Below the pieces are notes generated by a model that was not told the origin of the DNA, did no database searches, and saw only the letters and a program-made list of their open reading frames with translations. DNA of 46,078 nt from Syntrophomonadaceae bacterium (GTDB lineage: Bacteria; Bacillota; Syntrophomonadia; Syntrophomonadales; Syntrophomonadaceae): positions 1-46,078 of the forward strand of contig JAAYJK010000008.1 of NCBI GenBank assembly GCA_012522955.1, in the 5' to 3' direction. Made by a program: the position numbers and the translations under genes. Of the stretch, positions 1 through 46,078 are shown piece by piece (position 1 is the first letter of the stretch; each line of letters starts with the position of its first letter).

Positions 1-63
1 GAATTTTCCAATAGTTTTGGCCTTGGCCGCAGATTCAACAATTATTAAAGTATTACCCGCCAA
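1..63 (-). CDS. topA: DNA topoisomerase I, N-terminal fragment (cut by window edge)
   Basis: Reading leftward from a TTG codon at 63 gives 21 codons that run off the window edge. The peptide contains VESAAKAKTIGKF, which matches the conserved Toprim start of bacterial type IA topoisomerase I (usually VESPAKAKTI). An AGAGGTG ribosome binding site lies a few bases upstream of the TTG. It begins 32 bp after the dprA stop, and dprA-topA is a common Firmicute order. The enzyme relaxes negative supercoils. Only the start is visible, so nothing can be said about the catalytic tyrosine or the C-terminal zinc domains. Confidence 0.85.
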   Translation of the reverse strand, partial: MAGNTLIIVESAAKAKTIGKF

Positions 64-95
64 TATTTTCACCTCTCCGTGTCACAACCTTCTAA

Positions 96-1190
96 TTAAA
101 GCTTGACATAGTAATTACCCGGTAATGATTGTACTATACCTCTAAATTCAAGATTGAGCAGTAAGATACTCAGCTGACCAAAATCAAAACCGGTTATATC
201 TAACAATGTATCAAAATGGCATGGTTCCCAACTCATATTCTCCATTATCACTGATTCTTCTTTATCGAGCAAGAATAATTCTTCCTGTTTAATCTGCTTG
301 GGACCCGAAACCTGGACCAGATGAGCATATTCTTGTATAATATCTGAAATTTCAGTATACATGATGGCGCCCTGTTGGAGCAATTTATTAGTGCCTGCAC
401 TGGCAGGGCTGCTGATTGGACCTGGAACTGCAAATACATCTTTACCCTGCTCCAATGCAAAATCTGCCGTTATCAGAGCCCCGCTTTTCAGGCGCGCCTC
501 TACCACCACTACTCCCTGAGCCAAGCCCGAGATCAAACGGTTTCTCATAGGAAAATTTCGGGGTTCGGGATGAGTACCGGGAGGAAACTCGCTGATAATT
601 AAACATTCCCCGACCATCTGCTCATATAAGGCCTTATTTTCCCGGGGATAGATCACATCAATTCCATTACCGAGTACGCCTATGGTTAACCCCTGCCCTT
701 CCAGAGCCCCCAGATGGGCTTCCCGATCTATTCCTCGGGCCATACCGCTGACTACATTGACCTGATGCTGGGCCAAAGCCTGACCCAGATTCCTGGCCAC
801 ATGTTTTCCATAAGGGGTGGCAGCCCGGCACCCCACCACCGCCAGGGATAACTTATCCACCTCCCCCATGCGCCCTCGATAATAAAGGATGACCGGGGGA
901 TTGGATATATTTCTCAAGGCTTGGGGATAGCCATGCTCTTCAATAGCTGTAACCCCGATATCCCTTCTTTCCATTTGCTCCAAAAAAGGCAGGGGATCAA
1001 AGCGCTTTCTCAAAGCTATTATTTCATCCAGCATGGTAGCCGACAAAGAAAATTTGCGCAGCTGAGCTCGGTTTAACTGGAGAAACCCCTGGTAACTGCC
1101 AAATTCCTCCTTGATTTTAATTAAACTTCTATGGCCTAACCCTTTAACAGAATGGAGCAGGCACATAGCAGCTTTTTCCTCTCTTTCCAT
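96..1190 (-). CDS. dprA: DNA processing protein DprA (Smf)
   Basis: This is a 364-residue DprA, which loads RecA onto incoming single-stranded DNA during transformation. The Rossmann-like core shows SGMARGID at about 148-155, NFPMRNRLISGL at about 212-223 and KSGALITA at about 235-242, all DprA signatures. A helix-hairpin-helix-like N-terminus covers about residues 8-60 and a winged-helix-like tail covers about 305-364. The ATG at 1190 follows AGGAGG with good spacing. topA follows directly. No other competence genes are in the window, so a role in transformation is family knowledge rather than something shown here. Confidence 0.95.
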   Translation of the reverse strand: MEREEKAAMCLLHSVKGLGHRSLIKIKEEFGSYQGFLQLNRAQLRKFSLSATMLDEIIALRKRFDPLPFLEQMERRDIGVTAIEEHGYPQALRNISNPPVILYYRGRMGEVDKLSLAVVGCRAATPYGKHVARNLGQALAQHQVNVVSGMARGIDREAHLGALEGQGLTIGVLGNGIDVIYPRENKALYEQMVGECLIISEFPPGTHPEPRNFPMRNRLISGLAQGVVVVEARLKSGALITADFALEQGKDVFAVPGPISSPASAGTNKLLQQGAIMYTEISDIIQEYAHLVQVSGPKQIKQEELFLLDKEESVIMENMSWEPCHFDTLLDITGFDFGQLSILLLNLEFRGIVQSLPGNYYVKL

Positions 1191-1361
1191 AATCCACCTC
1201 CTATTTACTTTTTTTGATGATATGTGAATTTATTTCAAAAAACAAGGTGTTTAAAAGGATAAAACACGAAAATGCTTATAAATTGCTATTTAAGAACAAC
1301 TACATAAGCCAGGCAAATAGCGGACAAAATAAAATGATTATATTATGAAAGGGGTGTTTTT

Positions 1362-1547
1362 TTGATAGCAGGACTAATGGATTATAAAAACTCGGCGGTA
1401 AAAAAGATGATGCAGCAGGATAAGATAGATCCGGGTGGTTTCAGCTTCATGGAACCCGGCTGGTGGGCTCTTCATGCCACAGCTATAACGGCTATTTGGG
1501 TAATAGCCGACCGAATGGCCCGCAGTTCATCTGAACGAGATGGCTAA
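1362..1547 (+). CDS. Small hydrophobic protein of unknown function (61 aa)
   Basis: A TTG at 1362 is preceded by a clear GAAAGGGGTG ribosome binding site and opens a 61-codon frame. The N-terminal half is polar with several lysines. Residues about 33-50 (GWWALHATAITAIWVIAD) form one probable membrane segment, and the tail is short and charged. It is the first gene of a two-gene plus-strand unit, 11 bp ahead of the next start, and it diverges from dprA. I do not recognise a family. The strong ribosome binding site and the tight pairing with the following gene are the main evidence that it is real. Confidence 0.6.
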   Translation: MIAGLMDYKNSAVKKMMQQDKIDPGGFSFMEPGWWALHATAITAIWVIADRMARSSSERDG

Positions 1548-1558
1548 GGGAGGATAAT

Positions 1559-1726
1559 ATGCTTATTCACAGTATCAAGCCTATCTCTTATCACCAAAAC
1601 CGAGTACAGATTCCTTTAAGAGCAGAAGACCTGCTGGATGAAAATGCATATGAGGAAGTCTGGCTGCCCTGGGGAGATAGTCCTGAAACCGATATCTACC
1701 GACTGCTGGAACAGAATAGACTCTAA
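1559..1726 (+). CDS. Small acidic protein of unknown function (55 aa)
   Basis: An ATG at 1559, preceded by AAGGGAGGATAAT, opens a 55-codon frame ending in TAA at 1724-1726. The protein starts MLIHSIKPISYHQNRVQIPL and has an acidic, Trp-containing middle (EEVWLPWGDSPETD), with no membrane segment. It follows the 61-aa gene by 11 bp and is followed within 4 bp by a strong hairpin, so the two form a compact operon. I recognise no family. The ribosome binding site, spacing and terminator-like stem together support a real gene despite its length. Confidence 0.6.
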   Translation: MLIHSIKPISYHQNRVQIPLRAEDLLDENAYEEVWLPWGDSPETDIYRLLEQNRL

Positions 1727-1729
1727 GTT

Positions 1730-1759
1730 GGGGCTGTGCCGAAATTCGGGCACAGCCCC
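1730..1759. terminator. Hairpin between convergent genes
   Basis: There is a perfect 11-bp stem GGGGCTGTGCC / GGCACAGCCCC with an 8-base loop. It sits 3 bp after the 55-aa gene and downstream of the convergent methyltransferase gene. It has no T-run on either side, so it may work as a bidirectional stem-only terminator. Confidence 0.6.
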
Positions 1760-1877
1760 CTGCTGTGTAGTCTAAAGTATAACGGGTGCGGGCCTTTAGG
1801 GGCCTGTGGTCGCCCACCCCGATCCCTATTTCCATGGTCTGGGCTTGTTGGAGGCTAGTGTTACTCAACCCAATTTA

Positions 1878-3293
1878 TTATTGATTCCCCAGCGCCCCAA
1901 CTCCCACCACCAGGCTTTGAATCTGGCTGTCACCAAATATGTCGTAGGCTTTTATGGCTATTCGGTAGCTATCCTGCAAGGGAACCTTTAACTTAATACT
2001 ATTCCGAAGGCTAGAGTCATAATGTTTTTTATCCCGTAAAACCTGGACCTGAGAATGAAATATTTTCCCATCATAATTTAAATCCACTTCCCAGAAATCG
2101 ATCAGACTGCTAAAGTCCACTTTTTCCTGCAAAGCCTGCAGATATTTGGCGTCTGGTTTATAGTCCTCAATCTCAAGTAAGATAAGAGCATATTCATGGT
2201 CATAAGGCTGAATGAGTGGAATTTTTATACGCAAAGATCCTGCAGGGGCCTGAGCAGAAATTGGCCCTACCTGCTCCACGGTAAATGAGCCCTGTCCTTG
2301 CTTAATTAAGCGGTTTATGGTGGTTTGGATTGCTATAGGACTCTTATCACAACTTATCCAGCAGCGTTCTAATTGCTGACTAATAGCCCCGGTAGTTCCT
2401 GAACCGGCATAAAAGTCGGCTACCAATGAGCCCGGATTGGATGCTGATAAGATAATTCTTCGTAGCAGAGCTTCTGGTTTTTGAGTGGGAAATTTAAGGT
2501 TTTCAGCGGCAGTGGGACTGAGTATTTTATTGATATCGGTCCACCAATCCTGCATCAAAGCTCCCTGGGAATGCAGCTGGTATTTGTTGCCCTTGACCTT
2601 GGTTAATCCTCTTTCCAGGGTAGCGGAAGAATAAGGACGATACTGGGGATTAAATATGTATTCATCACTATTGGCATACCATAAAATCAGGTCGTGTTTA
2701 CGATGAAAATGCCTTTTGGTACCACTACCTCCACCATAACACCAAACAATTTCATTGACAAATTGTTGAGGCGAGAATATTTCATCCAACAAAATTTTAA
2801 CATAGTGACTGACATGCCAATCCAGATGGACCAGCAAACTGCCCTGAGCTGACAACAGCTCTTTCATCAGGCATAAGCGAGGATAAAGGTGATCCAAATA
2901 TTGCTCTATATCCCCAAATCCCGGATCAACGAAAACCGGTCGACTTATGGATTCCCAGGGCTTATCCTCAGCAGATCTAATCTTCACTCGGGAATGGTAG
3001 GCATTGGAGCTAAGATAAGGGGGGTCTATGTATATAAGATCAAAAGCAGCCCGGTAACCACTATGGAGCAAGAACTGCATCAATAAAAGGTTGTCACCCT
3101 GAAAGACGCGGCCTGAAGGCTTTACATCTTTAGGAGGCAACAACCGCGGGAGCAGCAAATCAAATATGGAATCGCTGTCCCATGCAGCTTGGGGGTGAAC
3201 CATTTCTATAATATGATGGTCAAAACCTTCATCACTAGCCGGAATATAGCCAGTTTTGCTATTCCAGGTCAGTTTAATACTATACTCACTCAA
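1878..3293 (-). CDS. Site-specific DNA methyltransferase, beta class (N6-adenine or N4-cytosine)
   Basis: This is a 471-residue amino-methyltransferase. The catalytic motif IV DPPY is at residues 90-93 and comes before the SAM-binding motif I, DFYAGSGTTG at about 293-302, preceded by FPTQKP at about 268-273. That order defines the beta class. The region between them probably holds target recognition, and about 110 residues after motif I form a C-terminal extension. A TTG start is chosen at 3293, after AAGGAG. No restriction endonuclease or specificity gene is adjacent, so it appears solitary. The target sequence and the N6 or N4 position cannot be read from the sequence. Confidence 0.85.
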   Translation of the reverse strand: MSEYSIKLTWNSKTGYIPASDEGFDHHIIEMVHPQAAWDSDSIFDLLLPRLLPPKDVKPSGRVFQGDNLLLMQFLLHSGYRAAFDLIYIDPPYLSSNAYHSRVKIRSAEDKPWESISRPVFVDPGFGDIEQYLDHLYPRLCLMKELLSAQGSLLVHLDWHVSHYVKILLDEIFSPQQFVNEIVWCYGGGSGTKRHFHRKHDLILWYANSDEYIFNPQYRPYSSATLERGLTKVKGNKYQLHSQGALMQDWWTDINKILSPTAAENLKFPTQKPEALLRRIILSASNPGSLVADFYAGSGTTGAISQQLERCWISCDKSPIAIQTTINRLIKQGQGSFTVEQVGPISAQAPAGSLRIKIPLIQPYDHEYALILLEIEDYKPDAKYLQALQEKVDFSSLIDFWEVDLNYDGKIFHSQVQVLRDKKHYDSSLRNSIKLKVPLQDSYRIAIKAYDIFGDSQIQSLVVGVGALGNQ

Positions 3294-3636
3294 GACCAGC
3301 TCTCCTTACTAATTTTCTTAGTCTAAGAGAAGTTTACCATAAAAGTGAATAAACTTGAGAATAAGAAAGCTAACTGTGGCCATTCAGCCTCCCTGAATTA
3401 GCATCACTGGTTCATCCTTGTGCCCGCAGCCCACCGTTGTTTTTAGCGGAACAGATAAATGTTTACTATACCCGGAATAGGAGCTATTGACTGGTTGCCA
3501 AGGCCCGTATGAGTTGGATCGCAAAACAAAGTGCGTTGGATAATACTACAACAATTACTGTAATGGGGCCAGGAAATTAAGAAATGGGCTGGAACCCGCC
3601 CAACCCATTTTGGCTCTTATATAAATCTCAATTCGC
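3294..3636. other. Intergenic stretch without a recognisable gene
   Basis: This gap of about 340 bp separates the methyltransferase start from the 45-aa gene stop. I see no frame with a ribosome binding site. It holds the terminator hairpin at 3582-3610 and presumably the methyltransferase promoter, but I see no convincing -35/-10 pair. Confidence 0.5.
3582..3610 (-). terminator. Terminator of the spoIIGA-sigE-sigG region
   Basis: The arms AAATGGG and CCCATTT enclose a second short stem (TGG/CCA) with one mismatch between them. On the minus strand the stem is followed by a moderately T-rich stretch. It lies about 25 bp after the 45-aa gene that follows sigG. Confidence 0.55.
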
Positions 3637-3774
3637 TTATCTATATTCCAACTGGATCTTCACCAGGTTGTCAGGGGTAAAAGCCCGTTCTGAAGCGTAA
3701 TAATGATTGGTAATTGGAATTAGCAGTGTGAATATTATAGCTGCCAGGGTTACCAGCAGCAGATTCCTTCCCAT
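3637..3774 (-). CDS. 45-aa putative membrane peptide behind sigG
   Basis: An ATG at 3774 follows a strong GGGAGG ribosome binding site and opens 45 codons ending in TAA at 3637-3639. The N-terminus is one hydrophobic stretch (about residues 4-21, LLLVTLAAIIFTLLIPIT), either an anchor or an uncleaved signal, followed by a short polar tail ending KIQLEYR. It starts 15 bp after the sigG stop and ends just before a terminator, so it should be made with sigma G, in the forespore. I recognise no family, and any sporulation role is inferred only from position. Confidence 0.6.
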   Translation of the reverse strand: MGRNLLLVTLAAIIFTLLIPITNHYYASERAFTPDNLVKIQLEYR

Positions 3775-3789
3775 CTATTTCCTCCCTTT

Positions 3790-4563
3790 CTAGATATGTT
3801 TTTTCAACTGCTTTAAAGCGGCCTTTTCCAATCTGGAAACCTGGGCTTGGGATATACCTATCTCCTCCGCTACCTCCATCTGGGTTTTTCCCGAGAAAAA
3901 TCGCAAGTTGACAATGTGCTTTTCTCGGTCGTTTAGTTTCTTCATCGCTTCTTTGATGGCTATCTCTTCCAGCCACTGCTCATCGGTATTCTTGTCATCG
4001 CTAATCTGATCCATGACCAGGATGGGATCTCCCCCATCGTTGTATATAGGCTCAAATAGGGACACCGGCTCTTGTATGGCGTCCAAGGCAAATACCACTT
4101 CCTCTCGGGGCAGTTCCAATTCCTTAGCGATTTGGTTTATGGAAGGTTCAGACTCATTGGTATTAACCAGTTTTTCCCGAGCCTGCAAGGCTTTATAAGC
4201 TATATCCCGCAAGGAGCGAGACACTCGAACCGCATTATTATCCCTTAAATACCTTCTGATTTCCCCGATAACCATTGGCACTGCATAAGTAGAAAATCTT
4301 ACATTCTGACCCAGATCAAAATTATCTATGGCTTTGATCAAACCAATACATCCCACCTGAAACAAATCATCCACATATTCGCCTCGGTTACTAAAGCGTT
4401 GGATCACACTTAATACAAGTCTTAAATTGCCCTGAATCAAAGTCTCCCTGGCTACATTATCACCCCTTTGCATCTGCGCAAATAATATTCTCATCTTTTC
4501 ATTCTTAAGTACTGGAAGTTTGGAAGTATTAACTCCACAAATCTCGACCTTGTTTGTCAACAC
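3790..4563 (-). CDS. sigG: RNA polymerase sporulation-specific sigma factor G
   Basis: This 257-residue late-forespore sigma factor is about as long as the Bacillus protein (260). The N-terminus, KVEICGVNTSKLPVLKN, is nearly identical to known SigG. Region 2 contains GEYVDDLFQVGCIGL and FSTYAVPMVIGEIRRYLRDN. Region 4 ends with KTQMEVAEEIGISQAQVSRLE. The GTG at 4563 is chosen because it follows AGGGGAT and gives the family N-terminus. It lies about 300 bp after sigE with its own upstream region, consistent with separate forespore transcription. In the family it drives forespore genes after engulfment. Confidence 0.97.
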   Translation of the reverse strand: MLTNKVEICGVNTSKLPVLKNEKMRILFAQMQRGDNVARETLIQGNLRLVLSVIQRFSNRGEYVDDLFQVGCIGLIKAIDNFDLGQNVRFSTYAVPMVIGEIRRYLRDNNAVRVSRSLRDIAYKALQAREKLVNTNESEPSINQIAKELELPREEVVFALDAIQEPVSLFEPIYNDGGDPILVMDQISDDKNTDEQWLEEIAIKEAMKKLNDREKHIVNLRFFSGKTQMEVAEEIGISQAQVSRLEKAALKQLKKHI

Positions 4564-4867
4564 CTAACACATCCCCTGCCAAGTTTAATCTTCAAGGGTA
4601 CTACTTCTTCTAAATTGCTTTTGGATTAACAAAAAGGTTTTTATTAATTATTTACGCTTATACCAGAAATTATTCAGAACTTAGAATATCTAAGTTGTTT
4701 ATGCTGAATATCATAAGCCTGTTAAAGAGAGAGAGGCACGTTTTTAAGACTGATAGATGGAAATGTCATGTATCCATGGTATTTCATGGAACCTAGAGCA
4801 AACCGGCTTACTATAAAGCACTGCCTGCTACCAACTTTGACCCTCCGGCTGAAATTAGAGCTTGGGT
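4564..4867. other. sigE-sigG intergenic region
   Basis: This gap of about 300 bp has no gene that I can support. It contains a candidate forespore promoter (4647-4676) and a short palindrome, CTTAGATATTCTAAG, at about 4680-4694. A separate promoter for sigG fits its later, forespore-only expression in the family. Confidence 0.5.
4647..4676 (-). promoter_or_regulatory. Candidate sigma F/sigma G promoter of sigG
   Basis: On the minus strand TGAATA is followed after 15 bases by GTAAATAAT, about 84 bp before the sigG start. TGAATA matches the classic forespore -35. The -10 fits GGnnAnAWT except for one G, and it fits CATACTA poorly. Judged by eye only. Confidence 0.35.
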
Positions 4868-5590
4868 CTACTCAATTTTCTTAATCTCCCGCTGCAAGCG
4901 CTTTAGAATGCGCTTTTCCAGTCGGGATATGTAGGATTGAGAAATACCTAGAATATCCGCTACTTCTTTTTGAGTTTTCTCCCCCCCACCCATTAAGCCA
5001 AATCGTAGTTGAATAATGGTTTTTTCTCGGTTGCTGAGTTTATGCATGGCTTGCCATAATAGACTTTTTTCCACTTCTCCTTCAATTTTTTTATATATCA
5101 TGTCGCTTTCAGTGCCTAATACATCGGAAAGCAAAAGTTCGTTGCCATCCCAATCAACGTTTAACGGTTCATCCAGGGAAATATCCCCCCGATTCTTCAA
5201 GTTGCGGCGCAGGTACATCAGTATTTCATTCTCAATACACCGGGAGGCGTAAGTTGCCAATTTGATGTTTTTGCTGGGTTCGAAGGTATTAACTGCTTTT
5301 ATTAGACCAATTGTTCCTATGGACACCAGGTCTTCAATGTTAATTCCAGTATTTTCAAATTTTTTGGCTATATAGACCACTAATCGCAGATTATGCTCGA
5401 TCAGGGTTGATTTAACCGTCATTTCCCCCTGCCCCAAACGGTAAATTAAATCCATTTCCTGTCGTTCCCCCAGGGGAGGGGGGAGTACTTCGGTAGATCC
5501 GATATAGTAAATAGCTTTGCTTAACTTAAGAGCCACCAGTATTTTTATTATTCCCAGCCTAACCCGACTAATATTGATCTTCCATCCCAT
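4868..5590 (-). CDS. sigE: RNA polymerase sporulation-specific sigma factor E (pro-sigma E)
   Basis: This is the 240-residue early mother-cell sigma factor precursor (Bacillus 239). Residues about 1-27 form the basic and hydrophobic pro-sequence that holds it inactive at the membrane. The conserved YYIG...EVLPPPL segment at about 28-40 marks the processing region. Region 2 includes [12 protein letters not shown] and region 4 ends in [21 protein letters not shown]. The ATG at 5590 follows AGGAGG. It starts 12 bp after spoIIGA, the gene for its processing protease, so precursor and protease are co-transcribed. Confidence 0.97.
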
Positions 5591-5602
5591 AGCTATCTCC
5601 TC

Positions 5603-6478
5603 CTATCCACCCTCAACTATCTCTGCCGGAATCAACATTTGATAATGGTTATGGGTACTCAATTTCCCCTTATATATTCCAACCACCATATTCTTATAAC
5701 TGGGATAATTTTGACCCCATTCCACCTTTACTTCATCAGCTCTGATACCCACTAGCATCCCATGCTCTTTCCCAATAGAAGTAAAGGGTATGAGCCTCAA
5801 ACGGCGGGACCAGCTGGATTCGATCAAATCATCCAGCAGCTGACTTGCATCATGATTACCCTTAATTGCGTCCCTTACGTCGGCCGGCAAACAGTCCTTT
5901 ATAAAATCATATTCGGCTACGATAACCGGCCTGTTAGTAAGGGGATCCCGAAGATTGTTACCGGTATCGAGGAAACCTTGACCTCTACATCTTTTTTGCT
6001 CGAAGGTCATTTCAACTTTAAATCTGAGCAGACCAGGTATAATCCGCTGGCTGAACCATTTAACACCAAATATGCCAATCAGCAAAGCAGATATAATACC
6101 GGCTACCAGCCATAAATAATGGGAGCTAAGATTGTGACCCTTCATCATATATGAACAAGCTATGGAAGCTCCAGCCACCGTGAAGTTAATGGCATAAAAG
6201 AAAACAAAGGCTCTTTTAAAAACTTCCCAACTGCCAAGGGGCAAAGCTATCAATAGCATTAAGCATGAAAACAGTATTTTGGCGGGAAAAGTGTAGAAGA
6301 CATATAAGGACGGCAAGAGGAATCCAACTGCATATATTCCGCCTACAAAGGCTGCTACTCCTATCCTGCTTAATACCGGAGTTATTCGGACCATCCGGGC
6401 GGTAGCCCAGAGGATGATAAAATCCATAATAAAGTTGATCAGCAGCGTCAAATCAGCGTAAACTTCAGGCCTATCCAC
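5603..6478 (-). CDS. spoIIGA: Sporulation sigma-E factor processing peptidase SpoIIGA
   Basis: This 291-residue membrane aspartic protease cleaves pro-sigma E after septation. The N-terminal half (about residues 8-140) has around five hydrophobic membrane segments. The cytoplasmic half carries the catalytic FLDTGNNLRDPL motif, with Asp171 as the likely active-site residue. A GTG at 6478 is used, with a GGTG-type ribosome binding site just upstream. It is the first gene of the spoIIGA-sigE unit and lies downstream of ftsZ, after a terminator. In the family the protease is activated by a forespore signal (SpoIIR), which is not encoded here. Confidence 0.95.
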   Translation of the reverse strand: MDRPEVYADLTLLINFIMDFIILWATARMVRITPVLSRIGVAAFVGGIYAVGFLLPSLYVFYTFPAKILFSCLMLLIALPLGSWEVFKRAFVFFYAINFTVAGASIACSYMMKGHNLSSHYLWLVAGIISALLIGIFGVKWFSQRIIPGLLRFKVEMTFEQKRCRGQGFLDTGNNLRDPLTNRPVIVAEYDFIKDCLPADVRDAIKGNHDASQLLDDLIESSWSRRLRLIPFTSIGKEHGMLVGIRADEVKVEWGQNYPSYKNMVVGIYKGKLSTHNHYQMLIPAEIVEGG

Positions 6479-6594
6479 TTAATCACCATCTCATCCTATA
6501 ATTATCCACACCCTCTGCTGCAGTTATACCACGGTCCTTGCTTACTCACATCAGTAAATACTTATTCTCCTTCTGTCCCCGGCATGTATTCCAA

Positions 6595-6603
6595 ATTATA
6601 CCA
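6595..6603 (-). promoter_or_regulatory. Candidate extended -10 promoter of spoIIGA-sigE
   Basis: On the minus strand TGGTATAAT, a perfect -10 with the TGn extension, lies about 115 bp before spoIIGA. I see no good -35 at 17 or 22 bp and no exact Spo0A box (TGTCGAA), although in Bacillus this operon uses a Spo0A-dependent sigma A promoter. Confidence 0.45.
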
Positions 6604-6666
6604 AAGGATTGGCTTGTTTTTTGTATTTTTATCTGTATGATCAAGGCTTTAATACCCTATAAAATA

Positions 6667-6697
6667 GGAAAAACCGGGAATACTAGGATCCCCGGTT
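6667..6697 (-). terminator. Rho-independent terminator after ftsZ
   Basis: On the minus strand the stem AACCGGG / CCCGGTT closes a 12-base loop and runs into TTTTTCC. It lies about 60 bp past the ftsZ stop and ends the dcw transcription unit before spoIIGA. Confidence 0.8.
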
Positions 6698-6758
6698 AGG
6701 TCTGCTTAATCAAATATGAATAATTGGCCCTGCTGTTGTTATTTATCGCCTACATGGC

Positions 6759-7826
6759 CTATCTGTTTTTCCTCAAAAATGGAGGGATTTCCAAATCAGC
6801 TCTATCCAAAAAAGATGGGGGTGGTTCTATAACCCGGCCTTGGCTATTATCAGCTGCTATAGATGGCTTTACGGTATCAAAACCGGTAGCTATTACGGTG
6901 ACTCGAACCCCATCATCCAAGTTTTCGTCGATATTGGCTCCGAAAATTATATTGGCTTCCGAATCGGCTGCCTGATGTATTATTTCAGCTGCTTCATTAA
7001 TTTCAAACAGGGTCAAATCACTGCCGCCGCTAATATTGAATAATACTCCTTTGGCTCCCTCAATAGATGTTTCCAAGAGTGGACTGGAAATAGCCAAGCG
7101 GGCAGCCTCCGCAGCCCGGTTTTCGCCCTGGGCCTGACCTATTCCCATTAAAGCCGATCCTGTATTCTGCATAACCGTCTGTACATCGGCAAAATCACAA
7201 TTAATAACCCCGGGTACGGCAATCAAATCCGATATTCCCTGCACACCTTGCCTAAGAATATCATCAGCTATCTTAAAGGCATCATTAAAGGCAGTATTTT
7301 TATCTACTACCTGCAACAAGCGATCGTTAGGAATGGTTATCAAACTGTCTACTTCAGCTCTGAGACTGTTAATGCCATTCTCAGCCTGGGTATTCCTCTT
7401 TCGGCCTTCAAAAGTAAAGGGTTTGGTCACTACTCCTACCGTGAGTGCTCCGATCTGCCTGGCTATTCTAGCCACTATAGGTGCTCCTCCGGTTCCAGTT
7501 CCTCCGCCCATACCAGCGGTAACAAAAACCATATCTGCTCCCTGCAGGGATGATTTTATTTCATCAGAATTTTCTTCGGCCGCTTTCATACCTATTTCAG
7601 GATCGGCACCCGCGCCCAGTCCTTTAGTTAGTTTACTTCCTACCTGTATTTTTTTCTCCGCCCGGGATAAATAGAGCGCCTGAGCATCGGTGTTGACGGC
7701 AATAAATTCAACTCCCTTTAAGCCGGCATCGATCATGCGGTTAATGGCGTTGTTGCCACCCCCCCCAATACCGATAACCTTGATGTTGGCAAACTGCTGT
7801 ATATCTACATCAAAATCTAATGGCAT
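6759..7826 (-). CDS. ftsZ: Cell division protein FtsZ
   Basis: This 355-residue tubulin-like GTPase polymerises into the division ring. It shows [13 protein letters not shown] at about 19-31, the tubulin signature [10 protein letters not shown] at about 105-114, and the C-terminal peptide IPPFLRKNR that binds FtsA and SepF-type partners. The ATG at 7826 is chosen because it follows AGAGGAGG at good spacing and gives the usual N-terminus; a longer in-frame start 9 codons upstream lacks these features. It starts 19 bp after ftsA. The linker before the C-terminal peptide is short, about 25 residues. Confidence 0.97.
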
Positions 7827-7845
7827 TAAAATACCTCCTCTAAAT

Positions 7846-9072
7846 TTAAGCAAAAAACTCTTTTAGCCAATAATTAATTTTATTAAACAGGCCATTAACG
7901 CGCTGTTTATTATCGTAACTTATCTCCAGATTGCTGCCAGCATAGATTAGGCCTCCAATAACGGTAGCATATTCAGGTCGATTGATATCAGATTGCACAC
8001 CACGAAGATTCTCGGGTATGCCCAGTCTAACTGTTATATCCAGGTTTTTCTCCATTATGTCATCTATACCCGTTAATTGAGCTCCCCCTCCGGTAAGCAC
8101 AATTCCACCGGGCATTTGCTCCAAACATCCAAAATGTTTTAGCTCAGTATATATCATCTCCATCAATTCTACCACCCGAGCATTGATGATGTCAGCAATA
8201 ACTTGCTGAGATACTTCTCTGACCTCTTTGCCCCGCAGATTCTGCACCTTTATAATATTCTCTTCAGAAGCCTGATCTGGTCCTGCTACCCCATCTTCTT
8301 CCTTAATCTTCACTGCATGTTCCAGAGAAGTTTTTAACACTATAGCTAAATCTCGAGTGATATAATCCCCACCTACCGGTAAAACCGAGGCATGTAACAG
8401 ATTTCCACCTTCAAAATAAGCAATATCAGTGGTGCCTCCCCCGATATCAATCAACACTACTCCCATTTCTTTTTCTGCCGGCAACAATACTGCTTCGGCT
8501 GCAAGAATGGGATTATAAACCAGTCTTTCTATCTGCAAATCAATTTTCCCGGTACAGCGATACATGTTTTGTATGGCTGCAGTAGCGGCAATAACAATGG
8601 TCACTTCGGTTTCCAGTCGGCTTCCTACCATACCTATCGGGTCCTTGACCCCGTCATATCCATCGACCACGTATTGTCTTTCAATGGTCTGTACCACACA
8701 TCGATCCATGGGTAAAGCTACATTTCGTGCCGACTGAAGTACTCGCGATTTATCTTCTGAACTTATTTCGTAATTGGGATTACCTACTGCTACTACGGCC
8801 CGATTATTAAGGGTACTGATGCTACTGCCGGAATAACCTAGCAAAGCGCTGTCTATTTCTTTCCCGGCTAATCTTTCTAATTTATGCAAGCACTCATCTA
8901 TCACCTTGGCTGCAGTATCTATATCAATAATATTGCCTTTTCTTAAGCCCTGACTGTCTTCTGTTGTTATCCCCAGTATATGAATATCCTCACCGTAGTT
9001 GAGCTCGGCTATGGCAGCTTTAATTTTGCTGCTGCCAGCATCCAGGCAAACTACTATGTTTCGTTTTTTGAT
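7846..9072 (-). CDS. ftsA: Cell division protein FtsA, with a likely ATC start
   Basis: FtsA is an actin-like ATPase that tethers FtsZ to the membrane. The first ATG/GTG/TTG in frame is GTG at 8904, which would remove about 56 conserved residues. Codons upstream of it encode [15 protein letters not shown], the phosphate-1 loop of the actin fold, so translation must start earlier. Between the in-frame TAG and that motif the only codon near a ribosome binding site is ATC at 9072-9070, seven bases after AAGGGGTG. With it the protein is 408 residues, the normal length. Later motifs are [12 protein letters not shown] and [14 protein letters not shown]. It is followed by ftsZ. Confidence 0.88.
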
Positions 9073-9153
9073 AAAAACGCACCCCTTATAAATTGCCTAT
9101 ACTGATAAATACCACAAATGCTCGCCTATTCCTTTAATCGGAGTTGATTTTCT

Positions 9154-9489
9154 TTAGTGTTTTTTTAATAGATATCGACGAATTATACCTAAATTATTGA
9201 ACAGTCGGACCCCAAATACGATAACGGCAGCCAGATAGAGTTCAACCCCTAACCGGTCTCCCATATAAGCCAGTCCAGCTGCTAAAAGCATATTAACAAA
9301 AAAACCGGAGGTAAAAATCAAATTATCAAAGCTATCTTCCATATAGGCTCGGATTCCTCCAAATACCGAATCCAAAGCGGCTAAAACTGCAATGGACATA
9401 TATTTGGTATACACCAGGGGAAGCATTACCGGCAACTGAAAGCCTAGTACTAGTCCTACCAACAAACAGAATACTGCCAATAACCACAT
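9154..9489 (-). CDS. sbp: Small basic membrane protein, Sbp / DUF1290 family
   Basis: This 111-residue protein has about three membrane segments. The segment SIAVLAALDSVFGGIRAYM and the tail GVRLFNNLGIIRR closely resemble Bacillus Sbp, which lies in the same cluster. Its function is unknown in the family. The ATG at 9489 follows GGTGGAG with seven-base spacing. A longer TTG start at 9531 would overlap the upstream gene and has no ribosome binding site. It overlaps no neighbour with this start and sits between the DUF881 gene and ftsA. Confidence 0.85.
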   Translation of the reverse strand: MWLLAVFCLLVGLVLGFQLPVMLPLVYTKYMSIAVLAALDSVFGGIRAYMEDSFDNLIFTSGFFVNMLLAAGLAYMGDRLGVELYLAAVIVFGVRLFNNLGIIRRYLLKKH

Positions 9490-9493
9490 ACTA

Positions 9494-10213
9494 CTACTCC
9501 ACCTTTTCTTGGTACTGGGAAGGGACTGCAAAGTTTATTTTCATAGGGCCACTATAGGCAGGCAACTTTATTTGTTCCGCTTTCTGTACACTGGTTTGCA
9601 ATCCCAGGAATTTTAAGGTGGTTAATTGACCTCCATTTAGCATAAGTCCACTCTGAAGCATATCCGGATCACCAATAGCTTCAATTGTAAAAGGAGGTCC
9701 GATTTTAGTCCAATTAACCAAAATCAGAGTGCCAGCACATCGAATTTCCGACATGGCAGTCAGCCTTTCGCCATTGATCGCTATGGCTTCGGCTCCTGAG
9801 GCCTTTAATTCATTGACCAGGATCAGTAAATCAGAATCATGTACTATAGAATAATTAGCATTATCCCCCGGTTGTATATTAATATTGCTGTCATCGAGGG
9901 ATATTACCACCCCGGGCCCTTCAGCTGGGATGGTTCCCGCTGCCATCTGAGCCTTATGCAGTTCATCCTGTAAATCTTTCATGGCCTTATCGGTTTCCCG
10001 CACATGGATTAACTTATCCCTCAGGGATAATACCTCTTCTTCCAGAGCCTCTTTTTGCTGGGTTACGGTATCCAGTTTCTGAGTTAATTCATCTACCCTT
10101 TCCGGCATTAGGTCGGCCTGATAGGTGTCAGTTGCCTTAAACTGAACCGCCAAAAGCATGCCCATAACTAGGCAAACCAAGGCAATGGATATTTGCGCTC
10201 CTTTACTTTTCAT
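9494..10213 (-). CDS. DUF881 family protein (YlxW/YlxX-like)
   Basis: This 239-residue protein has an N-terminal membrane anchor (about residues 8-24), a coiled coil (about 42-95) and a C-terminal DUF881 domain recognised by GPGVVISLDDS, NYSIVHDSDLLILVNEL and GAEAIAINGERLT. Members of this family commonly sit between ftsQ and sbp-ftsA in Firmicutes and are thought to act outside the membrane in division or wall assembly. The ATG at 10213 follows AAGGTGG. A longer ATG just after the ftsQ stop lacks a ribosome binding site. No exact biochemical function is known to me. Confidence 0.85.
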   Translation of the reverse strand: MKSKGAQISIALVCLVMGMLLAVQFKATDTYQADLMPERVDELTQKLDTVTQQKEALEEEVLSLRDKLIHVRETDKAMKDLQDELHKAQMAAGTIPAEGPGVVISLDDSNINIQPGDNANYSIVHDSDLLILVNELKASGAEAIAINGERLTAMSEIRCAGTLILVNWTKIGPPFTIEAIGDPDMLQSGLMLNGGQLTTLKFLGLQTSVQKAEQIKLPAYSGPMKINFAVPSQYQEKVE

Positions 10214-10234
10214 AAAACCACCTTCTACGTCCAT

Positions 10235-10972
10235 TTACTTGATTTGTAGCACCGGTTGGCCAGAAAACCTGAGATCTATATACTGCAGCACACCCGTACC
10301 TTCTTCTTCCAGTCTTTCTTCCATCTCAAACACCTGGTTTATTAAGGCCGTTTTCTCATTCAATCGTTCCAGGTTGCCGAATTTGATTTCGCTTCCTCTT
10401 AGAGTATATATTATTATTTCATTTTTTTCCGATTCATAATGAAATTGAGAAATCTGTTCCTTATCCTGTTGGGGCAAGAGCCGACAGATCTCTTCAATCA
10501 TTTTTACTCCTTGAGTGGCTATGGCATGTCCCAAATTTACCCTCTCAGGAGGCTTATCCATGGTAATCAAACAATAATCGCCTTGAGGTAGATTAACTAC
10601 CCTGTCAATACACACTCCTTCTGGATCCAGGATCAGGAAATTATCATTATAAGGCATTACTGCCCACTGTTCTCTTTCCACAACCGTAATACTTATTTCC
10701 CGGGGTAAGTGGCGGATTACCTGAGCTGATTTTATTAAGGGATGAATCTCTATGGATCGAGAGGAAAGCCGATTGTTGACTTTAAATATATTGGTGCCCT
10801 GTTTAATATCAGACAAGTGTAAAACTTCGGACTCGGAAACTTTTTCTGTCCCCGTTACAGTAATTTTATCAATATAGAAAAAAGAACTATACAAAAAAAA
10901 TAGCACACAAACTAGAGCAATAAAAACCAGTATAGCAATGTATAAAAAGCTTCGGGATTTCTGCTTTACCAT
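10235..10972 (-). CDS. ftsQ: Cell division protein FtsQ/DivIB
   Basis: This 245-residue bitopic protein has a short basic cytoplasmic tail, one membrane segment (about residues 10-31), a POTRA domain (about 34-100, FYIDKITVTGTEKV through ITVVEREQWAVM) and a beta domain. It belongs to the FtsQ-FtsL-FtsB type complex that links septal wall synthesis to the ring. The ATG at 10972 follows AGGAGAAAGA. It starts 100 bp after murA with its own extended -10 promoter. The protein is short, but length varies widely in this family. Confidence 0.9.
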   Translation of the reverse strand: MVKQKSRSFLYIAILVFIALVCVLFFLYSSFFYIDKITVTGTEKVSESEVLHLSDIKQGTNIFKVNNRLSSRSIEIHPLIKSAQVIRHLPREISITVVEREQWAVMPYNDNFLILDPEGVCIDRVVNLPQGDYCLITMDKPPERVNLGHAIATQGVKMIEEICRLLPQQDKEQISQFHYESEKNEIIIYTLRGSEIKFGNLERLNEKTALINQVFEMEERLEEEGTGVLQYIDLRFSGQPVLQIK

Positions 10973-10986
10973 TCTTTCTCCTAATC

Positions 10987-10999
10987 CACCATTATGGTG
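10987..10999 (-). repeat. Palindrome at the ftsQ transcription start
   Basis: CACCATTATGGTG is a perfect inverted repeat (6-bp arms, one central base) lying just downstream of the ftsQ -10, where transcription should begin. It could be an operator or a small 5' end RNA stem. I know of no named regulator for it. Confidence 0.5.
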
Positions 11000-11002
11000 A
11001 TG

Positions 11003-11011
11003 ATTATACCA
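11003..11011 (-). promoter_or_regulatory. Extended -10 promoter of ftsQ
   Basis: On the minus strand CTGGTATAAT gives a perfect -10 with the TGn extension, 30 bp before the ftsQ start. Only a weak -35 (TGATTT at 16 bp) is visible. It would give ftsQ-DUF881-sbp-ftsA-ftsZ a transcript separate from the mur genes. Confidence 0.6.
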
Positions 11012-11072
11012 GATATCGAGGGAAAAATCATTATATTATCATACTGATGAAAAGAAGTCCAGAATCCCATAA

Positions 11073-12323
11073 TCACTGCCTTCTCTGTATGTCAGCTCCC
11101 AAACTGTTCAGCTTAAGATGGATGTTTTCATATCCCCGATCTATATGTCTTACACTGGTAATTTCTGTCCGCCCCTTAGCGAATAATCCCGCTAGAATTA
11201 AAGCAGCTCCAGCCCGCAAATCACTGGCCTCCACGCAGGCCCCTTCCAGTGTCTCCTGGCCCTTGATTATGGCCACCCGTCCTTCAATTTTTATATCTGC
11301 GCCCATGCGCCTCAGCTCTGGCACATGCATGTAACGATTCTCAAAAATAGTCTCTACTACTATACTGGTTCCTTCAATGGTAGAGAGTAAGGCCATAGTT
11401 TGAGGTTGCATATCGGTAGGAAAACCTGGATAGGGCATAGTTTTAAAATCAGCCGGCCGGAAACACTTGCTGCCCATCACCCTGATACCAGTACTAGAGA
11501 GCATTATTTCCACTCCTATTTCTCTCAGTTTATAAACCAAGGGTTGAATGTGTTCCTTGGCCACATTCTCAATAAATACATCTCCACGAGTTATGGCTGC
11601 CGCAACCATAAAGGTACCCGCTTCGATCCTATCTGGAATAACTACATGATTAATGCCTCCAAAACTGCTTACCCCGTCTACTCGAATGGAATCCAATCCG
11701 GCTCCTTTAATCTTGGCTCCCATACGGTTTAAGAAATTTTGCAAATCTATTATCTCCGGTTCTCGGGCCGCATTTCGAATAATGGTAGTGCCGGGTACCG
11801 TACTAGCTGCCATGATCAGGTTTTCTGTCGCACCTACACTGGGGAAATCCAGTAATATTTCCCGGCCATTTTTGGGTCGGCCATCTCCAATCATGAAGCC
11901 ACCTTTTTCCCAAACTCGGTAGCCCAAGTTATTAAAGCCTTTTAAATGTAAATCTATGGGTCGGCTTCCTATGGCACAGCCACCGGGATAAGCTACCTTA
12001 GCAGATCCGAAACGAGCCAGGAGCGCACCCATAACCAGATTTGAAGCCCGCATCTTGCGAGATATTTCTTCTGGTATTTCGCAAGATCTAATATGTCGAC
12101 TGTCAATAATCAAAGAGTCTCTTTCTCGTTTAATCTTAGCCCCTAAAACGGTCAAGGCCTCGGACATGACCTTAATATCCTCCAAATCCGGAACCCCTGA
12201 TAAAACTACCTGGCTGGAAGAGAGTATACTAGCTGCCATTATAGGTAATATAGCATTTTTGGCTCCGCTTACCTTGACTTGCCCTTTAAGGGAAGCTCCT
12301 CCATTAATTATTAAGCTATCCAC
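11073..12323 (-). CDS. murA: UDP-N-acetylglucosamine 1-carboxyvinyltransferase MurA
   Basis: This 416-residue enzyme makes the first committed step of peptidoglycan synthesis, adding enolpyruvate from PEP to UDP-GlcNAc. The Lys-Asn pair (KNA, about 22-24) and the active-site loop YPGGCAIGSRP with Cys116 are present, so it should be fosfomycin-sensitive by family knowledge. The start is a GTG at 12323 after GGAGGTG. It follows murC by 37 bp and precedes ftsQ. In many Firmicutes this slot holds murB, which is missing here. Confidence 0.97.
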   Translation of the reverse strand: MDSLIINGGASLKGQVKVSGAKNAILPIMAASILSSSQVVLSGVPDLEDIKVMSEALTVLGAKIKRERDSLIIDSRHIRSCEIPEEISRKMRASNLVMGALLARFGSAKVAYPGGCAIGSRPIDLHLKGFNNLGYRVWEKGGFMIGDGRPKNGREILLDFPSVGATENLIMAASTVPGTTIIRNAAREPEIIDLQNFLNRMGAKIKGAGLDSIRVDGVSSFGGINHVVIPDRIEAGTFMVAAAITRGDVFIENVAKEHIQPLVYKLREIGVEIMLSSTGIRVMGSKCFRPADFKTMPYPGFPTDMQPQTMALLSTIEGTSIVVETIFENRYMHVPELRRMGADIKIEGRVAIIKGQETLEGACVEASDLRAGAALILAGLFAKGRTEITSVRHIDRGYENIHLKLNSLGADIQRRQ

Positions 12324-12360
12324 TTAAACACCTCCATCAGGGATTCACCCGAAGAAAGTC

Positions 12361-13728
12361 TTATATCTCCTCCACTAATTCCCGTCCTATTTTCCAAACA
12401 TCTCCAGCCCCCATAGTTATAATCATATCCCCTTCCTGTATGTGCTGTAGCAGATATTTTTTAATATCGGTAAAAGTAGGTAGATAAAGGGTTTGGCATC
12501 CAGTATTCTTGGTAGCCTGGTAAACATTCTGGCCCGTTATACCTTCCAGGGGCGATTCTCCGGCTGAATAAATCTCAGTAATTATGGCCAGATCAGCTTC
12601 TTTGAGAGACTCTCCCAGTTTGTGGCCCAGCAGCTTCGTACGGGTATAGCGATGCGGCTGAAACACAACTACTATTCGGCCCGTGTGCACTTTGCGGGCA
12701 GCATCAATAGTAACTCTTATCTCAGTGGGATGATGGGCATAATCATCAATTATGACCGCCCCCTCCCGATAACCGATGAGCTCAAACCGCCTGCCTGCTC
12801 CCTTAAAATCATTAATGGCTCTTTGGGTCTCTTTCCAATTCCCCCCTAGCTCCAAAGTGATGGCTATAGCGGCCAGAGCATTAATAGAATTATGCCGGCC
12901 AGGAACCGCCAGTTCCATGGTTCCTATCTTCTTGCTCTTTTTAAACACCTGGCATTTTGATCCCATACCTTGAGGCTGCCAACTATCCAAATAATAATCA
13001 TTGCTCTTATCTATACCGTAAGTAATGACCTGGGTTGAAGCAGTAGATTTTATTATTTGATTATACTCATCTTCCCCATATAGCATGGCAAATCCCTCGG
13101 GCTTGACTTGATCAATAAATTGACGAAAAGCATGCTGAATATTTTCTACTGATTGGTAGTAGTCCAGGTGGTCATCTTCGATATTGGTAATAACTGCCAC
13201 ATAAGGATTCAATTCCAGGAATGAAGCATCACTTTCATCTGCCTCCACTACCGCATAATCGCCCTGCCCCAAACATGCATTTAGGCCACTGCCCTGTAAT
13301 TCTCCTCCCACAATAAAAGTAGGATCAAAACCATTATAGTTCAAACACAAATAGATCATGGAAGTGGTGGTAGTCTTTCCGTGGGCTCCAGCTACCGCTA
13401 TCCCTTGCCGTTTATTGACCAACTCAGCTAACATCTGGCCCCGAGACCAAACGGGAATACCTTTTTCGCGAGCTGCCATGAGTTCAGGATTATTGGCTGG
13501 AATTGCAGTAGAAGCTACCAGCCGTTGAATGCCTTGTTGGACATGGGATGAAGAATGGCCCTGGAATACTTCTATACCCAATTCTGACAATTTCTTAGTC
13601 GTGCTGTTATTCTGCAAGTCAGATCCGCTTACTCGATATCCTTCTTCATTCAGAACTCTGGCAATACCGCTCATGCCTGCTCCAGCAATTCCTACCATGT
13701 GCACCCATACTGCTTTGGCAGCGGCCAT
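12361..13728 (-). CDS. murC: UDP-N-acetylmuramate--L-alanine ligase MurC
   Basis: This 455-residue ATP-dependent ligase adds L-Ala to UDP-MurNAc. It has an N-terminal Rossmann domain (VGIAGAGMSGIA at about 12-23), the P-loop GAHGKTTTT at about 114-122, the conserved EADESDASFL and NIEDDHLDYY segments, and the C-terminal ligase domain with DDYAHHPTEI. The ATG at 13728 follows AAGGAG. It lies between murG (167-bp gap) and murA. Confidence 0.97.
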   Translation of the reverse strand: MAAAKAVWVHMVGIAGAGMSGIARVLNEEGYRVSGSDLQNNSTTKKLSELGIEVFQGHSSSHVQQGIQRLVASTAIPANNPELMAAREKGIPVWSRGQMLAELVNKRQGIAVAGAHGKTTTTSMIYLCLNYNGFDPTFIVGGELQGSGLNACLGQGDYAVVEADESDASFLELNPYVAVITNIEDDHLDYYQSVENIQHAFRQFIDQVKPEGFAMLYGEDEYNQIIKSTASTQVITYGIDKSNDYYLDSWQPQGMGSKCQVFKKSKKIGTMELAVPGRHNSINALAAIAITLELGGNWKETQRAINDFKGAGRRFELIGYREGAVIIDDYAHHPTEIRVTIDAARKVHTGRIVVVFQPHRYTRTKLLGHKLGESLKEADLAIITEIYSAGESPLEGITGQNVYQATKNTGCQTLYLPTFTDIKKYLLQHIQEGDMIITMGAGDVWKIGRELVEEI

Positions 13729-13895
13729 ATCCTCATCTCCTTAAAGTTTATATAATGAATTACATCTTATAGTATGCACAATTAATAAAAGTGGTTACAT
13801 TAGCCATAGACTATCTCCCGCCCTCAGCAACATACATTTCCCCTATCGATATGGGCAGCTTGGATGCAGGCTCACAAAATATTGTCCCCTGGCTC

Positions 13896-14990
13896 TCAGT
13901 ACCCTTTTAAAACAATATCCAATATTTTATTTAAAGCATCTGGTCGGGCTTCATTCCTTATATTGGTACTCATCTGTTTTAGCTCGGCTTTACTTTGCCT
14001 TAATTCTTCCAGTTTCTTATATAGAGTTTCTCCATCCAAGAACTCATCAATAACCATTGCGGCTGCTTTTTTTTGGAGTAAGGCCCGGGCATTCTTTTCT
14101 TGATGGCTTTCCGCCGCATAAGGATAGGGTACAAGTATGGCGGGCAAACCCAGGATAGCCAGCTCACTCAAGGTGCTGGCTCCAGCTCGGCAAAGGGCCA
14201 GGTCAGCAACTGCCATAGCATCTTCGATATTATGCATAAACGGCTTTAGCAATAGCCAGTCGCTATTTAAGCCCAGAGATTCGATTTGTTGACTAATACC
14301 CTCATACTCCAATTCACCGGTTATCCAAATCACCTGCATCTCCGGCAGAGAATATTCCTGCAATAATTGCAGCATGGCTCCATTAATAGAGGAAGCCCCC
14401 CTGCTGCCTCCAAAGGCCAATAAAGTAAAAACGCCCCGCTTCAGGCCCACTTTTTTGATAGCCTCTTCCCAATTAACATCCATGATTTCCTGCCTAACCG
14501 GCAAACCTGTGACTTTGATATTTTGGGCTTTCAAGTGACGGGCGGCCTCAGGAAAATTGATCATTGTACAGTCCACCTTCTTGGCCAGTTTGCGGTTAGC
14601 TATTCCAGGAAAAGCATTTTGCTCATGAATAAAAGTTTTGCAGCCTGGGAATAGAGTAGCTGCTGATACCACTGGAAAAGACACATAACCGCCAGTACCC
14701 ACTACGATTTGGGGTTCAAAATTCTTAATTATGCTCCAAGCCTGAAATATACTACGGGGAAATTTGGCCAAGGAGGCGGAGGCTTTGAGCAGAGAAGAAC
14801 GATTGAGCCCTGAAATATCAACCGTAACAAAATCAAATCCAGCCGAGGGAACAATTTTGCTTTCCAGTCCCTCTCGAGTACCCACATATAATATAAGTGC
14901 ATCAGGAAGCCTGTCCTTTATACCACTGGCTATAGCTAAGGCCGGGTAGATATGGCCTCCGGTTCCGCCTCCGCTAATTATAACTTTCAT
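13896..14990 (-). CDS. murG: UDP-GlcNAc:undecaprenyl-PP-MurNAc-pentapeptide GlcNAc transferase MurG
   Basis: This 364-residue GT28 glycosyltransferase converts lipid I to lipid II on the inner membrane face. The N-terminus carries the glycine-rich [16 protein letters not shown], and a second G-loop [10 protein letters not shown] lies near residue 97. The C-terminal half has [11 protein letters not shown], then [24 protein letters not shown] for UDP-GlcNAc binding. The ATG at 14990 follows AAGGAG. It lies between ftsW and murC, and the 167 bp after it contain no gene. Confidence 0.97.
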
Positions 14991-15058
14991 CAGTCTTTCT
15001 CCTTCTTTGCTGCTGGAGGATCAGCTGGCATACCAAATCAACACATTTACAAATACTA

Positions 15059-16159
15059 TTAACGGCTTGAACTATAACGAGAAATATTTAACAGCAAACC
15101 AACTCCCACCATGGTAAAAGCCAGAGAAGATCCGCCGTAACTTATAAAGGGCAGGGTAATACCGGTTACCGGCAATATTCCTGAGACCACACCAATGTTG
15201 ATGGCCGCCTGAAACACGATCATTACTGTTAATCCGGCAGCCAGCAGACTGCCAAAAGTGTCGGGAGCATAAATTGCAATCTTGAAGCCTCGCCATGCAA
15301 AAAGCAAAAACAAAGCAATGACCAGTCCTGCTCCTATAAAACCAAGTTCTTCGCCCAATATGGCGAAAATAAAATCTGTGTGCTGCTCGGGCAGGTAGAA
15401 GAATTTCTGTCTGCTCCGGCCTAATCCCAGACCAAATAGCCCCCCTGAACCTAATGCGTATAGGGATTGTATAGTCTGGAATCCTTCATCACTGGCATAT
15501 TTCCAGGGGTCCAGAAATGCGGTCCATCTTTGCATACGATAGGGTTCCATTTTTATCAGGGCTCCAACTACGGCTACTCCTGTCACCGCCATTAACCCCA
15601 TATGTGATACTCTAGCTCCAGCTGCCACCATCATAAAAAACACAGTTCCGGCAATAGCGAAAGAAGTACCCAAGTCAGGCTGTAACATGATCAGCCCGCA
15701 TACCAGAGCCAGCAGGAGTATGTACGGAACTATCCCAGATTTAAAGGATTTCATTTTATCCAGGTTTACATCCATAGTTCGAGCAATAAACATGACCATA
15801 GCCAGCTTAGCCATTTCCGAAGGGGCAAACCCTGCAAAACCCAGGTTAAGCCAGCGGCTGGAACCCTTGGTTTCAACACCCAAGGGAGTTATTACCAGTA
15901 TCAGGCATAGTAGGGCCAGCAGCATCAAGGGCAGAGACAATTCCCGTAAACGAAGATAGTTGATTTTCATAACTATAATCATGGCTGTTAGTCCTATAAT
16001 TACCCATAACAGCTGTTTTTTAAAGAAAAAATAAGGGTCATCGTATCTAACCCCGGCAGTTACTGCACTGGAGCTAAATACCATAACCAATCCCATGCCC
16101 AGTAGGGCCAGTATAGTTATAAAGAGAATGAAATCAGGTGGTCCTTTTTTTAATCTCAA
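15059..16159 (-). CDS. ftsW: SEDS peptidoglycan glycosyltransferase FtsW (SpoVE-like)
   Basis: This 366-residue polytopic membrane protein of the SEDS family polymerises lipid II together with its class B PBP partner. About ten membrane segments are visible. Typical motifs include VFSSSAV near the first segment, LQPDLGTSFAI, the conserved loop SLYALGSGGLFGLGLGRSRQK and the C-terminal LPFISYGGSSL. The TTG at 16159 follows GGGAGG. Position between murD and murG favours FtsW/SpoVE over RodA. It is the only SEDS gene in the window, so I cannot tell whether a separate sporulation SpoVE exists. Confidence 0.94.
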   Translation of the reverse strand: MRLKKGPPDFILFITILALLGMGLVMVFSSSAVTAGVRYDDPYFFFKKQLLWVIIGLTAMIIVMKINYLRLRELSLPLMLLALLCLILVITPLGVETKGSSRWLNLGFAGFAPSEMAKLAMVMFIARTMDVNLDKMKSFKSGIVPYILLLALVCGLIMLQPDLGTSFAIAGTVFFMMVAAGARVSHMGLMAVTGVAVVGALIKMEPYRMQRWTAFLDPWKYASDEGFQTIQSLYALGSGGLFGLGLGRSRQKFFYLPEQHTDFIFAILGEELGFIGAGLVIALFLLFAWRGFKIAIYAPDTFGSLLAAGLTVMIVFQAAINIGVVSGILPVTGITLPFISYGGSSLAFTMVGVGLLLNISRYSSSR

Positions 16160-16191
16160 TCTATTTTTCCTCCCTGCCCTCCTGAATAGCT

Positions 16192-17562
16192 TTACCGGAC
16201 GTCTTTATTTATGGATTGGACTAATTGACAGAATAAATCTCCCCGATGTTCATAACTGGGAAACATATCCCAGCTGGCACAGGCTGGAGATAACAACACC
16301 ACATCTCCTGCCTCTGCTAACTTCTGGGCCGTCCTCACTGCCTCAGCAAAAGTCTCTACCTCATGTATATTCTTGTAGTTCACATCCATGACTGACTGTT
16401 TAATCTGCTCTTTAGCTTCTCCCAGCAAAACTAGTTCCTTTACCTTGCGGCTAATAAGAAGGGCCAGTTGATCAAAAGAGGAACCCTTGTTCCTGCCTCC
16501 AGCGATTAAAATAATAGGATTGTCGAATGATTCCAGGGCTTTTATAGCCGATTCCGGATTGGTTGCCTTGGAGTCATTGATGTAGAGAATATTATTTTCA
16601 CAGCATACCTCTTCTAATCGGTGCCTGACTCCTTTAAAATGGGTCAAGGCCTCGGCTATGATAGGTGCTGGTGCCCCTGCTAGGTAGGCCATCATAGCAG
16701 CGCACAGGATATTCTCCTGATTATGTTTTCCTCTTAATCTAATACTATCCAGAGAGCATATGCGTTCTTGTCTCTCATTGACCATAATTACCAGATAATT
16801 ATCTTCCACAAAGGCCCCTTCGGGTAATGACTGGTCGGCCGAAAAATAGAAGAGCCGAGCAGGACAACTGGGGCCCAATTCTCTTAAGTTAGAGTCTTCA
16901 TAATTGAACACTGCGTAATCTTCTGAGTCTTGCTGTTGAAATACTTTGGCCTTGGCTTCAATATAAGCCTGCATAGTTTGATGGCGATCCAAGTGATCGG
17001 GGGTAATATTCAAGATGCCGCAAATATGGGGCTTAAAATCAACTACTGTTTCCAGCTGAAAACTGGACACTTCTACTGCGATTACCGCACTCTCTACCTC
17101 ATCTACCAGGGTGGTTAAAGCAATTCCAATATTACCGGCAGAAAATGAATTTCTGCCGGCCCGGGCGAAAATATCCTGCAGCAGGGCGGTGGTAGTGGTT
17201 TTGCCATTGGTTCCGGTAATGGCCAATAATTCAGTCTGCTCTTTTTTCAAGCGGTAGGCCAGTTCCAATTCTCCAATAACGGGAATGCCCTGATCAAAGG
17301 CCTGCCGAAAAGGTTGGATGTTCAGAGGAATGCCTGGACTGGCAATTAGCAAATCGTAATTTTCCCGGCTAACTTCAGGATATGCACCGATATAGATTTC
17401 AATTCCTGCTCTTTGCAGAATGCTTGAATCAATTCCTATTTCATCTGCAGACTTGAGATCACATACTGTGACTCGGGCTTTCCTGCACCTCAGAATTTCC
17501 GCTGCGGCTACCCCACTTCTCCCCAGGCCTACTACCAGCACACTCTTATTTTCCAGCTTCAA
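16192..17562 (-). CDS. murD: UDP-N-acetylmuramoylalanine--D-glutamate ligase MurD
   Basis: This 456-residue Mur ligase adds D-Glu to UDP-MurNAc-L-Ala. It has an N-terminal nucleotide-fold domain (VLVVGLGRSGVAA), the P-loop GTNGKTTTT at about 117-125, LNITPDHLDRH, the RHRLEEV segment and the C-terminal INDSKATNPES. It uses a TTG at 17562 after AAAGGAAG. Placed between mraY and ftsW in the usual order. Confidence 0.97.
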   Translation of the reverse strand: MKLENKSVLVVGLGRSGVAAAEILRCRKARVTVCDLKSADEIGIDSSILQRAGIEIYIGAYPEVSRENYDLLIASPGIPLNIQPFRQAFDQGIPVIGELELAYRLKKEQTELLAITGTNGKTTTTALLQDIFARAGRNSFSAGNIGIALTTLVDEVESAVIAVEVSSFQLETVVDFKPHICGILNITPDHLDRHQTMQAYIEAKAKVFQQQDSEDYAVFNYEDSNLRELGPSCPARLFYFSADQSLPEGAFVEDNYLVIMVNERQERICSLDSIRLRGKHNQENILCAAMMAYLAGAPAPIIAEALTHFKGVRHRLEEVCCENNILYINDSKATNPESAIKALESFDNPIILIAGGRNKGSSFDQLALLISRKVKELVLLGEAKEQIKQSVMDVNYKNIHEVETFAEAVRTAQKLAEAGDVVLLSPACASWDMFPSYEHRGDLFCQLVQSINKDVR

Positions 17563-17596
17563 GCAACAACACTTCCTTTAAAAATCTATAATGCTC

Positions 17597-18577
17597 CTAT
17601 CCCAATCCTTTGAAGCTCCATAAGCCCAAGAGCACAAAAAACAAACCCATTCCCCAAAAGGTTTTAACTACCTTTTTTTCTGACCACCCTATAAGTTCGT
17701 AATGATGGTGAAGGGGTGCCATGCGAAATATCCTTTTCCCAGTAGTCTGGTAAGATATTATTTGCAGTATAACACTTAAGGTTTCAATTACATATACCCC
17801 ACCGATTATGATTAAAGCTATCTCTGATCGGGTTATAGCCGCCACTGCCGCCACTGCAGCCCCCAAGGCCATGGAACCAGTGTCTCCCATGAAAACTCTA
17901 GCCGGATAACGGTTAAATACCAGAAATCCCAAACAGGCCCCGGCTAATGCGCCACAAAATATGGCCAGATTATAGTGACCAGTCATCAAAGATACGACAA
18001 GGAAGGCTAGGGCCACTAAAAAGGTGATGCCGCTGGCTAATCCATCTAGACCGTCGGTAAGATTAACTGCATTGGAAGAGGCCAATAAGACAAATACCAA
18101 AAAAGGTATGTATAAATATCCTAGATCAAGGGCATTACCGCTAAAGGGAATTATAACACTGGTTCCCCGCTCCAAGTAGAACATAAGAAATAAGGAAAAC
18201 GATATCCCTACCAGAAGTTGAAGTCCCACCTTTTCTCGGGCTCTTAATCCCAGGGATCGCTTAAGCACTACCTTAATATAGTCATCCCAGAAACCAATGC
18301 CTCCAAAAGCCAGCATCACCAAAACCGCCAGTAATACTTCAACACTAGCCCCAGCCATAATAAAGCTGGAAACCATCACCGCAGTGATAATGATAATACC
18401 GCCCATAGTGGGAGTACCAGCCTTCTTTAAATGCCCTTTAGGTCCATCTTCCCTGATACTCTGGCCTACTTTTAGCCGACTTAAAAAAGGAATCATAAAA
18501 GGTCCCATAGCAATGGATATTAGAATAGCTATTCCTGCTGCCAGTATAGCATTGATAATATAATCATATCCCTGCAT
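17597..18577 (-). CDS. mraY: Phospho-N-acetylmuramoyl-pentapeptide transferase MraY
   Basis: This 326-residue integral membrane enzyme transfers phospho-MurNAc-pentapeptide to undecaprenyl phosphate to form lipid I. About ten membrane segments are present. Cytoplasmic motifs include KKAGTPTMGG, GFWDDYIKVV with the aspartate pair, NAVNLTDGLDGLASG and APLHHHYE, which bind metal and substrate in the family. The ATG at 18577 is preferred over the TTG directly before it because it sits at better spacing from GGAGGAG. It lies between murF and murD. Confidence 0.97.
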   Translation of the reverse strand: MQGYDYIINAILAAGIAILISIAMGPFMIPFLSRLKVGQSIREDGPKGHLKKAGTPTMGGIIIITAVMVSSFIMAGASVEVLLAVLVMLAFGGIGFWDDYIKVVLKRSLGLRAREKVGLQLLVGISFSLFLMFYLERGTSVIIPFSGNALDLGYLYIPFLVFVLLASSNAVNLTDGLDGLASGITFLVALAFLVVSLMTGHYNLAIFCGALAGACLGFLVFNRYPARVFMGDTGSMALGAAVAAVAAITRSEIALIIIGGVYVIETLSVILQIISYQTTGKRIFRMAPLHHHYELIGWSEKKVVKTFWGMGLFFVLLGLWSFKGLG

Positions 18578-18636
18578 CAACTACTCTCCTCCAAAAACCA
18601 TAAAATCCTCACGATAGTATCTGTAAACATTGAACT

Positions 18637-20031
18637 CTACCCTTCTTCCAGTATCAACGCCTTATCTATAAGTTTTTCCAACTCCATGCCCCGGGAAGCC
18701 TTAAAGACTATAGTACTACTTTTATCGAATACTTGCTGTATTAAATCCAGGCTATTCTCGGGCTCCTGGAAGTAATAGATTTGATCCGCCGGCATACCCG
18801 CCTCCTTAGCCCCTTGAGCAATAAATTGGGCCCTATCCCCTACGGCGATCAGAATATCCACTTTAATTTCCCAGGCCTTTTGCCCTACTTCCATATGTCC
18901 TTTTAACTCATAGTCTCCCAGTTCATACATATCGCCTAGAACAGCTATAAGCCTCCCCGGACGGGCAAGTTCCCTGGCAGTTTCCAAGGCTACCGCCATG
19001 GATAAGGGGTTAGCATTGTAGGTATCGTTGATTAAGGCTCCGCCCTCCGGATATTTATGAATATTCAGTCGGTTGCCATAAGGCTGATAAGCATCCAAAC
19101 CGGTTTGAATTGAAGCAAGATCCAGGCCCATTAAATAAGCCAACCCAGCACAGGCCGCAATATTTGATGCCAAGCGTTTGGAGGGCAAGTAGAAATGCAA
19201 ATGAGCCCTTTTTCCCATAAGATCCATATCAATATACATCCCCTGGCTATCCAGTTGGACTTGTTCTATTTGAAAATCACAATGGGATTGAAAACCAAAG
19301 GTATACTGGCGGCAAGAATACTTGGAGGCTGCCTTTACAAGCACTTCACTGTCTCCGTTAATCAGAGCAAAATCTTCTGGGCTTAAGTGAGCCATTATTT
19401 CGCATTTAGCCTGAGCCACATTCTCGATTCGGCCCAAGTTTTCCAGGTGAACTCTTTCTACATTAGTTATCACGGCACAGCTTGGTCGGGCTATATTAAC
19501 CAGTCTGAGTATTTCTCCAGGGCTTCGCATGGCCATTTCCAGTACCGCAGCCTGATGATTTTCTTCCAACCTGAATAGGGTCAAGGGTACACCTATATCA
19601 TTATTGTAATTGGCCTCGGTTTTCAATGTAATATATTTGGTACTGAGACAATAGTAGAGCATCTCTTTGGTAGTAGTTTTACCTACACTTCCACTCACAG
19701 CTATAAGTGGAATAGGGAATTGAGCTCTGTAATAAGCAGCTAAATCCTGCAAAGCCGTTAGAGTATCCTCTACCTGTATTAAAGTTTTGCCCTCCGGAAT
19801 GGGCAACAGCGGGTCCCAGGAACGAGAGATTACCGATGCTGAGGCCCCCCTATGCAGGGCCTGCAATACATAGTCATGACCATCATAATTATCCCCGGCT
19901 AAGGCAAAAAACAGGCTTCCCACAACAGTATTTCTTGAATCGGTGCTGATAGCCTGAATATTCATCCATGAAGGGCCCTTTATGATTTCCCCCTTTATTT
20001 GAGCACATATGGCATCGAGGCTTAAGTTCAT
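18637..20031 (-). CDS. murF: UDP-N-acetylmuramoyl-tripeptide--D-alanyl-D-alanine ligase MurF
   Basis: This 464-residue Mur ligase completes the pentapeptide by adding D-Ala-D-Ala. The P-loop SGSVGKTTTKEML lies at about 113-125, TDSRN near residue 30 marks the N-terminal substrate domain, and ALINDTYNANPLSM with LGDMYELG marks the ligase domain. The ATG at 20031 sits 5 bp after the murE stop and uses AAAGGA at the murE end as its ribosome binding site, so the pair is probably translationally coupled. Confidence 0.97.
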   Translation of the reverse strand: MNLSLDAICAQIKGEIIKGPSWMNIQAISTDSRNTVVGSLFFALAGDNYDGHDYVLQALHRGASASVISRSWDPLLPIPEGKTLIQVEDTLTALQDLAAYYRAQFPIPLIAVSGSVGKTTTKEMLYYCLSTKYITLKTEANYNNDIGVPLTLFRLEENHQAAVLEMAMRSPGEILRLVNIARPSCAVITNVERVHLENLGRIENVAQAKCEIMAHLSPEDFALINGDSEVLVKAASKYSCRQYTFGFQSHCDFQIEQVQLDSQGMYIDMDLMGKRAHLHFYLPSKRLASNIAACAGLAYLMGLDLASIQTGLDAYQPYGNRLNIHKYPEGGALINDTYNANPLSMAVALETARELARPGRLIAVLGDMYELGDYELKGHMEVGQKAWEIKVDILIAVGDRAQFIAQGAKEAGMPADQIYYFQEPENSLDLIQQVFDKSSTIVFKASRGMELEKLIDKALILEEG

Positions 20032-20036
20032 TATTT

Positions 20037-21497
20037 TTATCCTTTCAAAAACTCGGCCGCCACTTTTCGATCATCAAACTCCAGCACCTTATCCTTTACT
20101 AATTGATAGGTCTCATGACCTTTGCCGGCAATTATTATCAAATCACCCTTTTTGCCAATATTGACAGCATGGTGAATGGCTTCCCGGCGATCAACGATAA
20201 TGGCATAACGGGAATTTTCCACCTGGTCCAAGCCAGGTATAATATCTGCTATTATGGCCTCTGGCTCTTCACTGCGAGGGTTGTCAGATGTTACAATACA
20301 AAAATTGCTATACCGAGCAGCTATTTCTCCCATCAGGGGACGCTTGCCTTTATCCCTGTCCCCTCCGCAGCCGAAAACTGTGATAAGCCGATTTTGTACA
20401 ATTTGTCTGGCTGCCTTTAATATGTTCTCCAAACCATCGGGAGTATGAGCATAATCTACTATTATGGTAAAATCGCGCTGGGATGGTACCTGCTCAAAAC
20501 GCCCTGCCACTCCCGGCAATTCCTCAATTGCTTTGATAATGATACTGCTCTCTATACCGGCGGCCAAGCTATAAGTAATGGCAGCCAAGGCATTATAAAC
20601 ACTGAAACGACCAATGAGTTGCATATTTATCGGCATAATCTGCCCTTTGTGTTCATATTCAAAACTGCTTCCGGTCAGGCTGAAGCTAAGCTGACCCGCC
20701 TGCACGTCTGCTGCTGCATCAAGCCCATAACTCAAACAGCGCACTTGCCGGGAAGCCTCCCTAAAAGAATCCGTATATACATCATCAGCGTTTATTATAC
20801 TAAAACAATTATCACCCTTCAGCATTTTAAATAATTTTAGTTTAGACTGCAAATAGTTTTCCATATGCAAATGATAATCCAGGTGGTCCTGGGTGAGATT
20901 GGTAAATATTGCCGCGTCGAACTGGATTTGATCCACCCGGTGCAGGTCCAAGGCATGAGAAGACACTTCCATCACCAGGTAGTCAGCCTTTTCCCGGCAG
21001 CACAGACTCATAAACTCCTGAATTTCCAGAGCTTCCGGGGTAGTTCTTCCCAGATCCATTTCTATTTCTCCTATTTTTGCATATAAGGTTCCTAGAATGG
21101 CAGTTCTCTTACCCGCTTCATCTAAAATGGCTTTGATCAGATGAGTGGTGGTAGTCTTGCCATTAGTGCCGGTAACTCCAATAACCTTTAAATGACTGTC
21201 AGGTTTACCGTAATAGTTTCTAGCTACAAATGCTAAAGCTTGCCTGGTATTTGCAGTGCGAATCAACAGTACCCCTGCCGGCACCTCAATTTCTTTCTCC
21301 ACCAAAACCGCTATGGCTCCCTTATTAATTGCATCTGAGGCAAACAAATGCCCGTCCGATTTAAAACCAGTGATAGCTACAAAAAGAGATGCTGGGGTGG
21401 CTTTTCTGGAGTCATATTGAACCCCACTTATCTCAATTTCAGGATCTCCCGAGATGATCTCGTAGTCTACACCATCAAACAATTGTTCTAGCTTCAA
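20037..21497 (-). CDS. murE: UDP-MurNAc-L-Ala-D-Glu:meso-diaminopimelate ligase MurE
   Basis: This 487-residue Mur ligase adds the third stem residue. The P-loop GTNGKTTTT is at about 110-118. The DNPR motif at about 405-408 is the signature for meso-diaminopimelate rather than lysine, so the wall should be the A1-gamma type. The TTG at 21497 is chosen because it follows GGGAGGG with about seven bases; the longer TTG at 21581 overlaps the upstream PBP gene, lacks a ribosome binding site and adds 28 low-complexity residues. It lies between the PBP gene and murF. Confidence 0.93.
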   Translation of the reverse strand: MKLEQLFDGVDYEIISGDPEIEISGVQYDSRKATPASLFVAITGFKSDGHLFASDAINKGAIAVLVEKEIEVPAGVLLIRTANTRQALAFVARNYYGKPDSHLKVIGVTGTNGKTTTTHLIKAILDEAGKRTAILGTLYAKIGEIEMDLGRTTPEALEIQEFMSLCCREKADYLVMEVSSHALDLHRVDQIQFDAAIFTNLTQDHLDYHLHMENYLQSKLKLFKMLKGDNCFSIINADDVYTDSFREASRQVRCLSYGLDAAADVQAGQLSFSLTGSSFEYEHKGQIMPINMQLIGRFSVYNALAAITYSLAAGIESSIIIKAIEELPGVAGRFEQVPSQRDFTIIVDYAHTPDGLENILKAARQIVQNRLITVFGCGGDRDKGKRPLMGEIAARYSNFCIVTSDNPRSEEPEAIIADIIPGLDQVENSRYAIIVDRREAIHHAVNIGKKGDLIIIAGKGHETYQLVKDKVLEFDDRKVAAEFLKG

Positions 21498-21570
21498 ATT
21501 CAACCCTCCCTTATAAAAGGTATTTAAATTGAGCTGGCTGTTATTTGAATTCTTACCAGCTTCTGCATCT

Positions 21571-23688
21571 TTATTCTCCAATAGGCTGAAATTTAACCCT
21601 TAGGCTGGAACCAGCGCTTATCACCTTGCCGGCTTCCGGTGTCTGCTCATAGGCCAGGCCATATCCCTCAGGAATTAAGTGCAAACCCAGTTTAGCCAAT
21701 ATACTTGCTACTTCCTTCATAGATTTGCCCTGCAAATCGGGCACTGTTACTTCTCCCTGATTGCTTTCCTGATCATAAGGGGACATATGAATAATAACCT
21801 GGGATCCCTTGTTAATCTTGCTCCCGGCCACTGGCGTTTGCTGCCAGACTATCTCTCCGTCCCCTTCCACTTTAACCTGGAGCATTCGCTGACCAATAGC
21901 AGATATAGCCTCGGACAAGGGCAAATTAACTACATCCGGGGTAACTACCTGTTCCTGTTTTTCACTGTGTCCCTCACCATCCCCGTTTTCGTATATGGGC
22001 TCTTCCAAATAACGCAGGGAATCCTTTATTATTTCACGAAAAGCAGGCGCAGCCACCCAACCACCATAGTAAGGATAACCCTTTGGAGCATCAACTACCA
22101 CTAGGCACACCAGGCGCGGATCATGAGCCGGAGCAAAACCTACAAAGGAAGCTACAAACTCATTAGCCATATAGCCGCCGGTGGGTGCTATCTTCTGGGC
22201 GGTCCCGGTTTTACCGGCACAACGATATCCTTCTATATAAGCATTTTTGCCGGTACCATTTACCACCTCACTTTCTAAAATGAGGCATAGGCGATCAGCA
22301 CTATCTTCTGATATAACCTGTTCTAATACTGTGGGCTTATTTTCCTGTATAATTTCACCTTGCCGATTTATTACCTGCTTTACCAGGTGAGGCTGCATTT
22401 TCTGGCCATTATTGGCTACGGTAGCTACCGCCGAAGCTAGCTGAATGGCCGTTACCGCATTTGCCTGCCCCATGGCCATAGTACCCAGGTCGATTTGCTT
22501 GGCGTTTTTCTTATTGACCAGTATTCCGGAGGCCTCGCCGGGAAGGTCTATACCGGTTTTTTTACCAAATCCGAATTTTTCCACATAGTTAAAATACCGG
22601 GACAGCCCCAATTCCAATCCAACTTCTACGAAGCCTACGTTACATGAATTCTCTACTATCCCAGAAAAGGTCTGGTCGCCATGGGCGCGACGGTCAGGGC
22701 AGCCTATGGTCTCCTTGCCCACCTTAATATAACCGGGACAATAAAACTTGGTGTTTTCATTAACTATCTTTTCTTCCAGGGCCATGGCGGCAGTGGTAAT
22801 TTTCATGGTTGAACCTGGTTCATAGGCATCGTTAATGCACCAGTTGCGACGATTGGCATCAGGATAGTCTCCATAATTGTTTGGATCAAAGGCAGGCCGA
22901 TTAGCCAGGGCTAGAATTTCCCCGGTAGACGGATCCATAACAATAGCTGCAGCAGCCTTGGGCTCCCGTTCTTTGAACACTTTATCCAATTCCCTTTCAG
23001 TGATATACTGAATTGTTTCATCTATGGTTAGAATAAGATTGGCTCCATCTACTGGTGCGATATATTTGTGGGTCGCCTCTGGAATGGGGCGATTGGCCGC
23101 ATCATGCTCTATCACAATACGCCCTGGAGTTCCGCCTACCAGCTCATTATAATAAAAGTCAATTCCCTCCAGTCCGGTATTATCCATACCGGCGATTCCC
23201 AGCACATGGCTGGCCAGAGTACCTTGGGGATAATAACGGCGGCTTTCTTCAGTCATATCAATCCCGGGTAGGTCCATATCTCTTATGGCGGCCGACTTCT
23301 CTGGTTCTACCTGACGCTTTATCCATTCAAAGGAGCTGGGTTTGCTTATCCGCTCCAGTAATGCTTGCTGGTCCATATCCAGAACCTCGGCTAGCTTCTG
23401 TGCCACTACTTTCTCCTGACCACTGGCCATTACTTCAGCCGGGATAGCGTAAATTGAATCGGCGCTGATGGATATGGCCAATTCCTTTCCATTCCGATCA
23501 TAGATAATACCACGTTTAGATTCGACTGGAACATCCCGCATCCTATTTTGCATGGCTTTTTCCGACAATTCATCTCCCCGTACAAATTGTACCCAAAATA
23601 TTCTAAATCCCAAAGCAAAAAAGCCGACTGCAAATAATAAAAAAAGCGTTATTATACGCTTCCTCACAATAAGATTGCTTGTTTGCAT
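21571..23688 (-). CDS. spoVD: Class B penicillin-binding protein with two PASTA domains (SpoVD/FtsI type)
   Basis: This 705-residue D,D-transpeptidase has one N-terminal membrane anchor (about 12-32), a dimerisation domain and a transpeptidase domain with S293-T-M-K296, the S348-C-N triad and K493-T-G. Two C-terminal PASTA repeats follow (about 563-630 and 635-702), starting at VVTPDVVNLPLSEA and EVTVPDLQGKSMKE. This architecture is that of SpoVD and PBP2B in Firmicutes. As the only PBP in the cluster it may serve vegetative division, spore cortex or both. The ATG at 23688 has a weak GGGGTG upstream. Confidence 0.93.
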   Translation of the reverse strand: MQTSNLIVRKRIITLFLLFAVGFFALGFRIFWVQFVRGDELSEKAMQNRMRDVPVESKRGIIYDRNGKELAISISADSIYAIPAEVMASGQEKVVAQKLAEVLDMDQQALLERISKPSSFEWIKRQVEPEKSAAIRDMDLPGIDMTEESRRYYPQGTLASHVLGIAGMDNTGLEGIDFYYNELVGGTPGRIVIEHDAANRPIPEATHKYIAPVDGANLILTIDETIQYITERELDKVFKEREPKAAAAIVMDPSTGEILALANRPAFDPNNYGDYPDANRRNWCINDAYEPGSTMKITTAAMALEEKIVNENTKFYCPGYIKVGKETIGCPDRRAHGDQTFSGIVENSCNVGFVEVGLELGLSRYFNYVEKFGFGKKTGIDLPGEASGILVNKKNAKQIDLGTMAMGQANAVTAIQLASAVATVANNGQKMQPHLVKQVINRQGEIIQENKPTVLEQVISEDSADRLCLILESEVVNGTGKNAYIEGYRCAGKTGTAQKIAPTGGYMANEFVASFVGFAPAHDPRLVCLVVVDAPKGYPYYGGWVAAPAFREIIKDSLRYLEEPIYENGDGEGHSEKQEQVVTPDVVNLPLSEAISAIGQRMLQVKVEGDGEIVWQQTPVAGSKINKGSQVIIHMSPYDQESNQGEVTVPDLQGKSMKEVASILAKLGLHLIPEGYGLAYEQTPEAGKVISAGSSLRVKFQPIGE

Positions 23689-23710
23689 TTATTAGAGCAC
23701 CCCATTTTTA

Positions 23711-24208
23711 TTAGTTATTATCAGCGAGCTGCATCAAGCTAAGATATAATTTTTCGAGAGAACTGCCTTCATTATCTTGTGGAGTTAAGCTCTCATCTAC
23801 TGTTGCTACATGAGAACTACCTTGGGAGGAGGAATAAGCGCTGTTGGAAACTACTATTTTAATACTTTTATCCGGTTTATACATATTCAGCTCATTTTGG
23901 GCTACTGCTTCGATCTGAGGCAGAGCAGTCATTTGAGCTATCCGGTATTCAATCCTGTCATTTGCAGTCTGCAGTCCGCTAATATCTTTTTCCAATTGTA
24001 CTATCTGATAGCCCAGGCTAGCTGATTTTATACAAAGAAACACCAATAGCAATCCATATAAAAACATTCCCATACCCAATCTGCCCAGCAGCTTCCTACG
24101 TTTATTGGCTTTTTTCCTTACAACTTTTTTAACTATTCGCTCTGTACGCGGCTCCATGACATCTTCGTTATCCCATGTAGGAACATAGTTGTAGCCCGCC
24201 TGTATCAT
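23711..24208 (-). CDS. ftsL: FtsL-like division protein
   Basis: This 165-residue bitopic protein has a basic cytoplasmic region (about residues 22-42, RIVKKVVRKKANKRRK), one membrane segment (about 43-61) and an extracytoplasmic coiled coil (about 64-95). The stretch LPQIEAVAQNELNMYKPD resembles the end of the FtsL/DivIC coil domain. Sequence conservation is low in this family, and the slot between rsmH and the PBP gene is the best evidence. The ATG at 24208 follows AAGGAGG at about ten bases. Confidence 0.8.
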   Translation of the reverse strand: MIQAGYNYVPTWDNEDVMEPRTERIVKKVVRKKANKRRKLLGRLGMGMFLYGLLLVFLCIKSASLGYQIVQLEKDISGLQTANDRIEYRIAQMTALPQIEAVAQNELNMYKPDKSIKIVVSNSAYSSSQGSSHVATVDESLTPQDNEGSSLEKLYLSLMQLADNN

Positions 24209-24235
24209 ATTATTCGTTCCTCCTTCGATATATAC

Positions 24236-25159
24236 CTATATTTTCTGGGCCACTCTCAGCTTGGCGCTTCTGGCCCGGTGATTATTCAAACATTCTTCGT
24301 CACTGGCTGTTAACGGTCTGCGATTTAGTAGTCTCAACTGGGCACGTTGTCCTCCGCAAGTACATACTGGCTGCCGGGGAGGACAAATACAATTTTGGGA
24401 TTTTTCCGTCAAAAACCGTTTAACCATTCGATCTTCCAATGAGTGGAAGGTAATTATCGCCAATTTGCCCCCTGACTTCAAGGCTTTTACCGCTTGGGGC
24501 AAGACTTCCTCTATAGCACCCAATTCATCATTTACCGCCATTCGTATGGCCTGAAATGTTCTGCGGGCCGGGTGTTTTTCTCGCCGGTAGTGGGCCGGAA
24601 CCGCCTGCTTAATAATGTCAACCAATTCCAGGGTAGTATCTATGGTTTTAATACTTCGCGCCTTGGCTATAGCTCCAGCTATTCTCCTAGAATATCGCTC
24701 TTCACCCCAGCGGTAGATAATATCAGCCAATTCATCTTCCGGGTACAAATTAATAATATCCCAAGCTTTTAGATTAGAACTGGTATCCATGCGCATATCC
24801 AAGTCTGCGTCCTGGTGAAAACTGAAACCCCTCTGGGCATTATCCAATTGAAAAGAAGACACTCCCAAATCTATCATAATGCCTTCCACCTGGCCCCAAT
24901 CAACTGGATCTATGGTATTCCTCAACTCCCTGAAGTCAGCATGCACAAAATGTATTCTCGGGTCTTTAAGCTGCTGGCTGCTCATTTGTAAAATTTGTTG
25001 ATCGCGGTCTATAGCTATAACTCTCGCTTGGGCTCCCAAGCGAGCAATTAGTGCCCTAATGTGCCCCCCGCCGCCTAAAGTACAATCAATATATAATCCA
25101 TTGGGATCTCCCATTAAACAATTAATAGTCTCCTCCAGCAGCACCGGTTGGTGGATCAT
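24236..25159 (-). CDS. rsmH: 16S rRNA (cytosine-1402-N4)-methyltransferase RsmH (MraW)
   Basis: This 307-residue SAM-dependent methyltransferase acts on C1402 in the ribosomal P site. It starts MIHQPVLLEETI, has the SAM loop DCTLGGGGHIRAL, then MIDLGVSSFQLDNAQRGFS, ARRTFQAIRMAVNDEL and ITFHSLEDRMVK, all RsmH signatures. The ATG at 25159 follows TAGGAG; a longer frame adds seven residues without a ribosome binding site. It starts 10 bp after mraZ. Confidence 0.97.
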   Translation of the reverse strand: MIHQPVLLEETINCLMGDPNGLYIDCTLGGGGHIRALIARLGAQARVIAIDRDQQILQMSSQQLKDPRIHFVHADFRELRNTIDPVDWGQVEGIMIDLGVSSFQLDNAQRGFSFHQDADLDMRMDTSSNLKAWDIINLYPEDELADIIYRWGEERYSRRIAGAIAKARSIKTIDTTLELVDIIKQAVPAHYRREKHPARRTFQAIRMAVNDELGAIEEVLPQAVKALKSGGKLAIITFHSLEDRMVKRFLTEKSQNCICPPRQPVCTCGGQRAQLRLLNRRPLTASDEECLNNHRARSAKLRVAQKI

Positions 25160-25169
25160 AAACACTCTC

Positions 25170-25601
25170 CTAAATACCAAGATCGATCATATTTTCTGCT
25201 ATAACCTCATAGGATGCTTCAGCATTTTGGTTATAGCTTTCCCACTTATCGCTAGCCCAAATCTCAATCCTGGATCCAACACCGATAACATTTACATCCT
25301 TTTCGATTCCAGCATAGCTTCTAAGGTTCAGACTCAATACGGTTCGGCCTTGCTTATCCAGTTCCAATTCGGCAGCCCCAGAAAAGAAAAAGCGCACAAA
25401 AGACCTTACATCAGACCTGGTTAAAGGCAACGCATGTAATTTCTCTTCTATGCTCTTCCATTCCTCCTGCGGATAAAGGAAAATACAATTATCCAGCCCT
25501 TTAGTGGCCACAAAGCGTTCCCCTAAAAGTTCACGAAACCTGGAGGGAATAGTAATACGACCTTTATTGTCCAATGCATGCTGGTATTCTCCGAGAAACA
25601 T
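25170..25601 (-). CDS. mraZ: Transcriptional regulator MraZ
   Basis: This 143-residue DNA-binding protein has two swapped-hairpin AbrB-like repeats, each marked by a D-x-x-G-R motif: DNKGRITIPSRFRE near residue 12 and DKQGRTVLSLNLRSY near residue 86. MraZ binds repeats upstream of its own gene and represses the dcw cluster in the species studied. It heads the wall/division cluster, and three regularly spaced GTGG boxes lie just upstream. The start is the ATG at 25601. Confidence 0.95.
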   Translation of the reverse strand: MFLGEYQHALDNKGRITIPSRFRELLGERFVATKGLDNCIFLYPQEEWKSIEEKLHALPLTRSDVRSFVRFFFSGAAELELDKQGRTVLSLNLRSYAGIEKDVNVIGVGSRIEIWASDKWESYNQNAEASYEVIAENMIDLGI

Positions 25602-25639
25602 AAAAATAATCCTTTCCCGCTCGATCTAGGGATTTTCAC

Positions 25640-25663
25640 CCACTATTAACCACTTCACTCCAC
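25640..25663 (-). promoter_or_regulatory. MraZ operator: three GTGG boxes at 10-bp spacing
   Basis: On the minus strand the sequence reads GTGGAGTGAA, GTGGTTAATA, GTGGGTGAAA, so GTGG recurs exactly every 10 bases at plus-strand positions 25660, 25650 and 25640. This is the known layout of MraZ sites (direct TGGG/GTGG-type boxes, one per helical turn) and lies about 40 bp before mraZ, consistent with autoregulation. Confidence 0.7.
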
Positions 25664-26052
25664 TTTATTCTCCTTTGCCTTGCAAATACCCTGCTTTGTG
25701 AAAATGGTAGCATGCACTTAAATCAATCCATATTCCGGCTTCGATGCAATATATCTCTTAATATCGAGATTTATACATTTATTGTTTCCTGCCCAGCTGG
25801 CTAATTGCGAAAAAGAGTTAGCTAGTCTTATTTCTAAAGTTATCTTTAAATATTAGGACAATTGTGCAGAAATGGCAGCAGCAGCCGAATTCACTTGGGC
25901 GTTGTAAGTTGGGAGGATTCTGCTGGGGGGAAGGAGAGGCCGATAACAAGGCCAAGCATGGATTGGAAGGGACGGTTCCACTTATCCAGAGTTGTAAATC
26001 GCATACTCTGCAGTGGTGAAATGGTACCAATAAATCATTCTATATCTGGGCA

Positions 26053-26075
26053 GGCAAGGGATTATAGTCCCTGCC
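26053..26075 (-). terminator. Hairpin downstream of the PHP gene
   Basis: GGCA(a)GGGA pairs with TCCCTGCC around a 6-base loop, with one bulged base, about 45 bp after the PHP stop. It lacks a U-run, so termination is plausible but not certain. Confidence 0.4.
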
Positions 26076-26121
26076 AGCACCTGTCTTTGTGCTATACTCT
26101 AGATTAGTCTAAGGTCTAACT

Positions 26122-27165
26122 CTATTCGATCCATATGGAGTTGGAGAATACCCAGGGACGATATCCCAACAGATGGCGATGATATGCCTCAACTCTATAT
26201 ACTCCAGGCTCCAGATTATAAAATACGTGTTGGCGGCCGCGGCTGGACCTGATTTTTTTGCCATTTCTCAGCAGGTTTACCTGAGCCGGTTTAGGAGTCA
26301 ACACCCGCCCAGTCAGGTTGGTACCAAAGGGTATTCTATCCCCCATCTGCCATATCTTCCCCTCCTTCTGAACAAAAAAGCGAAATCCGCAGCTGTTAAT
26401 GAAATAATCATAGCCGATCCATAGTAGTCCCTGGCGAATGGCATTATAAATTTTATCTCGGTCATCAGGAAATTCCCCGATCAGAGGTGAAGGGCATAAA
26501 ACATGAACATTTATACACTTAAAAGAAGTTTCATAAGGGGAAACAGTCACTCTTAACCTTCCCACTTTCATCTTATAGCCATGAGCATCCGAGCCACCGG
26601 TGGCAATTATTTTCTTCCCCTGGCACTGATACTGATCCAATTTTTTAAGAGCCTGAGGGCAAGGTCTGGTTAATGCTGCATGGGGGTATATAAGCAAGCA
26701 TAAACCTTTAAGGATACTGGTAACATGTTCTTTCCACTGAGAAGTGAAGTTCCAAATCTCAATGCCTTGAAAATCCTGGACCTGCCAATCGGTCCACTCA
26801 TACTTAACTCCATCTCCAAATATTGGGGATCCTTTTTCAAATGGATGGGCAATGATACCTATGCCATCTTGGCGGTTTACTTCATCTATTACCTCCTGGG
26901 GATGTTTATCATTATTGTCTACTTCATCTTTGATATCCAGGCACAAATAATGATTCCGACTGGCATTGGCCTCCATACCAATCATGACCAACACCCCCTG
27001 CTGATAACCTTCCTTATTCTGATATAAGCCCTCCAGGGTATAGTGATCACTGATAATAATGAAGTTCAAGCCTGCCCTGGAAGCCCTGGCTGCTATAGCC
27101 TCTATATCCAGAGAACCATCAGAATAAGTAGAGTGTATATGCATGTTGCCAAGATATTCATACAT
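26122..27165 (-). CDS. PHP-domain metal-dependent phosphoesterase
   Basis: This 347-residue protein carries the four PHP motifs: HIHSTYSDG at about 9-17, ISDHYTLEG near 40, GIIAHPFEKGSP near 112 and GSDAHGYK near 190. These are metal-binding residues of the PolIIIalpha/histidinol phosphatase superfamily. The C-terminal part (about 250-347) does not look like any domain I know and may be a beta-rich accessory region. The ATG at 27165 follows GGAGGTGG. It stands alone between a terminator and a hairpin. The substrate is unknown; nucleotides or nucleic acid ends are typical for the family. Confidence 0.85.
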   Translation of the reverse strand: MYEYLGNMHIHSTYSDGSLDIEAIAARASRAGLNFIIISDHYTLEGLYQNKEGYQQGVLVMIGMEANASRNHYLCLDIKDEVDNNDKHPQEVIDEVNRQDGIGIIAHPFEKGSPIFGDGVKYEWTDWQVQDFQGIEIWNFTSQWKEHVTSILKGLCLLIYPHAALTRPCPQALKKLDQYQCQGKKIIATGGSDAHGYKMKVGRLRVTVSPYETSFKCINVHVLCPSPLIGEFPDDRDKIYNAIRQGLLWIGYDYFINSCGFRFFVQKEGKIWQMGDRIPFGTNLTGRVLTPKPAQVNLLRNGKKIRSSRGRQHVFYNLEPGVYRVEAYHRHLLGYRPWVFSNSIWIE

Positions 27166-27250
27166 CGGTACCACCTCCAAGATTTTGGGGACTATATCGG
27201 GGACGGCCATCCTATTCTAAAATTCGACAAGAAGAACTGCCCCCATTGTC

Positions 27251-27288
27251 AAAAATAAAAGGTAGGGCGATGAAACGCTTGCTACCTT
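27251..27288 (-). terminator. Rho-independent terminator after the ACT gene
   Basis: On the minus strand AAGGTAG pairs with CTACCTT around an inner short stem, followed by TTATTTTT. It ends the tcdA-glycosylase-paaK-ACT unit about 28 bp after the ACT stop. Confidence 0.8.
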
Positions 27289-27316
27289 AGTAATTTATTT
27301 CTTAATCAATCTTATT

Positions 27317-27745
27317 CTATAGTTTATACAGGATACTTTCATCCAGGAATTTAATACCCTTTTCGTTAAATATTTTTCTGGCTTTGGCAATATCCTCCAC
27401 CTTAAATATAACCAGGGCATCATCACTCTTGGTTCCCAGGAAAGCGTAAAGGTACTCAATGCTAAGTTCCTGCTCAGTCATCTGTTCGAGAACAGAAGCC
27501 AGTCCTCCGGGGGAGTCGGGTACTTGTACTGCTATGACTTCGGTTTCACTAACGGTAAACCTGGCATCCTTCAGTACTCTATAGGCTTTTGTGGGATCGC
27601 TGACTATCAGCCTCAAGATGCCAAAATCTGAAGTGTCGGCTATGGATAAAGCCCGGATGTTAATACCGGCTTCACCCAAGACCCGAGTCACATGAGCCAG
27701 TCGTCCTACTTTGTTTTCCAGAAATACAGATATCTGTTTGGCCAT
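27317..27745 (-). CDS. Tandem ACT-domain protein
   Basis: This 142-residue protein consists of two ACT domains: the first starts ISVFLENKVGRLAHVTRVL, the second VIAVQVPDSPGGLASVLEQM near residue 72. ACT domains bind amino acids. Proteins of this type often sit next to phenylacetate-CoA ligase genes, as here (14-bp gap), and may sense an aromatic or branched amino acid, but no target is established. The ATG at 27745 follows AAAGGAGG. Confidence 0.85.
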   Translation of the reverse strand: MAKQISVFLENKVGRLAHVTRVLGEAGINIRALSIADTSDFGILRLIVSDPTKAYRVLKDARFTVSETEVIAVQVPDSPGGLASVLEQMTEQELSIEYLYAFLGTKSDDALVIFKVEDIAKARKIFNEKGIKFLDESILYKL

Positions 27746-27759
27746 AAGTATACCTCCTT

Positions 27760-29061
27760 TTAAAGTTTCCGTTTATCGATTACTCTCTTGGCTTTGCCTT
27801 CGCTTCTTTCTAGGGTCTTAGGTTCTACCAGGCGAACCCGAACTGCAATACCCAGAGCACTTTCCAGTTCCTTGCCGATTTGCAGGCCCAGGTTCTCCAT
27901 TTTTCTAACTTCATCACTAAATACTGATTCTGAAACCTCTACATGGACTTCCAGTTCGTCCAGGTTGCCCCTCCTATCCACTACCAACAGGTAATGCGGT
28001 TCTACTCCCGGTATATTTAAGAGTACGCTTTCAACCATGGAGGGAAATACATTGACCCCCCGAATAATAACCATATCATCTGAACGCCCCAGCACTTTAG
28101 CCATTCGGGTATGGGTTCTGCCACATTCACAGACAGATCGGTTCAGGGTGCTTAAGTCTCGAGTGCGATATCTAATTATGGGCAGAGCCTCTTTGGTAAC
28201 GGTGGTTAAAACCAGTTCTCCGGGCGCACTGTCTGGCAGCACTTCGCAGGTCTCAGGATCAATGATTTCAGGAATAAAATGGTCCTCTGCTATATGTAGT
28301 CCATTTTTAATGGGGCATTCTATAGCTACCCCGGGTCCAATTATTTCACTTAGTCCATAAATATCATAGGCATCTATTTCCAGTTTGCTTTCAATCTCCC
28401 TGCGCATATTCTCGGACCAGGGTTCAGCTCCAAATACTCCTGCTTTCAACTTCAAATCAGAAGGCTTTATTCCCATCTCCAGCATAACTTCGTGCATAAA
28501 AAGTGCATATGACGGAGTGCAGGTTAAAATACTGCTGCCAAAATCCTGCATCAACATTATCTGTCTTTTAGTGTTGCCGCCCGAGGTGGGTATTACTGAA
28601 GCTCCGATTTTCTCTGCTCCATAATGTGCTCCCAGGCCTCCGGTAAAAAGTCCATATCCATATGAATTCTGAATTACCGAATACCTGCTAGCCCCGGCGC
28701 TGTATAGAGCCCGAGCCATCAATTCAGCCCAGGTGTCTATATCTTTGCTGGTATAACCAACCACAGTTGGTTTGCCTGTAGTTCCTGAAGAAGAGTGTAT
28801 TCGAACCACATCACTCATAGGCACAGCAAACAAGCCGAAAGGATAATTGTCTCTTAAGTCCTGCTTGGTGGTAAAGGGCAGTATGTTCAGGTCTTCTATC
28901 TTTCTGATGTCCTCGGGTTTTACTCCCGCCTGCTCCATTTTTTCTCTATAAGCGGGGACAAAAGCATAAACTCGATATACTGTTTCCTGCAGCCTTCTCA
29001 GCTGCAGTTTTTCCAAATATTCTCTAGGCATACATTCTTTTTCTTTATCCCAATAATTCAT
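27760..29061 (-). CDS. paaK: Phenylacetate-CoA ligase (AMP-forming)
   Basis: This 433-residue member of the adenylate-forming family activates aryl acids as CoA thioesters. The phosphate-binding loop [15 protein letters not shown] lies at about 90-104, the adenylate motif [10 protein letters not shown] follows, and IRYRTRDLS and [16 protein letters not shown] mark the hinge and C-terminal domain. The ATG at 29061 follows AGGAGG and overlaps the upstream stop by one base (TAATG). In anaerobes the family is often paired with indolepyruvate oxidoreductase; no such gene is here, so the real acid could differ from phenylacetate. Confidence 0.9.
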
Positions 29062-29768
29062 TATTCTACCTCCTGTTTTCTTATTCCTGCCAATGTATAT
29101 TCTTGGCAGCAGTTCTTTAGGGGACATTTCAAACACTGAGGCCGCTTCTTATGGCAGCATTCAGCTCCCAAAGCCACCAGAAGAGCATGAAATTCATTGT
29201 AAAGCTCTACCTGCCTAGCCAGATGGGCCTGTATATAATCCTGCATTTCAGCATAACTGATATTCTCCTCTACCAAGCCTAAACGATAAAAAATTCTTTT
29301 GGTATAGGTATCCACTACAAAGATCGCTTTATGGCCGGCATATAGCAAGATAGAATCAGCAGTTTCCGGCCCTATCCCCCATACACCTAGCAATTGACTT
29401 CTCAGCACTTCTAAAGGAGTCTGGAACATGGATTCCAGCTGGCCCTGGTATTGCAATTCTATAAATCCCAGCATGGCCTTAATTTTCTTGGCCTTCTGAC
29501 GATTATACAAGGCGGGTTTAATAAGATCTGCCAGCTTACTCTCGGGTAAATCCAGCAGGTCTTGGTAGCCCAAGAGCCCCTCCCCTTTAAGATTTTCTAT
29601 GGCCTTCTCCACATTTTTCCAGGCTACAGCCTGGGTTAATATGGCTCCTATTATTACTTCCAGCTGGCTATCAGCAGGCCACCAGCCCCGAGGACCATAG
29701 TGTTCGTACAAGTTTTTATAAATTTGACCAATGATAGATCTAAGCTCTGGCATCTTATCCCTCTTCAT
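29061..29768 (-). CDS. Endonuclease III-like DNA glycosylase with Fe-S cluster
   Basis: This 235-residue HhH-GPD protein has the helix-hairpin-helix [19 protein letters not shown] at about 127-143, the catalytic aspartate D153 in [10 protein letters not shown] and the C-terminal 4Fe-4S cysteines C205, C212, C215 and C221 with Nth spacing. The lysine that Nth uses for its lyase reaction is replaced by Glu135, so it is more likely a monofunctional base glycosylase than a true endonuclease III. The ATG overlaps the tcdA stop (ATGA), and its own stop overlaps the paaK start, so the three genes are translationally coupled. Confidence 0.85.
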
Positions 29769-30475
29769 AATTCTGTTCTATCCTGCCATCCCATCAGGCT
29801 ATTAACGGTATGAGCTGCTAAGAGCAGCCCAGCGGTGGCAGTAACATATATCATACTCCCCAGTTCCCGGCCCTTTAGCAATGGCAGTTCCTGGGAATAC
29901 ACCACCTTAAGCCCTGAGTATATGCCCTGTTTGCGCAGCTCACGCCTTATCCTGCGAGCTACTGGACAGATACTGGTATCCTTGATATCGGCAATTTTAA
30001 GTAAAAGGGGGTTGATGCGGTTAGCGGTACCCATGGAACTAATAATGGGAATATCCTGGTTCAGGCAGGTCTTGATTAAATGGATTTTATCTTGAAAAGA
30101 ATCGATGGCATCAATAAGATAGTCACAGTTGCCTCCCGTAATGATTGAGCTGTTCTCTTCATTATAGGGGCAGGTAAAGTAATTCAGGGTTAGATCGGGA
30201 TTAATCTGCAACATCCTGGCGGCCATTACCTCAGTTTTATACTGGCCCAAAGTAGAACTCAAGGCTGGCAATTGCCGATTAATATTGCTTTCTTCAACGC
30301 GATCCGGATCCACTATGGTAATATGGCCTACCCCGCAACGGCATAAAGCTTCGGCGGCATGAGAACCTACCCCGCCCAAGCCAAGTACCGTAACCCGGGA
30401 TGCCTTTAGTTTTTCCAGGCCTGCTTTTCCTGTCAGCAACTGAGTTTTTTGAAAATAACGGTCCATACTGTTCAT
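29765..30475 (-). CDS. tcdA: tRNA threonylcarbamoyladenosine dehydratase TcdA
   Basis: This 236-residue E1-like enzyme uses ATP to cyclise t6A at position 37 of tRNA to ct6A. It shows the nucleotide loop LGLGGVGSHAAEALCR, then DPDRVEESNINRQLPAL, and DAIDSFQDKIHLI, as in Bacillus YrvM. The start is the ATG at 30475 (a second ATG lies three codons in). It is downstream of aspS with the 6S RNA between, the same arrangement as in Bacillus. The C-terminus is slightly shorter than in the Bacillus protein. Confidence 0.92.
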   Translation of the reverse strand: MNSMDRYFQKTQLLTGKAGLEKLKASRVTVLGLGGVGSHAAEALCRCGVGHITIVDPDRVEESNINRQLPALSSTLGQYKTEVMAARMLQINPDLTLNYFTCPYNEENSSIITGGNCDYLIDAIDSFQDKIHLIKTCLNQDIPIISSMGTANRINPLLLKIADIKDTSICPVARRIRRELRKQGIYSGLKVVYSQELPLLKGRELGSMIYVTATAGLLLAAHTVNSLMGWQDRTEL

Positions 30476-30537
30476 AAGCCGCCATCGACCTCATCTTATT
30501 ATTGGGTAAAAGATCCGGGATTAATCATATATAGGCA

Positions 30538-30732
30538 AAAAAACACCCCACCGAGCCGTGGTCGCCGTGGGTTTAACCTGCTTTGCAGGTGGGTGCCTTC
30601 CCGCGCAATTGATGTGTCCCCATACAGGGCATGCAGGCCTTACGCGGAGTTCAGGCTCCCTAAGTGTTGGTGTTGGAAAAACTTTTCCGGCTTCTCACGT
30701 ACACAGCAGGGATTCTCGCTCAATCTCTGTTT
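30538..30732 (-). ncRNA. ssrS: 6S RNA (ssrS / bsrA type)
   Basis: The aspS-tcdA gap holds a GC-rich, structured minus-strand element of about 195 bases with its own promoter upstream and a T-run at its 3' end. The ends can pair through ATTGAGC near the 5' end and GCTCGGT near the 3' end, with G-U pairs, leaving a long internal hairpin-rich region. Length, closing stem and position match 6S RNA, which lies between aspS and yrvM in Bacillus. 6S RNA binds sigma A RNA polymerase and serves as a regulatory decoy. The exact ends are inferred from promoter and T-run. Confidence 0.75.
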
Positions 30733-30738
30733 AAAAAA

Positions 30739-30767
30739 AATATACCACAGAATCAAGATTTCAGCAA
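30739..30767 (-). promoter_or_regulatory. Promoter of the 6S RNA
   Basis: On the minus strand TTGCTG (30762-30767) is followed after exactly 17 bases by TATATT (30739-30744), placing the start near 30732. It lies between the aspS stop and the structured RNA. Confidence 0.75.
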
Positions 30768-30804
30768 CAAGACTGGACTGTTATAATAATCCAAGAAATT
30801 GTTC

Positions 30805-32565
30805 TTATTTCTCCCTGATTTTAATAGCCAGCTCTCTTAATTGTTTATTGCTTACGGCCGAAGGAGCATTAGTTAAGGGACAGGATGCGCTTTGGGTTTT
30901 GGGAAAGGCTATAACGTCTCGTATACTGCTTCGACCGCCCATAATCATTGCCAAGCGATCTATGCCAAAGGCAATACCCCCATGGGGAGGAGTTCCATAT
31001 TCAAAAGCGTCCAGCATGTATCCGAATTTATCCCGCACTTCTTCAAATGACATCCCCAGCAGGGAAAATACTTTTTCCTGCCACTCTCTCTGGTGTATTC
31101 TTATGCTGCCGCCCCCAATTTCAGTACCGTTCAAGACCAGATCATAAGCTCTGGCCTTGATACCCTCGGGGTTATTATCCAGCCTATCCAAGTCCGATAG
31201 CCGAGGGGAGGTAAACATATGATGAACGGCTACATAACGCCCTTCCTCCTGATCATATTCAAATAGGGGGAAATCATAAATCCACATAAAATTAAGCTCA
31301 TCTTTATCAATCAGGTCCAGGCGACGAGCCAGTTCCATTCTTAAGAATCCCAATACTCTTGACACTATCTCCTGCTTATCAGCAGCAAATAGTATCAGGT
31401 CTCCGGGTTGGGCATCCAGGGCGGACATTATTTCCTCTATTTCCTGAGCCTTCAAAAACTTGGTAATAGGAGATTTGAGCTCCTTTTCACTTACTACAAT
31501 CCATGCCATGCCTTTGGCTCCATAATCAATTGCTAATTGCCCCAGCTGATCGATTTCCCGCCTTTTAAAGGAGGCGCAGCCTTTAGCATTGATGGCCCTT
31601 ACCACTCCCCCGGCCTGAATGGCACTGGAGAAAACCTGAAACTGAGATTGGGCCATAATTTCAGTCAAATCTACAATTTCCAAGCCGAATCTGAGATCCG
31701 GGGCATCACTGCCATATTTCTTCATAGCCTCATCATAGGACAGGCGGGGAAAAGGAATATTAATATCCCGGTTTATGCCCACTTTAAATATAAGGGCCAT
31801 CATTTCTTCCATCAGCCCCATTATATCTTCTTCATCGATAAAGGACATTTCAATATCCAGTTGAGTAAATTCCGGCTGCCGGTCGGCCCTCAGGTCTTCA
31901 TCCCGAAAGCAACGGGCCACCTGAAAATACTTTTCCATACCTGCTACCATCAACAATTGTTTGAATATCTGTGGAGATTGAGGCAAAGCAAAGAACTCCC
32001 CGTGGTGAACCCGGCTGGGAACCAGGTAATCCCGGGCTCCTTCAGGACTGCTCTTAGTGAGCATAGGGGTTTCAATTTCAAGAAAACCTCTGCTATCCAG
32101 AAAATCCCGCATAGTTTTCACTACCCGGTGCCTGAGCATTAAATTTTCCCTCATCTCTCCTCTCCTCAGATCCAGATAACGGTACTTAAGACGTAAATTC
32201 TCATCCACATCGATACCATCTTCAATGTAGAATGGAGGAGTTTTGGCCGTGTTCATGATTTCCATTTTCTGCACATAGATTTCAATTTTACCAGTTTTCA
32301 GATTAGGATTCTCGGTGTCCGCTGGCCGCAGACTCACCTTGCCCTGTACCGCTACCACATATTCGCTTCTAACCTGCTCAGCCAGGTGGAAGGCATCCTG
32401 GTTAACTTCAGGACTGAATACTACCTGAATTAAGCCTGAACGATCACGCAAATCGATAAATATAAGTCCTCCATGATCCCTTCGGCTATCTACCCAGCCA
32501 TTTAATACCACCTGTACGCCAACATCTTTAACCTCCAGGCCAGTAGCATTATGAGTTCTTTTCAT
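30805..32565 (-). CDS. aspS: Aspartyl-tRNA synthetase
   Basis: This 586-residue bacterial-type class II synthetase has the N-terminal OB anticodon domain (GWVDSRRDHGGLIFIDLRDR), the catalytic core with FLEIETPMLTKSSPEGARDY and FRDEDLRADRQPEFTQLDIE, the bacterial GAD insert (about 290-420) and motif 3 GIAFGIDRLAMIM. It charges tRNA-Asp; whether it also charges tRNA-Asn cannot be judged by eye. The ATG at 32565 lies 14 bp after hisS, a standard Firmicute pair. Confidence 0.97.
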   Translation of the reverse strand: MKRTHNATGLEVKDVGVQVVLNGWVDSRRDHGGLIFIDLRDRSGLIQVVFSPEVNQDAFHLAEQVRSEYVVAVQGKVSLRPADTENPNLKTGKIEIYVQKMEIMNTAKTPPFYIEDGIDVDENLRLKYRYLDLRRGEMRENLMLRHRVVKTMRDFLDSRGFLEIETPMLTKSSPEGARDYLVPSRVHHGEFFALPQSPQIFKQLLMVAGMEKYFQVARCFRDEDLRADRQPEFTQLDIEMSFIDEEDIMGLMEEMMALIFKVGINRDINIPFPRLSYDEAMKKYGSDAPDLRFGLEIVDLTEIMAQSQFQVFSSAIQAGGVVRAINAKGCASFKRREIDQLGQLAIDYGAKGMAWIVVSEKELKSPITKFLKAQEIEEIMSALDAQPGDLILFAADKQEIVSRVLGFLRMELARRLDLIDKDELNFMWIYDFPLFEYDQEEGRYVAVHHMFTSPRLSDLDRLDNNPEGIKARAYDLVLNGTEIGGGSIRIHQREWQEKVFSLLGMSFEEVRDKFGYMLDAFEYGTPPHGGIAFGIDRLAMIMGGRSSIRDVIAFPKTQSASCPLTNAPSAVSNKQLRELAIKIREK

Positions 32566-32579
32566 CTGCCTTTATCCTC

Positions 32580-33848
32580 CTAATCTATCAGCAAAGTTCT
32601 GCTTACAGCACGCAGCATATCGCTTTCGGCCACTTGAAACTGTTCTTTGGTGCGCATATTCCTCAGAGTAATAAAGCCTTTTTCCACCTCTTCTTCACCC
32701 AGAAGAATTACCAGGCGGGCTCCTATTTTATCAGCAAATTTCATCTGAGCCCGGGCTTTACGATTATTGTAATCCTTTTCTGCTTTTATACCGGCCCCCC
32801 GCAACATTTGCAGTATTTTCATCCCCTGAGCTTCATAAGCCGAATCCATTACCGCTATAAAAACATCCATTTCAGGTGGTGAAGGCAGTTTTTCTCCCCT
32901 TTGTTCCACCGCTAATAACAACCTTTCAATGCCCAAGGCAAATCCTATTCCGGGTAAATCAGGTCCGCCGCACTGCTCAACCAGTCCATTATAGCGTCCT
33001 CCACCTCCCACTGCACTCTGGGCTCCAATCCCCGGAATATGTATTTCAAATGCTGTATTGGTATAATAATCCAGACCTCGCACCAACTTATCATCGTGTA
33101 TGAATGTAATCCCCTGCTGGGCTAGAGCTCCTTTTACCTGATCATAGTGGTTCAGACAGTTCTCACACAAGTTAGCAGCGAGAGTAGGATAGCCTTCAAT
33201 AGCCTGGTGACAGGTTTCATTCTTGCAATCCAATACCCGCAAGGGGTTATTAATATATCTAGCCTGACAGTCCGGACACAAGTTGTCCTGGTAGGGCCGG
33301 ATAAAGTCTATCAACCTCTGCCGGTATTGACCCCGGCATTGGGGACAGCCTACTGAATTTAGGTGCAATTCGTATTCCTCCAGACCCAGTCGTGCCAAGA
33401 CTTCCAAGAGCAGCATAATTACTTCCCCATCCAGGTAAGGATTATTGCTGCCGAAGGCTTCTGCTCCAAACTGATGAAACTGGCGATACCGGCCGGTCTG
33501 GGGACGGTCATATCTGAACATGGGTCCTATATAGTACCATTTAACCGGCAAAAGACCTGCATAGCTGCTGTGTTCAATCAAGGCTCGGGCACAGGATGCA
33601 GTACCCTCCGGACGCAGGGTAAGACTGCGACCTGATTTGTCGTTAAAGGTATACATTTCTTTGCTTACTATATCAGTGGTTTCCCCTACCCCTCGTTGGA
33701 ACAACTCCGTATGTTCAAATATGGGTACTCTTATTTCCCGATAGCCGTAAACTTCTGCGGTTTCTTTCATAATACTCTCAATATAATGCCACTTGGAAGA
33801 GTCTCCTGGCAGAATATCATATGTACCTCTGGGCGCTTTGGTCAGCAT
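32580..33848 (-). CDS. hisS: Histidyl-tRNA synthetase
   Basis: This 422-residue class II synthetase has RGTYDILPGDSSKW at the start, motif 2 GRYRQFHQFGAEAFG, the histidine A motif LVRGLDYYTNTAFEI and motif 3 GIGFALGIERLLLA, then a C-terminal anticodon-binding domain. The ATG at 33848 is chosen because it follows TGGAGG and gives the family N-terminus; a longer frame adds 18 unrelated residues. It follows hemZ and precedes aspS. I see no His T-box in the 67-bp gap. Confidence 0.96.
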   Translation of the reverse strand: MLTKAPRGTYDILPGDSSKWHYIESIMKETAEVYGYREIRVPIFEHTELFQRGVGETTDIVSKEMYTFNDKSGRSLTLRPEGTASCARALIEHSSYAGLLPVKWYYIGPMFRYDRPQTGRYRQFHQFGAEAFGSNNPYLDGEVIMLLLEVLARLGLEEYELHLNSVGCPQCRGQYRQRLIDFIRPYQDNLCPDCQARYINNPLRVLDCKNETCHQAIEGYPTLAANLCENCLNHYDQVKGALAQQGITFIHDDKLVRGLDYYTNTAFEIHIPGIGAQSAVGGGGRYNGLVEQCGGPDLPGIGFALGIERLLLAVEQRGEKLPSPPEMDVFIAVMDSAYEAQGMKILQMLRGAGIKAEKDYNNRKARAQMKFADKIGARLVILLGEEEVEKGFITLRNMRTKEQFQVAESDMLRAVSRTLLID

Positions 33849-33915
33849 ATATTTCCTCCAAACCTGAATTACACCAGCATTTATAGCAGGCATGGTTTTC
33901 ATTCCTTGGATAATT

Positions 33916-35400
33916 CTAATTTAAGGCCCAGAGCTTGTCAACTTTGCGTTTTATCAGCTTTTCTATTGATTCCACATAAGCTTGTGGATCTTTAGGCTGG
34001 TAAAAGGAAGAAAGCCGCCAATCCAGGGGACGGATAAACTTGCTGGCTGCACCTCCCCCCAAACCGATGATGGTCTGCCTTTCTTCCATCATCTGTATAT
34101 TGTAGATACATTCATCTCCCGGCTGGGCATAACCGATATTCTCCATGGCCGCTGACATGTACTTTTGCCGGTACATATAGTAAGGCTGGTAATCGTCTGC
34201 CCGCAAGCAGGCGGAAAACAATTCCACCCCTTTTTGCACTTGGCTTACCTGGTGCTCCTTGCTTCCTGTTGCTTCTGCCTCGGCCATGAGGGAACCCCTT
34301 TTACGAGCCAAGGTATGAACAGTTACGTTATCTGGGTCTAATTCGAGAATCTTCTCTGCTGTGTAAAGATATTCCGGGATGCCTTCTCCCGGTAATCCCA
34401 CTATTAAATCCATATTAAGTTTTTTGATACCTGCTGTTCTTACCCATTCAACCGATCGCAACACTCCTTTCTGATCATGATTCCGGCCTATCCTTTTTAA
34501 GGTGGAATCATTCATGCTTTGAGGATTAACGCAAATCCGATTTACCCCGGCTTGTTTCATAAGCATTAACTTAGTGGGGCTCAGGGTATCCGGTCTGCCT
34601 GCCTCTACTGTGATCTCCTGAGTTAGCGGGCTGATGAAGCGTTCTTGCAACAAATCCAACAAGGCTTCCAGATCCGCTTCGGAGAGCACAGTAGGGGTAC
34701 CTCCGCCGATGTAAATATTTTGAATGGCTATCCCCTGTTCTTGCAGATAAACTCCGATCTTCTCCATTTCATAATGCAGGGCCCGTAAAAAGGGTTTTAG
34801 CTGTAGCTCGTAGTTGCTTAACACTGCAGCCGGAAAAGAACAATAATAACAACGACTGGGGCAAAAGGGAACCCCAATGTATACACTCAGTGATTTCCGA
34901 GCCTGTTCCCGGGACAACAAAAAAGCCCGGTTATTCAAGGCTACCTCCAACAATAGGGCAGCTTTGTCTGCTTGCAGCATATAATCCTTCTGCAAAATCT
35001 GCTCTATTTTATCCGGGCTGAATCCTTCATCCAATAAACGATGCACCAGTTTAACCGGTCTTACCCCGGTCAACAGGCCGTAGGGATTAATGTTTCTCCC
35101 GGTGTGCTCACAGAGCAAATGGTAGGTAAAACGGCGGGCCAGCCACTTGCCCTCCTGGCTCAACTCCTCCTGATCACCCAATGCGTGCTTTTCACTCTTT
35201 AGGGTTTCTTTGTCTTTAGCCTTTATGTCCCCCCTGATACAGAGTGTATTTTCATGCCAGGCCATATTTATCTGGATGCCAACTTCCTCCTGAGGGTTGG
35301 AGCCGACTATAATCCGGCACCCAGGAAAAGCCAGTCGGATCAATTCATGTAAAGAGTTATAAAGTTGTTCCGGCTTAAAATTACAATAAATTAACATCAT
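33916..35400 (-). CDS. hemZ: Radical SAM coproporphyrinogen III oxidase-like protein HemZ
   Basis: This 494-residue radical SAM enzyme carries the HemZ arrangement: an N-terminal domain of about 170 residues, then the cluster motif C180-PSR-C184-YY-C187, IYIGGGTPTVLSEADLEALL and GLPGEGIPEYL. The family is named for oxygen-independent coproporphyrinogen oxidation, but many members are not proven haem enzymes, and no other haem gene is near. The start overlaps the pheA stop (ATATGATG), so the two are coupled. Confidence 0.88.
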   Translation of the reverse strand: MMLIYCNFKPEQLYNSLHELIRLAFPGCRIIVGSNPQEEVGIQINMAWHENTLCIRGDIKAKDKETLKSEKHALGDQEELSQEGKWLARRFTYHLLCEHTGRNINPYGLLTGVRPVKLVHRLLDEGFSPDKIEQILQKDYMLQADKAALLLEVALNNRAFLLSREQARKSLSVYIGVPFCPSRCYYCSFPAAVLSNYELQLKPFLRALHYEMEKIGVYLQEQGIAIQNIYIGGGTPTVLSEADLEALLDLLQERFISPLTQEITVEAGRPDTLSPTKLMLMKQAGVNRICVNPQSMNDSTLKRIGRNHDQKGVLRSVEWVRTAGIKKLNMDLIVGLPGEGIPEYLYTAEKILELDPDNVTVHTLARKRGSLMAEAEATGSKEHQVSQVQKGVELFSACLRADDYQPYYMYRQKYMSAAMENIGYAQPGDECIYNIQMMEERQTIIGLGGGAASKFIRPLDWRLSSFYQPKDPQAYVESIEKLIKRKVDKLWALN

Positions 35401-36218
35401 ATATCTACCTTTCGACGATTATAGGAACCTAAAAATTTAAAGTCATGACAATAATACCGCAGTTCTTCCAGAGCCTGGTTTAACAGTTCCTGGGCACCAC
35501 CCACCTCAACTTCAATATAAAAGTAAAACCTACCCTGCTTCTTGGCATGAGACCGGGATTCAATTTTAATCAAATTTAGATTCTTAAGGGCAAAAATCTC
35601 CAGAGCTTTATATAGACTACCTGGGGTATCCGGCAGGGAACAGATCAAGCTGGCTTTTTCCCCGGCCCTGATATGAGGACTCTCTCTGCCAATATGCAAA
35701 AAGCGAGTAGCATTAGATTGGTTTTGTATATCCATTTCTATAACTTTCAGGCCATAAATACCTGCCGCCCTTAAGTTGCCAATAGCAGCTGCCTTTCTGC
35801 TCTCGCTCCCAGCGATCTGCAAGGCTTGGGCCGTACTACTGCTTACTTCGGTTCTAACACCACTCAAATGGTGGTGAATGAAATCTGAGCATTGCAGCAA
35901 AGCCATGGGATGAGATATGAGAAGTTCCAGCTCTTCCCCGACATATTTTTGTGCCCCTATTAGGTGCTGGCGTACAGGCATCACTATTTCCCCCTTGATA
36001 CCTACCGGGTATTCTAACAGACAATTAAGACAGACCTCTAGGGACCCGGCCTCAGAATTGTCAATGGGAACCATTAAATCTTTCACTTCTCCTCCCCCTA
36101 ACATGTGAAACAGGGCAGGGATACTGGGTGCAGCAGCTACTGTTACCTCTGGCCCCCAATACAACTTGGCTGCCTCTTCACTGAAGGTACCCCTTGGCCC
36201 CAAAACCCCACACAACAT
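35397..36218 (-). CDS. pheA: Prephenate dehydratase
   Basis: This 273-residue enzyme converts prephenate to phenylpyruvate for phenylalanine. The catalytic domain opens with LGPRGTFSEEAA and includes the active-site SNATRFLHIG (TRF motif). The C-terminal ACT domain (about 190-265) has LPDTPGSLYKALEIF and IESRSHAKKQGRFYFYIEVE, where ESRS replaces the common ESRP that binds Phe for feedback inhibition. No chorismate mutase domain is fused. It starts 1 bp after the aroF stop, under the Phe T-boxes. Confidence 0.95.
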   Translation of the reverse strand: MLCGVLGPRGTFSEEAAKLYWGPEVTVAAAPSIPALFHMLGGGEVKDLMVPIDNSEAGSLEVCLNCLLEYPVGIKGEIVMPVRQHLIGAQKYVGEELELLISHPMALLQCSDFIHHHLSGVRTEVSSSTAQALQIAGSESRKAAAIGNLRAAGIYGLKVIEMDIQNQSNATRFLHIGRESPHIRAGEKASLICSLPDTPGSLYKALEIFALKNLNLIKIESRSHAKKQGRFYFYIEVEVGGAQELLNQALEELRYYCHDFKFLGSYNRRKVDI

Positions 36219-36219
36219 A

Positions 36220-37062
36220 TTATTTTACCCTCCTTCCGCAAGCTCGAGCTATGGGATCGAGTTCCCGCATCAACTGACTGAATCCTTTGGGAGTAAGTGA
36301 TTGCGGTCCATCTGAGAAGGCTTTTTCCGGGTGGGGATGGACCTCTACCATAATACCATCTGCACCGGCGGCCAAAGCAGCTCGAGCCATAGGATTAACC
36401 AAGCTTCTTACTCCGGTTCCATGACTGGGGTCTACCATAACCGGCAAATGAGATATTTCCTTCACCAAAGCCACCCCGGATAAATCCAGGGTATTGCGGG
36501 TCCAGGGTTCAGCACTTCTTAATCCTCGCTCGCACATAATAACCTGATGGTTGCCCCCAGCCAGTATATATTCTGCCGCCAACAGCCATTCCTCTATAGT
36601 TGCTGATATTCCTCTTTTGAGCAATACCGGTTTATCAAGTCGGCCTAGCTTTTTCAGTAGGGAGTAATTATACATATTGCGAGCTCCTACCTGCAAGACA
36701 TCTGTATAATCTACCACCAGTTCAATGTCTTGGCTATCCATCAGCTCGGTAACCACCGGCATATTCATTTCCTGCCCCACCCGAGCCAATATCTTGAGAC
36801 CCTCCTCCCCATGTCCCTGGAAACTGTAGGGCGAAGTGCGGGGTTTATATGCTCCTCCCCGTAAGATGGAAGCGCCGGCTGCTCTGACCTTGAAAGCCGT
36901 TTCCTTTAATAGCTCTTCACTTTCAATTGCACAGGGTCCAGCTACTACTACAGTTTTTTCCCCTCCTACTATACAGCCCTTTATGTTCACCTGTGTATTC
37001 TGGGGATGCATAGCACGCGAGACCAATAAATGACTGTTTTCTTTAACCAATAACTGATTCAT
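36220..37062 (-). CDS. aroF: 3-deoxy-7-phosphoheptulonate (DAHP) synthase, AroA type I-beta
   Basis: This 280-residue enzyme joins PEP and erythrose 4-phosphate to begin aromatic amino acid synthesis. It shows [39 protein letters not shown] and [13 protein letters not shown], typical of the short KDO8P-like DAHP synthases. The ATG at 37062 follows AAGGAGGT. About 50 N-terminal residues precede the barrel, as in family members with a small regulatory region. It is the first gene after two T-box leaders, so its expression should follow tRNA-Phe charging. Confidence 0.95.
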
Positions 37063-37068
37063 GAGCAA

Positions 37069-37280
37069 ACCTCCTTAAATATTTCATGGCCCCCTAACAT
37101 TAGCCATTAATTGACTTATGCTTGCGAGTGAAGATTTAAGATCGCTTGGGATTGCTTGTAAGGGCAAGCTGGCTTTAGTTGAGGCCAATTAAAACTTGAA
37201 ATAAGTTCGCTTTCCCTTGCAGAATCGCCCTGTTCCTTGTGCCAATCTTAAGTCTGCACCCATGAAGTTATTTTCCCATT
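37069..37280 (-). other. Leader between second T-box terminator and aroF
   Basis: These 212 bases are transcribed ahead of aroF only when both T-boxes read through. They contain a 24-codon frame (37189-37263) ending in Tyr-Phe-Lys-Phe, small hairpins such as GCTTG...CAAGC near 37154-37169, and the aroF ribosome binding site. No promoter or longer gene is evident. Confidence 0.45.
37189..37263 (-). CDS. Possible leader peptide (24 aa, Phe/Tyr near the end)
   Basis: An ATG at 37263 opens MGADLRLAQGTGRFCKGKRTYFKF, stopping at TAA 37189-37191. Three Phe and one Tyr fall in the last eleven residues, in a transcript for Phe synthesis genes. The ribosome binding site is weak (TGGGAA about 8 bases upstream), and I see no attenuator with a T-run after it, so it could be chance. 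Confidence 0.25.
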   Translation of the reverse strand: MGADLRLAQGTGRFCKGKRTYFKF

Positions 37281-37508
37281 AAAAACAAATAACCCCTCAT
37301 CCGTATAGGGACGAGAGGTATAATAACTTCCCGCGGTACCACCCTGATTGGCATAGATACCCACTTAAACAAGATACGGGATAACTATATCTCATAACCA
37401 AGGGACTAAGACAAGGGTAAGGGCTACCCGGGAGTAGGCTTTGTCGACCTCGGCTGGAATTAGTTTAGCGAAATTCACTAATCCTGGCCAGGCTGTTGTC
37501 AAACCCCA
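37281..37508 (-). promoter_or_regulatory. Second T-box leader, probably tRNA-Phe, with reduced Stem I
   Basis: The T-box GGGTGGTACCGCGGG is at 37330-37344, followed by a terminator with a 10-bp stem (ACCTCTCGTCC / GGATGAGGGGT) and TTATTTGTTTTT at 37281-37319. Upstream, GTATCTT.TTTAAG.GGG matches the same region in the first T-box, so the two modules look duplicated. The pattern GAA-T-TTC-G at 37469-37476 would give a TTC (Phe) specifier. Only about 30 bases separate it from the first terminator, leaving little room for a normal Stem I 5' strand. Confidence 0.75.
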
Positions 37509-37510
37509 AA

Positions 37511-37795
37511 AATAAAAAAAGCTCTCTATCCTCTATGGGACGAGAAGCGTTTTGCTGCCCGCGGTACCACCCAATTTGCCATTTGGCCCGCTTAGAATAA
37601 GATACAGGAAATATCCGATATCCCCTCTCTTTTAACGGTAAGAGTTCCGCCACAACCTACTTGCAAATGTTTCAGCCGGGTGCTCCTGAGTGAACTTCAA
37701 TAGGCTTCCTTATGGAAATGCTTACAGCCGATGACATCTCTTCTCTGTATAATTTCACCCATCTACTTTACTCATTCATTGCATTTATCATATAT
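37511..37795 (-). promoter_or_regulatory. First T-box riboswitch, probably tRNA-Phe
   Basis: This is a full T-box leader. The base of Stem I pairs GGGTG with CACCC, the 5' side has an AGAGAAGAGATG S-turn-like stretch, and the 3' side has GAA-G-TTC-A with TTC at 37692-37694 as the specifier (Phe). The T-box GGGTGGTACCGCGGG is at 37558-37572, and the terminator GCTTCTCGTCC...GGATAGAGAGC with TTTTTTT is at 37511-37548. Uncharged tRNA-Phe should favour the antiterminator and allow aroF-pheA transcription. Confidence 0.88.
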
Positions 37796-37801
37796 GACGC
37801 A

Positions 37802-37830
37802 ATTTTATCACATAATTGTCGGCAAGTAAA
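37802..37830 (-). promoter_or_regulatory. Promoter of the T-box/aroF operon
   Basis: On the minus strand TTTACT (37825-37830) is followed after 17 bases by TAAAAT (37802-37807), putting the start near 37795, just upstream of the first T-box Stem I. Confidence 0.6.
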
Positions 37831-37848
37831 GAATAAATAAAATTCAGT

Positions 37849-37886
37849 TTAAGCCCTGGGATAGTAATTCTATCCTCAGGGCTTAA
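37849..37886 (-). terminator. Terminator after the hydrolase gene
   Basis: The stem TTAAGCCCTG(a)GGATAG / CTATCCCAGGGCTTAA is 16 bp long with one bulged base and a 5-base loop, followed by TGAATTTTATTT. It lies 8 bp after the hydrolase stop and separates the recJ-rel unit from the aroF operon. Confidence 0.75.
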
Positions 37887-37893
37887 GCCTGAC

Positions 37894-38526
37894 TTATATA
37901 GTTCCATTGATAAAGGGGTTGTGTTTTCGCTCAAAGCCAATAGTAGTTGCTGGACCATGCCCAGGGTAACATACTACATCATCATCATAACACAAGAGTT
38001 TTTCTTTAATATTCTGAATAATTTGAGGATAGGAACCACCGGGAAAATCAGTTCTTCCGATGGAGCCTTGGAACAGGGTGTCCCCGACAAATATTATTTT
38101 ATCTACCTTCAGGCAGATACCGCCCTGACTATGGCCGGGAGTATGAATTACTTCCAGTTCCACTGTGTTGCCTATTTTAATTATATCGCCCTCGTCGATG
38201 AATTGTTCAGCCGGGGGGCTGGTTACCTTGCTGCCCATCATAATAGAAAAATTGGATGCCGCATTTCCCAGCATCTGAGCATCATTTTTATGAATTAATA
38301 TTTTAGCCCCGGTAGCATCCTTAACCGCCCTATTAGCGCCAATATGGTCAATATGCCCATGGGTGTTAATTATATAAATTGCCTGCAAATTATCTTGCTC
38401 CAGCAGCTTAAGAATGGCCGGCGCATTTCCACCCGGATCAATCACTGCTACCTCTCTGGTTTCTTCACAGCCCACAATATAACAGTTAACTGCCATAGCG
38501 CTTATCTCTAAGCCTTTTAATATCAT
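37894..38526 (-). CDS. MBL-fold hydrolase, glyoxalase II-like
   Basis: This 210-residue metallo-beta-lactamase fold protein carries H56-G-H58-I-D60-H61, the later HTPGHSQGG and GDTLFQGSIGRTD motifs, and CYPGHGPATTIGFE. It resembles Bacillus YqgX and other short glyoxalase II-like thioesterases. The substrate is unknown; S-lactoylglutathione is unlikely in a bacterium without glutathione. The ATG at 38526 follows AGGAGG, 15 bp after dtd. Confidence 0.88.
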   Translation of the reverse strand: MILKGLEISAMAVNCYIVGCEETREVAVIDPGGNAPAILKLLEQDNLQAIYIINTHGHIDHIGANRAVKDATGAKILIHKNDAQMLGNAASNFSIMMGSKVTSPPAEQFIDEGDIIKIGNTVELEVIHTPGHSQGGICLKVDKIIFVGDTLFQGSIGRTDFPGGSYPQIIQNIKEKLLCYDDDVVCYPGHGPATTIGFERKHNPFINGTI

Positions 38527-38541
38527 TATATATACCTCCTA

Positions 38542-38991
38542 CTAAAACAATTTCTCGCTATCCAGCAAAATGGTTACCGGTCCGTCATTGTCAATCTTCA
38601 CCAGCATTTCAGCCCCAAATACACCGGTGGCCACCCTTAGGCCTCGATTCTTTAAATAATCAATGCTGTATTGATATAGAGCCATAGCCTCTTCAGGAAG
38701 GGCGGCTTGGCTGAAACCAGGTCTTCTACCTTTACGAGCATCTCCATAAAGGGTGAACTGACTGACTAACAAAATCTCTCCTCCTATATCCAACAGGGAG
38801 CAGTTCATTTTACCCTCATCATCCGGGAAAATCCTGAGATTGATTATTTTATCCATCATGTACTGGGCTTCTTTTTCTGTATCCCCTCTTTTAATACCAA
38901 GTAAGACCATTAATCCCGAACATATCTCACCACAGGTTTTATGGTCCACTACCACCTTGCTGCCCTTAGTCCTTTGAATAACCGCCCTCAC
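38542..38991 (-). CDS. dtd: D-aminoacyl-tRNA deacylase
   Basis: This 149-residue editing enzyme removes D-amino acids from tRNA. It starts MRAVIQRTKGSKVVVD and has the catalytic SQFTLYGDARKGRRPGF segment and the C-terminal DNDGPVTILLDS (the Gly-Pro chirality filter). A GTG start at 38991 overlaps no gene but uses the AGGAG at the end of rel, 1 bp away, so it is coupled to rel as in Bacillus. Confidence 0.96.
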   Translation of the reverse strand: MRAVIQRTKGSKVVVDHKTCGEICSGLMVLLGIKRGDTEKEAQYMMDKIINLRIFPDDEGKMNCSLLDIGGEILLVSQFTLYGDARKGRRPGFSQAALPEEAMALYQYSIDYLKNRGLRVATGVFGAEMLVKIDNDGPVTILLDSEKLF

Positions 38992-38992
38992 C

Positions 38993-41176
38993 TTATTCGC
39001 TCCTTAACTCTCCTGGCAATACTCTTCTTACATCTATTACATCTCTAATTTTCTTTATTCTTTGCATCAAGGCCTGCAATTGGCCCATATCCTTAATTTC
39101 CAGTTTAAAACTCATTACTACCCAATTTCTTTTAGTCAGCCGGGAAAATACCGAAACAATATGTACTCTGGTATCATTGATTTCCAACATTACATCAGCT
39201 GTCATACGCGGTCTGTCCAATGCTCGCACTTCCAGTTCAACACTGTACAGTCCTTTATCATCGGCCCATTCCACTTCAATAGTTCGCTCCTTTTCATTCT
39301 TCAGGTAATTAAGCATATTGGGACAATCCCGCCTGTGTACTGATACTCCCCGTCCCCTGGTAATGTAACCCAAGACATTGTCACCCGGCAAGGGATTACA
39401 GCAACGAGCCAGCCTGATAGCCACATCATCTACCCCTTTAATCCGTAAAGCAGTGGTGTCCCTTTCGTGCTGAATGGTGCTATTGTGCAGGGGCAGGGGG
39501 GCTATATCCTCCACTTGGGCATCGTGAAAATAAATTTCCTTCTGCTTGTTAATAATCTGATTAACCGTAATGGCCCCATCACCAACCGCGGCAAACAGGT
39601 CTTCAATGGAGGTAAAACTAAATCGTTTACTTACCTCCATAAGCTTTTCTTCTTTCAACAGTTCTTTAGGAGAAAGATGTCTTTTCTTCATCTCCTGTTC
39701 CAGCATATCGTGACCTTTTAAAATATTGGATTGCCTTTGTTCTTTTTTAAACCACTGTTTAATCCGGTTCCGGGCCGAGGAGGTTTTAACAAAATTCAAC
39801 CAATCGTGGGAGGGACCGGGAGAATTCTTGGAAGTAATGATTTCCACTATATCACCGTTGTTGAGCTGATAATCCAGGGGAACAATGCGGCCATTTACCC
39901 GAGACCCGGTACATCTGTGCCCAACCTCGGTATGGACCCGGTAGGCAAAATCCACCGGGCAGGAGCCTTTGGGCAGTTCATATACATCGCTTTTGGGTGT
40001 AAAAACGTATACGGTGTCATCAAATAAATCTATCTTCAGCGACTCCATAAACTCACCGGTATCATTTATATCTTGCTGCCATTCTAGAATGCTGCGCAGC
40101 CAGGCTAATTTCTTATCCGACTTCTTAGCGGCTGCGGTTTCGCCTTCCTTGTATTTCCAATGGGCGGCTATACCGAACTCTGCTGTCTTATGCATTTCCC
40201 AGGTGCGCACCTGCACTTCAAAGGGTTCTCCTCCCTTGCCTATAACAGTTGTATGCAGCGACTGATACATATTAGGCTTGGGAGTAGCAATATAATCCTT
40301 AAATCGACCCGGCAAAGGAGTCCACATGGTATGGATTACTCCCAGTACCCCATAACAAACCCAAATATCATCTACTACTACTCGAATAGCAATTTTATCA
40401 TATATTTCATCAATATCTTTATTCTGTTTTATCATTTTCTTGTAGATACTGTAAATGTTCTTGGGGCGTCCTTTAATATCGGCCTGGATATCAGTCTTAT
40501 CTAGTCCCTCACGCAGTTGCTGAATCAGTTCATTAACATATTCTTCTCTCTCCCGCCTTTTTTTCTTGAGGCGACTGGCAACTTCACGATATACATTATG
40601 GTTAAGATAGGAAAAAGCCAGGTCTTCCAATTCCCATTTAAATCTAAAAATACCCAGACGATGGGCCAAAGGAGCGAATATTTCCATGGTTTCTTGAGAT
40701 ATTTCCTGTTGTTTACGTTCGCTCTGATAATCCAGGGTACGCATGTTATGGAGCCGGTCAGCCAGTTTTATCAATAAGACTCTAATATCCCTAGCCATGG
40801 CTAAAAACATCTTGCGCAGGTTTTCCGCCTGGGCATCTTCTCTGGACTTAAAATTAATTCGGCTTAACTTGGTTACCCCATCTACCAGCAGGGCTATTTC
40901 TTCGCCAAAGTTAATAAGAATATCGTTGTAGGTATACCTGGTATCTTCCACTACATCATGTAAAAGGGCAGCACATATCGAGGCCGTGTCCATTTCGATA
41001 TCAGCCAGTATTAATGCCACTTCCAAGGGATGGGTTATATATGGATCTCCTGATATTCTCTTTTGTCCTTGATGGGCTTGATCAGCCAGCTCAAAGGCTT
41101 TAACGATTAAATCAGTATTAGCCCCCGAGTCATAGCTCAGCACACAATCTAGCAAAGGCTGAACACGAACACACAT
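38993..41176 (-). CDS. rel: Bifunctional (p)ppGpp synthetase/hydrolase Rel
   Basis: This 727-residue long RSH enzyme makes and degrades (p)ppGpp. It has the HD hydrolase domain (ALLHDVVEDTRYT, HD at 73-74), the synthetase domain with YIATPKPNMYQSLHTTV, a TGS domain (VYVFTPKSDVYELPKGSCPVDFAY split around residue 390), a zinc-finger-like region (ARCCNPLPGDNVLGYITRG) and a C-terminal ACT domain. Both active sites look intact. The length matches Bacillus Rel (734). It starts 4 bp after recJ. Confidence 0.97.
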   Translation of the reverse strand: MCVRVQPLLDCVLSYDSGANTDLIVKAFELADQAHQGQKRISGDPYITHPLEVALILADIEMDTASICAALLHDVVEDTRYTYNDILINFGEEIALLVDGVTKLSRINFKSREDAQAENLRKMFLAMARDIRVLLIKLADRLHNMRTLDYQSERKQQEISQETMEIFAPLAHRLGIFRFKWELEDLAFSYLNHNVYREVASRLKKKRREREEYVNELIQQLREGLDKTDIQADIKGRPKNIYSIYKKMIKQNKDIDEIYDKIAIRVVVDDIWVCYGVLGVIHTMWTPLPGRFKDYIATPKPNMYQSLHTTVIGKGGEPFEVQVRTWEMHKTAEFGIAAHWKYKEGETAAAKKSDKKLAWLRSILEWQQDINDTGEFMESLKIDLFDDTVYVFTPKSDVYELPKGSCPVDFAYRVHTEVGHRCTGSRVNGRIVPLDYQLNNGDIVEIITSKNSPGPSHDWLNFVKTSSARNRIKQWFKKEQRQSNILKGHDMLEQEMKKRHLSPKELLKEEKLMEVSKRFSFTSIEDLFAAVGDGAITVNQIINKQKEIYFHDAQVEDIAPLPLHNSTIQHERDTTALRIKGVDDVAIRLARCCNPLPGDNVLGYITRGRGVSVHRRDCPNMLNYLKNEKERTIEVEWADDKGLYSVELEVRALDRPRMTADVMLEINDTRVHIVSVFSRLTKRNWVVMSFKLEIKDMGQLQALMQRIKKIRDVIDVRRVLPGELRSE

Positions 41177-41180
41177 AATA

Positions 41181-43991
41181 TCACCCTAAAAATATTTTTA
41201 TGCCATCAGTGAAATTAACCAGCGCCTGTTTTTCCTGCTTCCCTTCCAAATAATAAGGTGATTTACTAACCTGCAACTGCTTATTCTCTGTATTTTTTAG
41301 CTTTATTTCAATAATACTACCCTTTTTATCCATTTGACACAAGCCAAGATCAACCAGAACATACAGCACCCCTAACAGCTCCAGGGTAGAATAATCTTTC
41401 CCCATACTTCTGTTAAGCTTGGATACTAGTTCCGCTATTTCCATATAGATAAGACCTTTTCCGAAAGCCTGCAAGCCTTCCCAGACCGATTCAACCATGT
41501 CCCTTTCGGGATATATTCGGTTCAGGTAGTTACAATTCAGCCTGATATCCTGCTGAGAAAACAAGGCTCCTGCACTCACAGATCCTTCCTGTAGCTGTTC
41601 CAAAACCAATCTGGCTTCAAAGATGCTGAAAGGTGCATCAGCGAATAAAGCCTGGTCAAATTTATCTTCAAAAGTATTACAGCCGCTGTAAGCTCCATCA
41701 GTAAGCAAAGCGCTGTTTTGGGTCTGCCAGAATTCTTGCCGGACTTTACGCCGCTGATTTAAGCTGCTTAAACCAGCATCTATTTTTATGGTGGGTATTT
41801 GCTCGCTAATGTGCTTGATTGTCTTGGGACGATTAGCGTAAATTAATGTTTTGCCTGGATAAGCCCAGGCCTGGTCTACTCTCTTCCATTCCATATTCTT
41901 TAGCTTGCCGTCCATAGTTTCTATTTCACAATTTCTTAAACAACAATGCATATTTTGCTCCATGGTATCAGGCCAGGCCTGAATAAGCAGTCGCAGCCGG
42001 GCTGGACAATCATAATTCTCCAGTAGAAATCTAAGATAAGATAGGGTCATTAGATATATTTTGGGGCTTCCCTGCCCGAAATCAAGTTCGAATTTTTTTC
42101 GCTGCCTGGCTGGCAGTCGCCCGTGCAGTTCAGCTATAAGATCAGGCCGGAAAAAACTCTGGAATACCTGCAGCTGTCGGATCAGAATCCGGTAAGTAGG
42201 GGAGACCAAAATTACTGGTCTGTTATCGTTAATTTCTTCTAAACATTTTTCCACTACTCGAACCAAGGCCGAGCTGAAGCTTTGGGTGGAAGAATTGTCT
42301 GGCTGGTAAGAAGGTTTCATATCCTTAAGCTTTAACTGTAGGCTTTTCTGCCCTCTAAACTCGTTTTGCACCAACTCAAAACACTGATCATGATAGCAGG
42401 TATTGATTGGGTAATTAGCCAAATCCGCCCGATTAAAGGCTATTGCAGCTAAACGTTTACGGCCTATCTGACCCCGAAAATGGCCCTGGCCGACCAAGCC
42501 GGCCGAATATATAGGGGTATTCCGCAAGGCCAAAACCGGCATGGGATTACCTTCTCCACAGGGTTGAAAGCTCTGCAGTTCATTTAACAGGCTCAGGTTA
42601 ATATCGTCCAATTCCACTTCCAGATCAATGTATTGTCTTCGCCCTAGTTGCTCGCTGCGGTAGTGATTTTCGCACCATTCGTTAATACCTTTTCTAAAAT
42701 CCGCTGCATCCTTTTTATTCATGGTAAGCCCGGCAGCCAGTTTGTGCCCGCCGAATTGCAACAAGTAGCTCTTGCAGTATTCCAAAGCCTGGTACAAATC
42801 AAACCCCGGAATGCTCCTACCTGACCCTTTTCCTATCTTTCCATCCCAGGATATTAGAATAGTAGGACGATGATAGCGATCGCACAAGCGAGAGGCTACA
42901 ATCCCAATCACACCCTGGTGCCATCCTTCTCCCCCCAAGACCAGTACCCGGTCTTGGTCCATCTGTTCACTGTCAATGGTAGCTATTGCTTCTTGGAAAA
43001 TTTTATCCTCTATGGCTCTACGTTCAGCATTCATCTCACTTAACAATTTGGCCTGTTCTATGGCCAAGTGAGGGTCACGGGTCAACAATAATTCGATACT
43101 GATACCGGCATTTTGCAAACGCCCGGCTGAGTTTAACCGGGGAGCCAGAGCAAATCCTACCTGAGCCGGAAGCAAAGACTTATCCTGCAGTCCGCATTCG
43201 GCAATCAAGGCCTGCAGTCCTACTCGGTCCGTTTGAGCCAATTTTTTCAGTCCATATTTAACAAAGATTCTATTGTCGCCGGTTAAAGGCACTATATCAG
43301 CAATGGTTGCCAGAGCCACCAGATCCAGCCATTGGTAAAAATCAATGTTGGTCGTTCCCTCTTGACAAAGGGCCTGGGCTAACTTAAAGGCTACTCCTAC
43401 TCCGGCCAGGTCCTGATTTTTTTCATTACCATCTATACGGGGATTTATAATTGCAGCCACCTCAGGCAATTTATCTCCGGGAGTATGATGATCAGTTATT
43501 ACAATATCCAAGTCCATTTGGGCAGCAGTATCTGCTTCCTGAATGGATTTGATTCCGCAATCCACGCTTATAACCAGACTGTATCCCAGGGCTGCCAGCT
43601 TTTCTACCGCTTCCAGATTTAAACCGTAGCCTTCGCTAAAGCGCCCTGGCACATAATAGTCCACCGGATAACCCAGCCGATCAAAACAGTCCTTTAAAAG
43701 CACTATGCTGCATATACCATCCACATCATAATCACCATAAATGACTATCTTTTCTTCTCCTTCTATGGCCTGTTTAATCCTAGCCACCGCAGCCTGCATC
43801 CCGCCCAGACAATAAGGCGAGCTTAGATCCTTGAGTTTCCCATACAAGAAACTCCGAGCCCGTATAGTGGTATCTATTCCCCTTTGCACTAATAATCTGG
43901 CCACCAGGGGTGAAATATTCAGCTCCTGCTGCAGCTGCTGAGCTTTATCTTCATTAAAGCATTTAAATTGCCAGTAAGATTTTAACTGCAT
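41181..43991 (-). CDS. recJ: Single-stranded-DNA-specific exonuclease RecJ, long form
   Basis: This 936-residue DHH exonuclease degrades 5'-ended single strands in recombination and repair. Motifs are IYGDYDVDGICS at about 84-95, VISVDCGIKS, VITDHHTPGD (D-H-H at 167-169), and GGHKLAAGLTMN in the DHHA1 domain, followed by an OB-like region to about 570. About 360 further residues form a C-terminal extension found in Firmicute RecJ; here the total exceeds the Bacillus protein (786). The ATG at 43991 follows GGAGG; the ATG four codons upstream overlaps that site. Confidence 0.94.
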   Translation of the reverse strand: MQLKSYWQFKCFNEDKAQQLQQELNISPLVARLLVQRGIDTTIRARSFLYGKLKDLSSPYCLGGMQAAVARIKQAIEGEEKIVIYGDYDVDGICSIVLLKDCFDRLGYPVDYYVPGRFSEGYGLNLEAVEKLAALGYSLVISVDCGIKSIQEADTAAQMDLDIVITDHHTPGDKLPEVAAIINPRIDGNEKNQDLAGVGVAFKLAQALCQEGTTNIDFYQWLDLVALATIADIVPLTGDNRIFVKYGLKKLAQTDRVGLQALIAECGLQDKSLLPAQVGFALAPRLNSAGRLQNAGISIELLLTRDPHLAIEQAKLLSEMNAERRAIEDKIFQEAIATIDSEQMDQDRVLVLGGEGWHQGVIGIVASRLCDRYHRPTILISWDGKIGKGSGRSIPGFDLYQALEYCKSYLLQFGGHKLAAGLTMNKKDAADFRKGINEWCENHYRSEQLGRRQYIDLEVELDDINLSLLNELQSFQPCGEGNPMPVLALRNTPIYSAGLVGQGHFRGQIGRKRLAAIAFNRADLANYPINTCYHDQCFELVQNEFRGQKSLQLKLKDMKPSYQPDNSSTQSFSSALVRVVEKCLEEINDNRPVILVSPTYRILIRQLQVFQSFFRPDLIAELHGRLPARQRKKFELDFGQGSPKIYLMTLSYLRFLLENYDCPARLRLLIQAWPDTMEQNMHCCLRNCEIETMDGKLKNMEWKRVDQAWAYPGKTLIYANRPKTIKHISEQIPTIKIDAGLSSLNQRRKVRQEFWQTQNSALLTDGAYSGCNTFEDKFDQALFADAPFSIFEARLVLEQLQEGSVSAGALFSQQDIRLNCNYLNRIYPERDMVESVWEGLQAFGKGLIYMEIAELVSKLNRSMGKDYSTLELLGVLYVLVDLGLCQMDKKGSIIEIKLKNTENKQLQVSKSPYYLEGKQEKQALVNFTDGIKIFLG

Positions 43992-44089
43992 AAGTACCTC
44001 CATGCATGCTGATAGGCAATAAGAAAAGTAGGGTTAGGAATTAATTCAAGCCCCTGATCCTAACGCTATTTAAATGGTTTTCCGTATGA

Positions 44090-44128
44090 AATAATCCGGT
44101 GGGACGGCGGATAACCGCCCGGTTTATT
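44090..44128 (-). promoter_or_regulatory. Hairpin at the 5' end of the recJ transcript
   Basis: Inner stem GGCGG-ATAA-CCGCC (44106-44119) is enclosed by AATAATCCG and CGGTTTATT (eight of nine paired) with a 7-base one-sided bulge. A perfect TATAAT on the minus strand at 44136-44141 places the start near 44129, so the stem would begin at the first transcribed base. Confidence 0.45.
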
Positions 44129-44262
44129 CAGATCAATTATAACCTATTGATACTACTCTGAGGGGATTAATTTCAGTCGTGATCATCTCGCCATGGAAAT
44201 ACGAGGAATTCCCGGCGCTTCCCTTAAATCTAATAAAATACTTTCATATGGATACTTTTCTA

Positions 44263-44291
44263 TTGCATATGATTGGATTGCCATATACAAT
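44263..44291 (+). promoter_or_regulatory. Promoter of the DUF896 gene
   Basis: TTGCAT (44263-44268), a 17-base spacer and TACAAT (44286-44291) form a good sigma A promoter, about 80 bp before the ATG at 44378. Confidence 0.65.
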
Positions 44292-44377
44292 GCTTATTAA
44301 CTATGGTATTTGACATTAAAGCATTGCCTGACAACCAAAGCAAGCTTAAGTTAAGTCAAGGAAAAGAGGTACTGCCA

Positions 44378-44596
44378 ATGAATCAAGATCTGATTAATCG
44401 CATTAATGAATTGGCTCGGATAAAAAAGGAAATGGGCCTGACCCCGGAACAAGAACAGGAACAAAAACAACTATATGGCCAATATATAGAATACATTAAG
44501 GGCGGGGTTAGAGCCACCCTGGATAAAGCTAAGGCCACCAGAACCGAAAACCCTTCTTGTTCATGTGGCCATCCCAATTGTGAGCATAGCCATTAA
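44378..44596 (+). CDS. DUF896 (YnzC-like) protein with Cys/His tail
   Basis: This 72-residue protein starts MNQDLINRINELARIKKE and has TPEQEQEQKQLYGQYIEYIKGGVR, which matches the small two-helix DUF896/UPF0291 family (Bacillus YnzC). The tail PSCSCGHPNCEHSH has three Cys and three His (C61, C63, H65, C68, H70, H72) and looks like a metal site, which I do not recall from YnzC. The ATG at 44378 follows AAAGAGGT; a longer frame has no ribosome binding site. The family has no proven function. Confidence 0.85.
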   Translation: MNQDLINRINELARIKKEMGLTPEQEQEQKQLYGQYIEYIKGGVRATLDKAKATRTENPSCSCGHPNCEHSH

Positions 44597-44832
44597 TCCA
44601 GAACATACATTAGATCACCCCCCCTTCCAATAGAGACGGCAACAGCAATTACCGCCGCAGGCCAAGCCGAGAATGAGCTGGAGGCTCTCCCAGTCTTGGC
44701 TTTGATAATCCTTGCCTGGATTCTAAAATAGCCTGTACTATTTCCATTATTAACCGGTTCGAAATATGGACCCGGTCTCATAGCTATTAATAGAATAAAT
44801 GGATTTAGGTCTAGGCAAGGAGGTACCGGGTT

Positions 44833-45936
44833 TTGGGAGACATCAGACATATGTATCCGGGTGGTAATACCCGTTATGGTTTTTACTCCCTATATGAATA
44901 CCTTATTTGGCCGCAAGTGGAACGGAAAATCATTTTAAAGGGTGGTCCTGGAACTGGCAAATCAACTTTAATGAAAAACATAGGCCAGTTCTTGGCTGAA
45001 AAGGGCTTGGATATCGAGTATCACTGGTGTTCATCCGATGACAATTCTCTCGATGGAATCGTAATTGGAAAGCATAAAATAGGCATAGTGGATGGTACCG
45101 CTCCCCATGTAATTGATGCAGTGTATCCGGGAGCAGTGGATGAGATCTTAAATCTTGGGCAATTCTGGAAACGCCAGCAAATCCGGTCCTCCCGAGATAG
45201 TATAATCAAATTAACCCAAGCTATCAGTAGCTATTTTAGTCTGGCCTACCTGCGTCTGCGGGAAAGCGGTATTTCCTATGAAGAGCTGCAATCGCATCAT
45301 AAAATGAGCTTGGATCAATCAGCCTGGAATCGAAACGCCTTGGCTCTGTCTGCTGATTTCCTGGCCGACGAAGTTGCTACCTTTAAAAAGCCTCGCCATC
45401 TTTTTGCCGCCGCCATCACTCCCAGCGGGGTAAATACCAGTATAGACCGCCTGCTTCCAGGAAACTCCTCCATATTTGCCGTAAAAGGAAATCCGGGCAG
45501 CGGTATAAAAGAATTATTCAAGTTTGTGGAGAACAATCTGGTAATAAACGGTATTTACGCTGAAATCTATCATAATCCTTTTGATCCCTTGGAAATAGAC
45601 CTGATAATTTTGCCCCAAAGCAGAAAAATACTGCTGGATAACAGTTCCCATATCGTAGCTTATGAAAATAAACTGGCTAATCCCAAATATCGCCGAATAC
45701 TGGATTTCGATACCCTTTTAGACCGTTCTGTTCTGGGGCCATACGCCAAATCCATTGCCGCCTGCAGGGATAGAATGGAAGTCGGAATTAAAGAGGCGGT
45801 TAATTTCATCGTCCAAGCAAAGAAAGCCCATGATGAGCTGGAAGCCTATTATATACCGGCTATGGACTTTGAAGCTATAAATACTCTTGGTGATAAACTG
45901 CAGCAGGAGCTATGGCTGGAAGTGCAGGATTTATAA
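44833..45936 (+). CDS. P-loop ATPase of the PRK06851 type, unknown function
   Basis: This 367-residue protein has a standard Walker A, GGPGTGKST at about 37-45, in the first half, and GIVDGTAPHVIDAVYPGAVDEIL after it. The second half repeats the plan with GNPGSGIKE at about 219-227, a Walker A whose lysine position is Ile, so this second site is probably dead. A TTG at 44833 follows AAGGAGGT with 8-base spacing. The family is common in spore-forming Firmicutes without a known role. It is alone on the plus strand and followed by a palindromic repeat. Confidence 0.8.
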   Translation: MGDIRHMYPGGNTRYGFYSLYEYLIWPQVERKIILKGGPGTGKSTLMKNIGQFLAEKGLDIEYHWCSSDDNSLDGIVIGKHKIGIVDGTAPHVIDAVYPGAVDEILNLGQFWKRQQIRSSRDSIIKLTQAISSYFSLAYLRLRESGISYEELQSHHKMSLDQSAWNRNALALSADFLADEVATFKKPRHLFAAAITPSGVNTSIDRLLPGNSSIFAVKGNPGSGIKELFKFVENNLVINGIYAEIYHNPFDPLEIDLIILPQSRKILLDNSSHIVAYENKLANPKYRRILDFDTLLDRSVLGPYAKSIAACRDRMEVGIKEAVNFIVQAKKAHDELEAYYIPAMDFEAINTLGDKLQQELWLEVQDL

Positions 45937-45949
45937 AAATTGTAAGCAG

Positions 45950-46007
45950 GAGGACGGTTCTGGGTGTCAACTTTAATTATATAAGTTGTCCCCCCGGAAC
46001 CGTCCTC
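45950..46007. repeat. REP-like palindrome with GGACGGTTC arms
   Basis: GAGGACGGTTC (45950-45960) and GAACCGTCCTC (45997-46007) are perfect inverted arms. Next to them GGG pairs with CCC, and CAACTT / AAGTTG form an inner stem. It lies 14 bp after the ATPase gene and has no T-run. From memory, GGACGGTTC ... GTGTCAAC repeats are scattered through many Firmicute genomes as REP-like elements, probably moved by Y1 (RAYT) transposases; none is in this window. It may also serve as the terminator. Confidence 0.65.
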
Positions 46008-46078
46008 ACTATCACACCACTTATATCATCATTGCACTTACTACCTCTCCGGCTTTTCCCTGTCCTGGTTTGAGATCC

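Follow-up and report, generated by a model that had tools for sequence, protein, structure and literature searches.

The leader of aroF-pheA on the minus strand of the window, by which we mean the whole 46,078-nucleotide stretch of Syntrophomonadaceae DNA analysed here, is on balance probably a partially tandem Phe T-box in which one decoding module (Stem I, Stem II and Stem IIA/B) would serve two platforms in turn, as a relay (Table 1). The one-sensor, two-platform layout, and the ability of one strand (A) to pair with either a local partner (P1) or a distant one (B), can be read from the sequence, and from these we infer the relay itself. Vitreschak et al. in 2008 reportedly described partially tandem T-boxes as a class with duplicated terminator-antiterminator elements. 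Such leaders resemble that of the window in that antiterminator/terminator units are repeated behind a single decoding module, and their mode of action is stated as unknown in the accessible part of a more recent account (Zhang 2020, PMC7583486). The alternative pairing of A with P1 or B is not described in the accessible passages on this class, a scope that leaves Vitreschak et al. 2008 outside, and no description of one aptamer with two platforms, or of strand exchange, in T-boxes was found in the literature searched. The layout is thus a known one, and the exchange helix is the candidate mechanism added here; if true, a platform relay would account for the working of partially tandem T-boxes.

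Table 1. Features of the aroF-pheA leader and its surroundings, in window coordinates except for the last row.
Feature	Position	Strand	Basis or remark
Candidate sigma-70 promoter	37802..37830	(-)	-35 TTTACT, extended -10 TG..TAAAAT; consensus scan, 9/12 matches with TG
Stem I, sole tRNA-decoding module	37690..37788	(-)	RF00230 alignment
AGUA of Stem I	37758-37769	(-)	RF00230 alignment
Specifier GAAG-UUC-A of Stem I	37690-37698	(-)	UUC kept in 29/29 complete aroF leaders
Stem II with GAA/AGUA S-turn	37650-37682	(-)	RF00230 alignment; Stem II through IIA/B, 37627..37682
Stem IIA/B with F-box CCGUUA	37627-37649	(-)	RF00230 alignment
Strand A, AGGGGAUAUCGGAU	37613..37626	(-)	5' strand common to two alternative helices
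P1 half, UUCCUGUAUCUU	37599..37610	(-)	Local partner of A, module 1
Platform 1 (Stem III, T-box, terminator 1)	37521..37591	(-)	RF00230 alignment
T-box of platform 1, GGGUGGUACCGCGGG	37558-37574	(-)	RF00230 alignment
Terminator 1	37521-37548	(-)	U-run at 37508-37520
Lineage-specific insert, limits approximate	37395..37505	(-)	Alignment with congeners L015-L017
Hairpin within insert	37447-37493	(-)	Loop contains chance 'specifier' GAATTTCG (37469-37476)
Strand B, AUCCCGUAUCUU	37371..37382	(-)	Putative long-range partner of A, start of platform 2; extended complementarity 37371-37393
Platform 2 (Stem III, T-box, antiterminator, terminator 2, U-rich tail)	37281..37364	(-)	cmscan and alignments; without a Stem I of its own
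T-box of platform 2	37330-37346	(-)	
Terminator 2	37291-37319	(-)	
aroF, DAHP synthase	36220..37068	(-)	NCBIfam NF006421/TIGR01361, above cut-off
pheA, prephenate dehydratase	35397..36218	(-)	NCBIfam NF008865, 215.3 bits, slightly below the cut-off of 219
tRNA-Ala(GGC) in leuS leader	L005:1556-1631 = G000:C136:97186-97261	(-)	Inside T-box 97131-97419 (-)

The two modules differ greatly in completeness. Module 1 is a full T-box, matched by RF00230 with 107.4 bits against a gathering threshold of 93 (37788-37533, minus strand) and comprising AGUA, the specifier GAA-G-UUC-A, Stem II, F-box, Stem III, T-box and terminator. Module 2 taken alone reaches 32.8 bits in cmscan, under gathering (E=1.2e-5); only its part from Stem III to the terminator fits RF00230 well, and it lacks Stem I, Stem II and the F-box. 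An earlier, sequence-only reading of this DNA, which had itself suggested the RF00230 search that yielded these scores, described two complete T-box/terminator modules in front of aroF-pheA. The two antiterminator/terminator platforms and their coordinates stand, whereas module 2 is not a full T-box. The same reading took the region from Stem III to the antiterminator to be shared by duplication, and indeed module 2 repeats Stem III, T-box, antiterminator and terminator (37364-37281); it was also right that the second module lacks the usual Stem I. UGGU is present in each of the two platforms and is complementary to ACCA, the 3' end of tRNA-Phe(GAA) in this genome. The hairpin between F-box and Stem III of module 1 consists of strand A and P1, and platform 2 opens with a second 3' half, B, with no second A present. 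Between terminator 2 and the start of aroF there are about 200 nt of extra sequence (window 37085-37290) that are missing in congeners and occur as a single copy in the genome.

Comparison with the aroF leaders of relatives, as had also been suggested, gave a uniform picture. Orthologues were collected with the AroF protein in Syntrophomonadaceae, and 29 of them have a complete leader (the contig of a thirtieth ends too early); all 29 have one Phe (UUC) Stem I followed by two platforms. The distance from T-box to T-box is 102-122 nt in 25 of the 29, so that platform 2 begins 20-40 nt after terminator 1, with no room for a Stem I. The arrangement is that of a partially tandem T-box, namely one Stem I/II and then two platforms, in each of which antiterminator and terminator exclude one another. 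The second complete Stem I with a conserved specifier that would mark a fully tandem T-box is absent from these leaders, their spacers being 20-40 nt long and the window's insert not being conserved.

The window itself has a T-box spacing of 228 nt because of this insert of about 100 nt, and its spacer from terminator 1 to platform 2 measures 146 nt, versus 20-40 nt in most relatives. Three other leaders with longer spacers (L027, L030 and L036) also carry additional sequence here, clearly unlike that of the window, and in all four the addition lies between terminator 1 and B. The possibility that the insert, or the sequence of about 200 nt before aroF, is a mobile repeat is rejected, both being single copy in the genome; a search for a second copy of the insert in the genome found none, and the insert and its hairpin are unique.

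The insert also accounts for the apparent second specifier. A GAA-N-TTC-purine pattern had been claimed for both modules, with only some 30 bases between the first terminator and the second specifier. The claim holds for module 1, and the distance is correct, since GAATTTCG lies 31 nt downstream of the T-run of terminator 1; however, the motif sits inside the lineage-specific insert, and GAANTTC is absent from the corresponding spot in every family relative compared. The motif occurs 14 times in the window on both strands, with about 0.017 expected per 110 nt, for a match chosen post hoc. It would be extremely improbable, in our judgement, that platform 2 has a minimal Stem I of its own, a hairpin that would read tRNA-Phe through the GAATTTCG of its apical loop, in the manner of ultrashort actinobacterial T-boxes. 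The hairpin is moderately stable (z -2.0) with GAAUUUCG in its loop, the chance of the motif in a stretch of such length is about 1.5-1.7%, and in the ultrashort Stem I translational T-boxes of actinobacterial ileS, according to the accessible part of PMC7583486, the specifier can likewise occupy the apical loop. Yet the hairpin exists in one genome, while 28 other family leaders have the second platform without it; no AGUA, Stem II S-turn or F-box is found from the hairpin to platform 2; and the motif match is post hoc. As far as that source goes, platform 2 further differs from ultrashort T-boxes in lacking a conserved short Stem I or Stem II and in being a transcription terminator, and a conserved apical-loop specifier with Stem II was not found for it, the candidate being limited to a single genome. 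A second specifier in module 2 is thus rejected by comparison, and with it the earlier option of a minimal Stem I. As a caution, specifier-like motifs in inserts should not be taken for Stem I.

Platform 2 does not appear to be decaying. The comparison took in 34 leaders from the order, 29 of them collected through the AroF protein and 5 through the T-box pattern. In these, the T-box core of platform 2 hardly varies, antiterminator 2 is paired in 95.4% of cells, with no covariation because it is near-invariant, and terminator 2 is paired in 97.9% of cells. This conservation, together with the UGGU/ACCA match, argues for tRNA sensing over a plain terminator. The lack of a Stem I for platform 2 and the well-conserved terminator 2 would also be expected of a constitutive or fixed-efficiency attenuator that arose by duplication and caps expression without sensing tRNA, another option of the sequence-only reading. 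However, the near-invariant UGGU bulge and both antiterminator helices are unneeded by a plain attenuator, as is the maintenance of B as a partner of A, which makes this explanation distinctly unlikely. Since UGGU by itself is complementary to ACCA, platform 2 might instead be stabilised independently of Stem I, by the acceptor end alone of a second tRNA or of any uncharged tRNA with A73. Such a platform would lose amino-acid specificity, and the covariation between A and B would be left unexplained; we regard this as very improbable.

The remaining option of the sequence-only reading, that the second module borrows from the first, is the one supported: there is one Stem I per two platforms, and B is predicted to pair with strand A of module 1. 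Pairing of A with B and with P1 was counted in 38 distinct Phe leaders, with B located by GTAYC. A-B is paired in 95.0% of cells over 11 pairs, compared with 28-55% when slid, and A-P1 in 90.2% of cells. Cells of A-B changed on both sides number 21, versus 6.9 in shuffles, with two-sided changes in only 3 of the 11 pairs. In L049 and L050, a change from A-U to G-C at position a6 is matched in both P1 and B. Across the 38 leaders, A pairs with its own B at -18.9 kcal/mol, versus -15.0 with permuted partners (z -9.0, for a permutation that leaves phylogeny in). The putative A-B helix is thus supported by comparison across leaders. In folding energy, all 60 leaders compared favour A-B over the local hairpin, the loop cost not being counted, and in L025 the combination of A-B with antiterminator 2 is better than that of A-P1 with antiterminator 2 by 4.6 kcal/mol. 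With L025 otherwise unconstrained, A-P1 gives -83.5 and A-B -84.7 kcal/mol, next to a free fold of -85.0, and thermodynamics alone does not separate them.

When sequences were scanned for pairs of T-box cores some 100 nt from each other, the one-sensor, two-platform layout turned up in many Bacillota. Phe (UUC) leaders of this kind precede aroF, SSS-type transporters, PaaK-like ligases, LivK-like binding proteins or hemZ, these names being given from sequence resemblance. In the window, hemZ comes next after aroF-pheA; in L049, L050 and L062 the Phe tandem-platform leader stands directly before hemZ, as though the two aromatic genes had been lost and the leader retained. In one further region (L207:3370-3560), a single apparent Stem I with GAANTTC is followed by three successive T-box platforms, spaced by 92 and 88 nt. 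In Lactobacillaceae (L103, L107, L111-L113, L125, L127, L145, L169, L182 and others), leaders before amino-acid ABC transporter genes, several of them with CAC (His), again have one Stem I and two platforms, and their A and B form 11-17 uninterrupted pairs in most cases, extending into the loop of the local hairpin. In the His type, two-sided changes occur in 13 of 17 A-B pairs, counts that lean towards structure because the fragments were put in register by complementarity. With the register set in the same way, A-B is paired in 85.4% of cells, where slid versions reach 53% at most, and covariation scores 0.561, compared with 0.19 in shuffles; own A-B also beats permuted partners (z -10.5, phylogeny again being left in). 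Because its sequences differ from the Phe type, A-B in Lactobacillaceae may have arisen separately. Among 21 mixed tandem-platform leaders (Alicyclobacillus, Veillonellales and others) A-B is hardly apparent, with -13.2 kcal/mol for own pairs and -12.6 kcal/mol for shuffled ones, and the idea that A-B is universal in tandem-platform leaders is not supported by this group.

One may argue that the single Stem I serves both platforms without any switching, A-B being a spacer fold or the remnant of a duplicated P1 half. B duplicates the P1 half, and part of its fit to A could be a relic of duplication, given its homology to P1; moreover, some tandem leaders (the 'other' group) do without A-B. Nevertheless, at position a13 B pairs with A in 94% of leaders and P1 in 58%, so that B is there the better partner, and L086 has lost its P1 partner but kept its B partner. 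In addition, the pairing in Lactobacillaceae enters the hairpin loop, which is unexpected of a P1 relic. A fold of this kind without exchange therefore seems unlikely.

We thus prefer a relay in which the two helices succeed each other. During transcription of platform 1, A would be paired with P1, and uncharged tRNA-Phe bound to Stem I would stabilise antiterminator 1. As B is transcribed only past terminator 1, A-B is possible only in read-through transcripts; once the polymerase has passed this point, B would emerge and displace P1 by strand exchange. With A-B formed, platform 1 would become a looped-out hairpin, and platform 2 would take its place relative to the tRNA, beside Stem I/II. 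The same Stem I-bound tRNA-Phe site would then be queried again, to stabilise antiterminator 2. The insert of the window would fall within the loop closed by A-B and is hence expected to be tolerated. With charged tRNA, transcription could stop at either terminator, which should lower the leak and sharpen the response, as an AND gate on one signal. Such serial interrogation of one Stem I-bound tRNA-Phe would combine low leak with a steep response. That one tRNA-bound aptamer is passed between platforms by co-transcriptional exchange from A-P1 to A-B, and that this is shared by the Phe leaders of several Bacillota lineages and, in a different sequence, by the Lactobacillaceae leaders before amino-acid ABC transporter genes, is a tentative proposal to which we give slightly less than an even chance.

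Related designs are known among riboswitches. Fully tandem T-boxes (trp, ilv and thrS leaders), in the accessible part of PMC12452182, likewise have two serial terminators for the same tRNA and an expected sharper response, but they use two complete sensor and regulatory domains where the window leader has a single sensor. Tandem small-molecule riboswitches, as far as the accessible part of PMC9481103 describes them, likewise derive AND-type or pseudo-cooperative logic from serial terminators; unlike the window leader, they have a separate aptamer for each platform or several aptamers on one platform. A covarying exchange helix between one sensor and two platforms would be a specific, testable mechanism and a possible case of double-checking in a riboswitch. 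The helix also provides a rule for spotting such leaders from their sequence; the Rfam model misses them, with module 2 under gathering.

Two other RNAs were observed as well. In the same genome, the T-box leader of leuS, whose specifier is CUC, holds a complete tRNA-Ala(GGC) gene at the position of Stem III, flanked by GACA..UGUC. The pattern of a tRNA end plus T-box occurs in 39 of 63 genomes of the class, in three families, and tRNA-Ala was confirmed in 6 of 7 loci checked (further loci: L239, L241 and L243-L246). The copy in the leuS leader is the only full-length close match to tRNA-Ala(GGC) in this genome, as is an identical copy in G037, and appears to be the sole tRNA-Ala(GGC) of each. 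This embedded tRNA, which looks more surprising than the tandem Phe leader, raises the question of how tRNA maturation and leader function coexist. Finally, the window contains a 6S RNA (RF00013, 81.4 bits) at 30541-30715 on the minus strand.
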